From Pseudorhodoplanes sinuspersici (GTDB lineage Bacteria; Pseudomonadota; Alphaproteobacteria; Rhizobiales; Xanthobacteraceae), in assembly GCF_002119765.1 (NCBI RefSeq), contig NZ_CP021112.1:2226501-2290500 (forward strand): a DNA stretch of 64,000 bases, written 5' to 3'. The notes beneath the pieces were generated by a model. That model searched no databases, was not told the DNA's origin, and was given only the letters and a program-made list of their open reading frames with translations. Positions 1 to 64,000 of this stretch are shown here, piece after piece; position 1 is the stretch's first letter; every line of letters begins with the position of its first letter. The translations under genes were made by a program, and so were the position numbers.

Positions 1-1409
1 AGATCGTCGAACAGCATGCGCTCATACTCTGCCACGGCTTTTGCCCGACTTTCCGTGAGAACGGCAATGGCGGCATCGGTTTCGCTATAACGGCTTTGCT
101 GGATTAGGATCTCTTGCCGTTGGCCGACCAGATCCTGCAATTCCGTGAGGTAGGTCAGCTTCGATCCAAGCTCCTTCTGAAAGAGCTGTTCGCGAATCTC
201 GACTCTTTGCTGCAGGGGCGTGATCGTTGCCTTGAGCTTCTCAATCGAGGCACTGATGGTCGCGCGCTCGGCTTCCTTTTGCGCGATTTGCCGGTCGATA
301 GCGGCGAGTTTGGCGTTCTGTTCAGTGATCAGGCTGGTCAGAAATCGGCGATGCATCTGAACAAGTGTCGACGGCGCTTCTTTCGGCGGTGTAAATGCGG
401 AAAGCGGGTCTTCCTTTCCCGCTAGCGCAGCTTTGAGGCGTGCCGTATCAAGCTGGGCTCCTTGGAGATCGCTCCTCAAGCGTTCGAATTCTGCTGTGCT
501 CATTGTCGCGTCGAGTTCGATCAGAACATCGCCGCTTTTGACGCTTTGTCCGTCGCGCACGAGAATGGAGCGCACGACACTGGTATCAAATGGCTGGATG
601 GTCTTGTTGCGGCCGCCGGAAATGATCTTTCCCGGTGCCACAGCGACGATATCGACGGTACCAACCGCGGCCCAGATCAGGGCGGCACTGAAGACGCCGA
701 TGAGTGCGAATGCAGTCGCGCGGCCAACAGGCGAGGGTGGCGTTTCCACGATCTCCAGCGCCGCCGGCAGAAAAGCAAGTTCGTGCGACCGGCGGCGATC
801 GGGATCCTGCCGCGGTATACTGACAGCGCGGCCGAGTTTGCGGGCGCGATCCGCGAAGTCAATAATCGCGGTGCCGGCAGTATTCGCCGCGGATTGGGCA
901 GCCTCTTTGGCTAGGTCCGGCTTGGCAATCCGGCGGGTTTTTTCAACGAGGCCGAGGGCTATTCGAGTTGCGTAAAGCTTTCCGTCTTTTGCCGACCGCA
1001 ACAGCGTCCTGGAGAGAACCCCAGGACTTTGTACCAGGATGACACGGCCGTCCCAAATGGCCTGGAAATCGGTTTGGGACATCAGAGTGGGCCGGTCTGC
1101 GTCTGGGGCGAGAACAATGACCTGGGTCTTGCTGGCCTTGCCCAAAAGCAGAAAGCCTCCTCCGCGCAGGCACGCAATTCCCGGCAGGGGCAGGGAGGAC
1201 AGACGCCGCCAGGCGGTTTTCAATATGCGCGCTTTGAGATCGATCATTCTTGCGCGGCGAACGATCTCGAGAATACTGGCATTTCCGTCGCCAGTGCGGC
1301 GTACGAAATGCTCAGGATCGGCATCGATTCCCCGAAGGCGAAGCAACATCTCCAGAACCACAAGGCCCGGATCGGCTAGGTCGTCTGCTCTCTCTTCGCG
1401 GCTTGCCAT
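1..1409 (-). CDS. HlyD-family type I secretion adaptor with an N-terminal C39-like domain (partial, 3' end outside window)
   Basis: The reading frame is open from ATG at 1409 to the window edge, so the C-terminus is missing (about 469 residues visible). Residues 10-127 match a C39-like domain of the HlyB type: a DPGLVVLEMLLRLRG helix, a middle stretch ending GGGFLLLGK, and an FQAIWDGRVILV strand. The catalytic Cys position is not Cys. A linker follows, then FLPAALEIVETPPSP, typical of HlyD N-termini, one membrane helix (about 231-250), and the periplasmic part with a long coiled coil (about 300-450). HlyD adaptors bridge the inner-membrane ABC exporter and an outer-membrane TolC-like protein. 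It lies 88 bp after the ABC transporter. GTG at 1430 is an alternative start; an in-frame TGA lies just upstream of it. The C39-like domain on an adaptor is unusual. Confidence 0.88.
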   Translation of the reverse strand, partial: MASREERADDLADPGLVVLEMLLRLRGIDADPEHFVRRTGDGNASILEIVRRARMIDLKARILKTAWRRLSSLPLPGIACLRGGGFLLLGKASKTQVIVLAPDADRPTLMSQTDFQAIWDGRVILVQSPGVLSRTLLRSAKDGKLYATRIALGLVEKTRRIAKPDLAKEAAQSAANTAGTAIIDFADRARKLGRAVSIPRQDPDRRRSHELAFLPAALEIVETPPSPVGRATAFALIGVFSAALIWAAVGTVDIVAVAPGKIISGGRNKTIQPFDTSVVRSILVRDGQSVKSGDVLIELDATMSTAEFERLRSDLQGAQLDTARLKAALAGKEDPLSAFTPPKEAPSTLVQMHRRFLTSLITEQNAKLAAIDRQIAQKEAERATISASIEKLKATITPLQQRVEIREQLFQKELGSKLTYLTELQDLVGQRQEILIQQSRYSETDAAIAVLTESRAKAVAEYERMLFDD

Positions 1410-1497
1410 CGTTGGCTCACGCTTCTGCACGGATATCTTTTCTCAAGGTCAGTTATTGAACAACGTCAACTGCAAAGGAATGCAGTTCTGGATTTCG

Positions 1498-3642
1498 TCA
1501 GTGCGCTTCATGCAAGCCTGCCTGCACGCGATAGAGCGAGGCATAGCGCCCGCCCATTCTGATCAGATCTTCGTGCGGCCCATCCTCGATCAGGCGCCCA
1601 CGCTCGATGGTAATGATGCGGTCTGCTTTACGGAGTGTCGAAAGCCGATGCGCGATAATCAGGACCGTCCGGCCGCGCGAAATCTCGCCCATATTCTGTT
1701 GCACGATGCGTTCGCTCTCGTAATCGAGAGCGCTTGTCGCTTCATCGAAGATGAGAATGCGCGGCTCCGTAATCAGCGCCCGCGCGATGGCAATTCGCTG
1801 GCGTTGTCCGCCAGAAAGAGTGCTGCCGCGTTCTCCGACAATAGTGTCGTAACCTTCGGGAAGAGTAAGGATGAAATCGTGTGCGCCAGCCAGAGTCGCG
1901 GCAGCGATCACCTTATCGGCGGTCATGGAGGGATCGGCCAACGCGATATTGTCGCGCACTGAACGATTAAACAGAACGCTGTCCTGGAGCACGACGCCAA
2001 TCTGCCGCCGCAGCCAGGCTGGTTCGATCTGGGCGATATCGATGCCGTCGATCAACACGCGTCCGCTCTCCGGTACGTAAAGGCGCTGGATGAGCTTGGC
2101 GAGCGTGCTTTTACCGGACCCGGATTGACCGACGATTCCAATAATCTGGCCGGCTTGCACGTCGAAACTGACATTGTGCAAAATCTCAGGACCATCGATG
2201 CGATAGCGAAATGTCACGTGTTCGAAACTGATGTTGCCACGCAAGTCCGCGAGCGTCATCCGGCTGGGATTATAGAGCGGTTCCGGCGCCGTATTGAGGA
2301 TATCGCCAAGGCGTGAGATCGAAATGCGGGCTTGATGGAAATCCTGCCATGTTTGTGCGAGGCGCAAGATCGGGGCGCTAACACGGCTCGAAAGCAGATT
2401 GAAGGCCACAAGTTCGCCGACGGTCAGTTGACCGCTGATGACGAGCTTTGCGCCAATATAGAGAATGGCCGCGCTGACAAGCTTGCTCACAAATTGAACG
2501 GACTGGCTCGCGACATTGCCAAGGCTGATTACACGGAAGCTTGCGGCAACATAACCGGCCAGTTGCTCCTCCCAGCGGCGCTGCATCTGCGGCTCGACCG
2601 CCATCGCCTTCAGGGTTTCGATGCCGGCGACACTTTCCACGAGAAACGCTTGGTTCTCGGCGCCGCGCTGAAACTTCTCGTCAAGCCGCCTCTGGAACAG
2701 CGGCGTAGCCAGAGCCGAGATGCCGACATAGACCGGAAGGGACGCGAGCACGATCCATGTCAGCAGCGACGAATAGAAAAACAGAACGGCAATGAAAATC
2801 ACGGTAAACAGCAGATCGATGACCAGAGTGAGTCCCGAACTGGTTAGAAAATTGCGGATGTTTTCCAGCTCTCGCACGCGAGCGACGGAATCGCCGACAC
2901 GCCTGGTCTGGAAATAGCTGATCGGCAGAGCCAGAAGATGCCGAAAAAGACGCGCTCCGAGTTCGACATCGATGCGGTTGGTGGTGTGCGAAAACAGATA
3001 GGTGCGAAGAATGCCTAATATTGTTTCGAACAGCGCGATCGCGACCAGGCCGACCGCCAGAACATCCAACGTGCTCATACTGCGATGGACGAGCACCTTG
3101 TCGATAACGACCTGAAAGAACAGTGGAGATATCAGCGCAAAGAGCTGCAGAAAGAATGAGACGATCAGAACTTCACTTAAAAGTCCGCGATATTTATGCA
3201 TCGCGCCGAGAAACCAGGTGATGTCAAACCGGCGTGTTAGGTCGCTCAAAGAGGCGCGCTTGGTCATGAGCAAAAGCTGCCCGTCCCATACGGCCTCCAG
3301 TTCGGCTTGTTGCATCATAATCGGACGAGGGCTGCCCGGTTCTAAAGCAATGATGCTGTCATCGCCGATCTTGCCAAATAGCAGGAAACTACCGTCGCGA
3401 AGAATTGCGAGTGCGGGCATTGGCGTCTTTGTGAGCCGAGGCCAGTTTGTTGTGAGCGCGCGTGCGCGAAGGCCAAATTCCTTCGCACAGCGGATCATCT
3501 CTGCTACGCCAATCGGCGTTCCGCGAAACTGATGGCGTATTTGATCAGGATCAACACCGATCCCCTGAAACCGAAGCATCATCACCAGCGCGATCAGACC
3601 GGGGTCGGACGTTAAGCCGGGCGTTTCGCTGTGGCTCTGCAA
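1498..3642 (-). CDS. HlyB-like type I secretion ABC transporter (C39-like domain, TMD, NBD)
   Basis: Inner-membrane ATP-driven exporter for a type I secretion system. Residues about 8-125 are a C39-like domain without the catalytic cysteine (DPGLIALVMMLRFQG), as in HlyB, where it binds unfolded RTX substrate instead of cutting a leader. A six-helix ABC membrane domain follows (about 140-430). The ATPase domain has Walker A GQSGSGKST, signature LSGGQRQR, Walker B ILIFDEATSALD and an AHR switch. The frame extends upstream to ATG 3741, but the region before 3642 is unlike the family. TTG at 3642 is preceded by AGGGG at 7 bases and fits the domain start, so I chose it. No RTX substrate or TolC gene lies in the window. 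Confidence 0.93.
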   Translation of the reverse strand: MQSHSETPGLTSDPGLIALVMMLRFQGIGVDPDQIRHQFRGTPIGVAEMIRCAKEFGLRARALTTNWPRLTKTPMPALAILRDGSFLLFGKIGDDSIIALEPGSPRPIMMQQAELEAVWDGQLLLMTKRASLSDLTRRFDITWFLGAMHKYRGLLSEVLIVSFFLQLFALISPLFFQVVIDKVLVHRSMSTLDVLAVGLVAIALFETILGILRTYLFSHTTNRIDVELGARLFRHLLALPISYFQTRRVGDSVARVRELENIRNFLTSSGLTLVIDLLFTVIFIAVLFFYSSLLTWIVLASLPVYVGISALATPLFQRRLDEKFQRGAENQAFLVESVAGIETLKAMAVEPQMQRRWEEQLAGYVAASFRVISLGNVASQSVQFVSKLVSAAILYIGAKLVISGQLTVGELVAFNLLSSRVSAPILRLAQTWQDFHQARISISRLGDILNTAPEPLYNPSRMTLADLRGNISFEHVTFRYRIDGPEILHNVSFDVQAGQIIGIVGQSGSGKSTLAKLIQRLYVPESGRVLIDGIDIAQIEPAWLRRQIGVVLQDSVLFNRSVRDNIALADPSMTADKVIAAATLAGAHDFILTLPEGYDTIVGERGSTLSGGQRQRIAIARALITEPRILIFDEATSALDYESERIVQQNMGEISRGRTVLIIAHRLSTLRKADRIITIERGRLIEDGPHEDLIRMGGRYASLYRVQAGLHEAH

Positions 3643-4471
3643 TGTATTTCCCCTATCGTAATTTGGTGCGGGGGCGATTCCCCCAAGCTGCAACCGCCCG
3701 ACTGCGTGAATTAACCGGCAATCGGCGATGCACCTGTGCAATATCGGAAAGGCCCCTAAAACAGGGGTGCCGGGTAAGCGAATTCACGTTGACGCCGAGA
3801 TTACAATTCGTGTTCATGACGTGGCATTTCGCCCGAACCAAGGCCGGATTTTGACCAAGCATCCCTGACCTCAACGTTGCTGTGCAAAATCCGAGGCGCA
3901 GCGTCAGGCGTTCGCGAGCCGCAAAAGCCGCGCGCTTGCCGGAGATTCGTCAAATATTTCGCACGTCGTTGTATCTCGTTCGGCGCGAAAGCACATGCCG
4001 AAGCGAAAATTGAGCGCTGAACTCAAACCAAAGCATGCTGTCCGCCGATGCCGAACGTATCGCAGTATCCCAGCCTCTTTGCTGCCGACATCAGAAGCCT
4101 GTCGATTGTGGCAAGCGTCCGGGAAAATACGTTGGCTCCAACCGATCTAGCCGGCCGTATCTCGTCGCGACTTGACGGGCGTCAATATCGCAATACCGGG
4201 CCGAAATAGGGTGACTCAAAGCCAAACGCCCTACGTCCTGGTCCAAGGAAAGCGATGCGCTGGCTGGTCGTGAGACGACTGACGGTGCGTTCGCTGGGCC
4301 AAGGCGATGAGCGGATAGGCGCGCGCTGGCAGCACCCATGCACGAAATTTCAAGCCAACTCGTCCCGCACCGTCTCAGCAAGTGCGCTGCCGCGCGACGT
4401 TCAATGCGTGTGGAGTCAAGGCAGTCTCTGTTGCGGCGCAGTGGCGAACGAGTTCAGAAAATCGATTCGCA
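3643..4471. other. Intergenic region, no gene recognised
   Basis: About 830 bases between the type I secretion pair and the glycosyltransferase operon, which are transcribed away from each other. Short open frames on both strands (for example 4091-4381 minus) have no recognisable protein features. The region must hold two divergent promoters, but I cannot place them. Confidence 0.5.
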
Positions 4472-5701
4472 ATGAAAATCCTGTTTGCCAACAAGTTCTT
4501 TTTTCGGAATGGCGGCTCGGAAGTCGTCATGTTCAATGAAATGGATCTGATGAGGCAAGCGGACAACGATGTCATCGAATTTTCGATGCGCGATCCGCGA
4601 AACCTTCCCTCAAAATACGACCGATACTTTGTTTCGGAAAAGTCATACCGCTCGCCATCACGCAGTAGCAGGATTAAATCGGCGTTGTCCTTCATTCACT
4701 CGCCGGAGGCGGTCGAAAAGATCGGGGCCCTGATTCTCGACGAGAAGCCCGACATTCTTCACTGCCACAACATCTATCACCAGCTAACACCATCCATCAT
4801 CAATGCGGCGTCACGCTTGAACATCCCTGTCGTGCTGACTCTGCACGACTATAAGCCGATTTGCCCGGTTTATACCCGTCTCCGAGGAGGCGATGTTTGC
4901 ACGAAATGCTCGGACGGCCGGTTTGAATCGTTGCTCACGCAAAGATGCGCGGATGGCTCGCTCGGCAAGAGTGCTCTGCTGTGGGCTGAGGCGCGCTACC
5001 ATGCAATGGTCCGTAGTTACCACCGTGTGAGCAGGTTTATCGCCCCAAGCCGATTTATGCGAGATGCGATGGCGCATCGCTTCGGCAAGGACAAGGTGAT
5101 TCACATCCCGAACGGGATCGATGCATCTCGTATCAGAACGTCGGATGACGATGATCGTTACGTCCTCTATCTCGGCCGTTTATCGCCGGAAAAAGGGGTT
5201 GAGACGCTGTTGCAGACGCATGCTGCGGACGATGCGTCCTGGCGCCTTGTCATCGCTGGCACAGGTCCATTGCTGGAGGACTATCGATCCCGCTTTCCGT
5301 CGGCTGAGTTCGTCGGTCATCTGACGGGTGAGGTGCTTGAGACTACCTTGCGAAGGGCTTCGGTCATCGTCGTCCCGTCCGAGTGGCACGAGAACAGCCC
5401 GCTATCGATCCTTGAGGCGATGGCCCATGCGAAGCCGATCGTTGCTTCGCGGATTGGCGGAATTCCGGAACTGGTTAGGGACGGCGTAACCGGCCTTTTG
5501 TTCGAGCCGAAAAACTCACGGGATCTTTCCGGGCGCCTGAAGGCGCTGCTCGATGACGCCGGTCTGCGAACACGGCTTGGCGGAGAAGCAAGACGCGTTG
5601 TCGAGGCGGAGTACTCCCTCAGCAGGCACGCAACAGCGCTTCTCTCGCTCTACGAGAGTCTCACCAGGCAGTTCAAATCACCGAGCAAGGCAGTGTCGTA
5701 A
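4472..5701 (+). CDS. Glycosyltransferase family 4 (GT-B fold)
   Basis: A 409-residue GT4 enzyme that would transfer a sugar from a nucleotide donor to a lipid-linked or growing glycan at the cytoplasmic face. The N-terminal domain starts MKILFANKFFFRNGGSE, with the Gly-rich acceptor loop. The C-terminal domain has YVLYLGRLSPEKGVETL and VVPSEWHENSPLSILEAMA, the GT4 donor-site E-x7-E region, followed by GIPELVRDGVTGLL. The frame is open back to 4382, but homology starts at ATG 4472, so that start was chosen. The stop is one base before the radical SAM start at 5703, indicating translational coupling. Donor and acceptor cannot be told from sequence. Confidence 0.9.
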   Translation: MKILFANKFFFRNGGSEVVMFNEMDLMRQADNDVIEFSMRDPRNLPSKYDRYFVSEKSYRSPSRSSRIKSALSFIHSPEAVEKIGALILDEKPDILHCHNIYHQLTPSIINAASRLNIPVVLTLHDYKPICPVYTRLRGGDVCTKCSDGRFESLLTQRCADGSLGKSALLWAEARYHAMVRSYHRVSRFIAPSRFMRDAMAHRFGKDKVIHIPNGIDASRIRTSDDDDRYVLYLGRLSPEKGVETLLQTHAADDASWRLVIAGTGPLLEDYRSRFPSAEFVGHLTGEVLETTLRRASVIVVPSEWHENSPLSILEAMAHAKPIVASRIGGIPELVRDGVTGLLFEPKNSRDLSGRLKALLDDAGLRTRLGGEARRVVEAEYSLSRHATALLSLYESLTRQFKSPSKAVS

Positions 5702-5702
5702 A

Positions 5703-6836
5703 ATGGATCTCACCGTTATTTCGACGTTCAGGTGCAATTCGAAATGCCAGATGTGTTACATCTGGAAAAATCCAACAGAGCCTAAGGAAGAAGTCTCGCT
5801 CGAAACGTTGTCGAAGCTGCCAAACGGCTTTGACAATCTCAACGTGTCAGGCGGCGAACCGACGTTGCGGAAGGATCTCAGCGAGATCATCGATATTGTC
5901 TATCCCAAAGCGCGTATCACCGAAATTTCGTCTAACGGGCTGCACCCCGAACGTCTGGTGCCGATCATCAAAAAATATCCAAACGTCAAGGTTCGGTTTT
6001 CGCTAGAGGGCGACCGCGAGACCAGCGATGCCATTCGCGGAGAAAAGAATGGTTATGAAACAAAGGTCGCTGGATTGCGGAAGCTCAAAGAAGCTGGCGG
6101 CACTGACCTCGGCTTCGCGATGGTGATCCAGGACGAGAACGTCAAGCAGCTGGTCGATGTCTATGAGTTCGCGCGCAAGGAGGGCTACGAGCTCGCCACA
6201 TCCACCCTCCACAATGCCTGGCAGTTCTACAAGAATGATAATTACTTTTATGAGCGCAAATCGGTCGCGCGGCAGGTCGAAGGCCTTATCGAGGCGATGC
6301 TGAAAAGCTCGAAGCCGAAGAACTGGTTTCGGGCTTATTTGAATCTGGGTCTTATCGAAAAAATACTGGGGCATGACCGGCTCATTCCTTGCAGCGCTGG
6401 AAAGGATTTTGCCTTCATCGATCCCTGGTCGGATGTGTGGGCCTGTAACGTCCGCTCTGATTTGCCGATGGGTAACCTTGCGCGACAGTCGTGGGATGAG
6501 ATCCTGAATGGCGAAGTCGCACAGCGCACGCGCAAGAAAGTCGCGGATTGCAGCCAGAATTGCTGGATGGTGACAACGGCGCGCACCGCGATGCGTTCGA
6601 ATATCGTGCCGCAGATGCCGAAAGCGGAACCCATGATGTGGGTTCTGAAGAACAAGATAAAGGTCTCCGTCGGCAAGAAGATCTGCTTCGACAGCTACAT
6701 CAACTATTCGGACGTGCGGCCGTCTCCGTTCGTCAAGCGCGAAACGTATCTGGATAAAAACGTCAAAGCAAAATTGGTGAAAGGGCGGGTGACGCCCGAT
6801 GAGCATTACCCGCTCAAGACCTTTATGAACAACTGA
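5703..6836 (+). CDS. Radical SAM protein with SPASM/twitch-like C-terminus
   Basis: 377 residues. MDLTVISTFRCNSKCQMCYIW carries the CX3CX2C motif (C11, C15, C18) that binds the 4Fe-4S cluster used to cleave S-adenosylmethionine; NVSGGEPTLR is the SAM-binding GGEP motif. The C-terminal third has further cysteines (CSAGKDF, DVWACNVRSD, DCSQNCW) in a SPASM/twitch-like pattern for one auxiliary cluster, with the usual MGNL...SWDEI stretch. The gene sits between two GT4 glycosyltransferases with gaps of 1 and 17 bases, so it very probably acts on the same product. Substrate unknown; it could modify a sugar, a lipid carrier or a small peptide. Confidence 0.88.
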   Translation: MDLTVISTFRCNSKCQMCYIWKNPTEPKEEVSLETLSKLPNGFDNLNVSGGEPTLRKDLSEIIDIVYPKARITEISSNGLHPERLVPIIKKYPNVKVRFSLEGDRETSDAIRGEKNGYETKVAGLRKLKEAGGTDLGFAMVIQDENVKQLVDVYEFARKEGYELATSTLHNAWQFYKNDNYFYERKSVARQVEGLIEAMLKSSKPKNWFRAYLNLGLIEKILGHDRLIPCSAGKDFAFIDPWSDVWACNVRSDLPMGNLARQSWDEILNGEVAQRTRKKVADCSQNCWMVTTARTAMRSNIVPQMPKAEPMMWVLKNKIKVSVGKKICFDSYINYSDVRPSPFVKRETYLDKNVKAKLVKGRVTPDEHYPLKTFMNN

Positions 6837-6853
6837 TTTGCGGGGGATGAGAC

Positions 6854-8095
6854 ATGAGCCATCCCGTTAAAAGTGAAATTTACATGTTCGGGTTTCGTGG
6901 CTTTCCCGGTGTCCAGGGCGGTATCGAAACGCATGCAGAAAACCTTGCGCCACAGCTTGCTCAGCTGGGCCATGATGTGACGGTCTGTTTCCGATCTCCG
7001 TATGTGGATGCGAAGTGCGGAAAGGGTTGGAAGGGTGTGAGATTGCTGCGCCTTTGGACCGTTCGAAATACATATTTTGAAGCTTTGCTTCATTCGCTCG
7101 TTTGCGCGCTTGTCGCCGGGGTTTACAGACCGCAGATCGTGCATGTGCACGGTATTGGTCCAGCTCTTGTTACACCGCTGCTCAGGCTGCTCGGTCTTCG
7201 CGTCGTCGTGACCCATCATGGGGAGGACTACAATCGCGAAAAATGGGGCTGGGCGGCACGGACGGTTCTGAAGACGGGCGAAGCATTGGGGATGCGATTT
7301 GCGAACAAGCGAATTGTAATCAGCCGCACGATCGAGAAGCTGGTTGCAGCCAAATACGGCAAGTCCTGCGACGTAATCCCGAACGGTGTTGCGTTGCCCG
7401 AGATTCCGGCGAAGACGGACAAGATTGCCGAGCTCGGATTGGAGCCCAGCCGATATATCTTATCGGTTGGGCGGCTGGTGCCGGAGAAAAGGCAACTGGA
7501 TCTCGTGCGGGCATTCGTGGCCGCGAAGCTGGAGGGTTGGAAGCTTGTGATCGTGGGACGGATCGATCACCAGAACAGGTACGCCGACGCGCTGGCCACT
7601 GAGGCTGCTTCCAACGACAATGTCATCATGGCCGGTTTTCACAGCGGGGAATCTCTGCAGCAGCTCTATGCGCATTCCGGCTTGTTCGTGCTGCCTTCTT
7701 CGCACGAGGGGCTTCCCCTTGCCTTGCTGGAGGCGCTTAGCTATGGCGTGCCGGTCCTCGTCAGCGACATTCCCTCAAATCTTGAAGTCATCGATCATCC
7801 CGCTCACATCTTCCGCCTCGGCAATATTGATGATCTCAAAAGTAAGATGTCTGCATTAGCCGATGCGCGATTGGAGACAGCCGAGCGCGAGACGATGAGA
7901 CGATATAACATCCGCCGTTACGACTGGACCGATATCGCCACGCGGACGTCCGCTGCTTATGCCGAACTGATAGGCGCAGGGCAGACGGATGCGGTTTTTC
8001 GTCCGACCGCCGCGCGAGGTCGGGCCAAGCTCGCGAATACAGCCTGGAGCGAGTTCTGGCGTTCGTTCCAAGAGACACGTCACCATATGCCGTAG
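6854..8095 (+). CDS. Glycosyltransferase family 4, second of the cluster
   Basis: 413 residues with the GT4 layout: FGFRGFPGVQGGIETH at the N-terminus (acceptor-side Gly-rich loop), YILSVGRLVPEKRQ at the start of the donor domain, and LPSSHEGLPLALLEALSYGVPVLVSDIPSNLEV, which contains the E-x7-E motif. It resembles GT4 enzymes of exopolysaccharide clusters that start GxRGxPGxxGGIE. GGGGGATGAG just upstream supplies a ribosome binding site. It closes a three-gene operon with the radical SAM gene. No polymerase, flippase or export gene is visible, so the pathway is incomplete in this window. Confidence 0.9.
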   Translation: MSHPVKSEIYMFGFRGFPGVQGGIETHAENLAPQLAQLGHDVTVCFRSPYVDAKCGKGWKGVRLLRLWTVRNTYFEALLHSLVCALVAGVYRPQIVHVHGIGPALVTPLLRLLGLRVVVTHHGEDYNREKWGWAARTVLKTGEALGMRFANKRIVISRTIEKLVAAKYGKSCDVIPNGVALPEIPAKTDKIAELGLEPSRYILSVGRLVPEKRQLDLVRAFVAAKLEGWKLVIVGRIDHQNRYADALATEAASNDNVIMAGFHSGESLQQLYAHSGLFVLPSSHEGLPLALLEALSYGVPVLVSDIPSNLEVIDHPAHIFRLGNIDDLKSKMSALADARLETAERETMRRYNIRRYDWTDIATRTSAAYAELIGAGQTDAVFRPTAARGRAKLANTAWSEFWRSFQETRHHMP

Positions 8096-8163
8096 CGGCG
8101 GCTATACGAATTACGAGAAAACCGAGCCGTGGCGGGAGTGCCGTTCTGCAGCGCGGGAGCCCG

Positions 8164-8499
8164 TCAGGCCGCCGATTTACTGCGGCTGACGGTCTGGCGG
8201 ACTTCGAAGCCTTCGAATTTGGGATGCCCGAGATAGAGCGATCCGGTGGTTTGGTTGCCGGCATTTGCATGCGCCTTGCGGAACTGCTCCGACTTCGTCC
8301 AAGCTTCGAATGTGTCTCGGCTTTGCCAGACCGTGTGAGACGAATAAAGCGTGTGATCTTCCGCCTCCGGACCCTTCAGGAGATGGAATTCAACGAAACC
8401 CGGCATTTCCTCGAGATGGGTTTCTCGCGTCTTCCAGATGCGTTCGAATTCTTCTTCCGATCCCTTTTTGACGAGAAACCGGTTCATCGCGATGAACAT
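8164..8499 (-). CDS. IsdG/HmuQ-like heme-degrading monooxygenase
   Basis: A 111-residue ferredoxin-like (ABM superfamily) protein. MFIAMNRFLVKKGSEEEFE, the PGFVEFHLLKG strand, the YSSHTVWQSRDTFEAW segment and the F-R-KAH motif (axial heme-ligand His region) match IsdG-type heme oxygenases, called HmuQ and HmuD in Bradyrhizobium. These cleave heme to release iron. ATG 8499 is preceded by AAGGAAAG; the in-frame extension to 8553 has no such site. The gene lies 94 bp downstream of hmuR on the same strand, consistent with heme-iron release after uptake. A general antibiotic-biosynthesis monooxygenase role is the alternative, but the context argues for heme. Confidence 0.85.
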   Translation of the reverse strand: MFIAMNRFLVKKGSEEEFERIWKTRETHLEEMPGFVEFHLLKGPEAEDHTLYSSHTVWQSRDTFEAWTKSEQFRKAHANAGNQTTGSLYLGHPKFEGFEVRQTVSRSKSAA

Positions 8500-8548
8500 G
8501 GCTGTCTTTCCTTTGGCTGGCGTGATGCTGGCAGTTGATCTCGATGCC

Positions 8549-8574
8549 AACAAAGCGGCCGGAGCCGCTTTGTT
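8549..8574 (-). terminator. Hairpin between hmuR and the heme monooxygenase gene
   Basis: An 11-bp perfect stem (AACAAAGCGGC / GCCGCTTTGTT) with a 4-base loop lies between the hmuR stop and the downstream gene. No strong U-run follows on the minus strand, so it may be a partial terminator or an mRNA-stabilising hairpin rather than a full stop. Confidence 0.5.
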
Positions 8575-8593
8575 GTTTCTTGTCTAGTCTATC

Positions 8594-10828
8594 TCACATA
8601 GCGCTGAAGCGCACGCGCATGGAGCCCTTGTAAACGATTCCGGGTGGCGGTGCCGTCCACAGGAGGTCATTCTGTGTCGCGCCGTCGTAGCTCGTTTTCG
8701 GAACGGCAAACGGTCGGTAATATTCGTTCAAGATGTTGTCGATTCCGAAGGCGAGTGTGAGATCCTGCACCGGATCGTAGGTGAGATAGAAGTTCAAGAG
8801 ATCATAGGAGGTGCTCGGAACGTAAGTGTCCGGCACATGCTGGTTGGACGCTGCCGACACCCAGGACGCAGCGAGGGTCAGTTTGCGCTCCAGCAGCCGC
8901 ACGCCGAATGTCGTGACAATCTTGTTCGGTTGAATGTTGGCGAGCCCCTGGCCCGTCACGTCATTGTAGCCGCGCTGGAGCTGTCCCGTCAGGCCAACGA
9001 ACCAATCCCCGGCATCGTAGGCCATTTCCGCTTCGAAGCCCTGGATGTGGGCCTTGGCGATGTTCTGGTACTGATAGAACTGGCTGCCCGTATACGGGAT
9101 AAAGCCAAAGGGAGGAAACGGAACAAGTACTGAGATCGGAGCAGAAGGCGTGAGTTCGATATAGTCCTCAAGGTTGTTGCGGAAGGCGTTGAACTTGCCA
9201 CGGAACGAATCGCCGCTCTTGAAGATGTTGTCGAACTTCAGATTGAGGCCGACTTCCTGATTCTTGCCGACTTCGGGACGCAGATTCGGATTTGGCAGGA
9301 AACAGAACAGGCCGCTGGTTCCGTCTGAACAAGTGAAAAATGCCGGGCCGCCGCCAGTCGAGTGTGCCCCTGCGATCAGCGTTTCCGTGATCGATGGTGC
9401 GCGATAGCCTTCGGCATAGCTGACGTAGGGCGTAATACCAGGGAACGGTGTGATGCCGACCGTAATCTTCGGCGAGATGCGATCTCCCGAGGTGTTGGTG
9501 GTGCCGCTTTCGAGCTGGTAATTGTCGTAACGCGCGGCGCTGATCACCTCGAGCCAGTTCGAATAGTTGGATTTCAACTGAATGAAGGCACCCGACACCG
9601 TCCGGACGCCGCTGGGCGTGGTGATGTTGGAGTTGCCGCTCTGATCGGTGGTGTCGACATCATCCTTGAAGATGTCGCCACCGATCGTGAGCGCGTTCTG
9701 CCAGCCGGCGAATTCGAAGCGCGACGTGTTATGTCCGTCGAACCCGATCGTATCGAGCACGTAATTGCGCTTGTCGCCCACGCAGCCGGACACGTTGTTG
9801 CCCGGTGTGGTGCAAACGCCGGCCTGTGCGGTCGTGCTGGTGTGATAAATCTTGGTTTGATCGTTTCTGGTCTGGTTGACGTAGGCGCTGAGATTCCAAT
9901 CGAACAGCTTGTCGTCAGGTTTGCTGTAACGCCAGCTCACCGTACCGGTGTAGTTGCGAACGTCGGTTGCATAGACTGACGTGCCCTGATTGAGAAGGCG
10001 TTGTTCTGCCGTTGCAACCGGGCCGCGATTATATTGGCCGATATTGAAAAGATCTTCCTGGACAATGCCGCCAATTTTCACTTCGTGACCATCGGCAGGT
10101 CGGACAGTGAGCTTGGCGATGCCGGTCGAGATGTGGTTGGCCGTGTTGTCGATGACCGTACCGTCGCCGTCTTTATAATTACTTTGCATCCGGTGAGTGC
10201 CGCCGACCAGCACGTCGACATTCTCATTCGGGCGGGAAGCCATGAAGACCGAACCCAAGCCGCGACCGCTGTTTGAGCCGAGCATGCCGTTGAAAGTCGT
10301 GCCAAAGCGCTCTCCCGGCTTCAGGATATCGCCGACATCCTTGGTGCGGAAAGAGACAACGCCGCCGATGGCGCCTGAACCGTAGATATTCGCGGTCGGT
10401 CCGCGGACCACCTCCACGCCTCCGAGCAATTCCGGTTCAAGGAAGAAGCCGCCATTCGCGTTGTGGCCGCTGCGCTGATAGTTCTGCCGCGCGCCGTCTA
10501 CGATAACCGCGACACGCCCAAAATCCTGCAGGCCGCGAATATTGATCGACGTTTCCGGTGTGTCGCCGCGATCCTGAAAGGATACGCCCGGAGTGTTGTA
10601 GAATATGTCTGACAGCCGTTTTGCCGAGACCATATTAATCGTCTCGAGTGTGATGACGCTGATGGGCGCCAGTGCGTCGATCGCCTTTTCTTCGGTTTTA
10701 CTGGCTGACACGGTAATCGTATCGAGTGCAATCGGTGTTTGAGCCAATGCCTGTATTGAACAGCTCGACGCAATTGCGCCGGTTAATGATCCCGCAATGA
10801 AAAACAAACGCTTGCCGCGTCGCGCCAT
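8594..10828 (-). CDS. hmuR: TonB-dependent heme/hemoglobin outer-membrane receptor
   Basis: 744 residues. An N-terminal signal peptide ends near ALAQ, followed by a TonB-box-like segment (LDTITVSAS). The plug domain (about 50-165) has the RGLQDFGRVAVIVDGARQNYQ and GGVEVVRGPTANIYGSGAIGGVVSF signatures, and the rest is a 22-strand barrel ending in SMRVRFSAM. Plug and barrel motifs match the hemoglobin/transferrin/lactoferrin receptor family. The function is uptake of heme across the outer membrane, powered by TonB-ExbBD (not in this window). It is divergent from hmuPTUV across a 289-bp control region with iron-control-like repeats. The C-terminal residue is Met, not the usual aromatic residue. 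Confidence 0.92.
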   Translation of the reverse strand: MARRGKRLFFIAGSLTGAIASSCSIQALAQTPIALDTITVSASKTEEKAIDALAPISVITLETINMVSAKRLSDIFYNTPGVSFQDRGDTPETSINIRGLQDFGRVAVIVDGARQNYQRSGHNANGGFFLEPELLGGVEVVRGPTANIYGSGAIGGVVSFRTKDVGDILKPGERFGTTFNGMLGSNSGRGLGSVFMASRPNENVDVLVGGTHRMQSNYKDGDGTVIDNTANHISTGIAKLTVRPADGHEVKIGGIVQEDLFNIGQYNRGPVATAEQRLLNQGTSVYATDVRNYTGTVSWRYSKPDDKLFDWNLSAYVNQTRNDQTKIYHTSTTAQAGVCTTPGNNVSGCVGDKRNYVLDTIGFDGHNTSRFEFAGWQNALTIGGDIFKDDVDTTDQSGNSNITTPSGVRTVSGAFIQLKSNYSNWLEVISAARYDNYQLESGTTNTSGDRISPKITVGITPFPGITPYVSYAEGYRAPSITETLIAGAHSTGGGPAFFTCSDGTSGLFCFLPNPNLRPEVGKNQEVGLNLKFDNIFKSGDSFRGKFNAFRNNLEDYIELTPSAPISVLVPFPPFGFIPYTGSQFYQYQNIAKAHIQGFEAEMAYDAGDWFVGLTGQLQRGYNDVTGQGLANIQPNKIVTTFGVRLLERKLTLAASWVSAASNQHVPDTYVPSTSYDLLNFYLTYDPVQDLTLAFGIDNILNEYYRPFAVPKTSYDGATQNDLLWTAPPPGIVYKGSMRVRFSAM

Positions 10829-11012
10829 AGCAGCCCCCAGTTTCAGCGATGTTGGGCTGGCGGGCGGCCGCGAGACGCGGTGGCTAGCTGGCTAAAATTC
10901 GCTCTTTCAGTTTCAACACTGGTAATCCTCGGCGCCGCAGCAAGTCAAACAAACTCAAGGGCTTCGTGACTCACGGGGGATCTCCGTGGGCCGCATGCAA
11001 CAATCTAAAGCG

Positions 11013-11074
11013 ATTCCAAATCCCTCTCTGAAGTAATTCCAGATCGTGGTTCTTCTCTGAAGTAATTCCAAATC
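11013..11074. promoter_or_regulatory. Iron-control-like direct repeats between hmuR and hmuP
   Basis: The decamer ATTCCAAATC occurs at 11013 and 11065, with a one-base variant (ATTCCAGATC) at 11036. Two of the copies are part of a longer direct repeat TCTCTGAAGTAATTCCA at 11025-11041 and 11054-11070, offset by 29 bp. Each contains GAA-N4-TTC dyad symmetry. In Bradyrhizobium the same hmuR/hmuT intergenic region carries the iron control element bound by Irr with HmuP, so this is the likely Irr/HmuP site; the assignment is by position and symmetry. Confidence 0.6.
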
Positions 11075-11117
11075 ATAGATGATGACGCTGCGGAATCTGC
11101 GGTTAAATTGGGATTGA

Positions 11118-11318
11118 ATGAGACAGGATACGAAAATGCCTGAGCCGCTCGCTGGAGCAGATTCGGCAGAGGCTCCCGGCCGTCAGATAACGATGATCGG
11201 TCATCGGATTGACAGCCGGCAGATATTCCGTGATGGCCGCGAAGTCACGATCCTGCATGGCCAGGAAACCTATCGTTTGCGCCTGACAGCACAGAACAAG
11301 TTGATACTGACGAAATGA
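11118..11318 (+). CDS. hmuP: HemP/HmuP family protein, co-activator of heme uptake genes
   Basis: 66 residues, matching the HemP family along the C-terminal half: IDSRQIFRDGREVTILHGQETYRLRLTAQNKLILTK has the conserved SR-I/L, REV-I-H-Q-YRLR and KLILTK positions. In Bradyrhizobium HmuP works with Irr to activate hmuR and hmuTUV. It is the first gene of the operon; its TGA overlaps the hmuT ATG by 4 bases. ATG 11136 is an alternative start with AGGA upstream; residues before it are unlike the family, so the shorter 60-residue form is also plausible. Confidence 0.88.
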   Translation: MRQDTKMPEPLAGADSAEAPGRQITMIGHRIDSRQIFRDGREVTILHGQETYRLRLTAQNKLILTK

Positions 11319-12277
11319 TTTGCGTCCCGAAACCGACCATGAGAGCTGCTGTATCTACGGCCTTGCTGATGCTTCTGTGGCAGATGCCGGCGGGCGCCGC
11401 AGCCGTTCGCGATGCTTCGGGCCGCACGATCTCCGTCGACGATCCGTCTAGGATCGTCTCGATTGGTGGGGCGGTGACGGAAATATTGTATGCGCTGGGC
11501 CGAAGCGATCGTCTGGTTGCTGTGGATACGACGAGCCTGTTTCCGCCCGAGGCCCTCAAGTCGAAACCGAATGTCGGGTATTTCCGGCAATTATCGCCGG
11601 AAGGCGTGATCGGTCTTGCGCCGTCCGTCATCCTGGCCGTCGAAGGATCGGGACCGAAAGAGGCCGTCGCAGTGTTGCGATCGGCGTCGATCCCGCTCGT
11701 CAGCATTCCGGACAAATTTGATGGCGAGGGCATCGTTGAAAAGATCAAGATGATCGCCAAGGCCATCGATGCCGACCGGGAAGGCGAATGCTTGAGCCGG
11801 CTTGTAACCAATGATCTATCGGCATTGGCCAGCTTGCGCTCCGGGATCAAGGCGCCCGTCCGGGTCCTGTTCATTCTTTCCTTCATGAACGGCCGCCCGA
11901 TGGTGGCTGGGCGCGGCACCGCCGCCGACGGCCTTATTCGTATGGCCGGCGCGGTCAATGCATTCGATAATTTCGAGGGCTACAAGATCGTAAATGATGA
12001 AGCCGTTCTGGCGGCCGCGCCTGACGCGGTGATCGGTATGAAAAGAGCCGGGCTCGATCTCGACGCCTCCAGCGTGTTCGCGCACGCTGCGTTTCGCGAA
12101 ACGCCAGCCGCAAAGAAGGGGCGGTTTTTCGCGATGGACGGCTTGTACATGCTGGGGTTTGGGCCGCGAACGGCCCGTGCGGCGCGCGATCTCAGCCGGT
12201 CGCTTTATCCGGAGATAACGTTTGCCGAACTTCCGTCGGAAGCGCGGAAGGATGCTGGCAAGCCGTGCAGGAATTAA
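11315..12277 (+). CDS. hmuT: Periplasmic heme-binding protein of heme ABC importer
   Basis: 320 residues with a signal peptide (AAVSTALLMLLWQMPAGAAA). The mature protein starts VRDASGRTISVDDPSRIVSIGGAVTEILYALG, the type III binding-protein fold of the BtuF/HmuT group, followed by the VDTTSLFPPEA and PNVGYFRQLSPEGVIGLAPSVIL segments of heme-binding HmuT proteins. The Tyr in NVGYFRQ is at a position often used as a heme ligand in the family. It overlaps hmuP by 4 bases and hmuU by 13, so hmuPTUV is one transcription unit. Confidence 0.92.
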   Translation: MICVPKPTMRAAVSTALLMLLWQMPAGAAAVRDASGRTISVDDPSRIVSIGGAVTEILYALGRSDRLVAVDTTSLFPPEALKSKPNVGYFRQLSPEGVIGLAPSVILAVEGSGPKEAVAVLRSASIPLVSIPDKFDGEGIVEKIKMIAKAIDADREGECLSRLVTNDLSALASLRSGIKAPVRVLFILSFMNGRPMVAGRGTAADGLIRMAGAVNAFDNFEGYKIVNDEAVLAAAPDAVIGMKRAGLDLDASSVFAHAAFRETPAAKKGRFFAMDGLYMLGFGPRTARAARDLSRSLYPEITFAELPSEARKDAGKPCRN

Positions 12278-13329
12278 GCGCGAACAAATCGCTTCGGCCG
12301 ACAGGTTGGCTTGTGATCGGTCTGCTGACCCTGCTGTTGGCCGGCGTCGCCGCGATGTCGACCATGATCGGCGCGGCAGGAATCCCTCTGCAGCGGCTAT
12401 TCGCAGCGGTCACCGGCGGCGGAGGAGACGCGGCACACCTTGCGCGTGACCAACTGGTCTTATGGTCTATTCGACTGCCGCGCATTGCCGTTGCCATAGG
12501 CGTCGGCACCCTGCTGGCCATGGCGGGTGCGATCATGCAGGGGATGTTTCGAAACCCGTTGGCTGACCCAAGTCTTGTCGGTGTTTCAAGCGGCGCCGGT
12601 TTCGCTTCGGCTGCGACCATCGTCGTTGGCGACAGACTGCTGGCTGGCACCGCCGGTCAGATGCCGTTTGAACTTCTTCCGGCTGCCGCATTCTTTGGTG
12701 CGCTGGCTGCGACTGTGGCGCTCCATCGCATCGCGACACACGATGGACGCACGTCGATCGCGATTTTCCTTCTCGGTGGGCTTGCAATAGCGGCACTGGC
12801 CAATGCCGGAATCGGGCTCCTCGTCTTCGTAGCGGACGACCGTCAGCTTCGGGATATTACATTCTGGCTGCTGGGATCGCTGGCCGGCGCCACGTGGCCA
12901 AAAGCGTGGGCGCTTCTTCCTTTTGTTGTCGCCTCGATCGTTGTCATTCCACGGATCGCGCGGGGACTTGATTTGCTGGTGCTTGGTGAAGCCGAGGCCT
13001 TTCATGCCGGCATATCGGTTCAGCGCCTGAAAATCATCGCTATTGTGCTGGTTTCCGCGGCGACTGGTGCCGCTGTGGCAGTCTCCGGTGTGATCGGCTT
13101 TGTCGGTATCGTTGTCCCCCACCTGATTCGGCTCCTCATTGGGCCGGCGCATCGTATCCTCCTGCCAGCATCAATGCTGCTTGGGGCCGCGCTCATGCTT
13201 TGTGCGGATACGGCGGCCCGGATTCTGGCAGCGCCGGCGGAGGTCCCGATTGGGATCATCACAGCGGCGATCGGGGCGCCGTTCTTTCTTGCGCTTCTGC
13301 TCAGACAGCGTTCGGTTGCCACGTTATGA
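12265..13329 (+). CDS. hmuU: Heme ABC transporter permease
   Basis: 354 residues, FecCD/BtuC-type permease with about ten membrane helices. LWSIRLPRIAVAIGVGTLLAMAGAIMQGMFRNPLADPSLVGVSSGAGF is a classical FecCD signature (only part is diagnostic), and GFVGIVVPHLIRLLIGPAHR is the cytoplasmic coupling loop. The start is GTG inside the end of hmuT; an ATG at 12355 would truncate the first helix. Its ATG-TGA overlap with hmuV shows translational coupling. The dimer forms the inner-membrane channel for heme. Confidence 0.93.
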   Translation: MQELSANKSLRPTGWLVIGLLTLLLAGVAAMSTMIGAAGIPLQRLFAAVTGGGGDAAHLARDQLVLWSIRLPRIAVAIGVGTLLAMAGAIMQGMFRNPLADPSLVGVSSGAGFASAATIVVGDRLLAGTAGQMPFELLPAAAFFGALAATVALHRIATHDGRTSIAIFLLGGLAIAALANAGIGLLVFVADDRQLRDITFWLLGSLAGATWPKAWALLPFVVASIVVIPRIARGLDLLVLGEAEAFHAGISVQRLKIIAIVLVSAATGAAVAVSGVIGFVGIVVPHLIRLLIGPAHRILLPASMLLGAALMLCADTAARILAAPAEVPIGIITAAIGAPFFLALLLRQRSVATL

Positions 13330-14126
13330 CTATGTTGATCGATGTGGCCGGCGCAGGGGTGCGGGTTGGCGAACGAACCATTCTCAGCGGGATCGACCTG
13401 ACCGTAGGCCCCGGTGAAATCGTCGCTTTGGTCGGGCCAAACGGAGCGGGCAAGTCGACATTGTTACGTGCGATATCGGGTGAGGTTCGCCTAGCGGAGG
13501 GCAAGATTGCCATCAAAGGCCGCCCGCTCACCGATTATTCACCGCGCGAACTTGCGCGGCATCGCGCGGTGCTGTCGCAGCATACCAATGTTTCGTTCGA
13601 CTTCTCCGTTGAGGAGATCGTTGTCATGGGTGCGGACAGCGCACGGCCGCAGTCCTGGGTCCGCGATGTCGCCAGAACGGCGATGAAGCAATGCGATATC
13701 CTGCACCTGTTCGATCGACCCGTCACGCGTTTGTCCGGCGGCGAGCAGCAGCGTGTTCATTTCGCGCGGGCGATGCTTCAGCTTTTATCCGCTGACGATC
13801 GATGCAAGCCGGGATTGTTTTTCCTCGATGAGCCAACGGCAAGCCTCGATTTGAATCATCAACTCCGGATGGTCGAGATGGTGCGTAATATCACTAAAGA
13901 AGGGACCGGAATTCTTTTGGTGATTCATGATCTAAATCTCATGGCGATGCTCGCGAGCAGGGTCGCCATGATGAAGGCAGGAAGGATAATTGCGCTTGGC
14001 CCGCCCGACGAGGTTATCCGCGATGATGTCATGAGTGACGTGTTTGCCGTTAGCAATTCTGTCAGAGTTACGCCGGAGGCGCCGATGCCATTTGTATTAC
14101 CGCAATCGATGCGCGTGAGGCGTTGA
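13326..14126 (+). CDS. hmuV: Heme ABC transporter ATP-binding protein
   Basis: 266 residues. Walker A GPNGAGKST at about 37-45, Q-loop LSQHTNV, signature RLSGGEQQRVHFARA, Walker B LFFLDEPTASLD, and the HD switch LVIHDLN. It drives HmuU. The frame is open upstream to 13200, but the ATG at 13326 overlaps the hmuU stop as ATGA and begins the conserved MLIDVAGAGVRVGERTIL strand, so this start was chosen. Confidence 0.94.
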   Translation: MTMLIDVAGAGVRVGERTILSGIDLTVGPGEIVALVGPNGAGKSTLLRAISGEVRLAEGKIAIKGRPLTDYSPRELARHRAVLSQHTNVSFDFSVEEIVVMGADSARPQSWVRDVARTAMKQCDILHLFDRPVTRLSGGEQQRVHFARAMLQLLSADDRCKPGLFFLDEPTASLDLNHQLRMVEMVRNITKEGTGILLVIHDLNLMAMLASRVAMMKAGRIIALGPPDEVIRDDVMSDVFAVSNSVRVTPEAPMPFVLPQSMRVRR

Positions 14127-14173
14127 TGGTTTAGGCGGGTCGACGATTTTGTTGCTGCAATCAGGGATATTCC

Positions 14174-14785
14174 ATGACGACACTCGAACTTGACAAGCCA
14201 AGCCAGGCCAATCGCGCCGCGCTGCTGAAGCAGGCGACGCATGAGGCGCACGAAAGCCTGGACAAACGCATCATGCAAAGTGATCCGTTCGCCGATCGCG
14301 CGCGATATGGGTTGTTCTTGCAGGCGCAGTACCTGTTTCATCGCGAGATCGATGCGCTTTATGGTGAGGCCTCGTTGCTAGGGCTGCTACCAGATCTCGC
14401 GGAGCGCCGCCGGCTCGGGCAGATTGAACAGGATTTAGCGGATCTTGGTCTTGCAGCGCCAGCGGCCGTCGCTGCGCCCGTATTTGATGCGAGAGAGGAG
14501 GTCGATCTGCCGGCAGCTCTTGGCTGGCTGTATGTAGCGGAAGGCTCCAATCTTGGTGCGGCGTTTTTGTTGAAGGAAGCTGCAAAGCTCGGTTTGTCAG
14601 AAACGTTTGGCGCTCGGCACCTTGCGGCGCATCCACAGGGGCGGGGATTGCACTGGCGCACCTTCACGGCGGCACTCGATAGTGTCTCGTTATCGGCCGA
14701 TGATGAGGCCCGCGCGATTGCGGGAGCAAAGGAAGCGTTTGCCCGTGTTCGCGACACGGTAGAAAGGCTGCTTCCTCTTCCATAG
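14174..14785 (+). CDS. Biliverdin-producing heme oxygenase (HO-1 fold, bacterial type)
   Basis: 203 residues. LLKQATHEAHESLDKRIM carries the N-terminal heme-ligand His region (ATHEAHE), FLQAQYLFHREIDALY matches helix 2, and LGWLYVAEGSNLGAAFL is the distal helix motif of bacterial heme oxygenases such as HemO/PigA and BphO. The enzyme opens heme to biliverdin, CO and iron using an external reductant. It lies 47 bp after hmuV on the same strand, so it probably belongs to the heme uptake operon. It is unrelated in fold to the IsdG-type protein at 8164-8499. Confidence 0.88.
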   Translation: MTTLELDKPSQANRAALLKQATHEAHESLDKRIMQSDPFADRARYGLFLQAQYLFHREIDALYGEASLLGLLPDLAERRRLGQIEQDLADLGLAAPAAVAAPVFDAREEVDLPAALGWLYVAEGSNLGAAFLLKEAAKLGLSETFGARHLAAHPQGRGLHWRTFTAALDSVSLSADDEARAIAGAKEAFARVRDTVERLLPLP

Positions 14786-14801
14786 AGGCCGCGTGCCGCT
14801 A

Positions 14802-15080
14802 TCAATGCAGGCTGACGGCTTCGAGCTTCTCGTGCTCGGCATTTGCGATCGCTGATTCGCGCGTGTCGGTCACAAGGATCGGCGTGCCGTTAGCGGCGCA
14901 TAGCACAAAGACGTTTTGTCCAGGCGCAAGTGCGGGTGCTTCCGGACAAAAGAGGGCGACATCCTCTGATCGCGCGATGCGCACATAGGCCAGCTTACTT
15001 GCGCCCATGGTCGCAAAATCACGGATGGTATCCTTTCGTCTGGACGGAAAAATCGACGAACGATGAATCGATGCTGACAT
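14802..15080 (-). CDS. DUF1150 family protein, copy 2
   Basis: 92 residues. The core LAYVRIARSEDVALFCPEAPALAPGQNVFVLCAANGTPILVTDTRE aligns with the DUF1150 protein at 15199-15459, and the shared C-terminal half (ANGTPILVTDTRESAIANA) shows a duplication. DUF1150 genes of Rhizobiales are often found beside Hsp20 genes; their function is not known. The ATG at 15080 is preceded by AAGGAG, but that site is inside a perfect hairpin (see 15085-15119). Confidence 0.85.
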   Translation of the reverse strand: MSASIHRSSIFPSRRKDTIRDFATMGASKLAYVRIARSEDVALFCPEAPALAPGQNVFVLCAANGTPILVTDTRESAIANAEHEKLEAVSLH

Positions 15081-15084
15081 GATT

Positions 15085-15119
15085 GCGGCTCCTTGACGGT
15101 TTGACGGTCAAGGAGCCGC
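15085..15119 (-). promoter_or_regulatory. Hairpin that sequesters the ribosome binding site of the DUF1150 gene
   Basis: A 13-bp perfect inverted repeat, GCGGCTCCTTGAC at 15085-15097 and GTCAAGGAGCCGC at 15107-15119, has a 9-base loop. In the minus-strand mRNA the 3' arm contains the AAGGAG Shine-Dalgarno sequence and ends 4 bases before the ATG at 15080. No U-run follows, so this is not a terminator. It would mask ribosome access until melted or remodelled. Confidence 0.7.
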
Positions 15120-15198
15120 GACGGTTCATGGAAACGACGGTCTTGAGACGATCACGGAAACGCGATCATCCGGCGGCAAGATGCCGCTCTGCTTTCCA

Positions 15199-15459
15199 TC
15201 AGTGGACGCTCACCGCCTCAAGCTCATTACTCCACGCATTTGCCACAGCGGCTTCACGCGTGTCGGTTACGAGAATGGGCGTGCCGTCAGCGGCGTGCAG
15301 TGCGAACAATTTCATACCCGGCTGCATCTCTGGTGCCTGCGGGTAAAGCTCGTGTACGTCTTCCGAATTGATCGCCTTCACATAAGCGATCTTGCCGCCG
15401 CCGAGAACGGCGAATGCCTGCGCCGACATGATCGGATTCTCGATGTCGTTTTCAGTCAT
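15199..15459 (-). CDS. DUF1150 family protein, copy 1
   Basis: 86 residues: an N-terminal tail, then GGGKIAYVKAINSEDVHELYPQAPEMQPGMKLFALHAADGTPILVTDTREAAVANA, the DUF1150 core. A clear AAGGAG lies 8 bases before ATG 15459 and, unlike in the downstream paralogue, is not in an obvious hairpin. It lies 91 bp downstream of hsp20 on the same strand and 118 bp upstream of its paralogue, so the three may be co-transcribed. Function unknown. Confidence 0.88.
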   Translation of the reverse strand: MTENDIENPIMSAQAFAVLGGGKIAYVKAINSEDVHELYPQAPEMQPGMKLFALHAADGTPILVTDTREAAVANAWSNELEAVSVH

Positions 15460-15550
15460 GTCCGCTACTCCTTCTTACCTCAATTGCCCCTTCAACATTT
15501 GGTTCCATCGCCCTTTGTCGCATATCCGGGTTGGTAAACCGGTTACTGCA

Positions 15551-15976
15551 CTATTCGTGCGGGGTGATGGAAATGCTCCGCACGATCCGCGCTGGCTCCG
15601 GCCGCGCTAGGTCGATCGAGAGCAGACCATTCTTCAGATCCGCGCGGAGCACTTCCATCCCGTCGGCCAGCACGAACACACGCTGGAATTGCCGGGCGGC
15701 GATGCCGCGGTGAATGAACTGCCTGCTCTTGTCATCGGCCTGACGACCGCGAATGACGAGCTGGTTTTCCTCGATGCTCACTTCGAGTTGGTCGAGGGTA
15801 AAACCGGCAACGGCGAGCGTGATACGCAGACGATCAGGGTTGCGGTCGTCCCGCGGCAGACGCTCGATATTGTAGGGGGGATATCCGTCCGCTGCCTTGG
15901 TGACGCGGTCGAGCACCCGCTCGATCTCGTCGAACCCTAAAAGGAAGGGGCTGGACAACGAAGGCATTCGGGACAT
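15551..15976 (-). CDS. Small heat shock protein (Hsp20, IbpA/HspH type)
   Basis: 141 residues. The alpha-crystallin domain (about 38-135) begins YPPYNIERLPRDDRNPDRLRITLAVAGF, typical of the rhizobial class A/IbpA group, with ENQLVIRGRQ and the FIHRGIAARQFQRVFVLADGMEV region. The usual C-terminal I-x-I motif is represented by SISI. It is an ATP-independent holdase that keeps unfolding proteins soluble. AAAGGG precedes ATG 15976. The leader can fold TCAAAG against CTTTGA around it; this is short, and I do not call it a ROSE thermometer. Confidence 0.93.
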   Translation of the reverse strand: MSRMPSLSSPFLLGFDEIERVLDRVTKAADGYPPYNIERLPRDDRNPDRLRITLAVAGFTLDQLEVSIEENQLVIRGRQADDKSRQFIHRGIAARQFQRVFVLADGMEVLRADLKNGLLSIDLARPEPARIVRSISITPHE

Positions 15977-16035
15977 CTCAAAGCCCTTTCAAGCGACTTT
16001 GACGGGGCCCAGAAGTGGCACCCCCTATTACCGTT

Positions 16036-16104
16036 CCGGCGGACCCGCCGGTTTGGTCTCCAGAATATGGTTGTTCCCGCCTGCGGTTCAAGAATGGCGG
16101 GAAC
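16036..16104. repeat. Two intergenic palindromes between hsp20 and ugpB
   Basis: CCGGCGG-ac-CCGCCGG lies at 16036-16051, and GTTCCCGCC / GGCGGGAAC at 16073-16081 and 16096-16104 with a 14-base loop. On the minus strand they follow the ugpB stop and could help end its transcript. The second resembles other GGCGGGGA-type palindromes in this window (22368-22422). Confidence 0.55.
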
Positions 16105-16128
16105 CTGAGGGGTCCGGCCCTAGAACGC

Positions 16129-17442
16129 CTACGGGTTCGATTTCTCGAATTGCCGGAGGATTTCGTTGCCGCGGCGCACGGCATCGTCCAGAGCCGTCTT
16201 GGCGGCCTTCCTGCCGGACAGGACGGCCTCCAGCTCTTCTTGGATGATGTCACGGACCACCACATAGGAGCCGAGCCGGAGGCCCTTGGAATGGTCCGTG
16301 GCCGGGTTAAGGGTCATCTGTTTGATCGAGATGTCGGTTCCCGGATTGCGATCGTAGAAGCCGATGCTGCGGCTTTGCTCATAGGCGGCGCGGGTGATCG
16401 GCAGATAACCGGTCCATTGGTGCCAGGCCGCCTGCACCTCGGGTCGCGACAGGAAGGCGAAGAACCGCGCCACGCCCCTGTATTCCTCTTCGGGGCGGCC
16501 CTGCAGCACCCACAGGGATCCGCCGCCGATGATCGAGTTCTGCGGCGCCCCAGCAACATTCGGCCAATAGGGCAGCATGCCGTAGCCGATCTCGAATTTC
16601 GCATTGGCGATGATATCGGCGCGTGCCGCTGACGAGGAGATCAGGATGCCGCATTCGCTACTGTAGAAGCGCCGTTCGGCCTCATTGGTGCGGCCGGAAT
16701 AATCAAACAGTTTTGTCTTCTGCCATTCTGCCAGCGTCGCCAGATGGCCGGTGACGACGAGATTATTGAACTGCAGTTCGGTGCTGAGCCCGCCGATGCC
16801 ATTGTCAAGCGAGGCCAGCGGCAGGTTATGGAAGGCGGAGAAATTCTCAATGTTGATCCAGGCCGGCCAGCCTGTGGTGACGCCGCAAGGGACATTCTTG
16901 TTGCGCAGCTTGCGCGCGGCGGCTTCGACATCCGGCCAGGTCAGCGGCGGGGTATCGGCATCGATGCCGGCGAGCCGGAACTGATCCTTGTTGTAGTAGA
17001 GGATCGGTGTCGATGAGTTGAACGGAAACGACAGCATGTTGCCGTTCGCGTCCGAATAATAGCTGGTGATCGACGGCAGATAGGCCGATGGCGTGAAGGC
17101 GACGCCCTGCTCGGTCATCAACAGATGCACCGGATAAACTACGCCCTTGGCGGCCATCATGGTGGCGGTCGCAACCTCGGCCGCTTGCAGGATCGCCGGA
17201 TGCTGCTTGCCGCGCAGCGCAACCATCGCCGCCGTCATGGTCTCCGTATAGAGACCCTTGTAGCTCGGGATGATGCGATAGTCCGGCTGCGATACGTTGA
17301 AGTCGGAGGCAAGCCGTTCGACCTCGCGGCCGAGCTCGCCGGGCATGGCGTGCCACCAGTGGATCTCGGTCAGGGCAAAGGCAGGGCCAATAGCCGTCAG
17401 CACAGAGAAACATATCGCGGCGGCAAGGCGGCGAAGAACCAT
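16129..17442 (-). CDS. UgpB-like extracellular solute-binding protein, orphan
   Basis: 437 residues from MVLRRLAAAICF, with a signal peptide cleaved near PAFA. The mature protein begins LTEIHWWHAMPGELGREVERLASDFN, the UgpB signature, with YKGLYTETMTAAMVALRGKQHPAILQ next and IIGGGSLWVLQGRPEEEYRGVARFFAFL later; these match the glycerol-3-phosphate/glycerophosphodiester binding protein of the ABC importer UgpBAEC. No ugpA, ugpE or ugpC gene is adjacent: the downstream neighbour is hsp20 and the upstream neighbour SulP. It must partner with a transporter encoded elsewhere or have another role. An 8-residue extension to 17466 is possible but would spoil the signal peptide. Confidence 0.85.
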   Translation of the reverse strand: MVLRRLAAAICFSVLTAIGPAFALTEIHWWHAMPGELGREVERLASDFNVSQPDYRIIPSYKGLYTETMTAAMVALRGKQHPAILQAAEVATATMMAAKGVVYPVHLLMTEQGVAFTPSAYLPSITSYYSDANGNMLSFPFNSSTPILYYNKDQFRLAGIDADTPPLTWPDVEAAARKLRNKNVPCGVTTGWPAWINIENFSAFHNLPLASLDNGIGGLSTELQFNNLVVTGHLATLAEWQKTKLFDYSGRTNEAERRFYSSECGILISSSAARADIIANAKFEIGYGMLPYWPNVAGAPQNSIIGGGSLWVLQGRPEEEYRGVARFFAFLSRPEVQAAWHQWTGYLPITRAAYEQSRSIGFYDRNPGTDISIKQMTLNPATDHSKGLRLGSYVVVRDIIQEELEAVLSGRKAAKTALDDAVRRGNEILRQFEKSNP

Positions 17443-17591
17443 AGCGATCCCCCAAGGACGGCACACGTTTTCCCGTGCGCTCGCCGTAGTCCTTTACCGG
17501 GTGGCGGGAACTGCTTCAATCGGCCGGTTGGGGGAAATGCCAGTGACTCAGGCACCGCTGCTACGGCGGCCAAGACACTCTCCATGACCCC

Positions 17592-19073
17592 CTAATGAGC
17601 ACTCAGACGCTCCAAGGCTCCCGGCTTATCGTGCACAGACAGCTTATCGACGATCGTGGCGCTTGCCTCATTCAGGCCGATGATGTCGACCTCAATTCCC
17701 TTGCGGCGGAACTTCAAGACCGCCGCATCAAGCGCCGCAACTCCGGTCAGGTCCCAGATGTGCGAGCGACTGACATCGATCCGTACTCGCTCCAATGCCT
17801 CTTTGAAATCGAAGGATGTGCCGAAAGGTTCTGCCGAGCCAAAGAACACCTGCCCCTCAACGACATAAACTCGCTCGCGACCGTCGTCGGAAAGTGTCGA
17901 GGTCACCCGGAAGAGTTGGGCAACCTTGGAGGCGAAGAAGATGCCAGACAGCAGTACGCCGATGAGGACGCCGATCGCGAGATTGTGGGTGGTCACCACG
18001 CCAATGACGGTTGCAAGCATCACGACGCTCGACCGCCGGGGATGAACCGCCAAGTCCCGCAGTGACGTCCAACTGAACGTTCCGACGGAAACCATGATCA
18101 TGATGGCCACCAGTGCGGCCATTGGGATGACGCGGACCCAATCGCCCAAGACAACGATCAGGAACAGCAGGAATACGCCAGCGCAAAAGGCTGACAGTCG
18201 TCCACGACCGCCCGACTTCACGTTGATGACGGATTGGCCGATCATCGCGCAGCCTGCCATGCCACCAAGAAACCCCGTCACGAAATTCGCGAGGCCTTGA
18301 CCAACACATTCTCTGTTCTTGTTGCTCGGCGTGTCGGTCATCTCGTCGACAATGGATGCAGTCAGCAGAGACTCAAGGAGGCCGACCGCAGCAACGCCTG
18401 CAGAGTATGGTAGGACGATCATCAAGGTCTCCAAGGTCCACGGTACGTCAGGTAGCAAGAATACAGGCCATGTGGACGGTAGCTCCCCCATGTCGCCGAC
18501 GGTACGAAGCTCCAATCCCCAGACCAAGGTGACCGCTGTCAGAACAATGATGCAGACCAGGGGCGATGGAATGGCCTTCGTGATGCGAGGGAAGCCGTAG
18601 ATGATGATCAATCCCGCCGCGACCATGACGTAGGTGAGCCACGGTACCCCGATTAACTCCGGAAGTTGCGCCATAAAGATCAGAATTGCGAGCGCGTTCA
18701 CGAAGCCAGTCATCACGGAGCGCGAGACAAAGCGCATGACGTAGCCAAGCCGCATCAGGCCTGCGAGGACTTGCAGAATTCCAGCTAGGATCGTCGCGAC
18801 CAGGAGATATTGCAGTCCATGCTCCTTGACGAGCGTGACCATCAACACCGCTGTCGCCGCTGTCGCGGCGGAGATCATGCCGGGACGGCCGCCCGCAAAG
18901 GCGATCACGACAGCGATGGAGAATGAAGCGTACAAGCCAACCTTGGGATCGACGCCGGCGATGATCGAAAAGGCGATGGCCTCAGGAATGAGCGCAAGAG
19001 CGACAACAAGGCCGGAGAGAACGTCGCCGCGAATATTGCCGAACCACTCGGCACGGAGTGTCGTGAAATTCAC
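17592..19073 (-). CDS. SulP family inorganic anion transporter with STAS domain
   Basis: 493 residues. [36 protein letters not shown] is the SulP N-terminal signature, and about eleven to twelve membrane helices run to residue about 390. The C-terminal STAS domain (about 395-490) contains [27 protein letters not shown], with Asp-Leu-Thr at the usual phosphorylation-like site. SulP proteins carry sulfate, bicarbonate or dicarboxylates; substrate cannot be settled from sequence. No carbonic anhydrase or sulfur gene is adjacent. Confidence 0.9.
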
Positions 19074-19485
19074 TGAATTGCTTCCTACGGGGAGATTACT
19101 GCTCGCGGCAGCGTGATAACGGGCGACCGTTCAAGCGACGGAGCCACTCAAAAAGAGTGATGATTGCAGGCTGTAGAGCTAAGGCCTTACGGCGGCCCGC
19201 GCCGCACCGGCGTCCTATGGATGGCTCGATCCTGCGTCATGCCGAACCCTGTACACACGCTTTTGCTGCTTTGCAACAAATTAGCAGCTTCGCAGCATTG
19301 GAGAACAGCGAGCGTGCTGATTGGATGTACCTCAGCCGAAGCAGGTGCTGAGACGTCCAGGTTCTCAGACACCCGGTAAGCGGAACAGGCCGCCTTCGCC
19401 CTACAGGTGTCGGCGTAGCTTCCGCGCTGAAATATGAGGCAATTTCTCAAGCGAAGGTCGGCTTGCCAGCCATAGCGGCGAAGGT
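19074..19485. other. Intergenic region upstream of the SulP gene
   Basis: About 410 bases between the SulP start and the tRNA gene. Frames on both strands (for example 19187-19534 minus, which runs into the tRNA) show no protein signature. I see no repeat or clear promoter. Confidence 0.5.
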
Positions 19486-19561
<76 letters not shown>

Positions 19562-19672
19562 GAAGTCTTGCCAACAGGCCGCGCTGGATATCTGCGGCCA
19601 TTTGTAGTCCCCGCACCGCGATCTGCGGCGTGTCTTTCGGACAACGTGCTTCTAGATGAAGCACGCGTTACG

Positions 19673-20077
19673 TCAACTCTCTTCGTCTTTTTCGATGCCG
19701 TCGCCAATGATGTCGGTGACGTCATCGTCGCCTTCTTCTTCGTCTTCGATGAAGGTCGAATCATCATCATCGTCACCGGTGTCGTCTTCGATATCGATGT
19801 CGTCACCAGTGTCCGGCAAATCGGACTTCTTGCCCTGTGCCTCGGCGTCGGCATCCTCGAGCGACACGAATTCGGCACCCTCGACCTCCTCGGTCTCGCG
19901 CTCAGGTTCGGCCGCTGTAGGCGCAACTTTGGCATCCGGACGCCCACGCGCCGACACCGGCGCAATCGGCACCACTTCGCCGGTATAGGGCGAGATGACC
20001 GGGTTCTTGTTCAGGTCGTAGAATTTACGGCCTGTGACCGGACAGACGCGCTTGGTACCGAGCTCTGGCTTTGCCAC
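19673..20077 (-). CDS. TIGR02300 / FYDLN-acid family protein
   Basis: 134 residues. The N-terminus MAKPELGTKRVCPVTGRKFYDL contains the FYDLN motif and a cysteine near the start, followed by NPVISPYTGEVVP. The second half is almost wholly acidic, with runs of Asp/Glu (about 85-130). This is the TIGR02300 family of Alphaproteobacteria; its function is not known. It lies 112 bp upstream of tRNA-Ala on the same strand and is divergent from aroA. Confidence 0.93.
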   Translation of the reverse strand: MAKPELGTKRVCPVTGRKFYDLNKNPVISPYTGEVVPIAPVSARGRPDAKVAPTAAEPERETEEVEGAEFVSLEDADAEAQGKKSDLPDTGDDIDIEDDTGDDDDDSTFIEDEEEGDDDVTDIIGDGIEKDEES

Positions 20078-20221
20078 GGTTTGAGGTTTCCCTGAAGTCA
20101 GCTTGCAAGATTGAGCGGCTGAATTGGCGGCTCAAGCGCCCTGTGTCAATACCGATTGTGAGGGTTTTACGTCAGTCTTCCATGACGGAGCCAAGTGACG
20201 GGCCCAAGAGGCGCGTGCTAT

Positions 20222-20292
20222 TGCGGTGGTTCTGACGTTCCGATCACTCGCGCAGCCGCGTCTTTCATCGGAACGTCAGAACCAAAACCGCA
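20222..20292. repeat. Long inverted repeat 1 upstream of aroA
   Basis: Left arm 20222-20244 pairs with right arm 20267-20292 over 23 bp; the only irregularity is an AAA bulge at 20284-20286. The inner 17 bp (GGTTCTGACGTTCCGAT) are perfect, and the loop is 22 bases. Confidence 0.8.
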
Positions 20293-20309
20293 CTAGAATC
20301 AGAAAGTTG

Positions 20310-20385
20310 CTCGTGTTCTTTTGTTTCCAACGCTCGTATGAAAGATTGCGGCAAGGGAATGCGGGCGTTGGAAACAGAACACGAG
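20310..20385. repeat. Long inverted repeat 2 upstream of aroA
   Basis: Left arm 20310-20333 pairs with right arm 20365-20385 over 21 bp (CTCGTGTTCT then GTTTCCAACGC), with a TTT bulge at 20320-20322. The loop is 31 bases. Its sequence differs from the inverted repeat 17 bp upstream, but the layout (21-23 bp stem, one 3-base homopolymer bulge) is the same. Confidence 0.8.
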
Positions 20386-20410
20386 TACGGCGCCGTTCCG
20401 TCCAGGATGA

Positions 20411-21757
<1,347 letters not shown>

Positions 21758-21769
21758 ACCCGTTGCTTC

Positions 21770-22324
21770 TTACTCAGCAGCCTGCGCGAACGAAGCCGTA
21801 GCTTCCGCAGCTTCCAGCGACACCGCAACCGACTGGATGATGGCGGCGTAGCGCACGCCATTCTGAATCGCATCCTCGTTCACACCGGCATCGCGCAGCA
21901 CCTTGTCATGTGCGTCGATGCATTTGCCGCAGCCATTGATCGCCGACACCGCGAGTGACCAGAGTTCGAAATCGGCCTTGTCGACGCCCGGGTTGGCGAT
22001 CACGTTCATGCGCAGGCGCGCCGGCTTGGTCTCGTAGGCCTTGTTCGACGACAGATGTACAAAGCGGTAATAGATGTTGTTCATCGCCATCATCACGGCT
22101 GCGGCGCGTGAAGCATCGAGCGCTTGCGGCGAGAGATGCTCGCGCGCCAGGACTTCGAAAGCGCGGATGACATCGGCGTTGCGCGTGGCGATTGCGCAGG
22201 CGAGGAACAAGCCATAACGTTGCTGCGTCGGCAGGGTTTCGTCCGAGAGCATCGACGACAGGTTGAGCTTCACATCCTTCGCGAAAGCAGGCAGCCGGTT
22301 CTTGAGGGCCTCGATCGGCACGGG
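21770..22324 (-). CDS. ahpD: Alkyl hydroperoxide reductase AhpD-like (CMD family)
   Basis: 184 residues. The [10 protein letters not shown] motif gives the redox pair C133 and C136 and the nearby His of AhpD; helical bundle fold. AhpD reduces AhpC through this disulfide, and the ahpC gene is directly upstream on the same strand. AAGGAGAC precedes ATG 22324; the extension to 22378 runs into an intergenic palindrome and was rejected. Confidence 0.93.
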
Positions 22325-22367
22325 CATGTCTCCTTGAATTTGATTCTGTGATTTCCATTCCCCGTTC

Positions 22368-22470
22368 GTCCCCGCCACCGGGCCGCGCTTGCGCGCGCCC
22401 GATGACAGGCTTCGGCGGGGACCCAGAAACTTCAGTATCTGCAGCTCTGGATTCCCGCTTGCGCGGGAAT
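22368..22470. repeat. REP-like palindromes between ahpC and ahpD
   Basis: GTCCCCGCC (22368-22376) pairs with GGCGGGGAC (22414-22422), with a GC-rich hairpin nested inside. ATTCCCGC-ttgc-GCGGGAAT lies at 22451-22470. Palindromes of this kind are frequent intergenic repeats in Bradyrhizobium-like genomes. Confidence 0.65.
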
Positions 22471-22496
22471 GAACGGGGGATGTTTTTGGGAAAGCC

Positions 22497-23051
22497 TTAG
22501 GCCGCCTTCAGCACGTCACCGCCAACCTCACGGTTGCACGGGCAGAGTTCGTCGGTCTGCAGGGCGTCGAGGACGCGCAGAGTATCCTTCGGGTTGCGGC
22601 CGACATTGAGGTTGGTCGCATAGACGTGTTGGATCACGTTGTCCGGATCGACGATGAAGGTGTAGCGGTAGGCGACGCCTTCCGGGGAACGGATGCCAAG
22701 CTGGTCGACCAGCGAACCCTTGGTGTCGGCGAACTGCCAGATCGGCAGCTTGGCGAGATCCTTGTGGTCACGCCGCCAGGCCAGTTTCACGAATTCGTTG
22801 TCGGTCGAGCCACCCAGCACGACGGCATCGCGGTCAGAAAAGTCGCCGGAGAGTCGGGCGAATTCGGCGATTTCGGTCGGGCACACAAAGGTGAAGTCCT
22901 TCGGATAGAAGAAGATGATCTTCCACTTGCCGGGGAAGCTGGCCTCGGTGATTTCCTCGAAGGCCGACTGGCCGTTTTCTTCGTGGGCGTGGAAGCCGGG
23001 CTTCACGCCGGTGATGGAGAAGGAGGGGAGTTTGTCTCCGATGCCGAGCAT
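22497..23051 (-). CDS. ahpC: Peroxiredoxin AhpC (2-Cys)
   Basis: 184 residues. The peroxidatic Cys is C57 in FTFVCPTE, and the C-terminal resolving cysteines are in DELCPCNRE (C170, C172). It reduces hydrogen peroxide and organic peroxides in the cytosol; AhpD, encoded next, recycles it. The AhpC/AhpD pair without AhpF is the actinobacterial/rhizobial arrangement. No oxyR gene is adjacent. Confidence 0.95.
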
Positions 23052-23296
23052 TTCGCGTACCTTTGCCGATTGGAAGTTGCGTATTGTGAAAATTCGCGGA
23101 TTTGTTGCGACGCAGCAATAATATTGCTACGCACAATCATAAGTCTAGTAGGTTTTATTTATTATACCGATAAGATAATCTTATCTCCTGGATTGCTTGG
23201 TTTGCTCCGTCTGAGCAGATAGACGGCGCTTGGAACATCGCCCAAACCGGCGATGTCCGGTTTGATCAGGCTCAAAGGAAGCGGCGGAGGGGATTT

Positions 23297-23935
23297 GTGA
23301 TTATTGCCATTGATGGTCCGGCAGCGTCCGGCAAGGGCACGCTCGCCAAGCGTATTGCCGTCCATTATGGCTTCCGCCACCTGGATAGCGGGCTGCTTTA
23401 CAGAGGGGTCGGCATGGCCGTCATACTCAGCGGTGGCGCTCTGCACGACAAGTCCGCAGCCATCGCTGCGGCGCAGGCTTACGATCCGGGCCGTTTCCCT
23501 GAAGACGATCTGAAGTCCGACGAGGTCGCGAAGGCGGCCTCGATCGTGGCTGCCATTCCGGAAGTGCGGACTGCGCTCATTGCGCTGCAGCGGAGTTTCG
23601 CCCAGTCCAAGCCCGGCGCTGTCATCGATGGACGCGATATCGGCACCGTCATTGCCCCCGAGGCCGAAGTCAAAATCTACGTGACTGCGACAGCCGAGGA
23701 ACGGGCCGGCCGTCGTGTGCGCGAACTGCAGGGCCGCGGCGGTCTCGTCGATGCGGCCGCGGTTCTGGCGGACATCAAGGCGAGAGACGAGCGCGACATG
23801 AACCGCGCTGTTGCGCCGCTGAAGCCAGCGCCCGATGCAGTCTTGCTGGATACGACCTATTTAGGTATAGACGCCGCTGTCCGGGCCGCCATTGACATTG
23901 TTGAGGCCGTCCGAGCGGGCCGGAGGCCGGCTTAA
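23297..23935 (+). CDS. cmk: Cytidylate kinase
   Basis: 212 residues. IAIDGPAASGKGTLAKRIA is the P-loop, HLDSGLLYRGVG the nucleotide-binding D-T/S-G-x-YR region, and VIDGRDIGTVIAPEAEVKIYVTA the DGRDIGTVV signature. It phosphorylates CMP and dCMP. The start is GTG 23297 with GGAGGGG upstream. In Hyphomicrobiales cmk lies between aroA and rpsA, as here, although ahpCD separates it from aroA. Confidence 0.95.
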   Translation: MIIAIDGPAASGKGTLAKRIAVHYGFRHLDSGLLYRGVGMAVILSGGALHDKSAAIAAAQAYDPGRFPEDDLKSDEVAKAASIVAAIPEVRTALIALQRSFAQSKPGAVIDGRDIGTVIAPEAEVKIYVTATAEERAGRRVRELQGRGGLVDAAAVLADIKARDERDMNRAVAPLKPAPDAVLLDTTYLGIDAAVRAAIDIVEAVRAGRRPA

Positions 23936-24133
23936 CCGCCCTTCGTCGCTGGAGGATCGCCCGCTCCGCCGCCTCTTCCGGAGGCCCTGGACAAAAGCAA
24001 TCATCGTTTCGATCGAACGGCTTTACGCGCCGGCCCGCTCCGCATGGAGCGGTGTCAAAGGTCTTGCGGGGCCTTTGACCCGGACGTTCGAAACTCCCCA
24101 ATTCCAATCGGCGCACCGCTATCAGGAGAATTC

Positions 24134-25849
24134 ATGGCCCAGGCTAGTGCTACGCCCTCGCGTGAAGATTTCGCCGCGATGCTTGAAGAGTCCTTCACCC
24201 AGGGAAACCTGCACGAAGGTTCGGTGATCAAGGGTACCGTCGTCGGCATCGAAAAGGACGTCGCCATCATCGACGTCGGACTGAAGACCGAAGGCCGCGT
24301 TCAATTGCGCGAATTTACCGGACCCGGCCGCGGCAACGAGATCAAGGTTGGTGACGAGGTCGAGGTTTACCTGGAGCGCGTCGAGAATGCGCTCGGTGAA
24401 GCCGTCCTGTCCCGCGACAAGGCCCGGCGCGAAGAGAGCTGGGGCAAGCTCGAAGGCGCCTTCAAGAATAACGAGAAGGTGCAAGGCAACATCTTCAATC
24501 AGGTCAAGGGTGGCTTCACCGTCGATCTTGACGGCGCCGTGGCCTTCCTGCCGCGTTCGCAGGTGGACATTCGTCCGATCCGTGATGTCAGCCCGCTGAT
24601 GGCGACGCCGCAATACTTCCAGATCCTCAAGATGGATCGCCGCCGCGGCAATATCGTTGTGTCGCGCCGGACCGTGTTGGAAGAGACTCGTGCCGAGCAG
24701 CGTCAGGAGCTGGTGCAGAACCTCGAAGAGGGCCAGGTCATCGACGGCGTGGTCAAGAACATCACCGATTATGGTGCGTTCGTGGATCTCGGCGGCATCG
24801 ACGGTCTCTTGCATGTCACCGATATCGCTTGGCGGCGCGTCAATCATCCGACCGAAGTGCTCAATATCGGCCAGTCGGTGAAGGTGAAGATCATCAAGAT
24901 CAATCACGATACCCACCGCATCTCGCTCGGCATGAAGCAGCTGCTGGATGATCCGTGGCAGGGCATCGAGGCGAAGTATCCGCTCAATGGCCGCTTCACC
25001 GGTCGCGTGACCAACATCACCGACTATGGTGCGTTCGTTGAACTGGAGCCGGGCATCGAAGGCCTGATCCACGTCTCCGAAATGTCCTGGACGAAGAAGA
25101 ACGTCCATCCGGGCAAGATTGTCTCGACCTCGCAGGAGGTCGAAGTGCAGATCCTGGAAGTGGATTCGGTCAAGCGCCGCATCTCGCTCGGTCTCAAACA
25201 GACCATGCGCAATCCGTGGGAAGTCTTCGTCGAGAAGTATCCTCCGGGATCGATCGTCGAAGGCGAAGTCAAGAACAAGACTGAGTTCGGTCTGTTCCTC
25301 GGCCTCGACGGCGATGTGGACGGCATGGTTCATCTCTCCGACCTCGACTGGAAGCGTCCGGGCGAGCAGGTGATCGACGAGTACAAGAAGGGCGACATGG
25401 TGAAGGCGACCGTTCTCGACGTCGATGTCGAGAAGGAGCGCATTTCGCTTGGCGTGAAGCAGCTGGCGGGCGACCCGATGGAAGAGGGTACGGCCGGCGA
25501 GATCAAGAAGGGTGACGTCGTGACCTGCGAAGTCACCGACGTGAAGGAAGGTGGCCTCGATGTGAAGATCGCCGGCACCGACCTCGAAACCTTCATCCGT
25601 CGTGCGGACCTTGCCCGCGATCGTGGCGATCAGCGGACCGAGCGGTTCCAGGTCGGCCAGAAGGTCGATGCGCGCGTCACGCAGTTCGATCGCAAGGCCC
25701 GCAAGGTGCAGGTGTCGATCAAGGCGCTCGAAGTCGCGGAAGAGAAGGAAGCCATAGCGCAATACGGCTCCTCCGATTCCGGCGCGACGCTCGGCGACAT
25801 TCTCGGCACGGCGCTGAAGCGCGCCGGCGACAAGGAGAAGTCGGAGTAA
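24134..25849 (+). CDS. rpsA: 30S ribosomal protein S1
   Basis: 571 residues with six S1 (OB-fold) repeats. The first, less typical, starts at about residue 30 (GSVIKGTVVGIEKDVAIIDVG); repeats 3-5 are clear (VIDGVVKNITDYGAFVDLGG, GRVTNITDYGAFVELEPG, EGEVKNKTEFGLFLGLDG). It binds mRNA leaders on the 30S subunit. The ATG at 24134 (MAQASATPSREDF) follows AGGAG; upstream in-frame sequence to 24044 is not conserved. A strong terminator follows at 25937. Confidence 0.97.
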   Translation: MAQASATPSREDFAAMLEESFTQGNLHEGSVIKGTVVGIEKDVAIIDVGLKTEGRVQLREFTGPGRGNEIKVGDEVEVYLERVENALGEAVLSRDKARREESWGKLEGAFKNNEKVQGNIFNQVKGGFTVDLDGAVAFLPRSQVDIRPIRDVSPLMATPQYFQILKMDRRRGNIVVSRRTVLEETRAEQRQELVQNLEEGQVIDGVVKNITDYGAFVDLGGIDGLLHVTDIAWRRVNHPTEVLNIGQSVKVKIIKINHDTHRISLGMKQLLDDPWQGIEAKYPLNGRFTGRVTNITDYGAFVELEPGIEGLIHVSEMSWTKKNVHPGKIVSTSQEVEVQILEVDSVKRRISLGLKQTMRNPWEVFVEKYPPGSIVEGEVKNKTEFGLFLGLDGDVDGMVHLSDLDWKRPGEQVIDEYKKGDMVKATVLDVDVEKERISLGVKQLAGDPMEEGTAGEIKKGDVVTCEVTDVKEGGLDVKIAGTDLETFIRRADLARDRGDQRTERFQVGQKVDARVTQFDRKARKVQVSIKALEVAEEKEAIAQYGSSDSGATLGDILGTALKRAGDKEKSE

Positions 25850-25878
25850 GCGATACTCCGGACGGGCCGTCATCCATC

Positions 25879-25905
25879 GAGGCGGTTGCTACGCAACCGC
25901 ACCTC
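25879..25905. repeat. Intergenic palindrome downstream of rpsA
   Basis: GAGGcGGTTGC-tac-GCAACCgcACCTC forms an imperfect stem before the rpsA terminator, inside a GTCATCC...GGGTGACGG context typical of REP-like units in Rhizobiales. Confidence 0.5.
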
Positions 25906-25936
25906 AGGGTGACGGTTTGCCACAGGAGCATTTCCA

Positions 25937-25972
25937 GAACCCCCGGCGTCCGCGCCGGGGGTTCATTTTTTT
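25937..25972 (+). terminator. Rho-independent terminator of rpsA
   Basis: Perfect 12-bp stem GAACCCCCGGCG / CGCCGGGGGTTC with a TCCG tetraloop, then ATTTTTTT. Position 90 bp after the rpsA stop. Confidence 0.93.
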
Positions 25973-26108
25973 GCCCAAGCCGGTCCGTACACGTCATTGC
26001 CTGGCAACGCATTTATGCGAATGCCTTTGCCAATCGTGAAGGATTGATCGGGTCTAGTGGCAAGCCGCGCTAGACTGTCGCGCAATCGAATCAAAAGGGA
26101 GCGAAACC

Positions 26109-27101
26109 ATGTCGCTCGATTCTCGGCCGCTTGACGCGGACCAGATCGTGGATCGCCGCCGTCTTCGGCGCAAACTGACATTCTGGCGCGTGCTGACGGT
26201 TCTTGTCGCGCTGGCCGCCATCGGTGCCGTTATCGCGACGTCGCGGTCGGGCAGCCTGACCAATCTTCCGTCGGGCGCCATCGCGCGGGTGACGATTTCA
26301 GGATTGATCCGCGGCAATCAGGAGCGCGTCCAGGCACTCGAACGGTTGGCGAATTCGAATGTCAAGGCGGTCATCGTCCATATCGATAGTCCGGGGGGCA
26401 CTACTGCCGGCTCCGAACAACTCTATGACTCGCTGCGGCGCGTGAAAGCCAAGAAGCCGATGGTCGTCGTCGTGGACAGCCTCTGTGCATCCGGCGGTTA
26501 CATCGCCGCGATGGCGTCCGATCATATCATCGCGCAGAGCGCATCGCTGGTCGGATCGATCGGTGTGCTGATCCAGTATCCCAACTTCACCGACCTCCTG
26601 AAAACGGTCGGCGTGAAAGTCGAGGATGTGAAATCATCGCCGCTCAAGGCCGCGCCAAATGGTTTCGAGCCGACCTCGCCTGAAGCGCGGGCTGCGCTCG
26701 CCTCGATCGTCATGGACTCCTACAACTGGTTCAAGGAGCTCGTGAGCAGCAGCCGCAAGCTCCAAGGCGCCGCACTCGACAAGGTTGCCGACGGCCGCGT
26801 CTTCACCGGCCGGCAGGCGCTCGACCTGAAGCTGATCGATCAACTCGGTGACGAAAGGACCGCGATCGAATGGCTGGCCAAGGAAAAGGGTATCGATCCC
26901 AAGACGCCGGTTCGCGATTATCGGCTGCGCTCACGCCTGTCCGACTTCTCGTTCCTGCATCTGGCTGCCGTGACTACGCTGAATGCCGTTGGGCTGGACG
27001 GCTTTGCACGGAGCCTGGAGCAGTCCGGCGCCTTTGCGGCGGCCGAGCGGCTTAATCTTGACGGTCTGCTGGCGCTTTGGCACCCTTCTCCGACGAATTG
27101 A
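26109..27101 (+). CDS. sppA: Signal peptide peptidase SppA (short form)
   Basis: 330 residues. One N-terminal membrane helix (about 27-44), then a single S49 protease domain. HIDSPGGTTAGSEQLYDSLR is the conserved SPGG region; the nucleophile is S128 in DSLCASGGYIAA, and K180 in DVKSSPLKAAPNGF is the general base. It degrades cleaved signal peptides at the membrane. This is the half-size SppA that forms an octamer. It lies after rpsA and before ihfB, a common alphaproteobacterial order. Confidence 0.94.
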   Translation: MSLDSRPLDADQIVDRRRLRRKLTFWRVLTVLVALAAIGAVIATSRSGSLTNLPSGAIARVTISGLIRGNQERVQALERLANSNVKAVIVHIDSPGGTTAGSEQLYDSLRRVKAKKPMVVVVDSLCASGGYIAAMASDHIIAQSASLVGSIGVLIQYPNFTDLLKTVGVKVEDVKSSPLKAAPNGFEPTSPEARAALASIVMDSYNWFKELVSSSRKLQGAALDKVADGRVFTGRQALDLKLIDQLGDERTAIEWLAKEKGIDPKTPVRDYRLRSRLSDFSFLHLAAVTTLNAVGLDGFARSLEQSGAFAAAERLNLDGLLALWHPSPTN

Positions 27102-27161
27102 GAGGCGCCGGTTTCCGAAGGGAACCGGCATCGGAAATCAAGACATCAGCGGGCGGGGCGG

Positions 27162-27446
27162 ATGATCAAATCGGATTTGGTGACAAAGATCGCGGGGCAG
27201 AATCCGCATCTCTATCAGCGTGACGTGGAAAACATCGTCAACGCGATCCTGAATGAGATCACCGCGGCGATGGCCCGCGGCGATCGCGTGGAATTGCGCG
27301 GCTTTGGTGCGTTCTCGGTCAAGCACCGTCCGGCCCGGACCGGCCGCAACCCGCGAACCGGCGAGCATGTCTCGGTCGAACAGAAATCCGTACCGTTCTT
27401 CAAGACCGGTAAGGAAATGCGGGAACGCCTGAACAAGGACACCTGA
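27162..27446 (+). CDS. ihfB: Integration host factor subunit beta
   Basis: 94 residues of the HU/IHF fold: [58 protein letters not shown], with the Pro that kinks DNA in [11 protein letters not shown], and the C-terminal [11 protein letters not shown]. It bends DNA as a heterodimer with IhfA. It lies 60 bp after sppA. Confidence 0.96.
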
Positions 27447-27476
27447 TTCCGCATCCGTTTACGGCTTGATGCTACG

Positions 27477-27534
27477 ATCGTGGCCGGGGCACATGCGTGA
27501 AGCTTGTCTTCGCGTTCAACGTCCCGGCCATGAT
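27477..27534. repeat. REP-like inverted repeat
   Basis: ATcgTGGCCGGG (27477-27488) and CCCGGCCATGAT (27523-27534) face each other across a 34-base loop. This lies between ihfB and the lapA-like gene. The TGGCCGGG core also occurs in the 46241-46313 repeat. Confidence 0.6.
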
Positions 27535-27553
27535 CTTTTGAGGCGGATGAAAG

Positions 27554-27916
27554 ATGGTTCGAAAGCTCGTCTTCTGGCTCGTGCTGGTGCCGCTGGCGAT
27601 CGTTATCCTGATGTTCGCGGTCGCCAACCGTGAGATGGTGACGGTTTCCTTCGATCCGTTCAGCACGACGCAACCGGCGGCATCGATCACGGTCCCGCTT
27701 TTCGTGCTGATTTTCATCCTCGTCATTCTGGGTGTGATCATTGGCGGCGTTGCGTCCTGGCTGCGGCAATCCGAGTATCGCAGGGCGGCACGGCGGCGCG
27801 ATTCCGATGTGTATGCGCTCCGTCGTGAGATCGAGACACTGAATGCGCGGCTGGCGGATAGTCCGGCGTCCAGCAATGCGGCACGGCTGGGCTATCGCCC
27901 GCCATTGGGCGGGTGA
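27554..27916 (+). CDS. LapA (DUF1049) domain membrane protein
   Basis: 120 residues: two membrane helices (about 4-22 and 46-66), with NREMVTVSFDPF between them, then a short coiled coil (LRREIETLNARLA). This is the LapA/YciS layout. In E. coli the LapA-LapB pair controls LPS synthesis; no lapB is adjacent here. It lies in the ihfB-trpF interval, its common site in Rhizobiales. Confidence 0.85.
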   Translation: MVRKLVFWLVLVPLAIVILMFAVANREMVTVSFDPFSTTQPAASITVPLFVLIFILVILGVIIGGVASWLRQSEYRRAARRRDSDVYALRREIETLNARLADSPASSNAARLGYRPPLGG

Positions 27917-27922
27917 GGCGCC

Positions 27923-28924
27923 ATGCGTGTCGTTTCAGCCGACGATATCCAGAAGATCCTGACCTATCGCGCGCTGATCGACGCGCTGGCCGACGCTTTC
28001 AAGAGCGATATCGTGGTTCCGGTCCGTCATCATCACACCATCCCCCAGCCCGGCGCTGACGCGACATTGCTGCTGATGCCGGCATGGACTTTATCGTTGG
28101 CCGCGCAGCCGGACGCAAAACCGGTATCCACTTTTGCTGGCCGCGCGGCGGATGACCAGCGCTATATCGGCTGCAAGATCGTCACCGTATTTCCCGACAA
28201 CGCAAAACTGCAGCGGCCGTCGGTTCACGGGCAATATCTGCTACTGTCCGGCGAAACCGGTGAGCCGCTGGCGATGATCGAAGGGCGTACGCTGACGGCC
28301 TGGCGCACGGCTTGCGCCTCAGCCCTCGCGGCCCGCTATCTGGCGCGCGAGGATGCGTCACATCTCGTCATGGTCGGGGCGGGGGCGCTGGCGCCGCATC
28401 TCATTCGCGCGCATGCGAGCGTGCGCCCGATCAAGCGCGTGACGCTGTGGAACCGGACCCGTGCCCGCGCCATCTCGCTCGGCTTTGGCATCGCAGTCGC
28501 CGGCATCGAGGTCGATATCGCCGAAACGCTCGAAGAGGCGGTGAGGGAAGCCGACATCGTCTCCTGCGCGACATTGTCGCCGGAGCCGCTGATCAAGGGC
28601 GCCTGGTTAAAAAAAGGCACGCATCTCGATCTCGTCGGCGGTTTCACGCCGAAAATGCGTGAGGCCGACGATCAGGCGGTGAAGCGATCGCGCATTTTCG
28701 TCGATACCCGGGCCGGCGCCGCGAAAGAGGCGGGCGATATCGTCGTTCCGATGAAGAAGAAAATCATCGATGCCAAGGCGATCAAGGGCGACCTGTTCGA
28801 TCTGACCCGCGGCAAGGTGAAGGGCCGCACCTCTGCCCCGCAGATCACCCTGTTCAAGTCGGTGGGCTCGGCAATCGAGGACCTCGCCGCTGCCATGCTG
28901 GTCTGGAAGGGCCTGACTGGGTAG
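27923..28924 (+). CDS. Ornithine cyclodeaminase / mu-crystallin family protein
   Basis: 333 residues with a Rossmann NAD(P) domain: HLVMVGAGALAPHLIRAHASVRPIKRVTLWNRT is the glycine-rich loop, although the canonical GxGxQ is GAGAL here. TAWRTACASALAARYLARED and HLDLVGGFTPKMREAD (D-x-x-G-x-x-P-x-x-x-E) are family signatures. Members include ornithine cyclodeaminase, ketimine reductases and alanine dehydrogenases; substrate cannot be decided. The start is 6 bp after the lapA-like stop, so it is probably co-transcribed. Confidence 0.88.
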   Translation: MRVVSADDIQKILTYRALIDALADAFKSDIVVPVRHHHTIPQPGADATLLLMPAWTLSLAAQPDAKPVSTFAGRAADDQRYIGCKIVTVFPDNAKLQRPSVHGQYLLLSGETGEPLAMIEGRTLTAWRTACASALAARYLAREDASHLVMVGAGALAPHLIRAHASVRPIKRVTLWNRTRARAISLGFGIAVAGIEVDIAETLEEAVREADIVSCATLSPEPLIKGAWLKKGTHLDLVGGFTPKMREADDQAVKRSRIFVDTRAGAAKEAGDIVVPMKKKIIDAKAIKGDLFDLTRGKVKGRTSAPQITLFKSVGSAIEDLAAAMLVWKGLTG

Positions 28925-28962
28925 GGCAGACAAGCCGGCGATCCCGCGCTAGAACCCGCCCG

Positions 28963-29658
28963 ATGACCACCCTTGTGAAAATCTGCGGCCTCCGGACGGC
29001 CGCTGCGCTCGATGCCGCGCTGGACGCGAAGGCCGATTTCGTCGGCTTCGTGTTCTTCCCGCCATCGCCGCGGCATGTCGAGCTTGCGGATGCGAGCGCC
29101 CTGGCTGCGCGTGTTCGGGACCGTGCCCGGACAGTGGCGCTGACTGTTAATGCCGACGATGCGTTGCTCGAGGCCATCATCGCGGCACTGAAGCCGAATA
29201 TGTTGCAACTTCATGGCAAGGAAACGCCGGAACGGGTGGCGCATTTGCGGACGACGTTCAGTCTGCCGGTGATGAAGGCTCTGCCGGTCGAAACAGAGAG
29301 TGACCTTGCTGCGATCGCGGATTATGCCGGCATCGCCGATTGGCTGCTGTTCGATGCGCGCGCCCCGAAAGACGCCACGCGGCCTGGCGGTTTGGGGCGC
29401 CCCTTCGACTGGTCCTTGTTGAAAGCGCTTGATCCGGGCCTTCGCTTCATGCTTTCCGGTGGTCTCGATCCGGCGAATGTCGCTGAGGCATTGACAATCG
29501 CTCAAGCGCCGGCCGTCGATGTGTCGTCGGGTGTCGAAAGCGAGCCGGGTATCAAGGACCCGGATAAAATCCGCGCCTTCATTCGTGCCGTGCGTTCGCA
29601 GAACGCATCGGCGAAGATCGAAAAGCCGCGCAACATCTTAACCGGCGCGAGATCGTGA
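28963..29658 (+). CDS. trpF: Phosphoribosylanthranilate isomerase
   Basis: 231 residues, TIM barrel. [35 protein letters not shown] carries the active-site Cys (KICG) and the FVFFxxSPR motif; [12 protein letters not shown] and [14 protein letters not shown] are the other conserved strands. It converts phosphoribosylanthranilate to CdRP in tryptophan synthesis. It is followed 8 bp later by trpB. Confidence 0.95.
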
Positions 29659-29665
29659 GCAGCCT

Positions 29666-30883
29666 ATGACCGTTCAGCAGCCCAACTCCTTCCGCACCGG
29701 CCCCGACGAGAACGGGCATTTCGGAATTTTCGGCGGACGCTTCGTTGCCGAAACGCTGATGCCGCTGATCCTCGAGCTTGAAAAGGCCTATGCCGAGGCG
29801 AAAAGGGATCCGGCCTTCCAGAAGGAGATGGATTACTACCTCGCGCATTATGTCGGCCGGCCGAGCCCGCTTTATTACGCCGAGCGCCTGACGCAGCATC
29901 TCGGTGGAGCGAAAATCTACTTCAAGCGCGAAGAGCTCAACCACACCGGCGCGCACAAGGTGAATAATGTGCTCGGCCAGATCATGGTCGCGCGCCGCAT
30001 GGGCAAGACACGCATCATCGCCGAGACCGGCGCCGGTATGCATGGCGTTGCAACCGCGACGCTCTGCGCGCGTTTCGGCCTGCCCTGTGTCGTCTACATG
30101 GGTGCGGTCGATGTCGAGCGGCAGAAGCAAAACGTGTTCCGCATGAAGATGATGGGCGCGGAAGTCGTGCCAGTGCAGTCGGGCTCAAAGACGCTCAAGG
30201 ATGCGATGAATGAAGCTTTGCGCGACTGGGTCACCAATGTTACCGACACATTCTATTGCATCGGCACCGTCGCCGGGCCGCATCCCTATCCGATGATGGT
30301 GCGCGACTTTCAATGTGTGATCGGCAATGAGACCCGGACGCAGATGATGCAGGCCGAAGGCCGGTTGCCGGATTCGCTCGTCGCCTGTATTGGCGGCGGC
30401 TCCAATGCGATGGGGCTGTTTCATCCCTTTCTCGATGACAAGGATATTGAAATCTACGGAGTGGAAGCGTCTGGCCATGGCATCCCGTCCGGCCTACATG
30501 CCGCTTCGGTCAGCGGCGGCCGCCCCGGCGTGCTGCATGGCAACCGCACCTATCTCCTCATGAATGATGACGGCCAGATCAACGAGGCGCATTCGATCTC
30601 GGCCGGCCTCGATTATCCCGGTATCGGACCCGAACATGCATGGCTCGCCGATATGGGGCGTGTGAAATTCCTGTCGGCAACGGATGGCGAGGCGGTGGCA
30701 GCGTTTCAGCTCTGCTCGAAGCTCGAAGGCATCATTCCCGCGCTCGAAACGGCGCATGCCTTGGCGAAGGTGACGGAGATTGCGCCGAAGAAACCGAAGG
30801 ATCACCTGATGGTGGTCAATCTTTCCGGCCGCGGCGACAAGGATCTCGCCAGCGTCGCTGAACATCTCGGAACGGCAATCTGA
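29666..30883 (+). CDS. trpB: Tryptophan synthase beta subunit
   Basis: 405 residues. HTGAHKVNN gives the PLP lysine K98; [12 protein letters not shown] and the phosphate-binding GGGSNAMG loop are intact. It makes tryptophan from indole and serine, with TrpA feeding indole through a tunnel. It ends 3 bases before trpA starts. Confidence 0.97.
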
Positions 30884-30885
30884 TC

Positions 30886-31725
30886 ATGGCAACACGCATC
30901 GACCGCCGCTTCGAAGATCTCAAGCGCGAAGGCCGCGCCGGGCTTGTCACATTTATGATGGCGGGCGATCCCGATTATGCCACCTCGCTCGCGGTGATCT
31001 CCGCGCTGCCAAAGGCCGGTGCGGATGTGATCGAGATCGGCATGCCGTTCACCGATCCGATGGCCGATGGGCCGGCGATCCAGGCCGCAGGTCTGCGTGC
31101 GCTGAAGGCCGGGCAGACGCTGAAGAAGACGCTGCAGCTCGTACGCGAATTCCGTACAGTCGACGCCGACACACCGATCGTGCTGATGGGTTACTACAAC
31201 CCGATCTATATCTATGGCGTCGATAAATTCCTTGTCGATGCACTCGAAGCCGGCGTGGATGGCTTGATCGTTGTCGATCTTCCGCCGGAGGAGGATTCCG
31301 AACTCTGCCTGCCGGCATTGAAAGCCGGTCTGAATTTCATCCGCCTCGCGACACCGACGACCGATGACAAGCGCCTGCCCGCCGTGCTCGCAAACACATC
31401 GGGCTTTGTCTATTACGTCTCGATCACCGGCATCACCGGCTCGGCAACGCCCAACGCAACACGCGTGTCGGACGCGGTGGCGCGAATCAAACGTCACACG
31501 ACATTGCCGGTCGCCGTCGGCTTCGGCGTCAAGACGGCGCAGAATGCCCGCGACATTGCCGGGGGCGCCGATGCCGTTGTGGTCGGCTCGGCCTTGATTG
31601 ATCGGCTATGCAATAGCCTCGATGCGAACGGCAACGCCACCGCCGACACGGTCAAAGCGGTGACGATGCTCGTGTCCGAGCTGGCCGACGGCGTACGCTC
31701 GGTTCGCCGCGCGGCGGCGGAATAG
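30886..31725 (+). CDS. trpA: Tryptophan synthase alpha subunit
   Basis: 279 residues, TIM barrel. [19 protein letters not shown] holds the catalytic Glu and the Asp of the DPMADGP loop; [14 protein letters not shown] and [12 protein letters not shown] are standard. It releases indole from indole-3-glycerol phosphate. It is the last plus-strand gene before three minus-strand genes that separate it from accD, its usual neighbour. Confidence 0.97.
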
Positions 31726-31784
31726 CATTTATTTTTGATGCGTTTTCTTCGCGCGAACCGGTACGCCCTTCGCGCGAGAATGTT

Positions 31785-33587
31785 CTATTGCCGCGACTTG
31801 CGTTCTCTGGTGCGTTCGCGGCCAAGCGGCACAACATTGGTCGGAGTATAGCCGAATTGCTGCTTGGCAAAGCGCGAGTAAATGCCGTCATTGAACAGCA
31901 GCAGCTCGGCTGGTCCGTCTTCGACAATCTTGCCTGCCTCAAGCGCGATGATGCGATCGAAGCTGCTGAGCGTCGAGAGACGATGCGCGATGGCGATGAC
32001 GGTGCGCCCTTGCATCAATTCTTCCAGAGCTTCGTGAATAAGCTCCTCGGAATCGCTATCAAGCGCGGACGTCGCTTCATCGAGCAGCAACAGCGGCGCT
32101 TCCTTCAGGAAGGCGCGGGCGATGGCGATGCGCTGCCGCTGTCCGCCGGAGAGTTTGACGCCGCGATCGCCGACCAGCGTCTCGAATTTCTGCGGCAAGC
32201 CGTCAATGAAGTCGCACCGCGCTGCGTGCGCCGCCGCCCGCACCATCTGATCGCTGGCTGAGGGGTGGCCATAGCGGATGTTTTCCATGATCGTTCGGCG
32301 GAACATCGACACATCCTGTGGCACGACGGCGATGGATTCGCGCAAGCTCTCCTGCGTAACGCGCGTGATGTTTTGCCCATCGATCAGGATGCGGCCCTTC
32401 TGTACGTCGTAAAGCCGCTGCAGCAGCGCGAAGAGCGTCGACTTGCCGCCACCCGATGGTCCGATCAGACCGACACGCTGGCCGGGTTCGAGCCGAAGGT
32501 TGAAATCCTTGAACACGCGACGGCCGTCCGGATAGGCGAAGGATACGTTCTCGAACGCGACGCTGGACGGACGATGCACCAACGGCTTGGCATCCGGATG
32601 ATCGTTAAGATCGTGCGGCACGAGCAGAAGCGGCAGGGCTTCCGACAGCCGTGCCATATGCTGCGTGGCATCGACCAGTGCGACGGCAAGATCGCGCGTC
32701 GCATGCAGGATCGACAGCGCTAGCGTGCAGGTTAGCACCACGTCACCTGCAGTCGCGCTGCCGCGCTGCCACAGCATGATGGCCCAAGCCAACACGCCGA
32801 CAGCAAGCACGATCGTCACTGCAGCATGCACGAGTCGTAGCTTTTCCAGATAGAGCAGGCTGCGCCGTCGAGCCGTCATTTCGGAATTGATGATGGTTTC
32901 GAACCGCCGATGCTCGCGGCGATGACCGCCAAAGGCGCTGACCAACGGCATGTTGCTGATGACGTCGACCATCTCGCCGTCAATCGCCGCCGCCTTGTCG
33001 GCAAAATCATGATGCAGGGGCTTGCCGGCGGCCGCGAACCAGAACATGGCGAAGACCATGATGCCGGCAACGACAAACAACACCGCGGCCATCGGCAGAC
33101 TGACGGTCGCGAGCAACGCAACAGCAATGAAGGTCGCTGCGCAGGGCGGTATCAAATTCCACACTGCCATATTGCCGACTGCAAACACGGCGTTGGAAAT
33201 GGCGGTGATGCGGCTGCTCAGCGTGCCCGGCATACGATCGGCAAAAAAGGTCAGGGAATGCCCGGTCACGTGCCGGAACAGGTCGCGGCGCAAATCGCCG
33301 GTGACACCGACGAAGGTGAAGCTCGCGACAAATCCGGCAAGCCGCCACAACAGATTATCCGCGGCAATCAATGCGACGAGAATTCCGAGCGCAGTCCAGA
33401 TCGGTGCAGTCGCCGGCGTCATCGCGAGAACGTCGACGAGGATTTTCACGCCGTATTGTGTGAGGACCGAGCAGGCGACCGCCGCCAGGACCGCCGTCAG
33501 GATGACAAGATGCGCCAGCGGCCTGCAGCGAACATAATGCATCATGAATAGAAAAGGGCTATTCGCGTAGCGATTGGCACCTGTCAT
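31785..33587 (-). CDS. ABC exporter, fused permease and ATPase
   Basis: 600 residues: six membrane helices (about 20-310) of the ABC exporter type I fold, then an ATPase domain with Walker A GPSGGGKST, signature LSGGQRQRIAIARAF, Walker B LLLLDEATSALDSDSEE and AHRLST. It would work as a homodimer exporting a lipid, drug or peptide. No leader-peptidase domain is present. It faces trpA tail to tail and lies 130 bp downstream of the MFS gene on the same strand. Substrate unknown. Confidence 0.9.
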   Translation of the reverse strand: MTGANRYANSPFLFMMHYVRCRPLAHLVILTAVLAAVACSVLTQYGVKILVDVLAMTPATAPIWTALGILVALIAADNLLWRLAGFVASFTFVGVTGDLRRDLFRHVTGHSLTFFADRMPGTLSSRITAISNAVFAVGNMAVWNLIPPCAATFIAVALLATVSLPMAAVLFVVAGIMVFAMFWFAAAGKPLHHDFADKAAAIDGEMVDVISNMPLVSAFGGHRREHRRFETIINSEMTARRRSLLYLEKLRLVHAAVTIVLAVGVLAWAIMLWQRGSATAGDVVLTCTLALSILHATRDLAVALVDATQHMARLSEALPLLLVPHDLNDHPDAKPLVHRPSSVAFENVSFAYPDGRRVFKDFNLRLEPGQRVGLIGPSGGGKSTLFALLQRLYDVQKGRILIDGQNITRVTQESLRESIAVVPQDVSMFRRTIMENIRYGHPSASDQMVRAAAHAARCDFIDGLPQKFETLVGDRGVKLSGGQRQRIAIARAFLKEAPLLLLDEATSALDSDSEELIHEALEELMQGRTVIAIAHRLSTLSSFDRIIALEAGKIVEDGPAELLLFNDGIYSRFAKQQFGYTPTNVVPLGRERTRERKSRQ

Positions 33588-33717
33588 GAATGATCCTGGT
33601 TCGAGAGATGTAGATGCTCAATAACGAGGCAAGAAGCCGAGCGCAGAGGTGAACACGGAAATGCTCGTTAAGAGGACGACGAGCGCAGCGGAAGGTTCCG
33701 CGGCGGCGCAACATTTT

Positions 33718-34977
33718 TTATTTCAAGTTTTCACTGCGCGTTTCGGGAATGAGCAACCATACCGCAGTCAGTGCCATGGCACCGATCATGCCAAGGCTGA
33801 GAAAGGCAATCGTGGTGCCGAGATGATCGGCAATCAGCCCCGCGAGGGTTGGACTAAACGATGCGCCGATGCCGGACATTGTTCCAATCATGCCGAGTCC
33901 TGTGTTGAAGCGGCCAGAGCCGCGTGTCAGATCTGCGACGACCAGAGGAACGATAACGCCGATGATGGCCGCGGTGAGGCCATCAAGGATTTGCACAGCT
34001 ACAATCAGATAAGGATCGTGCACGATTGCAAACAAAACTGCTCGGATCGGTAACGCGCCAACGCCAATCAGTAACAACGTACGGCGACCCCAGGTGCGTG
34101 AGTGCGCACCGACGGATGGTGCAATCGCTGCAACGATGATTTGCGGTACGACGATGCAGGCGCCGATCAGAACGGTAGCCCATTGACTTGATCGTGTGGT
34201 CACGACCGTGCCCATCAATGGCAACAATGCGGCATTGGCGAGGTGAAACAGAACCAGGCAAAAGCCGAGTGCGAGCAATGATCGATGTTGCAGCAATTGC
34301 CGAAATGAAATGCTTTGCTTTTGGGGTGTTCCGGTTGTGCCGCCATGCGCTCTGTCCGGGATGATTTCCGCAGCGGAAATCTGACTCAGTGCGAGCACCG
34401 TCGGCGCGGCAAGCATTGCGGTGACAACGAAGACTGCCTGCGGTGAAAAGAAATAACCGACAGTGCCCATCGTTGCGGCGGCAAGACCATTGCCGATCGA
34501 GGCAAAGCGCGCATTGCGCCCGAGACGCTCGGCTATGGTTGTATGTCCAACGAGTCCGAGACTGATCGCGGCAATGCATGGGCCCAGCACGCAGCTTGCC
34601 ATCGCATGAACAACGGCGGCGAGGAGGATCGCGGCGAAGAATGGGAACGATGCATAGATGACCGCACTCGTTGCGATGGCGAGGATCGCAAGCCCGGCGA
34701 CAAGGCGTTCCGACCGGGCGCGGTCGACAAGCATGCCGCCGGGGATCTGCCCAAGCAAGCCGACCAGACTGCCGGTCGTAAGAATGAGGCCGATGTCGAT
34801 CTGCGTCCATTTCTGGCTGGCGAGATAGACGGCGACGAATGGGCCAAAACCAGTCTGCACGTCGGCAACGCAGAACACGAACCAATCAAGTCCGCGCAGA
34901 CTTCGCTTCGAAGGCTGTGATTGGTTATCGGGCTGAGGAGACCCTGGCGGAGGAGGCGGTGTTCCGAATTCGCGCAC
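33718..34977 (-). CDS. MFS transporter
   Basis: 419 residues, twelve predicted helices. A proline-rich N-terminal tail (FGTPPPPPGSPQPDN) precedes helix 1 (LDWFVFCVADVQTGFGPFVAVYLA). GQIPGGMLVDRARSERLV is the loop 2-3 motif A equivalent (G-x-x-x-D-R). It resembles uncharacterised MFS proteins of Rhizobiales; substrate is unknown. Its gene is between an ABC exporter and a PRC-barrel gene, all on minus. Confidence 0.88.
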   Translation of the reverse strand: MREFGTPPPPPGSPQPDNQSQPSKRSLRGLDWFVFCVADVQTGFGPFVAVYLASQKWTQIDIGLILTTGSLVGLLGQIPGGMLVDRARSERLVAGLAILAIATSAVIYASFPFFAAILLAAVVHAMASCVLGPCIAAISLGLVGHTTIAERLGRNARFASIGNGLAAATMGTVGYFFSPQAVFVVTAMLAAPTVLALSQISAAEIIPDRAHGGTTGTPQKQSISFRQLLQHRSLLALGFCLVLFHLANAALLPLMGTVVTTRSSQWATVLIGACIVVPQIIVAAIAPSVGAHSRTWGRRTLLLIGVGALPIRAVLFAIVHDPYLIVAVQILDGLTAAIIGVIVPLVVADLTRGSGRFNTGLGMIGTMSGIGASFSPTLAGLIADHLGTTIAFLSLGMIGAMALTAVWLLIPETRSENLK

Positions 34978-35041
34978 TTTTTCCCCGGCAGGATTTCCAC
35001 CGCGGATCTTTTTATCGCGTTCGTCGGTTACCGCCGACAGC

Positions 35042-35563
35042 TCACCACTCCGAAGCCTTCAACGTGAATTTCGTCCTCGCGGCTTCGTCGCGCGCGCCGA
35101 GTACGGTGATGGGTTTGCCGTCCTTGAATTCAGGTGCCTTGTTGAGGCGATCCCGCGTCGTCTGCACGGTGATCTTGTCCTCTCCGCCCGGAGGCGCGGC
35201 AAAGGTCAGGATATCCCACGCCACGGCGATCTTCTTGCTGCCGACGCCAAGGAAGCCGCCGAAGTCGATGACTGCGGCGCGGGTGGTGCCGCGGCGATCT
35301 ACGATCACGTCGACGATGCGTCCGAGTTTTTCATCCGTGGCGCTGCGAACCTCCTTGCCGAGGATGCTACCGGCCTCGCCGCCTTCAAGTACGACGGCCG
35401 CGGCGGGAGGTTCGGCGGGGGTAGCTTCCAGTGAGTTGGTAATATCAGGTTGCGACTCGGCCGGTTCCGCAGCCTGGACGTTATTCAGCACTAACAGGAA
35501 CCCCAGGAGAAAAAGGGAGATTGTACCCAAACCGAGCCATGCGTGGCGCGCCCCGTGGAACAT
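35042..35563 (-). CDS. Exported PRC-barrel domain protein
   Basis: 173 residues. A signal peptide or membrane anchor (LGLGTISLFLLGFLLVLNNVQA) precedes a PRC-barrel (about 65-145): GSILGKEVRSATDEKLGRIVDVIVDRRGTTRAAVIDFGGFLGVGSKKIAV. PRC-barrel proteins of this sort are common, poorly understood periplasmic proteins of Rhizobiales. ATG 35563 begins the signal peptide; a frame extension to 35632 is charged and unlikely. Confidence 0.82.
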   Translation of the reverse strand: MFHGARHAWLGLGTISLFLLGFLLVLNNVQAAEPAESQPDITNSLEATPAEPPAAAVVLEGGEAGSILGKEVRSATDEKLGRIVDVIVDRRGTTRAAVIDFGGFLGVGSKKIAVAWDILTFAAPPGGEDKITVQTTRDRLNKAPEFKDGKPITVLGARDEAARTKFTLKASEW

Positions 35564-35770
35564 CGCAATCTCCAATTTTGGAATAAGAGGTGACTGGCGA
35601 ACGCGTTGCGATGGCTTTGGTTGCAAGGCCACCGCGAAAATCTCACATAGAATGGGAGTATTTAATTACCTTTACTGTGAAAAGTTGCGGCAATATCGGC
35701 CAAAGAAGAGTACATGAACCCATGAAGAGCGCCCGGCAGGCCGGGCTTTGTGCAGGATGAAGCCAAGCGT

Positions 35771-36676
35771 ATGAACTGGATCTCCAACGTCGTCCGCCCG
35801 AAAATCCGGTCGTTCCTGAATCGGCGGGAAACGCCGGAAAATCTCTGGATCAAATGCCCGGAGACCGGTCAGCTCGTCTTCTTCAAGGACGTGGAAGCGA
35901 ACCAGTTCGTCATCCCTGGCTCGAACTACCATATGCGCATGAGCGCCACGGCCCGCCTCAAGTCGATGTTCGATGGCGAGACTTGGCTCGATATCGGTGT
36001 GCCGGAAGTGTCCATCGATCCGCTGAAATTCCGCGATCAGCGCAAATATGCCGACCGTCTGAAAGATGCCCGCACGAAGACCGGCATGAATGACGCGATC
36101 AAGCTCGGCTTCGGCCGGCTGGATACCATTCCCGTCGTGATCGGCGTGCAGGATTTCGATTTCATGGGTGGCTCGCTTGGCATGGCTGCGGGCGAAGCGG
36201 TGGTGAAGGGGCTGGAGACCGCAGTCGAGCGCGGTACACCGTTCATTCTCTTTGCCGCGTCGGGCGGTGCGCGCATGCAGGAAGGCATCCTGTCGCTGAT
36301 GCAGATGCCGCGCACGACGGTCGCGGTCGAAATGCTGCGTGAAGCAAAGAAGCCTTACATCGTCGTTCTCACCAATCCGACGACGGGCGGCGTTACGGCT
36401 TCCTACGCGATGTTGGGCGATGTGCATATCGCCGAGCCTGGTGCGTTGATCGGCTTTGCCGGCCCGCGCGTCATTGAACAGACGATTCGTGAGAAATTGC
36501 CAGCCGGCTTCCAGCGCGCCGAGTACCTGAAAGAGCATGGCATGGTCGACATGGTGGTGCACCGGCATGAGATGCGTGCAACGCTGGCGCGCATTTGCCG
36601 CTTGCTCACCAAGGCGTCGTCGCCCGCCACGCATCCGGCGCTGCCGGCTGCGGAAATGGCAGCGGCGTCCGCCTGA
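35771..36676 (+). CDS. accD: Acetyl-CoA carboxylase carboxyltransferase subunit beta
   Basis: 301 residues. Crotonase-like carboxyltransferase core: [38 protein letters not shown] and [40 protein letters not shown] are the carboxybiotin and CoA-binding elements. With AccA it carboxylates acetyl-CoA to malonyl-CoA. The N-terminal zinc ribbon, usually four cysteines, keeps one only (C29 in WIKCPETG); the other positions read T, I and S. The start is ATG 35771 ([15 protein letters not shown]). It is followed 108 bp later by folC, as in many proteobacteria. Confidence 0.96.
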
Positions 36677-36784
36677 AATTGAATTATTGAAAATCGCTCC
36701 ACGCATGTCTGAGCAAGCGGGATGCCAGCCTTGTTCTGGCTCTATGCCTTCGCGGAGACGTGCAGGCCGTGCTAGTCATTGTTC

Positions 36785-38101
36785 ATGACCACGCTCGACG
36801 ACACACTCACGCGCCTGCTCGCGCTGCATCCCAGGCTGATCGATCTTTCGCTCGACCGGATGTGGCGTCTGCTCGCGCGCCTCGATCACCCCGAGCGAAA
36901 GCTGCCACCGGTCATCCAGGTGGCCGGCACGAATGGCAAGGGCTCGACAATCGCCTTCATGCGCTCGATCCTCGAAGCGGCCGGCCAGCATGTGCATGTC
37001 TATACCTCGCCGCATCTGGTACGGTTCAACGAGCGCTTCCGGATTGCGGCTGAAGGCGGCGGCCAATTGGTCGGTGATGATGAGTTGCGTGCGACACTTG
37101 AAGAGTGCGAGCGCCTCAATGCCGGCGAACCGATCACTGTGTTCGAGATCACGACAGCGGCCGGCATGCTGCTGTTCTCGCGCCACCCTGCCGATGTGCT
37201 GCTGCTTGAAGTCGGGCTTGGCGGCCGCCTCGACGCGACCAATGTCGTCGATGCACCGCTGCTGAGCGTCATCACGCCGGTGTCGCTAGATCATGCCGAT
37301 TACCTCGGCGATTCGATCGAAAGCGTCGCGACGGAAAAAGCAGGCATCATCAAGCGCGGAGTGCGGGCCGTCATTGGCCCGCAAATGCCGGAAGCCCTGT
37401 CGATCATCGAACGCACCGCGCAGCGCATGCGGGCACCGCTCCTCGTCGCCGGCGAACACTGGAATGCGAGCGAAGAACATCGCCGCCTTGTCTATCAGGA
37501 TGACAACGGTCTGCTCGATCTTCCCGGCCCAAAGCTGCCTGGGCGCCATCAATTCGTGAATGCCGGTGTTGCCGTTGCGGCGTTGCGGGCGTCGGGTTTG
37601 CGGATTTCGGTGGAGGCTTATGATGCCGGCCTCGTGAAAGCCGAATGGCCGGCACGGATGCAGCGGCTGACACATGGGCATCTTGTTACACTTGCGCCCG
37701 CGGGCAGCGAAATCTGGCTCGATGGCGGCCACAATCCCGATGGCGGCCGCGCGGTCGCAGTCTCACTCGCCGATATCGAGGAGCGCGCACCAAAGCCGCT
37801 GGTGATGATCGTCGGCATGCTGGGCACGAAGGACTTCGAAGGCTATCTGCGCCATTTCAGCGGGCTGGCGCTGTGCCTCTATGCCGTGCCCGTTCCGCAT
37901 GCCGAGCGCAGTCTTCCCCCAGAGCAGATTGCCGAAACCGCGAGCAAGATCGGCATTCCGTCCGAAAGCGCGATAGACGTCGAAGCCGCGCTGGCTGCAA
38001 TCAAGGCGTTGTCATTCGATACGCCGCCGCGCATCCTAATCGGTGGTTCGCTGTATCTTGCGGGCGATGTGCTGGCGCGCAACGAGACACTGCCGGTTTG
38101 A
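36785..38101 (+). CDS. folC: Bifunctional folylpolyglutamate / dihydrofolate synthase
   Basis: 438 residues, Mur-ligase fold. VIQVAGTNGKGSTIAFMRSIL is the P-loop; SPHLVRFNERFRI, the LLLEVGLGGRLDATNV region with metal-binding Glu, and DGGHNPDGGRAVAVSLAD in the C-terminal domain are intact. It adds glutamate to dihydropteroate and folates. TTG 36779 two codons upstream is an alternative start. Confidence 0.95.
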   Translation: MTTLDDTLTRLLALHPRLIDLSLDRMWRLLARLDHPERKLPPVIQVAGTNGKGSTIAFMRSILEAAGQHVHVYTSPHLVRFNERFRIAAEGGGQLVGDDELRATLEECERLNAGEPITVFEITTAAGMLLFSRHPADVLLLEVGLGGRLDATNVVDAPLLSVITPVSLDHADYLGDSIESVATEKAGIIKRGVRAVIGPQMPEALSIIERTAQRMRAPLLVAGEHWNASEEHRRLVYQDDNGLLDLPGPKLPGRHQFVNAGVAVAALRASGLRISVEAYDAGLVKAEWPARMQRLTHGHLVTLAPAGSEIWLDGGHNPDGGRAVAVSLADIEERAPKPLVMIVGMLGTKDFEGYLRHFSGLALCLYAVPVPHAERSLPPEQIAETASKIGIPSESAIDVEAALAAIKALSFDTPPRILIGGSLYLAGDVLARNETLPV

Positions 38102-38154
38102 AGCGTTTTTCGAGCAAAATTTGCAAAGAACATCCCGGCCATAACAAAGGGTGT

Positions 38155-39186
38155 TTAGGCCAGAAGCTTCTGCAAATTGGCTTTCTTCTGCTTGAGCTGA
38201 TCGAGCGTGCATTGCCTGGGCGATTTGTCGGGCCGCCAGCGCAATAAGGTTGTGCCGTGACGGAAGCGATCGCCGGAGAAGTGATCGTAGCGCACCTCCA
38301 CGACAAGCTTGGGTCTGAGCGGCTGCCATTCAGCCGACCGCTTGGTGGACCAGCGGCTCGGGCCGCCCGGTTTGTTGCCGGTGAAGCCGGGCGGGGCAAT
38401 CAGTCTTTCCAGCTTCTTTGTCAGTTCGGCTTTTTCGGCAGCTTTCAGTCCTGATGTGAAGCCGACGTGGTGCAACAGGCCTGCGTCGTCATAGAGGCCA
38501 AGCAGCAGAGAGCCGACGACTTTCTTGCCCTCATTGTAGCGAAAGCCGCCGACGACACAGTCGGCACTGCGATGATTCTTGATCTTCTGCATCGCCTCGC
38601 GCGTGCCGGATGCATAGGGCTTGTCACGCCGCTTGGCGATGATGCCGTCAAGTGCATTCCCGACGCGTGCAAACCATTTCTTTGCGTCCGGTAATTTCAC
38701 GGTGGCGGGCGACAGACGGATCGTCTTGTTATTGCGCAGGAATGTTCTGGCGAAATGATCGAGCGCCTGTCGCCGGGTATCGAGGATATCCTTTACCAGT
38801 GATGCTCCGTCAACATTGGCCAGCAGATCGAATACGATGAATAATGCCGGCGTTTCGGCAGCAAGACGCGCGACGCGGCTTTTTGCTGGATGGATCCGCT
38901 GCAGCAGGGCGTCAAAGGAAAAGGCCGCGCCGTCCGGCACGACGATCTCGCCATCGAGGATGAATCTCGTCGCCTTCAACTCCGCAAGCGCGGCGATCAG
39001 CTCGGGAAAATAGCGGGTCAGCAACTGACCGGATTTGGACTGCAGCTCCACGCTATTGCCGTCGCGAAAAGCGAGGCTGCGAAAGCCATCCCATTTGGGT
39101 TCGTATTGCCATTCGGCGCCGGTCGGGATGTCTTCGACCGACAGCGCCTCCATCGGCGGGAAAGGCATTTTGATCGGAAGGCTCAT
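38155..39186 (-). CDS. ATP-dependent DNA ligase (LigC/LigD ligase-domain type)
   Basis: 343 residues. K31 in YEPKWDGFRSL is the AMP-accepting lysine (motif I); RFILDGEIVVPDG is motif III, DGIIAKRRDKPY motif IV, and DCVVGGFRYNEGKKVVGSLLLGLYD motif V; the C-terminal OB-fold contains VVEVRYDHFSGDRFRHGTTLLRWRPDK. This is the stand-alone ligase form related to the ligase domain of LigD; the polymerase and phosphoesterase domains and a ku gene are absent here. It probably serves repair beside NAD-dependent LigA. ATG 39186 chosen because upstream residues are not conserved. Confidence 0.9.
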   Translation of the reverse strand: MSLPIKMPFPPMEALSVEDIPTGAEWQYEPKWDGFRSLAFRDGNSVELQSKSGQLLTRYFPELIAALAELKATRFILDGEIVVPDGAAFSFDALLQRIHPAKSRVARLAAETPALFIVFDLLANVDGASLVKDILDTRRQALDHFARTFLRNNKTIRLSPATVKLPDAKKWFARVGNALDGIIAKRRDKPYASGTREAMQKIKNHRSADCVVGGFRYNEGKKVVGSLLLGLYDDAGLLHHVGFTSGLKAAEKAELTKKLERLIAPPGFTGNKPGGPSRWSTKRSAEWQPLRPKLVVEVRYDHFSGDRFRHGTTLLRWRPDKSPRQCTLDQLKQKKANLQKLLA

Positions 39187-39224
39187 GCCGGGACTGTCCC
39201 TTGAATGTGCCTTGCCTAAACGCA

Positions 39225-39250
39225 AACAACCGGCCTTTCGGCCGGCTGTT
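39225..39250 (-). terminator. Probable terminator of trxA
   Basis: On minus: AACAGCCGGCC-gaaa-GGCCGGTTGTT, an 11-bp stem with one G-U pair and a GAAA tetraloop, followed by TGCGTTT. It is 25 bp after the trxA stop. Confidence 0.75.
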
Positions 39251-39274
39251 GCGGGAAATAATTTCGCCTAAGGA

Positions 39275-39595
39275 TCAGACCGCGGCCGTAATCCACTGTT
39301 CAAGCTTGGCCTTGGGCGCCGCGCCGACCTGGCGCGAAGCAAGCTCGCCATTCTTGAAGATCATCAGCGTCGGGATCGACATGATGCCGTATTTCGACGC
39401 AACGCCGGGGTTTTCGTCGACATTCAGCTTCACGATCTTGACCTTCTCGCCCATCGCGCCCTGAATTTCCTCGAGCGCAGGCGCAATCATGCGGCAGGGG
39501 CCGCACCATTCCGCCCAGAAATCCACAACCACAGGACCGCTGGCTTTCAAGACTTCGCTCTCGAATGTCGCGTCCGATACCTTTCCAACGGCCAT
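39275..39595 (-). CDS. trxA: Thioredoxin
   Basis: 106 residues. The active site is WCGPC (C31, C34); the cis-Pro is in SIPTLMIF. General cytosolic disulfide reductant, recycled by thioredoxin reductase. GAGAGGTG lies just upstream of ATG 39595. It is 81 bp downstream of addA on the same strand, the usual alphaproteobacterial addB-addA-trxA order. Confidence 0.97.
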
Positions 39596-39676
39596 CTCAC
39601 ACCTCTCGAATCGCAAAATTGCCTCATTGCATGGCTGGCGAACGTAAGAACGGCCCCCCTTGGGGTCAAGTGCAGC

Positions 39677-42600
39677 TCACCCGCTGGTGAGACCTGCCAA
39701 TTCTGCATCGAGGATAACTGCCGGGATTTCCATGAGATTTGGCATTTCGGTCCAGACTAGGGCCGCCCGGATTGGTCGGCCTGGGTAAATCCGCTGCAGC
39801 AGGGCGCGGTAAAGCGCAAGCTGACGCCGGTAGGGCTGGGGAACGCCGTCCAATACGGTCGGGGCGGGCCGGTTGGTCTTGTAATCGGCGATCAGCACCT
39901 CATCTGGCGTGACCACCAGCCGGTCGATCTGCCCGTTGACGATCAAGGGGCGCGTGGCCCCTTCCAGCGTCCCGACCAGGGCCACTTCGGCCCGGCTGCC
40001 CGGCGCAAAGAGCGGGGCGAATTGCGCGTCCGCCAGAATGGCAAGGGCCTGCACTGCGATCCGGCTGCGCTCTTCGTCGCCGAGTGCATCGCCGTTGCGG
40101 GTCAGGAATTCGCGCGCGGCTGTCTCGCGCAGCGACTGTGGCAAATCGGGCAGCGACTGGATCAGTCGGTGCATCAGCCGGCCACGCAATAACGCCTGCT
40201 CGCGTTCGAGCGTACCTGTTCTGCTCCGCTTGTCGACGTCGTCGGCATCGGACGGTGTGATCGCAACGGCGCGCACTGGATCGGGATTGACCTTCTCATG
40301 CAGCCAGGCCGGCTCGTTTGTCTTTGCTGTGGCAGCTTTCGTTTCCACACCGGCAACAAGGCGCGGTTCCGATGTCCGATAGCGCCAGATGATACCGTCG
40401 CCGTCTTCGGAGGGCGCTTCAATGGTATCGCCCTCGGCGCTTTGGACGAGGGCGTCTTCGATCAGCCGGTACCAGCACTCTTGAGGGATCGGATGTGTGC
40501 CGTCCTGCTTCAGCGGACCTGAGACGCCGCAGATTACCAACCGCTGCTCGGCACGCGTCATCGCCACATACAGCAGTCGCCGGTATTCGTCGGCCTGAAT
40601 CCGCAACGCCGCCTCACGTGCACTCGCCACAGCGGGCGGATCGGTATCTTTCGCCGCGGCCCAGACGAAGCCGTTTCCGCCTTGCAGCGGCAAGTCGATC
40701 AGCCGCGGCGGGTGCTGACCTTCCGGGCGGGTGATCGTGTCTGCGAGAATGACGGTGTGCGCTTCAAGGCCCTTCGCCCCGTGCACGGTCATCACCCGCA
40801 CTTCATCGCGCGTGATCTCCATGTCGCGCTTCACTTCGGCGCTGGCGGCGCGCAGCCACGCGACAAAGCCTTGCAGCGATGGCGTTTCGCGCTTCTCATA
40901 TTCCAGCGCGAGATTGAGGAATTCGTCGAGCGCGTCATTGGCTTCCGGTCCGAGACGCGTCAGAAATTTCTTCCGCCCTTCGCCGGGGCCGAGCACCCTC
41001 GCGTAAAAGGTGAAGGGGCTTTCGCGCAAGGCGGCGTATGTCAGCGCGTCGAGCCTGTCGGCAATCGCTGCGATCGCTCCCGGTTTACTCGAAAGGGCCG
41101 CGCGCAATGATTGCTTGCCGCGGTTATGGGCGATGTCGAACAAGTCGTTGTCGTCGAGGCCAAAGAGCGGGCTCTTCAGCACCGAGGCCAGCGCCAGATC
41201 GTCCTCCGGCAATAGCAGCGCATCGGCGAGCGCCATCAGGTCCATCGCCGCGATATGCTCGGTCAGCACCAGGCGGTCGGCACCGGCGACCGGAATGTCA
41301 GCGGCCTTCAACGCCCGGATGATCGCCTCGAATAACGCACCGCGCTGGCGCACGAGGATCAGCACATCGCCGGGCTTGCCGCCTTTCGTCCGCCATAGCG
41401 CGATGTGGCGTGCGATCTTCTGCGCGAGCTGCACCTGCGGGCTGGTTTCCCGCGCGGTATCAAAAGGCGCATCCCAGCCGATGATTTCGCGTTTGTCGTC
41501 GGCGACGGTCAGCGGCCAGATTTCGACACTGCCAGGCAGCGCGCTCGGCAAGGCCTGATGCACCGTTTTCTCCGGCAGCGATGACAGCCCGCGATAGGCG
41601 ATCTCGCGGCCGAATACGGCGTCCACCGCATCCAGCACGATGCCGCCGGAGCGAAACGAGGTCAGCAGTTTAACATTGCGCCATTCCAGTTCAGCGGCCT
41701 CGAAGGCGCGCCGGAAATCGTCGCGCATGACGCCGAATTTTTCCGGCGCCGCGCCCTGGAAAGAATAGATCGACTGCTTGTCGTCGCCGACCGCGAACAG
41801 CGTGCGCTTGATGTGGCGCGCGCCGGCGCCGGCGGTGAATTCCGACACCAGCGTTGCGACGATCTCCCATTGCCGGGGGCTCGTATCCTGCGCTTCGTCG
41901 AGCAGAAGGTGATTGATGCCGAGATCGAGCTTGTATAGAACCCAGGCCGCCGACGTGCGCTGGAACAGCATCAGCGTTCGTTCGATCAGGTCGTCATAAT
42001 CGAGCAGCCCGCGTCGCGTTTTATCGCGGCGATAACGCCGCATCACTTCATCGGAAATGGTGAGCAGCGCGCGCGTGCGGTCGCGACATTCGGCGGCGCG
42101 GCGCCTTTCCAGCAAGACGCAGATGCGGCCTTGTTCTTCTTCCAGTCGTTGTACCCATTTGGGATACCGTTCGCGGAAGGCCTTGGTGACAAGGCGACTC
42201 CGTGGCTGCATCTTGTCGGTGCAGAAGATCGAGAGATAGCCGCGCAGCTTCTCACGCCCGTCAGCCAGGGATGCCAAACGCAATTTATCGGCCTGGTCCT
42301 GATCGGCCTTGCTACCGCTGGCGAGGACCGTCTGCAATTCAAGCCATTCGGTTAGGGCGATACCGGATGCCTTCAAGATCTGGTTTTCGATATCGCTTGC
42401 GCTTTCATGGTCGCTGATATCGAGCGCCTGCGAAAGTTCGGCGATGGCGTTATCGACCGAGCCCGCGCGCTCCACCCATTCGGCGATGATGTCGCGCCGG
42501 CCAACGGCCTCGTGAATGAGATCGCGGAATGTCTGATCGGCAGCAGCCGAGATCGCCGATGCCAGCGCGCGGCCGATCGGCGTATCCGGCTTGGCTGCGC

Positions 42601-43108
42601 CTTCCAGCATTACGTCAAGACTGAGCTTCTCCAGAAGCTGCGTTTGTGTCGCGTCGTCCATCACCTCGAAGCCGGCGCCAACACCGGCCTCGAACGGGAA
42701 TTGATGCAGCAGTCGCGTACAGAAGGCGTGAATGGTCTGGACCTTCAGGCCGCCCGGCGTTTCCAGCGCCCGCGCAAAGAGTTGCCTCGCACGCTTGCGG
42801 GTCAGCGCATCGGGCACAGCGCCGATCGATCGGATCGCGGCATCGAGTGCCGCATCGTCGAGCGCCGTCCAGGTCGCGAGCGTGTTGAACACGCGCGTCG
42901 CCATCGTTGCAGCCGCAGCCTTCGTGAAGGTGATGCAGAGGATTTTCGCCGGATCTTCGCCGCGCAGCAGCAGCTTGATCACGCGCTGCGTCAGCACATG
43001 CGTCTTGCCCGAGCCGGCATTGGCCGATGCCCAAGCTGAGACGCCGGGGTCGGAGGCTTGATGCTGGCTCTCTATGACAGAGGCCGGAATGTCGGGCCGC
43101 GGTTTCAT
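39677..43108 (-). CDS. addA: Double-strand break repair helicase AddA
   Basis: 1143 residues. UvrD-like helicase: Walker A ASANAGSGKTHVLTQRV, KILCITFTKAAAATM (motif Ia), LLLDEAQDTSP (motif II), VGDDKQSIYSFQGA (motif III), VMTVHGAKGLEAHTVILAD (motif V) and YVAMTRAEQRLVICG (motif VI). A C-terminal PD-(D/E)XK nuclease domain includes VLIADYKTNRPAP. With AddB it resects double-strand breaks for RecA. The start at ATG 43108 overlaps the addB stop; a frame extension to 43198 is within addB and was rejected. Confidence 0.96.
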   Translation of the reverse strand: MKPRPDIPASVIESQHQASDPGVSAWASANAGSGKTHVLTQRVIKLLLRGEDPAKILCITFTKAAAATMATRVFNTLATWTALDDAALDAAIRSIGAVPDALTRKRARQLFARALETPGGLKVQTIHAFCTRLLHQFPFEAGVGAGFEVMDDATQTQLLEKLSLDVMLEGAAKPDTPIGRALASAISAAADQTFRDLIHEAVGRRDIIAEWVERAGSVDNAIAELSQALDISDHESASDIENQILKASGIALTEWLELQTVLASGSKADQDQADKLRLASLADGREKLRGYLSIFCTDKMQPRSRLVTKAFRERYPKWVQRLEEEQGRICVLLERRRAAECRDRTRALLTISDEVMRRYRRDKTRRGLLDYDDLIERTLMLFQRTSAAWVLYKLDLGINHLLLDEAQDTSPRQWEIVATLVSEFTAGAGARHIKRTLFAVGDDKQSIYSFQGAAPEKFGVMRDDFRRAFEAAELEWRNVKLLTSFRSGGIVLDAVDAVFGREIAYRGLSSLPEKTVHQALPSALPGSVEIWPLTVADDKREIIGWDAPFDTARETSPQVQLAQKIARHIALWRTKGGKPGDVLILVRQRGALFEAIIRALKAADIPVAGADRLVLTEHIAAMDLMALADALLLPEDDLALASVLKSPLFGLDDNDLFDIAHNRGKQSLRAALSSKPGAIAAIADRLDALTYAALRESPFTFYARVLGPGEGRKKFLTRLGPEANDALDEFLNLALEYEKRETPSLQGFVAWLRAASAEVKRDMEITRDEVRVMTVHGAKGLEAHTVILADTITRPEGQHPPRLIDLPLQGGNGFVWAAAKDTDPPAVASAREAALRIQADEYRRLLYVAMTRAEQRLVICGVSGPLKQDGTHPIPQECWYRLIEDALVQSAEGDTIEAPSEDGDGIIWRYRTSEPRLVAGVETKAATAKTNEPAWLHEKVNPDPVRAVAITPSDADDVDKRSRTGTLEREQALLRGRLMHRLIQSLPDLPQSLRETAAREFLTRNGDALGDEERSRIAVQALAILADAQFAPLFAPGSRAEVALVGTLEGATRPLIVNGQIDRLVVTPDEVLIADYKTNRPAPTVLDGVPQPYRRQLALYRALLQRIYPGRPIRAALVWTEMPNLMEIPAVILDAELAGLTSG

Positions 43109-46100
43109 TCGCCGCCCTCGTCGCTGACACCGCCCGTCGCCGACCATTCCTTGACGCGGGCGAGATGATCGTAAGGGCCATAGCTGCGACCGACCCACAT
43201 CGGCCGCGAGAACGAGCGATAGGGTTCGTCATCGGACGCAAAGCGGATTGCCAGCGCTGCCAGTTGCGCCAGGGCCTTGTCGGCTTCCTGATCAATGGTC
43301 GAATTTTCGAATTCGCGCCAATGCTTCTCGCCGCCCGGATTGCCGCCATGCAACCGCAGATACAGCAATTCGGACACGTGCGCGCCGTGCGTTGCGCCAA
43401 CTTTCTCGAAGCCGCCTTTGCGCAGCATCGCCGCCTGCAAAGTGAGCTGCGGCGCGAGATTGGCGCGGACCTGTTTGCTTGATGGCGGCTGTCCGGTCTT
43501 GTAGTCGAGCACGGCAAGCGAGCCGTCTTCCAGAATCTCGATGCGGTCAGCGCGCGCAGTCAAAAGGAAATCAGGCGTCACCTGAAGCCGGCCGTCGATC
43601 TCGGCATGAACCGCTGTCACGCGCGCGCGGCGCTCGATCTCCCAGCCGACCAACCAACTGGCGATGCGTTCGAATCGCGGCCACCAGAACGCCTGCGCCT
43701 CGGGATAATCGTTCAACGGTGCAAAGGCTGCACGACCGAGTGTGATCAATTCACCGTAAGGATCGTCCGGCAAGCCGCTGGCGAATTTCTCTGTGAAATC
43801 GCCGATCGCCTTGTGAATCACCGTGCCGCGATCGCGCGCGCCGGGCGGCGTATCGACCGCATCGAGCGGCTGAAGCCTTAGAATATGCTTGGCATAGATG
43901 GTGTAGGGATCGCGCAGCCAATGTTCGATCTCGGTGACCGACAGCCGCTTTGGCCGGGCCTCGCGCGGCGGTGTCGGTGCCGGCCGCTGCGCCGGTGTGA
44001 TTGTTGCCGGACGATCGAGCGAGCGCGCCCAGTCGAGATATCTGCCTCCACGTGTCTTCACCGCCTGCCAGTGATCGGGGCCTGATACGGCCGAAAGCCG
44101 CTGCACGAAGCGTGAGATGACAGAGGGCGCGCCTTCGCGTTTGGTGGCGTAGGTCAGGAACACATCCTTCGCGCCGAGCGCCTGCGCGAAGTCATGCGCG
44201 GCAAGGCCGATCCGCCGTTCCGGCAGATCGAGGCCGAGGTCCTGCCGCATCGGACGATTCAGCCAAGGATCGTTGCGCGGCTCTGGTGGCCATACGCCTT
44301 CGACAAGACCGGAGAGCACGACGCGATCCGCCTGCTGCAGACGCGCCTCAAGCGGACCATAGATGCGAACGCGCGCATTCGGCGCGCCCGGTCGTCGCAC
44401 GACATTGTCAGACGCGATCGCATGGAACAGATCGGGATAATCGTAGGGCGTAACAGGAAACTGCGCGGCGCTGCCGCTCGCCGCCACCGCTTGCAGCACG
44501 CTTTCCAGCACCTCGCCATCACGGCCGGTAAACGCGGCCGGACCGCCGCCGGTCGCCGACAAGGCTTCCAGCACGCCATGATGGCGCGTTGCGAATTCAA
44601 ACAGCGGCGCCGGCTTTCTGAGAGATGCCAGCGGTTCGAGCGCTGTCTTCAGCGAGTTGATAAGTGTTTCCGCCCGACCGAGCTCGCTTTCCGAGATTGC
44701 GGCACGCGGGTCACTGCGATGCAATTCGCCTTGCTTGGCACGCAGCGTCTGCAACGCATGCATCAGGCCATCGACGCCGGGGCGTGGTCGCGGGCCGCGC
44801 AGGATCGCACGTTCCAGCGCTGAGACCGCATGCAGATGCGAGAATTCGCCGTTGTTGGGCCGGCATAGCGGATGCTTGAGCAGCGCCAGCAGCGTCACAG
44901 GCTCGCAACCGCGCAAAGCCGTTTCCGCTGCAAGCCGCGCAAACAATCCGGCCTGTGTGTCGGCCAGCGCGTCGCCGCCGGAATCGTCCACCGGCACATT
45001 CCAGCGCGCCAGAGCCGCAAGCACGCGCTGCGCCAAGGCGCGATCCGGTGTGATCAAGGCGGCCGTGCGCGTCTCGCTCTCCGGTGTGCCGTCACTTACA
45101 GCCTCGCGCAGCGCGAGGGCGATGGCGAGCGATTCCTCTTCCGGATTGGCAGCCTCGATCAGTGTGAGACTCGCAAGCGCATTCTGCTTTTTTGTTTCGA
45201 AAAAAAGATCGTTCAGGCGCGCTTGCCAGCTTTCGGTCGCTTCGGCCGGCCGCATTGCTTCGGACACAATTGCTTCGCGTCCGTGAGAGCCGCGCGGTGC
45301 GAGATCGATCACAGCATTGCGACTGATCTGCAGGCGCCGCAGGAAGGCCTGCATCGCATATTGCGGATGACTGGGCGCCGGCGCGTGATCCTTGCTGCCG
45401 GCGATCATGTCGAAGGCTCGATCCTCGAGATCGGTGTCGAGCCCTGGCAATACCACGGCGCCGTTCGGCAGGTGTGCAATGGCAGCGAGCAGCTTCGCGG
45501 TCGAGGGCATCGACGCGGTCGAACCGGCGGCGATCACCGGGCCGCCGCCTGCGCGTTGCAGTCGCGCGGTCTCCGCATCGATCAGCCGGTCGCGCCGCGC
45601 TGCGATATCGATCATCTGCCGTTCGTTCAGAAGATTGGGCCAGAGATCGCGAGCGATCTTCAGAAATTCCAGCGTCGCCTCGAAGTAGCGATCCATCTCG
45701 CGTGGCACGAGCGTGTCGAGCCTTGACCATGGCACTTCGCGGGTGATCATGTCGTCCTGCAGCCGCGCCAATTCGCCCGCCATGGTGAACGCCGCAGACG
45801 GCGAGTTGGCGATCAGCGAGGCGTTATCGTCGCTTTTCATGCCGCGCGATTTCGCCCAGGCGAGAATGAGCTGTGTCAGCCAAGCCTTGCGTTCGAAATT
45901 GTCCATCGCGCGCGGCAGCGCCAGCGCCTCCTGCGCAAGCGCGCCTGCCGCTATGTCGGCAAAGACAATCTCGTCCTCATCGATATCGCCGACCGGAACA
46001 ATGCGCGGCAGGATCGCCGCATCGGTGCCGAGCACGTGCCGGAATACACCCTGAGCAAGACGGCAGGCGCGGCGTGTTGGTAGATAGAGTGTCGCTTCTG

Positions 46101-46230
46101 CGAGCGCGAGCGGATCGCGCGAGGCAGGAAAGCCATCGATCAGCCGGCCATCGATCAATGCGGCGATCAGCGTCGGCAGAAACGGTGCCGACGGCGGGAT
46201 GTTGAACAATCGGGGTGAGCGCGGGGTCAT
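43105..46230 (-). CDS. addB: Double-strand break repair protein AddB (alphaproteobacterial type)
   Basis: 1041 residues. An inactivated helicase-like region, then a C-terminal nuclease domain with RPKRLSVTEIEHWLRDPYTIYAKHIL and the catalytic SLAVLDYKTGQPPS motif. It lacks a good Walker A, as is usual for the TIGR02786 alphaproteobacterial AddB. Its TGA overlaps the addA ATG, so the two subunits are translationally coupled. Confidence 0.95.
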   Translation of the reverse strand: MTPRSPRLFNIPPSAPFLPTLIAALIDGRLIDGFPASRDPLALAEATLYLPTRRACRLAQGVFRHVLGTDAAILPRIVPVGDIDEDEIVFADIAAGALAQEALALPRAMDNFERKAWLTQLILAWAKSRGMKSDDNASLIANSPSAAFTMAGELARLQDDMITREVPWSRLDTLVPREMDRYFEATLEFLKIARDLWPNLLNERQMIDIAARRDRLIDAETARLQRAGGGPVIAAGSTASMPSTAKLLAAIAHLPNGAVVLPGLDTDLEDRAFDMIAGSKDHAPAPSHPQYAMQAFLRRLQISRNAVIDLAPRGSHGREAIVSEAMRPAEATESWQARLNDLFFETKKQNALASLTLIEAANPEEESLAIALALREAVSDGTPESETRTAALITPDRALAQRVLAALARWNVPVDDSGGDALADTQAGLFARLAAETALRGCEPVTLLALLKHPLCRPNNGEFSHLHAVSALERAILRGPRPRPGVDGLMHALQTLRAKQGELHRSDPRAAISESELGRAETLINSLKTALEPLASLRKPAPLFEFATRHHGVLEALSATGGGPAAFTGRDGEVLESVLQAVAASGSAAQFPVTPYDYPDLFHAIASDNVVRRPGAPNARVRIYGPLEARLQQADRVVLSGLVEGVWPPEPRNDPWLNRPMRQDLGLDLPERRIGLAAHDFAQALGAKDVFLTYATKREGAPSVISRFVQRLSAVSGPDHWQAVKTRGGRYLDWARSLDRPATITPAQRPAPTPPREARPKRLSVTEIEHWLRDPYTIYAKHILRLQPLDAVDTPPGARDRGTVIHKAIGDFTEKFASGLPDDPYGELITLGRAAFAPLNDYPEAQAFWWPRFERIASWLVGWEIERRARVTAVHAEIDGRLQVTPDFLLTARADRIEILEDGSLAVLDYKTGQPPSSKQVRANLAPQLTLQAAMLRKGGFEKVGATHGAHVSELLYLRLHGGNPGGEKHWREFENSTIDQEADKALAQLAALAIRFASDDEPYRSFSRPMWVGRSYGPYDHLARVKEWSATGGVSDEGGE

Positions 46231-46240
46231 GATTCTCAGT

Positions 46241-46313
46241 TGTCATGCCCGGCCTCGTGCCGGGCATTCACGTCTTAATTATCACGTGAAAAGACGTGGA
46301 TGGCCGGGGCATA
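46241..46313. repeat. REP-type intergenic palindromes between murU and addB
   Basis: TGCCCGGC-ctcgt-GCCGGGCA, then CACGTCTT / AAGACGTG, then TGGCCGGGGCAT. This is the composite palindromic unit common in Bradyrhizobium, Nitrobacter and relatives. Confidence 0.75.
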
Positions 46314-46370
46314 AGGCGTCAAGACGCCGTCTTCAACGGCTTATGCCGGACCATGACGACAATATAGAGG

Positions 46371-47096
46371 TTACGCCGCGCTTTCCAGAATTGCCTCTTC
46401 CGCCAGGGCAATCGCATCCGGCGTGCCCACATGCATCCACAGCCCGTCGAGCCGCAATCCAAACAGGCGCCCAGCTTCGCTGGCTTTCGCGAACAGGCGG
46501 TTGAGCGAGAACGGGCCCTGGGGCGCGCCCTCGAACAGGCGCGGTGAAAACACGGCTGCTCCGGCATAAACAAACGGTGCCACCTGGCGCTCAGCGCGCG
46601 GCGACAGCCGTCCGTCCGGCGCCATGGTGAAATCGCCGCGCCCCGTATAGCCGATGCTGTGCGTTGCAGCGGCCAGCAGCAGCAAGGCGTCCATGCGCTC
46701 GGGATCGAAAGCTTCCGCCAGGCGCTGCCAGTTGCCGGTTACCCCGTCGAGCCAGATCGTGTCGGAATTGACCAGGAAGAATGGCTCGTTGCCGAGCAAC
46801 GGCAGTGCCTTCACGGTGCCGCCGCCAGTTTCCAGCAGCTGCTCGCGTTCGTCGGAAATGACGATGCGCGGCGAGGTGCGGCTCGCGAGATGATGTTCAA
46901 TCTGGTCGGCGAGGTAATGGACATTGACGATCGCCGTCGGTACGCCCGCCTGGCCCAGCTTGTCGAGCACATGATCGAGCAGCGGACGGCCGGCGACCTT
47001 CACTAGCGGTTTCGGCATGGTCGCGGTCAGCGGACGCATGCGCTCGCCCATGCCAGCGGCAAGAACCATTGCCTTTTGTGGAATCGGATGCACCAT
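46371..47096 (-). CDS. murU: Nucleotidyltransferase, MurU-like (N-acetylmuramate-1-phosphate uridylyltransferase)
   Basis: 241 residues. KAMVLAAGMGERMRPLTATMPKPLVKVAGRPLLDH is the nucleotidyltransferase signature (G-x-G-x-R-x-x-x(8)-PK). FFLVNSDTIWLDG holds the metal-binding Asp. It follows an AmgK domain by 23 bp; AmgK and MurU together turn recycled N-acetylmuramic acid into UDP-MurNAc, bypassing de novo synthesis. A mannose-1-phosphate guanylyltransferase is the alternative, but the context favours MurU. ATG 47096 has GGGGA upstream. Confidence 0.88.
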   Translation of the reverse strand: MVHPIPQKAMVLAAGMGERMRPLTATMPKPLVKVAGRPLLDHVLDKLGQAGVPTAIVNVHYLADQIEHHLASRTSPRIVISDEREQLLETGGGTVKALPLLGNEPFFLVNSDTIWLDGVTGNWQRLAEAFDPERMDALLLLAAATHSIGYTGRGDFTMAPDGRLSPRAERQVAPFVYAGAAVFSPRLFEGAPQGPFSLNRLFAKASEAGRLFGLRLDGLWMHVGTPDAIALAEEAILESAA

Positions 47097-47119
47097 GGAA
47101 TTCCCCGAATGAGCCCTTA

Positions 47120-48673
47120 TCACAGCCCGTCGAATGCGGGGACGTTGTCTTTGTACCAGCGCGCGAGACCGGCGAGCGCCGGATGAGCGAGGGCGCCTTG
47201 CAGGTAGCGCCATACGCGCGGCATGTGACGGAGATATTGCGGCTTGCCGTCGCGCTTATCGAGGCGCGCGAAGATGCCGAGGATTTTTGTGGATCGCTGC
47301 GCCACCATCACGGCATAAATTGCTCTGAAAGCTTCGGCATCGAAGCGCATGTCCTGCTCGGTGCGCTTTTGGATATAGCGCGCGAGCCATTCGCTCTCGA
47401 GCGTGTCCGGCACATCGACACGTGCATCCTGCAGAAGCGAGGCGACATCGTAGGCGGCCGGGCCGATCAATGCATCCTGAAAATCAAGTAACCCGACGCG
47501 CGAAATGCCCTGCCGGTTCGGCAGCCAGTGCAGGTTAGGGGAATGAAAGTCGCGCAGCACCCAGGTCTGCGGGCCGTTCAAGGCGGGCTGCAACGCCTCC
47601 TGCCAGAGTTTTCGGAATTGCGAGCGTGCCGCATCGTCGGCGGCAAGCCCACGATGAGGAACGTACCAGTCGAGCAGCAGTTCCGCTTCAATCAGGAATG
47701 CGTCAAGGTCGTAGCGGGGAATGGTGTACGGCGTCGTACCGCGCACCGGCAGTGTCGCCGGCAATGTCTTTGCGTGCAGCGTTACGAGAAGATCGACGGC
47801 TTCCTCATAGCGCGATGCGATCGGTGCGGGCGGTTGACCGGCGACGAAGACCTCGGAACCGAAATCTTCCAGCAAGAGGAAACCATTCTTGAGGTCGGCA
47901 GCATAGATTTCGGGCGCGGAAAATCCTTGCGCGCGCAGTCCATCCGCCATCGCCACGAATGGCGTTACGTCTTCGGCGAGATGTGCGATCGCGCTGTAAG
48001 GTTTGCCGTTGCGCACCGGCGGCCCGTCCGTTCGCTGCGGCGCATTCATCAGGATCGCGGACGAACCGTTGCTGCGGATACGTTCATATATGCGTGTTGA
48101 AGCGTCGCCCTGCATGCGCTTGCGATCGGCAACAGCAAGCGACGCATCGTGGAGAAAGTTGCGCAGCGCGGCGATCCGTTCGACCCGTCGTCCCAGCTTG
48201 CCATAGCCGGTGACGCGTACGTCGCGATAATCCAGCGCGCGGGATGGCGACAGCTGAAAAGACAGATCGATTCGATCGGCGGGGAGCCAGTCGCTGGCGC
48301 GATCCGGCCATTCCATCAGCACGACCGAGCCGTCCGCGAGATCGTCAAGGCCGAGTTCCGCCAGTTCGTCCCTGCCGGACAACCGGTACAGATCGGCATG
48401 GACGATCGGGAAGCGCGGCAGGTCATAATTCTGGATCAGTGTGAATGTGGGGCTTGGTACCGGGATCGCGGCGTCGCCCGCAAGGAAGCGAATCAGCGCG
48501 CGGGCAAAGGTGGTCTTGCCGGCGCCCAGATCGCCGGACAGCGTGACAAAGTTGCCAGGTTCGAGCGCATTGGCGATTTCCGCGGCAAAGCGGGTGGTGG
48601 CCTGCTCATTGTCGAGCGCGACGGTAAAACTCGTCTCGCGGGAAAGGGTGGTCGTCGCCGCCATCGTTGCCAA
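47120..48673 (-). CDS. TsaE-AmgK fusion: tRNA t6A ATPase plus sugar 1-kinase
   Basis: 517 residues in two parts. Residues 1-155 are TsaE (Walker A TLSGDLGAGKTTFARALIR, then VPSPTFTLIQNY and HADLYRL), the ATPase of tRNA threonylcarbamoyladenosine synthesis. Residues about 180-517 are an APH-fold kinase: LLLEDFGSEVF, WVLRDFHSPNLHWLPN (catalytic Asp) and GLLDFQDALIGPAAYDVASLLQDARV (metal-binding Asp), matching AmgK, anomeric MurNAc/GlcNAc kinase. This fusion is common in Hyphomicrobiales. It lies between divL and murU, all on minus. The first ATG (MATMAA) and the fourth codon ATG are both possible starts. Confidence 0.92.
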   Translation of the reverse strand: MATMAATTTLSRETSFTVALDNEQATTRFAAEIANALEPGNFVTLSGDLGAGKTTFARALIRFLAGDAAIPVPSPTFTLIQNYDLPRFPIVHADLYRLSGRDELAELGLDDLADGSVVLMEWPDRASDWLPADRIDLSFQLSPSRALDYRDVRVTGYGKLGRRVERIAALRNFLHDASLAVADRKRMQGDASTRIYERIRSNGSSAILMNAPQRTDGPPVRNGKPYSAIAHLAEDVTPFVAMADGLRAQGFSAPEIYAADLKNGFLLLEDFGSEVFVAGQPPAPIASRYEEAVDLLVTLHAKTLPATLPVRGTTPYTIPRYDLDAFLIEAELLLDWYVPHRGLAADDAARSQFRKLWQEALQPALNGPQTWVLRDFHSPNLHWLPNRQGISRVGLLDFQDALIGPAAYDVASLLQDARVDVPDTLESEWLARYIQKRTEQDMRFDAEAFRAIYAVMVAQRSTKILGIFARLDKRDGKPQYLRHMPRVWRYLQGALAHPALAGLARWYKDNVPAFDGL

Positions 48674-48753
48674 GCAGGAAGTCCATCAGATCGAGATACG
48701 CCTGAACACGCTTCGCACGTTTTGGCGCCGATCTCCAGTTTTCGGCATGATGG

Positions 48754-51276
48754 TTAGGCCGCGGCGATGCGCTCCGCGGTCGGCTGGATCGGGAAGGTGC
48801 AGGTCACGGTGGTTCCCTGGCCGACCGCCGAATCGATGCTGACCGTGCCGCCGTGCAATTGCACGAAGGACCGCACGATCGATAGGCCAAGCCCGGCCCC
48901 CCGGTGCTGGGAACCCAGCGGATGGGTCTCAAACCAGTCAAAGATGCGGTTCTTCATCTCGGGAGGGATGCCGGGACCCTGATCCGTGACCGAAAAGACG
49001 ACGGAGTTGTCAGTTCGCTCGGCATGCATGCGGATGGTGCTGCCGGGGGGCGAAAACCCGACCGCGTTGGACAAGAGATTATAGAGGATTTGCCGCACCC
49101 GACGCTCATCGGCGGAGAATTCGCCGATATTGGCCGGGACGTCGATATCGAGCTTGATGTTATCTTTCATCAACCGGTCGCCGATGCCTTCGGCGGCGGC
49201 ATTAACGGTCTTGCGGATATCGACGGGGCCGAGCGTGAGCGTCATCGCGTCGGCATCGATGCTGGCGAGATCGAGAATGTCGTTGATCAGCGCCAGCAGT
49301 GAGTTGGTCGAGACGGTGATGTATCCGAGATATTCGGATTGCTTGCCGGTCAGCGGGCCGGTCGAAGGATCGCCGAGGAAATGCGCAAAGCCGATGATGT
49401 TGGTCAGCGGCGAGCGCAATTCGTATGACACATGATGCAGGAAGTTGATCTTGATCTCGTCGGCGGTCACCAGCGCTTCGTTGCGCTCGCGCAAGGCACG
49501 TTCGACATTCACGCTGTCGGTGACATCCTGGAAAGTAACGAGTGTCGCGCCATCGGGCAGCGGCAGGGTGGCGACATCGACAACGGTGCCATTGCGGCGC
49601 TCGAGGCGGCCCTGCACGGACTCGCGCTGGCCGATCGAGGTGACCGCTGTACGGAGCGCGCGCATGGTCTGATCTTCAGGCTGAAGTGGCGCACACCAGG
49701 CGATGACCGCTTCGATATGCGGCCGTTCCGCCAGTGCTTCGGCCGGCAAATTCCACATGTCGGCGAAAGCCGGATTGTGCAGCCGCAAACGTCCGTCGCT
49801 GGCAAACACCGCGACCGCTTCGGCGAGATTGTCGAGCGTCTCACCCTGCACGCGGATCAATGCGTCATAACGACGTTCGAGATCGAGGCGTTCGGTGACG
49901 TTGTCGAACAGATAGGTTACGCCGCCTTCGGTGTTCGGTGTTGTGACGACGCGCAAGGTTCGGCCATCGGGCAGATGCCATAGGTCTTCCTTGGCTTCGA
50001 GCGCGCGATAGGCTTCGTGTAACTGGTTTTTCCAGGAGCGGAAGTCCTGCTGTTCCGGCAGCTTGCGGGAGGCGCGCAGGCGGTCGAGGACGGCGGTGTC
50101 CGTCGGACTGTGATCGAGATAGGACGCGTCGAGGTCCCACAGCGCGCGGTAAGCCTCGTTGTAAAAGCGCAAGGTGTGATCGGCGCCGAAGATCGCGACA
50201 CCGGTGGCAAGCTGATCGAGTGTGCGACGATGCGCATCGATCATCCGCGTCATCTCGGCCTTGAGATTTTCCAGCTCGGTGAAATCGACGCCGATGCCGG
50301 CGCTGCCTGCGCGCGTCGGCATTTCGACGACATCGAAAATCCGACGCGCACCGGCAATCACGGTCGGTACGCGGTTGCGATAGGGCGTATGGGTGCCGAG
50401 TGTACGGGCCGCTTCCTCGCGCACCGACCGGTCAAGCAATTCGAGATTGCGCTCGACCGCCTCGTTGGGATCGGCAGCTTCCACTGCACCGGCATAAGCT
50501 GCGTTGACAAAATCCAGTCGGCCTTCGCGGTCGCGGGCCCAGACTGGGAAGGGCAGCGAATCGACCAGCGTGCGGAGCGCCGTCATGTCGTCGACCAGGC
50601 GCTCGTGGCGTGCGGCGAGGGCCGCGAGTTCGCCCTTGATGCCGCTGACATCGCGCAGCCGCATCACCGCGCGGCCGCCGATCGCCCGGCCTTCGGCCTC
50701 GATCGACTTGCCGCCCAGCGTATTCAACGTCATGGCGAAGGCTTCGCCATTATTGCGCAGTCGATCCACCGCGCTTTGCATGAGTTGCGCCTGATCGGCC
50801 GCGAGCCACGATCCGAACGCCAGGACACGTTGCGGTATGGTCGCGAGCGTCACGATGGTGACGTCGCCGATGATGTCGGGTTCGTCGGAGCCGGCAGCCC
50901 AGGCGACAACGATTTGTGGTTCGGACAGCAACAGCGCATTGACGCGATCGTTTTCGGCAGACAGCGTCTCGATCTCGCGGCGCGCGGCGGCCTCGGCGAG
51001 GCTGGCGCGCTGGCGGGTCCGTACCAGCATGATCGATGTGACGACACCGAAGGCGATAACGCCAAGCGTCAGGCCGAGCGCGGCCAGTTCGTGACGGTCG
51101 AAGCTTGTCAGGGCATTGAGATAGGCGCTGAGCGGAGGCGCATCTTGCGCATAAGCACTCCTCGACTCGAGCGTGGTCCACGCCGCAGTCGTCAAGGCAA
51201 TGTCCCTGCATCGCCGCAGAACGGCACCCCCGGCGCCGGTCAACCGATTCATTCCCGCATACCCAGTTGCCCCCAA
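48754..51276 (-). CDS. divL: DivL: PAS-domain pseudo-histidine kinase with Tyr in place of His
   Basis: 840 residues. A signal or membrane region and helix (about 62-85), a series of PAS domains (about 220-560; for example LVDSLPFPVWARDREGRLDFVNAAY and LDNLAEAVAVFASDGRLRLHNPAF), a dimerisation helix with FLHHVSYELRSPLTNI, and an ATPase domain with DQGPGIP and RGAGLGLSIV. In histidine kinases the phosphorylated residue is the His before ELR; here it is Tyr (codon 49423-49425, Y618). This is the hallmark of DivL, which in Caulobacter tunes CckA-CtrA with DivK. Gene order divL then tsaE is typical. ATG 51252 is an alternative start. Confidence 0.93.
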   Translation of the reverse strand: MGATGYAGMNRLTGAGGAVLRRCRDIALTTAAWTTLESRSAYAQDAPPLSAYLNALTSFDRHELAALGLTLGVIAFGVVTSIMLVRTRQRASLAEAAARREIETLSAENDRVNALLLSEPQIVVAWAAGSDEPDIIGDVTIVTLATIPQRVLAFGSWLAADQAQLMQSAVDRLRNNGEAFAMTLNTLGGKSIEAEGRAIGGRAVMRLRDVSGIKGELAALAARHERLVDDMTALRTLVDSLPFPVWARDREGRLDFVNAAYAGAVEAADPNEAVERNLELLDRSVREEAARTLGTHTPYRNRVPTVIAGARRIFDVVEMPTRAGSAGIGVDFTELENLKAEMTRMIDAHRRTLDQLATGVAIFGADHTLRFYNEAYRALWDLDASYLDHSPTDTAVLDRLRASRKLPEQQDFRSWKNQLHEAYRALEAKEDLWHLPDGRTLRVVTTPNTEGGVTYLFDNVTERLDLERRYDALIRVQGETLDNLAEAVAVFASDGRLRLHNPAFADMWNLPAEALAERPHIEAVIAWCAPLQPEDQTMRALRTAVTSIGQRESVQGRLERRNGTVVDVATLPLPDGATLVTFQDVTDSVNVERALRERNEALVTADEIKINFLHHVSYELRSPLTNIIGFAHFLGDPSTGPLTGKQSEYLGYITVSTNSLLALINDILDLASIDADAMTLTLGPVDIRKTVNAAAEGIGDRLMKDNIKLDIDVPANIGEFSADERRVRQILYNLLSNAVGFSPPGSTIRMHAERTDNSVVFSVTDQGPGIPPEMKNRIFDWFETHPLGSQHRGAGLGLSIVRSFVQLHGGTVSIDSAVGQGTTVTCTFPIQPTAERIAAA

Positions 51277-51435
51277 TACCGGCCTGTCACCGTGCGCGTG
51301 TCCGGTGCAAACCCGTATTGTCGTGAGGACGCAAAGCGAATGAGGGGCCGCATATCCCCCAACCCGAATCGCTTGACTTTACTCCCAACGCGAGTCGCGC
51401 CGTAAGAGTCCAGATCGTGAACGCAGAGGTGTGGT

Positions 51436-51858
51436 TCAGGGTGCCGCGGCGGTCTGCGCTCGTTTCACAAGCTCATGGAGATGAATGGTGCCGAGCGCCG
51501 AGGCGAAAGCCTGTTCAGCCTGTTCGAGGGCCGGTAACACTACGCCGGCGACCAGAAACGAGCCGGGCAGTGGATTGTCGGATGCATCCTCGACCGTGCC
51601 TGCGGCGCGCAGAATCTCGTTGGCCGTGATGTCGGCTTTGTCGCGGCCGAGCGCATAGCCGCCATGGGGACCGCGAACACCACGCAAAATGCCATCGTGC
51701 ACCAGCGCCTGCAGGACGGGCTCAAGATGACGGGGGGGAAGCCCCTGCCGCGACGCGAGCGCTTTGGCTGAAACGGGACGCGATTCGGAATTGAGGGCGA
51801 CATCAATGACCGCTGCAATGGCCAAGATACCTTTCCGCGACAGCAACGGCATTTCCAT
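51436..51858 (-). CDS. Rrf2 family transcriptional regulator without cluster cysteines
   Basis: 140 residues. Winged helix: LLSRKGILAIAAVIDVALN, VSAKALASRQGLPPRHLEPVLQALVHDGILRGVRGPHGGYALGRD, close to IscR/RirA-type DNA-binding domains. The protein contains no cysteine, so it cannot bind an Fe-S cluster as IscR, RirA or NsrR do. Its ligand or partner is unknown. It is upstream of divL and downstream of dut on minus. Confidence 0.9.
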   Translation of the reverse strand: MEMPLLSRKGILAIAAVIDVALNSESRPVSAKALASRQGLPPRHLEPVLQALVHDGILRGVRGPHGGYALGRDKADITANEILRAAGTVEDASDNPLPGSFLVAGVVLPALEQAEQAFASALGTIHLHELVKRAQTAAAP

Positions 51859-51921
51859 TTTACCCGCAATTGCGCTTATGGGGTATAACGGTATTAAATT
51901 AGATGCCGCTGTTCCAGCCTT

Positions 51922-52398
51922 TCATCGCACCCTATCGACACTTTTTGTACCCGTAGAGCCAAAGCCGCCACTTCCGCGTGCTGTTTCGTCGAGTTTGTCC
52001 ATCAAACGGACGAGCGCATGTGACACGGGTGCGACAACAAGCTGCGCAATTCGCATTCCCCGCGTCACGGCGAATGCTTCTGCGCCGTGATTGATCAGCA
52101 AAACGCAAACTTCGCCGCGATAGTCCGAATCAATCGTGCCCGGCGCGTTGAGAATCGTCACGCCGTGTTTGGCCGCAAGCCCCGATCTTGGGCGGACCTG
52201 GCCTTCGGTCCCGTTGGGCAAAGCGATGACGATACCAGTTGGAATCATTACAAACTGACCCGGCGCGATGGTGACTGATTCGCTTTCAGGTACGGCGGCG
52301 ATAAGGTCCATGCCCGCGGCATTTGCAGTCTGATAGGCAGGCAGCGGTAAACCGACCGCGTGCGGAAGCTGCACGATCTGTAATTCCAAATCACTCAC
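51922..52398 (-). CDS. dut: Deoxyuridine 5'-triphosphate nucleotidohydrolase (dUTPase)
   Basis: 158 residues, all five motifs visible: [44 protein letters not shown] and the C-terminal arm GSGGFGSTG. It hydrolyses dUTP to dUMP as a trimer. The start is GTG, overlapping the coaBC TGA as GTGA. Confidence 0.96.
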
Positions 52399-53612
52399 TG
52401 TTGAGATCCGTTCAATACTTGCGCCACGCGCGCCATGAGGGTGCGCGCGACGTCATCCTTGGATTGAGGGGGCCATGACTCGACGCCACCAGCTGTTACC
52501 AGATGCACGGTGTTGCGGTCACCACCCATAATGCCGGTCTGCGGCGATACGTCGTTAGCGACGATCCAGTCGCAGCCCTTGGTTTTCAATTTCGTTTTCG
52601 CGTGCTCGAGGACATGTTCGGTTTCGGCCGCAAAACCGACCACAAGCCGGGGCCGTCCGCTTTTCAACTTCGCCACCGTGGCGAGGATGTCCGGATTCTC
52701 GGTCAGCGTGAAGGATGGCGCATCGGATTTATTCTTTTTGATCTTCTGCGGCTGCGCATCGGCGATGCCCCAGTCGGCGACGGCGGCGGCGAATATCGCC
52801 ACATCGACCGGCAGAGCTTTTTGCACAGCCTCCAGCATCTGTTTTGCCGTCGTCACATGGATCGGCGAGATCCGCGCCGGATCGGGCACATGCACGGGAC
52901 CGGAGACAAGGATAACCTCGGCGCCGGCGGCCGCCGCGGCTGCGGCGATGGCATGCCCCTGTTTCCCGGACGACCGATTGGCGATGTAGCGAACAGGATC
53001 GATCGGTTCATGCGTCGGGCCGGAGGTGATCAAGACACGCTTCCCGGCAAGCGGCTTGTCTGCGGCGGCCGATGAAAGAATGCGTCGCGCTGCCTCGACG
53101 ATTTCGAGCGGCTCGGCCATGCGGCCGGTGCCGGCTTCGCCGCTCTCGGCCATCTCACCGTCATTGGGTCCGATCAGTTGCGCGCCGTCGGCGACGATAC
53201 GCGCAACGTTGCGCTCCGTTGCAGCATGATGCCACATCATCGGATTCATCGCCGGCGCCACGAGGATCGGTTTATCGGTCGCCAGCAGAACGGTGGTGGC
53301 GAGATCGTCGGCATGGCCATTGGCCATCTTGGCGATCAGATCGGCGGTCGCCGGAGCGACAATGATGAGATCGGTGTCGCGCGCCAGCCGGATATGTCCG
53401 ACATCGAATTCGCTTTGTGGATCGAACAGATCGGTGAAGGCGCGCTCGCCGGCCAGAGCGCCGACTGACAGCGGCGTGACGAATTCATGCCCGGCTTTCG
53501 TGAGAATGCAGCGCACATGCATACCGCGCTCGCGCAGCCGCCGGATCAGGTCGAGCGACTTGTAGGCTGCGATGCCGCCACCGATGATCAGGAGAATGCG
53601 CTTGCCGGTCAT
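52395..53612 (-). CDS. coaBC: Phosphopantothenoylcysteine decarboxylase / phosphopantothenate-cysteine ligase
   Basis: 405 residues. N-terminal flavoprotein Coa[51 protein letters not shown] (active-site PAMN). C-terminal Coa[35 protein letters not shown] and [21 protein letters not shown]. The two consecutive steps of coenzyme A synthesis. Overlaps dut. Confidence 0.97.
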
Positions 53613-53719
53613 GAGGTCTCAGCCGATGCACAGATAGTTAGCATATTTGCCGTTAGCATATTTCGGCGTTCCGGGCAGAAACGGAAGCGCCGAGACCCGC
53701 CCATAGTTAATGCGCGGCT

Positions 53720-55291
53720 CTATTTGATCAGCCAGACAATATAGACCAGCAGCGCGGCGATCACCCAGAGCGCGACGGCGGTCCAGCGGTTTCGCCGCGC
53801 CTCGGCGCGGCCGATATTGGCCACCGTCTCGGGCGATAGCACGATGCCGTTGCGGGTGGCCGCATCGAGCTGTTCGATCAGAACGGCACCGCGCGAGAGC
53901 AGGCCTGGCACCTGACCCATGAAACGGCCAACTTCGGCCGTTCCCTCTACCGCGCCGGCGACACGGCCAACAGGACCGAGATGGCGTTCGATCCATTCGC
54001 GCACCACCGGATCTGCGGTGGTCCACATATCGAGCTTCGGATCGAGCGAACGGGCAACACCTTCCACCACCACCATGGTCTTTTGCAGCAGCAGCAATTC
54101 TGGCCGGGTGCGCATGTCGAACAGGCCGGTGACCTCGAAAAGCAGCATCAGCAGCTTCGCCATCGAGATTTCATCGGCGGAGCGTTTGTGGATCGGTTCA
54201 CCGATGGCGCGGATCGCCTGTGCGAAATCGTCGACCGAGTGATGGGCCGGTACATAGCCGGCTTCGAAGTGCACTTCGGCGGTGCGGCGATAATTGCGGG
54301 TGATGAAGCCGTAGAGAATTTCGGCGAGGAAGCGGCGCTCTTTCGCGCCCAGCCGCCCCATGATGCCAAAGTCGACGGCAACGATCCTGCCGTCACGATC
54401 GACGAACAGATTGCCCGGATGCATGTCGGCGTGGAAGAAGCCGTCGCGCAATGCATGACGCAGGAAGCTCTGGATGACCGCCCGCGCCAGTTGCTTGAGA
54501 TCGTACCCCTTGGCCTCCAGCGCCGCGCGGTTGGACAGATGCGTGCCGTCGATCCATTCCAGCGTCAGGACGTCCTTGGCGGTGCGGTCCCAATCCACCG
54601 CCGGTACACGAAAATCCGGATCGTCCTTGGTGTTCTCCGCCATTTCGGACAGCGCGGCGGCTTCGAGCCGCAGGTCCATTTCCAGCGCCACCGAGCGGCG
54701 CATGGTTGCCGCGGTTTCAACGAGACGCAGACGTTGCGCTTCGGCGGAAAAAGATTCGGCCTTCCGCGCCGCGAAGGCGAATGCATCCTGATCGATTCTG
54801 AAACGGCGTTCGATGCCCGGCCGCAGGACTTTGACTGCGACCTGTTTCAAGCCTTCATCGGTCTGCACCTGTGCACGGTGCACCTGCGCAATCGATGCCG
54901 CGGCGACAGCCGGGCCGAATGAGGTAAATACATCCTTCAGCGGCCGGTCGAAGGCGCGCTCGATGGTGGCGATCGCCTCGGCCTGCGGAAACGGAGGCAT
55001 CCGGTCCTGCAGGCTTTCCAGTTCGTGCGCGACTGTCGCTCCGACGACATCAGGCCGTGTTGCCAGAAATTGTCCAAGCTTCACGTAGGTTGGGCCAAGC
55101 TTCGTGAGCGCGGCCGCAAGTCTGCCGGCATGACTGGCTTTGCTCGGCCGCTCGATCAGACGTGCGAGGCGCAGGCCCACGCGCGCCGGAAACGGCAGTA
55201 GCGTCGGATCGAGGTCGCTGAATACGCCTTCGCGCGCGAACACGTAATTCGCGCGCAGCAGCCGGACGGAATGCGTCAGGGCGGAGATCAT
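53720..55291 (-). CDS. ubiB: UbiB family protein, ubiquinone biosynthesis
   Basis: 523 residues. ABC1/ADCK-type kinase-like fold: LTKLGPTYVKLGQFLATRPDVVG (KxGQ motif), PAVAAASIAQVHRAQ (Ala-rich loop), VAVKVLRPGIERRF (Lys), FFHADMHPGNLFVD and IVAVDFGIMGRL (metal-binding Asp). Two membrane helices end the protein. Needed for ubiquinone synthesis, possibly for lipid extraction. Start MISALTHSVRLLR at 55291; the frame continues to 55393 inside ubiE and was not used. Confidence 0.95.
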   Translation of the reverse strand: MISALTHSVRLLRANYVFAREGVFSDLDPTLLPFPARVGLRLARLIERPSKASHAGRLAAALTKLGPTYVKLGQFLATRPDVVGATVAHELESLQDRMPPFPQAEAIATIERAFDRPLKDVFTSFGPAVAAASIAQVHRAQVQTDEGLKQVAVKVLRPGIERRFRIDQDAFAFAARKAESFSAEAQRLRLVETAATMRRSVALEMDLRLEAAALSEMAENTKDDPDFRVPAVDWDRTAKDVLTLEWIDGTHLSNRAALEAKGYDLKQLARAVIQSFLRHALRDGFFHADMHPGNLFVDRDGRIVAVDFGIMGRLGAKERRFLAEILYGFITRNYRRTAEVHFEAGYVPAHHSVDDFAQAIRAIGEPIHKRSADEISMAKLLMLLFEVTGLFDMRTRPELLLLQKTMVVVEGVARSLDPKLDMWTTADPVVREWIERHLGPVGRVAGAVEGTAEVGRFMGQVPGLLSRGAVLIEQLDAATRNGIVLSPETVANIGRAEARRNRWTAVALWVIAALLVYIVWLIK

Positions 55292-55364
55292 GCTCTTGTC
55301 ATTCCGCGGGTACTCGCACTCGGCTTGTTCGTTCGCTGGCAATGGCAGGACATAGCAATCAGGG

Positions 55365-56129
55365 TCACAGACGCCAGCCGGAATGCAGGGCAACGATGCC
55401 GCCGGTCATCTTCGTATAGGAGGCGCGCCCGAAACCGGCCTCGCGCATCATCGATGCGAAGACCTCAGGCTGCGGGAATTTGCGGATCGACTCGACGAGG
55501 TAGCGATAGGATTCGGCGTCGCCGGTTACCACACGCCCGATCGCCGGGATCGCGTTGAACGAATACAGATCGTAGATTTTGTCGAGGAGCGGCAGGTCGA
55601 CGGACGAAAATTCCAGACAGAGGAAGTGTCCGCCCGGCCGCAACACACGATAGGCTTCGCGCAGCGCCGCTTCGATGCGCGGCACGTTGCGGATGCCGAA
55701 AGCGATGCTGTAGGCGTCGAAGGTCCGGTCCGGCAGCGGCAGCTTTTCGGCATTCGCCTCGACGAATGTAATGGCGTGATCGAGCCCCCGTTTCTCCGCC
55801 CGCTCGCGGCCAACCTCGAGCATGCCGCCGTTGATGTCGAGAATGGTCGCGTGAGTGCCGGCTCCGCCTGATTCGATCACCCGGAAGGCGATATCGCCAG
55901 TGCCGCCTGCCACATCGAGAAGACGGAAGTTGCGGTCGTTTTTCGGCGGGTTGATCGCATTGACCAGCGCGTCCTTCCAGGCCCGGTGCAGGCCGGCAGA
56001 CATCAGATCGTTCATCAGGTCATAGCGGCGCGCCACCGAGTGGAAAACATCGTCCACCAGACGCTGCTTTTCCTCGACCGGCACCCGGCGAAAGCCGAAA
56101 TCTGCTTCGTTTGTCGTCTGTTCGCTCAT
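55365..56129 (-). CDS. ubiE: Ubiquinone/menaquinone C-methyltransferase
   Basis: 254 residues. [32 protein letters not shown] is the UbiE N-terminal signature, [15 protein letters not shown] the SAM-binding motif I, and [18 protein letters not shown] motif III. Methylates the ring in quinone synthesis. Followed by ubiB; ubiE-ubiB is the usual pair. ATG 56129 (MSEQTTNE) chosen. Confidence 0.96.
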
Positions 56130-56246
56130 AAACCCTTCCTGCGCGGCGGACGATAGCCCAGCCGGACCGGCCACGCTACAAAGCGTCTCCGCCCTCGGTT
56201 AACGAGCTTCCACGGGCGGTCGATAGCAGATAGACAGACGCCAGCA

Positions 56247-57128
56247 ATGCCTGAATTACCCGAAGTCGAAACCGTCCGCCGTGGCCTGGTCCCCGTCATG
56301 GAGGGGGCGCGTTTCATGAAGGTTGAGGCGAGACGCCCTGATCTGCGTTGGCCGTTGCCGAAGGATTTTGTGGCCCGGCTGGAGGGGCAGACGGTGACCG
56401 GGCTTGGGCGCCGCGCCAAGTATATTCTCGCCGACCTGTCGTCCGGCGATGTCCTTGTCATGCACCTTGGGATGTCCGGGTCATTCCGCGTGCTGGCTGC
56501 GGGCGATGAACGGACGCCGGGCGACTTTCGCCACGAGCGTTCGAAACTGTCGGCGCACGATCACGTCGTTTTCCATATGTCGAATGGCGGTATCGCGACC
56601 TTCAACGATCCGCGCCGCTTCGGTTCGATGAAGATCGTGCCGCGGGCGGAGCTCGAGAACGAGCCGTTGTTGCGGTCGCTTGGACCGGAGCCGCTCGGTA
56701 ATGCCTTCGATGCGGCGATGCTGGCGAAAGCCTGCAAAGGCAGGAAAGTGAACCTCAAGGCGGCAATGCTGGACCAGCGGGTGGTTGCGGGACTTGGCAA
56801 CATCTATGTCTGCGAAGCATTGCACCGCGCGCATCTGTCGCCGAAGCGAAAGGCATCGACCGTCGCCGGCCGCAAAGGTGAACCCAATGAGCGCGCCGTG
56901 GCGCTGGTGAGCGCGATCCGTGCCGTCCTGAACGATGCGATCATCGCCGGTGGGTCTTCGCTCCGCGATCATCGCCAGACCAACGGCGACCTTGGCTATT
57001 TCCAGCATTCCTTCCGCGTCTATGACCGGGAAGGCGAAGCTTGCCCGACGCGCGGATGCAACGGCATCATCAAGCGCATGGTGCAGGCGGGCCGTTCGAC
57101 ATTCTATTGTCCGGTTTGCCAGAAATGA
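56247..57128 (+). CDS. mutM: Formamidopyrimidine-DNA glycosylase
   Basis: 293 residues. N-terminal [13 protein letters not shown] with catalytic Pro and Glu; [27 protein letters not shown] (H2TH); C-terminal zinc finger with CPTRGCNG and FYCPVCQK. It removes 8-oxoguanine and FaPy and nicks the strand. It is divergent from ubiE, as in many Rhizobiales. Confidence 0.97.
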
Positions 57129-57147
57129 GCATTCCCTGGCGCCGCTG

Positions 57148-57642
57148 CTACGTCGTCGTGTCTGGTTTTTTCGCACGCCGCTCGTTCAACGAGGCAAGGA
57201 CGTGTTCGGCCTGCTTTTTGTAGGAGCGATGTAACTGTTCGAGATCCTCGTCGGACATGTCCTCGGCGGTCGCCAACTTGTTGTCGGCGCCGTGCAGCCG
57301 GACGATCAATTCGGCGAGCTTCACCTGCATCGCCGCGGTATCCCGGTTTTGTGTGTTCTGGATCAGGAACACCATGAGGAAGGTGATGATGGTGGTCGAT
57401 GTGTTGATCACCAGTTGCCAGGTATCGCTGTAGCCGAATAATGGCCCGCTCAGGGCCCAGACGATGACGACCGCCGTGGCGATCAGAAAAGTCGCCGGTT
57501 TGCCTGCCCAATGTGAAATGACAAGTGCTGTTTTCGAGAACCAGCCCTGATCGGAGAACTGGGCATGGTGGGGATCGTGCGCTCTCAAGTCGTGAAATTT
57601 TGCAGCCGAGGTTTTTGTTTTTGATATTTTTTTCCGCGCCAT
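57148..57642 (-). CDS. Low-affinity iron permease family membrane protein
   Basis: 164 residues. A basic, Ser/Lys-rich N-terminus, then two membrane helices (PATFLIATAVVIVWALSGPLF and INTSTTIITFLMVFLIQNTQNRD, about 50-105) and a C-terminal helical tail. The STTIITFLMVFLIQNTQNRD block is the signature of the PF04120 family. The iron transport role was inferred from yeast Fet4 and is doubtful for bacterial members. AGGAG lies 6 bases before ATG 57642. An EcfG-type promoter lies 39 bp upstream, so it is probably stress-induced. Confidence 0.85.
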   Translation of the reverse strand: MARKKISKTKTSAAKFHDLRAHDPHHAQFSDQGWFSKTALVISHWAGKPATFLIATAVVIVWALSGPLFGYSDTWQLVINTSTTIITFLMVFLIQNTQNRDTAAMQVKLAELIVRLHGADNKLATAEDMSDEDLEQLHRSYKKQAEHVLASLNERRAKKPDTTT

Positions 57643-57680
57643 CTGCAACTCCTGACAGGTAGCAGTTGGAACGCGGCTTT

Positions 57681-57706
57681 AACGACGCAGGCGGGAGAGC
57701 AGTTCC
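57681..57706 (-). promoter_or_regulatory. EcfG-type promoter for the iron-permease-family gene
   Basis: Minus strand reads GGAAC (57706-57702), 17 bp, CGTT (57684-57681), 39 bp before ATG 57642. Exact match to the alphaproteobacterial stress sigma consensus. Confidence 0.8.
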
Positions 57707-57711
57707 TCAGC

Positions 57712-57737
57712 GGAACCTGTGCTGCCGTTCACGGGTT
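57712..57737 (+). promoter_or_regulatory. Possible EcfG-type promoter for the DUF1328 gene
   Basis: GGAAC (57712-57716), 17 bp, GGTT (57734-57737), one mismatch to CGTT, 40 bp before the DUF1328 start. Divergent from the exact match at 57681. Confidence 0.5.
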
Positions 57738-57776
57738 CTCCCTCCGATGGGCTTTTCGTGGCTAGGAGGCTTTAAC

Positions 57777-57953
57777 ATGTTTGGCTGGGCTTTGACGTTT
57801 CTTGTGGTGGCGTTGATCGCCGCTGTTCTCGGTTTCGGCGGCATTGCCGCCTTTGCGGTCGATATCGCGAAGATCGTGTTCTTCGTCGCGATTGTGCTGT
57901 TCGTCGTGTCGGCGGTGATCGGCCTTGTCCGGGGTCGCTCAACAGCGTCTTAA
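57777..57953 (+). CDS. DUF1328 (YtjA-like) small membrane protein
   Basis: 58 residues with two membrane helices: [51 protein letters not shown]. Full-length match to DUF1328, whose members are general-stress proteins in several Alphaproteobacteria. AGGAGG precedes ATG 57777. The longer frame to 57666 has no family match. It ends 11 bp before a strong bidirectional terminator. Confidence 0.9.
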
Positions 57954-57964
57954 ACAGCATCGCT

Positions 57965-58014
57965 GCAAACAATAAAAACGCCGCGCCAAAGGAAGCGGCG
58001 TTTTTATTGTTTGC
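57965..58014. terminator. Bidirectional terminator, 20-bp perfect palindrome
   Basis: Left arm 57965-57984 and right arm 57995-58014 are perfect complements over 20 bp (inner stem AAAACGCCGC) with a 10-base loop. A- and T-runs flank the GC core on both sides, so it can end DUF1328 (plus) and ecfG (minus) transcripts. Confidence 0.92.
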
Positions 58015-58021
58015 GTTTCAT

Positions 58022-58570
58022 CTAGCTATCGTTGCCGATCAGCACCGCGCGCGTGGCGTGGTCGGGGCCGAACTCGTCGAGACTGTCGACCTGCAACAGC
58101 TTGGCGAGCCGGCTGCGCGCCCGGTTCACGCGACTCTTGATGGTGCCGACCGCGCATTCGCAGATGTCTGCGGCCTCCTCGTAGGAGAAGCCCGAAGCGC
58201 CCACCAGGATGAGGGCTTCGCGCTGCTCTGCCGGCAATTGCGCGAGCGCGGCCCGGAACTCCTGAAACTCCACCCGGCCGATCTGGTCCGGATGCGATTT
58301 CAGCGTCTCGGCGAAGCCGCCATCGGCGTCTTCCACCTCGCGCCGGCGCTTGCGATATTCGGACCGGAAGAGATTGCGCAGGATGGTGAACAGCCATGCC
58401 GGCATGTTGGTGCCCGGCTGGAAGGAGTGAATGTTGGCAAAAGCGCGCAGGATCGTCTCCTGCACCAGGTCGTCGGCCCTGTCGACGTTGCCAGATAGCG
58501 ATATGGCAAACGCCCGCAAGCTCGGAATTGCAGCCAGGATCTGATCGCGCAGAGCTGGATCGACATTCAT
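58022..58570 (-). CDS. ecfG: EcfG-type ECF sigma factor of the general stress response
   Basis: 182 residues. Region 2 includes LRAFAISLSGNVDRADDLVQETILRAFANIHSFQPGTNMPAWLFTILRNLFRSEYRKRRREVEDADG, the ECF15/EcfG pattern; region 4 runs from LPAEQREALILVGASGFSYEEAADICECAVGTIKSRVNRARSRL. It directs RNA polymerase to GGAAC-N16/17-CGTT promoters. In unstressed cells NepR holds it; phosphorylated PhyR takes NepR away. Its ATG overlaps the nepR TGA. Confidence 0.96.
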   Translation of the reverse strand: MNVDPALRDQILAAIPSLRAFAISLSGNVDRADDLVQETILRAFANIHSFQPGTNMPAWLFTILRNLFRSEYRKRRREVEDADGGFAETLKSHPDQIGRVEFQEFRAALAQLPAEQREALILVGASGFSYEEAADICECAVGTIKSRVNRARSRLAKLLQVDSLDEFGPDHATRAVLIGNDS

Positions 58571-58776
58571 TCGGATTTTCCCTCCGATGGCTTGTCGAGT
58601 TGTTTCAAAAGCTCCGCAAAACGATCGGGGACGCCCTCCTGAACCACGTCATCGTAGATGGCGCGGAGCTGCTGGCCGATCTTTGATTGGATTTCCCGGT
58701 TGAGACCGGAAGCGTTCTTCTGGTTCGGGGCGTCCGGCTGCATGGATGGAGATTGCCCTGGTTTGCGTGTTCTCAT
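58567..58776 (-). CDS. nepR: NepR anti-sigma factor
   Basis: 69 residues. The two-helix core LNREIQSKIGQQLRAIYDDVVQEGVPDRFAELLKQLD is typical NepR. It binds EcfG and, when PhyR is phosphorylated, PhyR. An upstream in-frame ATG at 58839 would overlap the promoter spacer, so ATG 58776 is preferred. The operon nepR-ecfG is translationally coupled (ATGA). Confidence 0.93.
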   Translation of the reverse strand: MRTRKPGQSPSMQPDAPNQKNASGLNREIQSKIGQQLRAIYDDVVQEGVPDRFAELLKQLDKPSEGKSE

Positions 58777-58829
58777 TTCGTCCTCGCCCGGCGTGCTCGT
58801 CACCACCGGTCCCCAGTACGTTTGGTCGT

Positions 58830-58854
58830 AATGCGTCATTATTTAAAAGGTTCC
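58830..58854 (-). promoter_or_regulatory. EcfG-type promoter of nepR-ecfG
   Basis: Minus strand GGAAC (58854-58850), 16 bp, CATT (58833-58830). One mismatch to CGTT. The -10 context GACGCATTACG recurs exactly in the sRNA promoter at 60827-60851. Supports autoregulation. Confidence 0.7.
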
Positions 58855-58861
58855 TCGACCG

Positions 58862-58886
58862 GGAACTTTTTTTGGTAAAACACGTT
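58862..58886 (+). promoter_or_regulatory. EcfG-type promoter of phyR
   Basis: GGAAC (58862-58866), 16 bp, CGTT (58883-58886), 37 bp before the phyR start. Exact consensus, divergent from the nepR promoter. Confidence 0.88.
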
Positions 58887-58923
58887 GGGACCGAGATTCC
58901 AGGTCCAGTGGGAGGGATTTTTC

Positions 58924-59724
58924 GTGTCCGCTTCGCAAGCTATCGCCCCGTATCTGCCGTTTCTGCGCCGCTATGCCCGTGCACTGACCGGCAACCAGAC
59001 CTCGGGTGACGCCTATGTGGCGGCGGCCCTGGAAGCGCTGATCGAAGACACCTCGGTGCTCGACAGCGCTTCTTCGCCGCGGGTCGCGCTCTATCGCCTG
59101 TTCAGCAAGATCTGGAATTCGGTCGTGGTGAATGCCAAGGTCGGTCCCGACGAGAGCACCCTGCCGGCCGAGCAGCGGATCAGCCAGATTACGCCCAAGC
59201 CGCGCCAGGCGTTCTTGCTGGTCGCATTGGAGGGGTTCTCGGAAGCCGACGCCGCCACGATCCTTGATGTCGATATTCCGACCCTGCGCCAACTTGTCGA
59301 GGAATCCGGCCGCGAACTGGCAGCGGAGATCGCGACCGATGTGCTGATCATCGAGGATGAGCCCTTCATCGCCATGGACCTCGAAGGGCTTGTCGAAAGC
59401 CTCGGTCATCGTGTGTTGGGGGTCGCCCGAACGCATACGGAAGCGGTGACCCTCGCCAAGGCGAAGCGTCCGGGTTTGATCCTGGCCGATATCCAGTTGG
59501 CGGATGGTAGTTCGGGGCTCGACGCGGTCAACGAATTGCTCCGCTCGTTTGAAGTCCCGGTCATCTTCATCACCGCCTATCCGGAACGCTTCCTGACCGG
59601 CGAACGTCCCGAGCCGGCCTTCCTGATCGCCAAGCCATTCCAGCCAGCCACGGTGTCGGCGGTGATCAGCCAGGCCCTGTTCTTCGAGCGCAACGCGCGC
59701 CGCCGCGAGCGCCGGGCGTCCTGA
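58924..59724 (+). CDS. phyR: PhyR response regulator, anti-anti-sigma factor
   Basis: 266 residues. N-terminal EcfG-like domain (about 5-130: FLRRYARALTGNQTSGDAYVAAALEAL, then FLLVALEGFSEADAATILDV), lacking DNA-binding function; C-terminal receiver (138-260) with acidic pair E144/D145 (IIEDEPFIA), phosphoacceptor D189 (LILADIQLADG), ITAYPE threonine and IAKPF lysine. Phosphorylated PhyR sequesters NepR. The start is GTG 58924 with GGGAGGG upstream, leaving 37 bases from the promoter -10. It diverges from nepR-ecfG. Confidence 0.96.
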   Translation: MSASQAIAPYLPFLRRYARALTGNQTSGDAYVAAALEALIEDTSVLDSASSPRVALYRLFSKIWNSVVVNAKVGPDESTLPAEQRISQITPKPRQAFLLVALEGFSEADAATILDVDIPTLRQLVEESGRELAAEIATDVLIIEDEPFIAMDLEGLVESLGHRVLGVARTHTEAVTLAKAKRPGLILADIQLADGSSGLDAVNELLRSFEVPVIFITAYPERFLTGERPEPAFLIAKPFQPATVSAVISQALFFERNARRRERRAS

Positions 59725-59748
59725 CACGACACCATTTGAAGAAGAGCC

Positions 59749-59779
59749 GAAACGACCGGACCTGGCGTCCGGTCGTTTC
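59749..59779. terminator. Terminator hairpin between phyR and the YqjE-like gene
   Basis: GAAACGACCGGAC / GTCCGGTCGTTTC, a 13-bp perfect stem with a 5-base loop (ctggc). A- and T-rich stem bases suit both directions; the genes converge here. Confidence 0.85.
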
Positions 59780-59788
59780 TATTGGGGA

Positions 59789-60181
59789 TCAGTGTTTTTC
59801 AGCTGGCTTGCGAGAACCGAGCGAGAAGCCGAGCAGCAGCGCCTCGAACACCATCGCAATCCGCTGATCGCGCGTGAGCCTCGCCGTTTCTGCCGCAGTC
59901 GCGTCAGCGGCGGCCTCAGCAGAGGGGTCGGAAGCGGTGCTGCGCCCAATCAGCCGTGGCGCGAAATAACCGGCCACGGCGATAGCCAGAAGGATCACGG
60001 CAATCACGACGCGGGCCAGAATAGGCCCTAGCAGGAGTTCGAGTGCCAGCATGGCCGCTGACGCTCCATAGAACAGTGCGCCGAGCCCCGCCGCAATGGC
60101 GATGACGATCGAGACGACCTGACGACGGATGGCCGTGACAGGGCGGTCGAGCGCATTGCCGACGAGATCTGAAATAGACAC
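59789..60181 (-). CDS. YqjE/holin-superfamily-III-like membrane protein
   Basis: 130 residues. Two membrane helices: VVSIVIAIAAGLGALFYGASAAMLALELLL and RVVIAVILLAIAVAGYFAP (about 22-85), then an Ala/Thr-rich cytoplasmic tail. This layout and its partnership with an ElaB-like gene 5 bp upstream match the YqjD-YqjE pair of enterobacteria. Function unknown; perhaps membrane-associated stress adaptation. It shares the EcfG-type promoter of the preceding gene. Confidence 0.72.
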   Translation of the reverse strand: MSISDLVGNALDRPVTAIRRQVVSIVIAIAAGLGALFYGASAAMLALELLLGPILARVVIAVILLAIAVAGYFAPRLIGRSTASDPSAEAAADATAAETARLTRDQRIAMVFEALLLGFSLGSRKPAEKH

Positions 60182-60186
60182 CGTCG

Positions 60187-60642
60187 TTACTCCCGCGGGC
60201 GCGCGAGACCTGCGATGAAGCCGATCCCTGCTGCGATGGCCAGCGTCAGAAATGGACGGTGATCGATCTCGGAAACAATGCGCCTGAGAGCCTGATTTCC
60301 AAATTTGGTGACCTCATCGCTGGCGGACCTGGCGGTATCTTGCATCCGGCCGCTCACCTGATCCGTCAGGCCGGAAATGGCATTGAGCATGATATCGCTT
60401 GCGCCCTCAGCGGCATGGGCCGCGCCGCGTTTGCTGATGCGGTTCAGCCGATCGATTTTGGCTTCGAGGGAGGCGATCATATCATCGATCTCGGCGCGCA
60501 TGGCGGCGACGTCATCGGCAACAGCCTCTCTCATGATGCCGCGAGCACGCGAAGGCGACGTCTTGCGCCGGCGGCGTTGGGCTGAGCCGTTTCTGCGTCG
60601 TGTTTTGGCGGATGTTTCAGCTTGAGCTTGCCCTCGTGCCAT
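60187..60642 (-). CDS. ElaB/YqjD-like (DUF883) membrane-anchored protein
   Basis: 151 residues. A very basic N-terminus (KTRRRNGSAQRRRRKTSPSR), a coiled-coil (DVAAMRAEIDDMIASLEAKIDRLNRI), a segment rich in Ala/Ser, and a C-terminal membrane helix (FLTLAIAAGIGFIAGLA) ending ARPRE, like the C-tail of ElaB/YqjD ribosome-associated stress proteins. ATG 60642 follows GGAGG at 7 bases. An exact EcfG promoter lies 41 bp upstream. Confidence 0.8.
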   Translation of the reverse strand: MARGQAQAETSAKTRRRNGSAQRRRRKTSPSRARGIMREAVADDVAAMRAEIDDMIASLEAKIDRLNRISKRGAAHAAEGASDIMLNAISGLTDQVSGRMQDTARSASDEVTKFGNQALRRIVSEIDHRPFLTLAIAAGIGFIAGLARPRE

Positions 60643-60683
60643 CGCGGATCCTCCGGATTCATCTTGCTGGATTTGATTTTGCC

Positions 60684-60708
60684 AACGCCGGGGAACTCGC
60701 ATTGTTCC
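60684..60708 (-). promoter_or_regulatory. EcfG-type promoter for the ElaB-YqjE-like pair
   Basis: Minus strand GGAAC (60708-60704), 16 bp, CGTT (60687-60684), about 41 bp before ATG 60642. Exact consensus. Confidence 0.85.
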
Positions 60709-60735
60709 GAATGCGTTGGTGATGCTCGGCTCACG

Positions 60736-60820
60736 AAAAAAAGCGCGGTCGGCAGTACAATGCCGACCGCGCCTAATCCAACCGGCCGAGCACGAGGGGA
60801 GGGGGATGACGGCCGGCTGT
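60736..60820 (-). ncRNA. Putative EcfG-dependent small RNA with C-rich loop, GsrN-like
   Basis: About 85 nt, predicted from three signals in order on minus: an EcfG-type -35/-10 at 60851-60827; a hairpin with stem CCGGCCG (60816-60810) / CGGCCGG (60788-60782) and a 21-base loop containing CCCCCUCCCC (60805-60796); and a 12-bp perfect terminator stem (GCGCGGTCGGCA / its complement, 60772-60743) followed by seven U. No ORF fits between them. GsrN of Caulobacter is an EcfG (SigT)-dependent sRNA that acts through a C-rich loop. The 5' end is estimated from the usual -10 spacing. Confidence 0.7.
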
Positions 60821-60826
60821 AGGCGT

Positions 60827-60851
60827 AATGCGTCCGCAAAGGGATCGTTCC
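60827..60851 (-). promoter_or_regulatory. EcfG-type promoter of the putative sRNA
   Basis: Minus strand GGAAC (60851-60847), 16 bp, CATT (60830-60827). The eleven bases GACGCATTACG around the -10 are identical to the nepR promoter. Confidence 0.68.
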
Positions 60852-60938
60852 CGCTCTTGTTGTGCAGTGTGTTGCAATTTGCTGTTTCATTCGAAAAATT
60901 CGGCACAGTCGCCGGAAACCTTGTGTACGTTTGGCGTT

Positions 60939-60963
60939 GGAACTGCATTGAGGCCTCTCTGTT
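60939..60963 (+). promoter_or_regulatory. Possible EcfG-type promoter of the HWE kinase gene
   Basis: GGAAC (60939-60943), 16 bp, TGTT (60960-60963), one mismatch, 88 bp before ATG 61052. Confidence 0.45.
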
Positions 60964-61051
60964 ATCGTCAACTGCGGTTATCGTCGATAAGCTCGAAGGC
61001 GATGAGAGCGTGAGCATGAGTCACCAGCCGCTGTGAACGAGTGGCTGTCCG

Positions 61052-62704
61052 ATGAAAGCTGAAGCCTTGGTGAAAAACGTGCGGGGGACGAAACAGGGAA
61101 GTGGTGGAGAAAAAAAGCGCGGGCGGAAAGGCGGACATCCTTCCCGAGCGACAATGTTGCGCAAATCGACTCCGCGCAAATTGGTCTCGCGCGCGCCGGG
61201 CGTAAAAAAACATCCCATTGGAAAATCAAATTCAAAACGGCTGTCTGCGAGTGTTCGGACCGCCGACGATTTCGATCGGGAGCGGAAGCTCCATGCCGAG
61301 ACTCGTTACAAACTCAAACGCGCGCGGGCGGCGCTACATCGTCAAACTGGCGAATGCAACGAACTCAAGGAACGATTTGAAGCGGCATTTCGGGGTGCCC
61401 AGATCCATGCCTTCTCGCAGGATCAGCATCTTCGCTATCTGTGGATTTCAGGCCCGCATGGTGAAGAGGCGGCGGCCCGGATGGTTGGAAAGACCGATGA
61501 AGAGCTTTGGCCATCGCCCGAATTGCAGGCCGCGATCACCATCAAGCGGCGCGTCCTCGAAACCGGAAAATCCGAGGATTGCGAAGTCTCTTTCATCACG
61601 CCGGAGCGACGCGCTCTCTTTGCACTTCATATAGACCCGGTCTTTGCCGTCGATCGTTCGGTGAAGGGCATCCTCTGCACCGCGGTGGACATCAGTCGGA
61701 TTCGATCGATGGAGAGCGAGCAGCGGCAGCTCAATGAAGAACTGGCGACAGCAGTGCAGCGCTACGAACTCGGCCTGCGGGGCTCGAATGTCACCGTCTT
61801 CACGCAGGATACCGATCTTCGCTACACCGCAGTCAGCAAGCCGCTGTTTGGTCGTGATGCCGCCGAATTGCAGGGCAGGACGGACGAAGAGCTGTTGTCC
61901 GGCGCGCATGGGGCTGCGATTTTTGCTCTGAAACGCGAGGTGCTGGATAAGGGCGTTCCGCTCAACGCCGAATCCCGCATCGATGCCGGTGACAAATCGC
62001 TATGGTACGATTTTCATATTGAGCCGATGCGGGATGTCTCCGGTACGCTGATCGGATTGACGGGGGCGGCCGTCGATATCACCGAGCGCAAGGAGGCCGA
62101 GGCTCATCTGCGGCTGCTGATGCGCGAGCTGACGCATCGTTCGAAAAATCTTCTCGCCGTCATCCAGGCGATGGCACGGCAGACGGCGCGGCATAGCGGC
62201 AGCATTGCCACGTTTCTGGACAGGTTCAGCGCTCGCGTCCAGGCTTTGGCGCGTTCGCACGATCTGCTCGTGGCTGAAGGCTGGCATGGCGCTTCGCTGA
62301 ATGATCTCGTGCGCTCGCAGCTTGCGCATTACATCGACGGTGAATCCAATCAGGTTTTGATTGACGGTCCGGATGTTCAGCTGACGCCGGAAGCCACACA
62401 GAGCCTTGGGCTTGCCTTACACGAACTTGTGACCAATGCCGCCAAGCACGGCGCCCTGTCGAAGCTCACCGGGCGCGTTGAGGTGACGTGGCGGCCGCTC
62501 GCGGGCAATGGCGGCGTCGAATTGCTATGGCGTGAGACAAAAGGGCCGAAGGTCAGCGAACCAAAGCGGCGGGGCTTTGGCAGCGTGGTGATCGAGCACA
62601 ATCTCGTTCGGGCGCTCGATGCGGAGGTCAGTCTTGATTTTGCTCCAGACGGTCTGACCTGTCGCATTGCAGTGCCGTCAAAGCAGATTGCCGGCCGCTC
62701 CTGA
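61052..62704 (+). CDS. PAS-PAS-HWE/HisKA_2 sensor histidine kinase, candidate PhyK
   Basis: 550 residues, no membrane helix. The first 65 residues are strongly basic. Two PAS domains follow (about 108-215, FEAAFRGAQIHAFSQDQHLRYLWISG; about 230-350, YELGLRGSNVTVFTQDTDLRYTAVS), then H362 in LMRELTHRSKNLLAVIQAMARQTA (HWE/HisKA_2 phosphoacceptor) and the ATPase with LALHELVTNAAKHGALS. HWE/HisKA_2 kinases of this type phosphorylate PhyR in Alphaproteobacteria, and phyR is 1.3 kb away, so this is a candidate PhyK. A soluble sensor with two PAS domains suggests an internal cue. Confidence 0.88.
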   Translation: MKAEALVKNVRGTKQGSGGEKKRGRKGGHPSRATMLRKSTPRKLVSRAPGVKKHPIGKSNSKRLSASVRTADDFDRERKLHAETRYKLKRARAALHRQTGECNELKERFEAAFRGAQIHAFSQDQHLRYLWISGPHGEEAAARMVGKTDEELWPSPELQAAITIKRRVLETGKSEDCEVSFITPERRALFALHIDPVFAVDRSVKGILCTAVDISRIRSMESEQRQLNEELATAVQRYELGLRGSNVTVFTQDTDLRYTAVSKPLFGRDAAELQGRTDEELLSGAHGAAIFALKREVLDKGVPLNAESRIDAGDKSLWYDFHIEPMRDVSGTLIGLTGAAVDITERKEAEAHLRLLMRELTHRSKNLLAVIQAMARQTARHSGSIATFLDRFSARVQALARSHDLLVAEGWHGASLNDLVRSQLAHYIDGESNQVLIDGPDVQLTPEATQSLGLALHELVTNAAKHGALSKLTGRVEVTWRPLAGNGGVELLWRETKGPKVSEPKRRGFGSVVIEHNLVRALDAEVSLDFAPDGLTCRIAVPSKQIAGRS

Positions 62705-62709
62705 GAGCC

Positions 62710-62734
62710 GGAACACCTTCCCCTTTCAGACGTT
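62710..62734 (+). promoter_or_regulatory. EcfG-type promoter of the secreted hypothetical gene
   Basis: GGAAC (62710-62714), 16 bp, CGTT (62731-62734), 89 bp before ATG 62824. Exact consensus. Confidence 0.82.
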
Positions 62735-62823
62735 AATCCACTGAATGATAGCGGGGTGAAAACCCCCACCCTTGTCTTTCTAACAAATCGATTCAAAGGC
62801 GATTCGTCCAAGAGGAATCGGTC

Positions 62824-63309
62824 ATGTGGCGTAAGACAGTATGCGCCGGGAGTGGGATTATACTTGCTTGTGCGGCCATTTATGGACTGTCTTCTCTCGA
62901 TACCCGCTCAACCGCAGCAAATTTCGATCTGCGCTGGCTTTATCCGGCGTCAAAAGCCGATCGGCTGCCCCTCGTGCAGCTGCGATCAATCAACGTCGAT
63001 AACGTCGTGATGGCCTTCAATGTGCCGTCGGCCAGCACGACGATCGCGGCGAGAGGTCCAACGCTGATCGGGACAGAGTGGTATCGTTCCAAAAACGGTC
63101 AGAATGCACCGGTTGCGCGAAGCGTCCAAGCTTCGCCTGTGAGGGTTCGCACGATCCCGGTCAATCCGGTGCGGACTGTGCCGCTTAACGAGAAGCCGGA
63201 CACGAAGGACGCCAAGGATAAAGATAAATTGCCTGTCGGTTGCGAGCCGGCATTCAGCCCCGTCACGACGCCGTCAATGGCTCATATCAGCTCACGTTGT
63301 GATGCGTGA
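62824..63309 (+). CDS. Hypothetical exported protein, EcfG-controlled
   Basis: 161 residues. The N-terminal segment (KTVCAGSGIILACAAIYGLSSL) is a signal peptide or anchor. The rest is low-complexity, with many Pro, Val, Arg and Lys (RTIPVNPVRTVPLNEKPDTKDAKDKDKL) and three cysteines overall; the last two (GCEPAF, SSRCDA) could pair. I recognise no family. GAGGAATCGGTC precedes the ATG. Exact EcfG promoter and a following terminator make it a single-gene stress transcript. Confidence 0.75.
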   Translation: MWRKTVCAGSGIILACAAIYGLSSLDTRSTAANFDLRWLYPASKADRLPLVQLRSINVDNVVMAFNVPSASTTIAARGPTLIGTEWYRSKNGQNAPVARSVQASPVRVRTIPVNPVRTVPLNEKPDTKDAKDKDKLPVGCEPAFSPVTTPSMAHISSRCDA

Positions 63310-63347
63310 TTGTGCCATACGATAGGATCGTTTCATTTCTCGAAAAG

Positions 63348-63376
63348 AGGCCGGGTCTCTCGATCCGGCCTTCTTT
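63348..63376 (+). terminator. Terminator after the secreted hypothetical gene
   Basis: AGGCCGG (63348-63354) / CCGGCCT (63365-63371), 10-base loop, then TCTTT. About 40 bp after the stop. Confidence 0.8.
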
Positions 63377-63404
63377 GCATGTGATGGTTGGCGCGTCAGC
63401 GTGA

Positions 63405-63563
63405 TCAGAGACGGCCGAGCAGCAGAAGGATCAAAACGATCACCAGGATGACACCAACGATACCCGACGGACCATAACCCCATCCGCGGCTATAGCCCCA
63501 ATTCGGTATGGCGCCGATCAAAATCAGAATGAGAATGATGACGAGAACAGTGCCGAGTGTCAT
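63405..63563 (-). CDS. DUF3309 family small membrane protein
   Basis: 52 residues: helix LGTVLVIILILILIGAIP, a Trp/Tyr/Gly-rich turn (NWGYSRGWGYGPSG), helix IVGVILVIVLILLLLGRL. Full-length DUF3309 match; such proteins are common stress-induced genes in Rhizobiales with unknown function. The frame runs on to 63605, but ATG 63563 begins the conserved MTLGTVLVIILI. An exact EcfG promoter lies 122 bp upstream. Confidence 0.9.
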   Translation of the reverse strand: MTLGTVLVIILILILIGAIPNWGYSRGWGYGPSGIVGVILVIVLILLLLGRL

Positions 63564-63685
63564 GGGCGTCTCCAGTGTTGATTTTTTGTACTGCTTGCAA
63601 TTCACGACACACTGCAGTCACGACGAATATCACCCGCTTCGGCGGCTACGTGGCCGCCATGGCATGGTTGCGTTCGTCATCAATC

Positions 63686-63710
63686 AACGCGGCCAGTTCC
63701 ATTCGGTTCC
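63686..63710 (-). promoter_or_regulatory. EcfG-type promoter of the DUF3309 gene
   Basis: Minus strand GGAAC (63710-63706), 16 bp, CGTT (63689-63686). Exact consensus; gives a leader of about 120 bases. Confidence 0.78.
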
Positions 63711-63840
63711 ATTTTCCGAAAATCCGTCATCATTCATGTTGCGGAACGGAACGGTGTGCGCGTACGTTCTGCAGACTTGCATTCACGCCCACGCCGATGC
63801 TCGTTTTTAATTCATCGGCAAGATATCCCGGAATGAATCC

Positions 63841-64000
63841 ATGCGCGCTGTTACCGTGCTTCCCGGCATTTTGAATTCCGTTCAGCTTGAGGATGTTCCG
63901 GAGCCGCCGCTGGCGGACGGCGAGATTCTCGTTCGCACAATCGCACTTGGCATCTGCGGTACCGATCACGAAATTCTCGAAGGGCTTTACGGCTCGGCCC
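63841..64000 (+). CDS. Zinc-type medium-chain dehydrogenase (partial, 3' end outside window)
   Basis: 53 residues visible. MRAVTVLPGILNSVQLEDVPEPPLADGEILVRTIALGICGTDHEILEGLYG is the GroES-like N-terminus of zinc alcohol dehydrogenases; ICGTDHEI supplies the first zinc-ligand Cys and following Thr-Asp. The GTDHEI form is typical of glucose 1-dehydrogenases, so that is the likely class. Confidence 0.85.
   Translation, partial: MRAVTVLPGILNSVQLEDVPEPPLADGEILVRTIALGICGTDHEILEGLYGSA

Follow-up and report, generated by a model that had tools for sequence, protein, structure and literature searches.

Does the general stress-response locus of Pseudorhodoplanes sinuspersici encode, next to its protein switch, a small RNA (sRNA) that answers to the same sigma factor? 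In this response, PhyR takes NepR away from EcfG, and the genes of the general stress regulon are marked by EcfG promoters (PMC3892343, PMC5869019). The stretch of DNA analyzed here (64,000 nt; "the window") carries the whole switch: ecfG (58022–58570, minus strand; Pfam sigma-70 regions 2 and 4) adjoins nepR (58567–58839, minus; Pfam NepR), the start of which is uncertain in that its longest frame takes in the promoter -10, and phyR (58924–59724, plus; Pfam PhyR_sigma2, PhyR_sigma-like, and Response_reg) begins with a GTG at 58924. An EcfG-type site, GGAAC-N16-CGTT (58862–58886, plus), precedes phyR. The EcfG-like sites of phyR and nepR are divergent and 8 bases apart (58830–58886), which suggests that EcfG drives both arms of the switch. 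The putative sRNA gene lies 1.0 kb past the end of phyR, with nepR and ecfG on the opposite side of phyR; it is flanked by an HWE histidine kinase gene (61052–62704, plus) and, downstream on its own strand, by a gene without a Pfam match (60187–60642, minus). The genome also contains an Hfq gene.

The predicted sRNA is about 80–86 nt long (60736–60821, minus), its 5′ end being placed by the spacing from an EcfG-type promoter, GGAAC-N16-CATT (60851–60827, minus). Its 5′ hairpin (60782–60816) has an outer stem in which CCGGCCG (60816–60810) pairs with CGGCCGG (60788–60782); the 21 bases between these arms include CCCCCTCCCC, and in the predicted fold an inner CAU/GUG stem narrows them to an exposed, C-rich 12-nt loop, CCCCCUCCCCUC (60794–60805), with predicted unpaired probabilities of 0.93–1.0. 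An intrinsic terminator (60772–60736) follows—a 12-bp stem (60772–60743) and then seven T on the minus strand (60742–60736). The predicted RNA, folded as an 88-nt segment and in an 86-nt form, reaches -49.3 kcal/mol; the 88-nt segment has a folding z-score of -8.1, and none of 200 shuffled sequences was equally stable. The original prediction, made from this DNA alone, had described the promoter, the hairpin around 21 mostly-C bases, and the 12-bp terminator with seven U, and all were located at these positions. The 11-base identity that it claimed with the -10 context of the nepR promoter also holds, the shared letters being GACGCATTACG. Taken alone, the promoter pattern carries little weight: the 64-kb window has 11 occurrences of GGAAC-N15..18-CRTT, with 4.1 expected. 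The element as a whole stands above chance because it is conserved in relatives.

How far does this conservation reach? A DNA search gave matches in 7 of 61 genomes, including the query genome, and all six relatives combined the C-rich hairpin with GGAAC-N16-NNTT and a terminator hairpin that has diverged. Several candidates were discarded along the way. One DNA match (L009) lay at a place absent from the model matches (its genome, G028, has only the other two), another (L008) was the element's own terminator palindrome, and five pattern matches (L043, L045, L064, L068, and L078, from Kerfeldbacteria, Streptomyces, an alphaproteobacterial metagenome-assembled genome [MAG], Geodermatophilaceae, and Acidimicrobiales) were chance hits without a model match. 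We then used covariance models of the transcript: R1, built on six sequences, and R2 and R3, retrained on earlier matches; the samples searched overlap. R1 matched 55 of 248 family genomes, R2 83 of 391, and R3 159 of 296, the last spread over 29 of 47 genera (122 of 231 among good-quality family genomes; 7 of 8 in the genus itself, the exception being G002). The covariance check proposed in the original prediction came out in its favor: stems, loop, terminator, and promoter are conserved. Beyond the family, R3 matched only the query among 337 genomes of the class, R2 matched 2 of 397 genomes of the order (the query and G400), and R3 matched 10 of 175 genomes of the order at E values up to 0.1, five of them from the query's own family. 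Absence outside the family is not proven, because these large genome-wide searches ran with strict filters and missed a relative from another family (L136/L278, family f16), which came up (27.1 bits) only in a search confined to its locus; this off-family locus shows the same convergent arrangement, together with the promoter and a hairpin containing CCAAGCCCCCC. No Rfam 15 family reached its gathering threshold in the window or in the loci of 10 relatives, and the near-matches were dismissed as chance (the best scored 21.4 bits, where the cut-off is 80).

The promoter provides independent evidence, because it was left out of every covariance model. After removal of four antisense matches (E 0.001–0.005) and one duplicate place (L048) from the 49 R1 matches, all 44 that were read carried GGAAC-N15/16-NNTT beginning 33, 34, or (in one case) 37 nt before the model start; GGAAC-N16-NNTT occurs in 0.58% of random 40-nt stretches. 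All 26 matches of a further, mostly weak set had GGAAC at 32–38 nt, with NNTT at the -10 position in 19 and NGTC in 7. In 28 more matches, one of which (L261) is the same place as a member of the 44-match set (L035), GGAAC was found 32–35 nt upstream in 27, the exception being L260; NNTT followed in 12, NGTC in 14, and neither in one. A weak point is a subgroup with a CGTC-like -10 in place of NNTT, which comprises 21 of the 53 rows with GGAAC in the later two sets. Four weak off-family matches (L274–L277) had no GGAAC within 60 nt upstream (0/4), and the match in G400 (L273) has GGAAC and sits on a 14.6-kb contig without phyR.

The proposed helices covary. In an alignment of 40 distinct rows (A4), 14 of 23 pairs had undergone changes in both partners (shuffled mean 7.4; slid controls at most 4), and in a 52-row alignment (A5) 22 of 23 had done so (shuffled mean 12.4; slid at most 11); both alignments were fitted to the model, which biases them toward the proposed structure. 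Double-change cells in A5 numbered 168, vs. 50.7 in shuffled and at most 24 in slid controls. By helix, pairs changed on both sides made up 8/8 of helix 1, the outermost pair of which is unpaired in 19 of 52 rows, and 11/12 of the terminator; the inner 3-bp helix (helix 2) is 82.6% paired. That outermost pair and helix 2 are the weaker parts of the structure.

As to genomic position, in three sets of loci the sRNA gene converges with the 3′ end of phyR at 76 of the 76 loci with phyR in reach—35/35, 22/22, and 19/19, with 9 of 44, 4 of 26, and 1 of 20 loci, respectively, lacking phyR in reach (14 loci in which none was found). The two genes are 80 nt to 1.6 kb apart in the first and second sets; in the third set, the gap spans 119 nt to 15.5 kb. 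One genome (G028) has two phyR-nepR-ecfG loci, each with its own sRNA (L130 and L131).

What, then, is this element? Comparison lends strong support to the original proposal, in which an sRNA with an EcfG-type promoter and an exposed C-rich loop lies beside phyR-nepR-ecfG. We read the element as an sRNA gene that stands on its own and serves the general stress response, of the GsrN/ReC64-like kind, with a probability of roughly 85%. Comparison among relatives establishes the predicted gene, its stems, C-rich loop, terminator, and promoter, and its place facing phyR; its transcription under stress and its targets are what we infer from these. In the proposed mechanism, PhyR would draw NepR off EcfG under stress, and EcfG would transcribe the ∼80- to 86-nt RNA from GGAAC-N16-CATT. 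A stable 5′ hairpin would display the 12-nt C-rich loop, and the RNA would end at the intrinsic terminator. The loop would most likely pair with G-rich stretches in translation initiation regions; given the gene, base pairing through the loop is a highly plausible mode of action.

Known systems provide close parallels. GsrN of Caulobacter crescentus (∼100 nt), which is driven by the EcfG-type sigma factor, likewise has a C-rich 5′ loop and an intrinsic terminator; compensating mutations demonstrated that it activates katG through pairing of seven loop bases with the katG leader, and GsrN homologs, like the sRNA here by phyR, usually lie near stress-response genes (PMC5869019). Four traits of a GsrN-like RNA are present here: an EcfG-type promoter directly upstream, an exposed 5′ C-rich loop, a terminator giving a total of ∼80–110 nt, and phyR, nepR, and ecfG nearby (typical, not obligatory). 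Homology to Caulobacter-type GsrN, however, was not detectable, R3 being without a match in the 336 other genomes of the class, a sample of unnamed membership searched with strict filters. ReC64 of Rhizobium etli is also a short RNA (88 nt) beside a phyR locus, downstream of phyR-tcrY, with an EcfG1-dependent promoter and a start mapped by 5′ RACE; the likeness is one of size, promoter, and place, and the available part of that report describes no target (PMC3892343). BjsR1–BjsR10 of Bradyrhizobium japonicum USDA 110, confirmed by Northern blot, are sRNAs of a related genus, but Table 1 of that study lists them with RpoD- or RpoN-type promoters or with none predicted, unlike the EcfG-type promoter here (PMC5082802). 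The accessible portions of the Bradyrhizobium sRNA literature, that study included, describe no EcfG-driven RNA beside phyR, and those of the open-licence literature on GsrN, EcfG, PhyR, ReC64, and sRNAs of the lineage contain no description of the present family. The prediction of GsrN homologs in Rhodopseudomonas palustris and Bradyrhizobium diazoefficiens had been based entirely on proximity and an EcfG site (PMC5869019), and the family very probably includes them. The novelty lies in a family now defined by evidence from structure and promoter; the concept itself is not new. A position-based prediction becomes a searchable RNA family of 29 genera, with a structure, a promoter register, and a concrete candidate target site, and its probable members in Bradyrhizobium and Rhodopseudomonas offer workable strains for study.

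Which mRNA might the loop contact? The best single candidate is phyR, the ribosome-binding site of which, GGGAGGG (58910–58916, plus), is complementary to the loop and stands, as originally predicted, ahead of the phyR start, 7 nt before the GTG at 58924. Masking of this site would put a brake on the EcfG-driven activator, a reading that we hold tentatively. Leaders of phyR, otherwise diverged, often keep GGGAGGG or GGGGAGGG at Shine–Dalgarno distance. GGGAGGG is found in the phyR initiation region of 17 of 23 genomes with a CCCUCCC loop and 0 of 31 with a CUGCCC loop, the phyR leaders of the latter having mostly GGAGUGGGG or GGAGGGGG (GGGG in 27/31). Of 27 phyR loci from beyond the family, one has GGGAGGG, ∼30 nt upstream of the aligned start. 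Among 301 local genes, as called by a gene caller that missed the window's own phyR, 9 have GGGAGGG near the start; phyR accounts for eight, and the remaining one overlaps the sRNA gene on the opposite strand.

Pairing energies point the same way. With one start per gene chosen by Shine–Dalgarno score (L100 and L104, without a start, left out), the duplex between loop and phyR start averaged -15.8 kcal/mol vs. -8.0 for 674 other starts; the phyR site paired better than 626 of these, and 48 were as good. By contiguous complementarity, 87 of the 674 were at least as long as that of phyR. An earlier, harsher test, which took the best of many starts for each background gene, ranked phyR alone at the top in 11 of 38 loci, with 92 of 412 background genes as good. 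Within the locus, the mean rank fraction of pairing was 0.08 for phyR, 0.26 for ecfG, 0.35 for nepR, and 0.54 for the kinase. An EcfG-like site lies 59–107 nt before the phyR start in 22 of the 23 CCCUCCC-loop genomes and in 6 of the 31 others (5.5% of 200-nt control stretches have one); in the former group, EcfG would thus drive both the activator and its brake.

An alternative, to which we give somewhat better than even odds, is that the same sRNA leaves phyR alone and acts downstream on other stress mRNAs as in Caulobacter, the G-rich site of phyR being simply a strong ribosome-binding site kept with weak GTG or TTG starts. It is in keeping with GsrN, for which the available text reports that no feedback on stress-response transcription was found (PMC5869019). 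It also fits the swap test: exchanging loops between the two groups did not weaken pairing, which indicates no loop-specific coevolution. Moreover, the predicted fold of the phyR leader leaves GGGAGGG only partly accessible (0.01–0.57 unpaired), cofolding of sRNA and leader gains only -0.7 kcal/mol (by a method blind to kissing loops), and the genome has about 100 similar sites—104 of the form GGGAGGG-N5..9-RTG, against 30 in a reversed control. Less easily accommodated are the rank fraction of phyR, the lowest of the four locus genes, and the rarity of GGGAGGG in other local genes and in off-family phyR loci. Feedback on phyR, offered as speculative in the original prediction, is upheld only in part: phyR is the best-pairing gene of the locus and its site recurs in most CCCUCCC-loop genomes, but the swap test, the partial folding, and the number of genomic sites speak against it. 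Unlike in Caulobacter, where GsrN is reported not to feed back, a phyR site is conserved here, and masking of that site by the loop is a possible, somewhat doubtful case of conserved negative feedback inherited with the locus. Were phyR the target, the activator of the alphaproteobacterial stress response would itself be subject to a posttranscriptional brake, a possible explanation of how the EcfG–PhyR positive loop is closed.

Searches for other targets gave little. The suggestion of katG gained no support: among four leaders read in the genus (two more loci could not be parsed), GGGGAG occurs only in the query genome. Of 49 genomic sites of GGGGAGGGG, the 30 examined formed no clear stress-gene set; the reversed control, being the same pattern, is uninformative. 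Likewise, 30 of the 104 GGGAGGG-N5..9-RTG sites, examined by eye, fell before genes for a TctC-type receptor, an IclR-type regulator, and others, with no pattern.

Could the element instead be the leader or attenuator of the minus-strand gene at 60642–60187, which does lie downstream on the same strand? We consider this very unlikely and reject it: that gene has its own GGAAC-N16-CGTT (60708–60684) between the terminator and its start, and in many relatives the element directly adjoins the 3′ end of phyR, with gaps from 80 nt. That the hairpin arose by chance, or is a repeat that happens to match the promoter pattern, as the mild enrichment of the promoter pattern in the window and the seven R3 matches in one genome (G011) might suggest, is exceedingly improbable and largely refuted by conservation, given the double changes in the stems, the fixed promoter register, a single match in nearly all listed genomes, and the presence of a promoter at five of the six copies read in G011 (L255–L260).

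Several minor observations accompany the proposed sRNA gene. In G011, one of the six copies read lies at the stress locus, and the others sit on contigs of 3 to 23 kb; these dispersed copies have CCCAAGCCCCCC-type loops. In a subgroup with large genomes (L098, L099, L106, and L235–L254), the terminator loop, which is variable elsewhere, is a near-constant GUGGUGAUGCC, possibly a second contact site. In another family of the order (f2), a locus without an R3 match (L147) has, by pattern only, an EcfG site, CCCCCCGCCC, and a terminator-like hairpin facing phyR on the minus strand near 3657—a possible analogue. Within the window, the minus-strand site at 60708–60684, ahead of the gene at 60642–60187, is part of an overlapping EcfG-like dyad (60684–60717), with GGAAC-N16-CGTT on the minus and GGAAC-N17-CGTT on the plus strand. 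More plus-strand EcfG-like sites occur at 62710–62734 and 63743–63768, the former ∼90 bp ahead of an open reading frame without a Pfam match (62824–63309).
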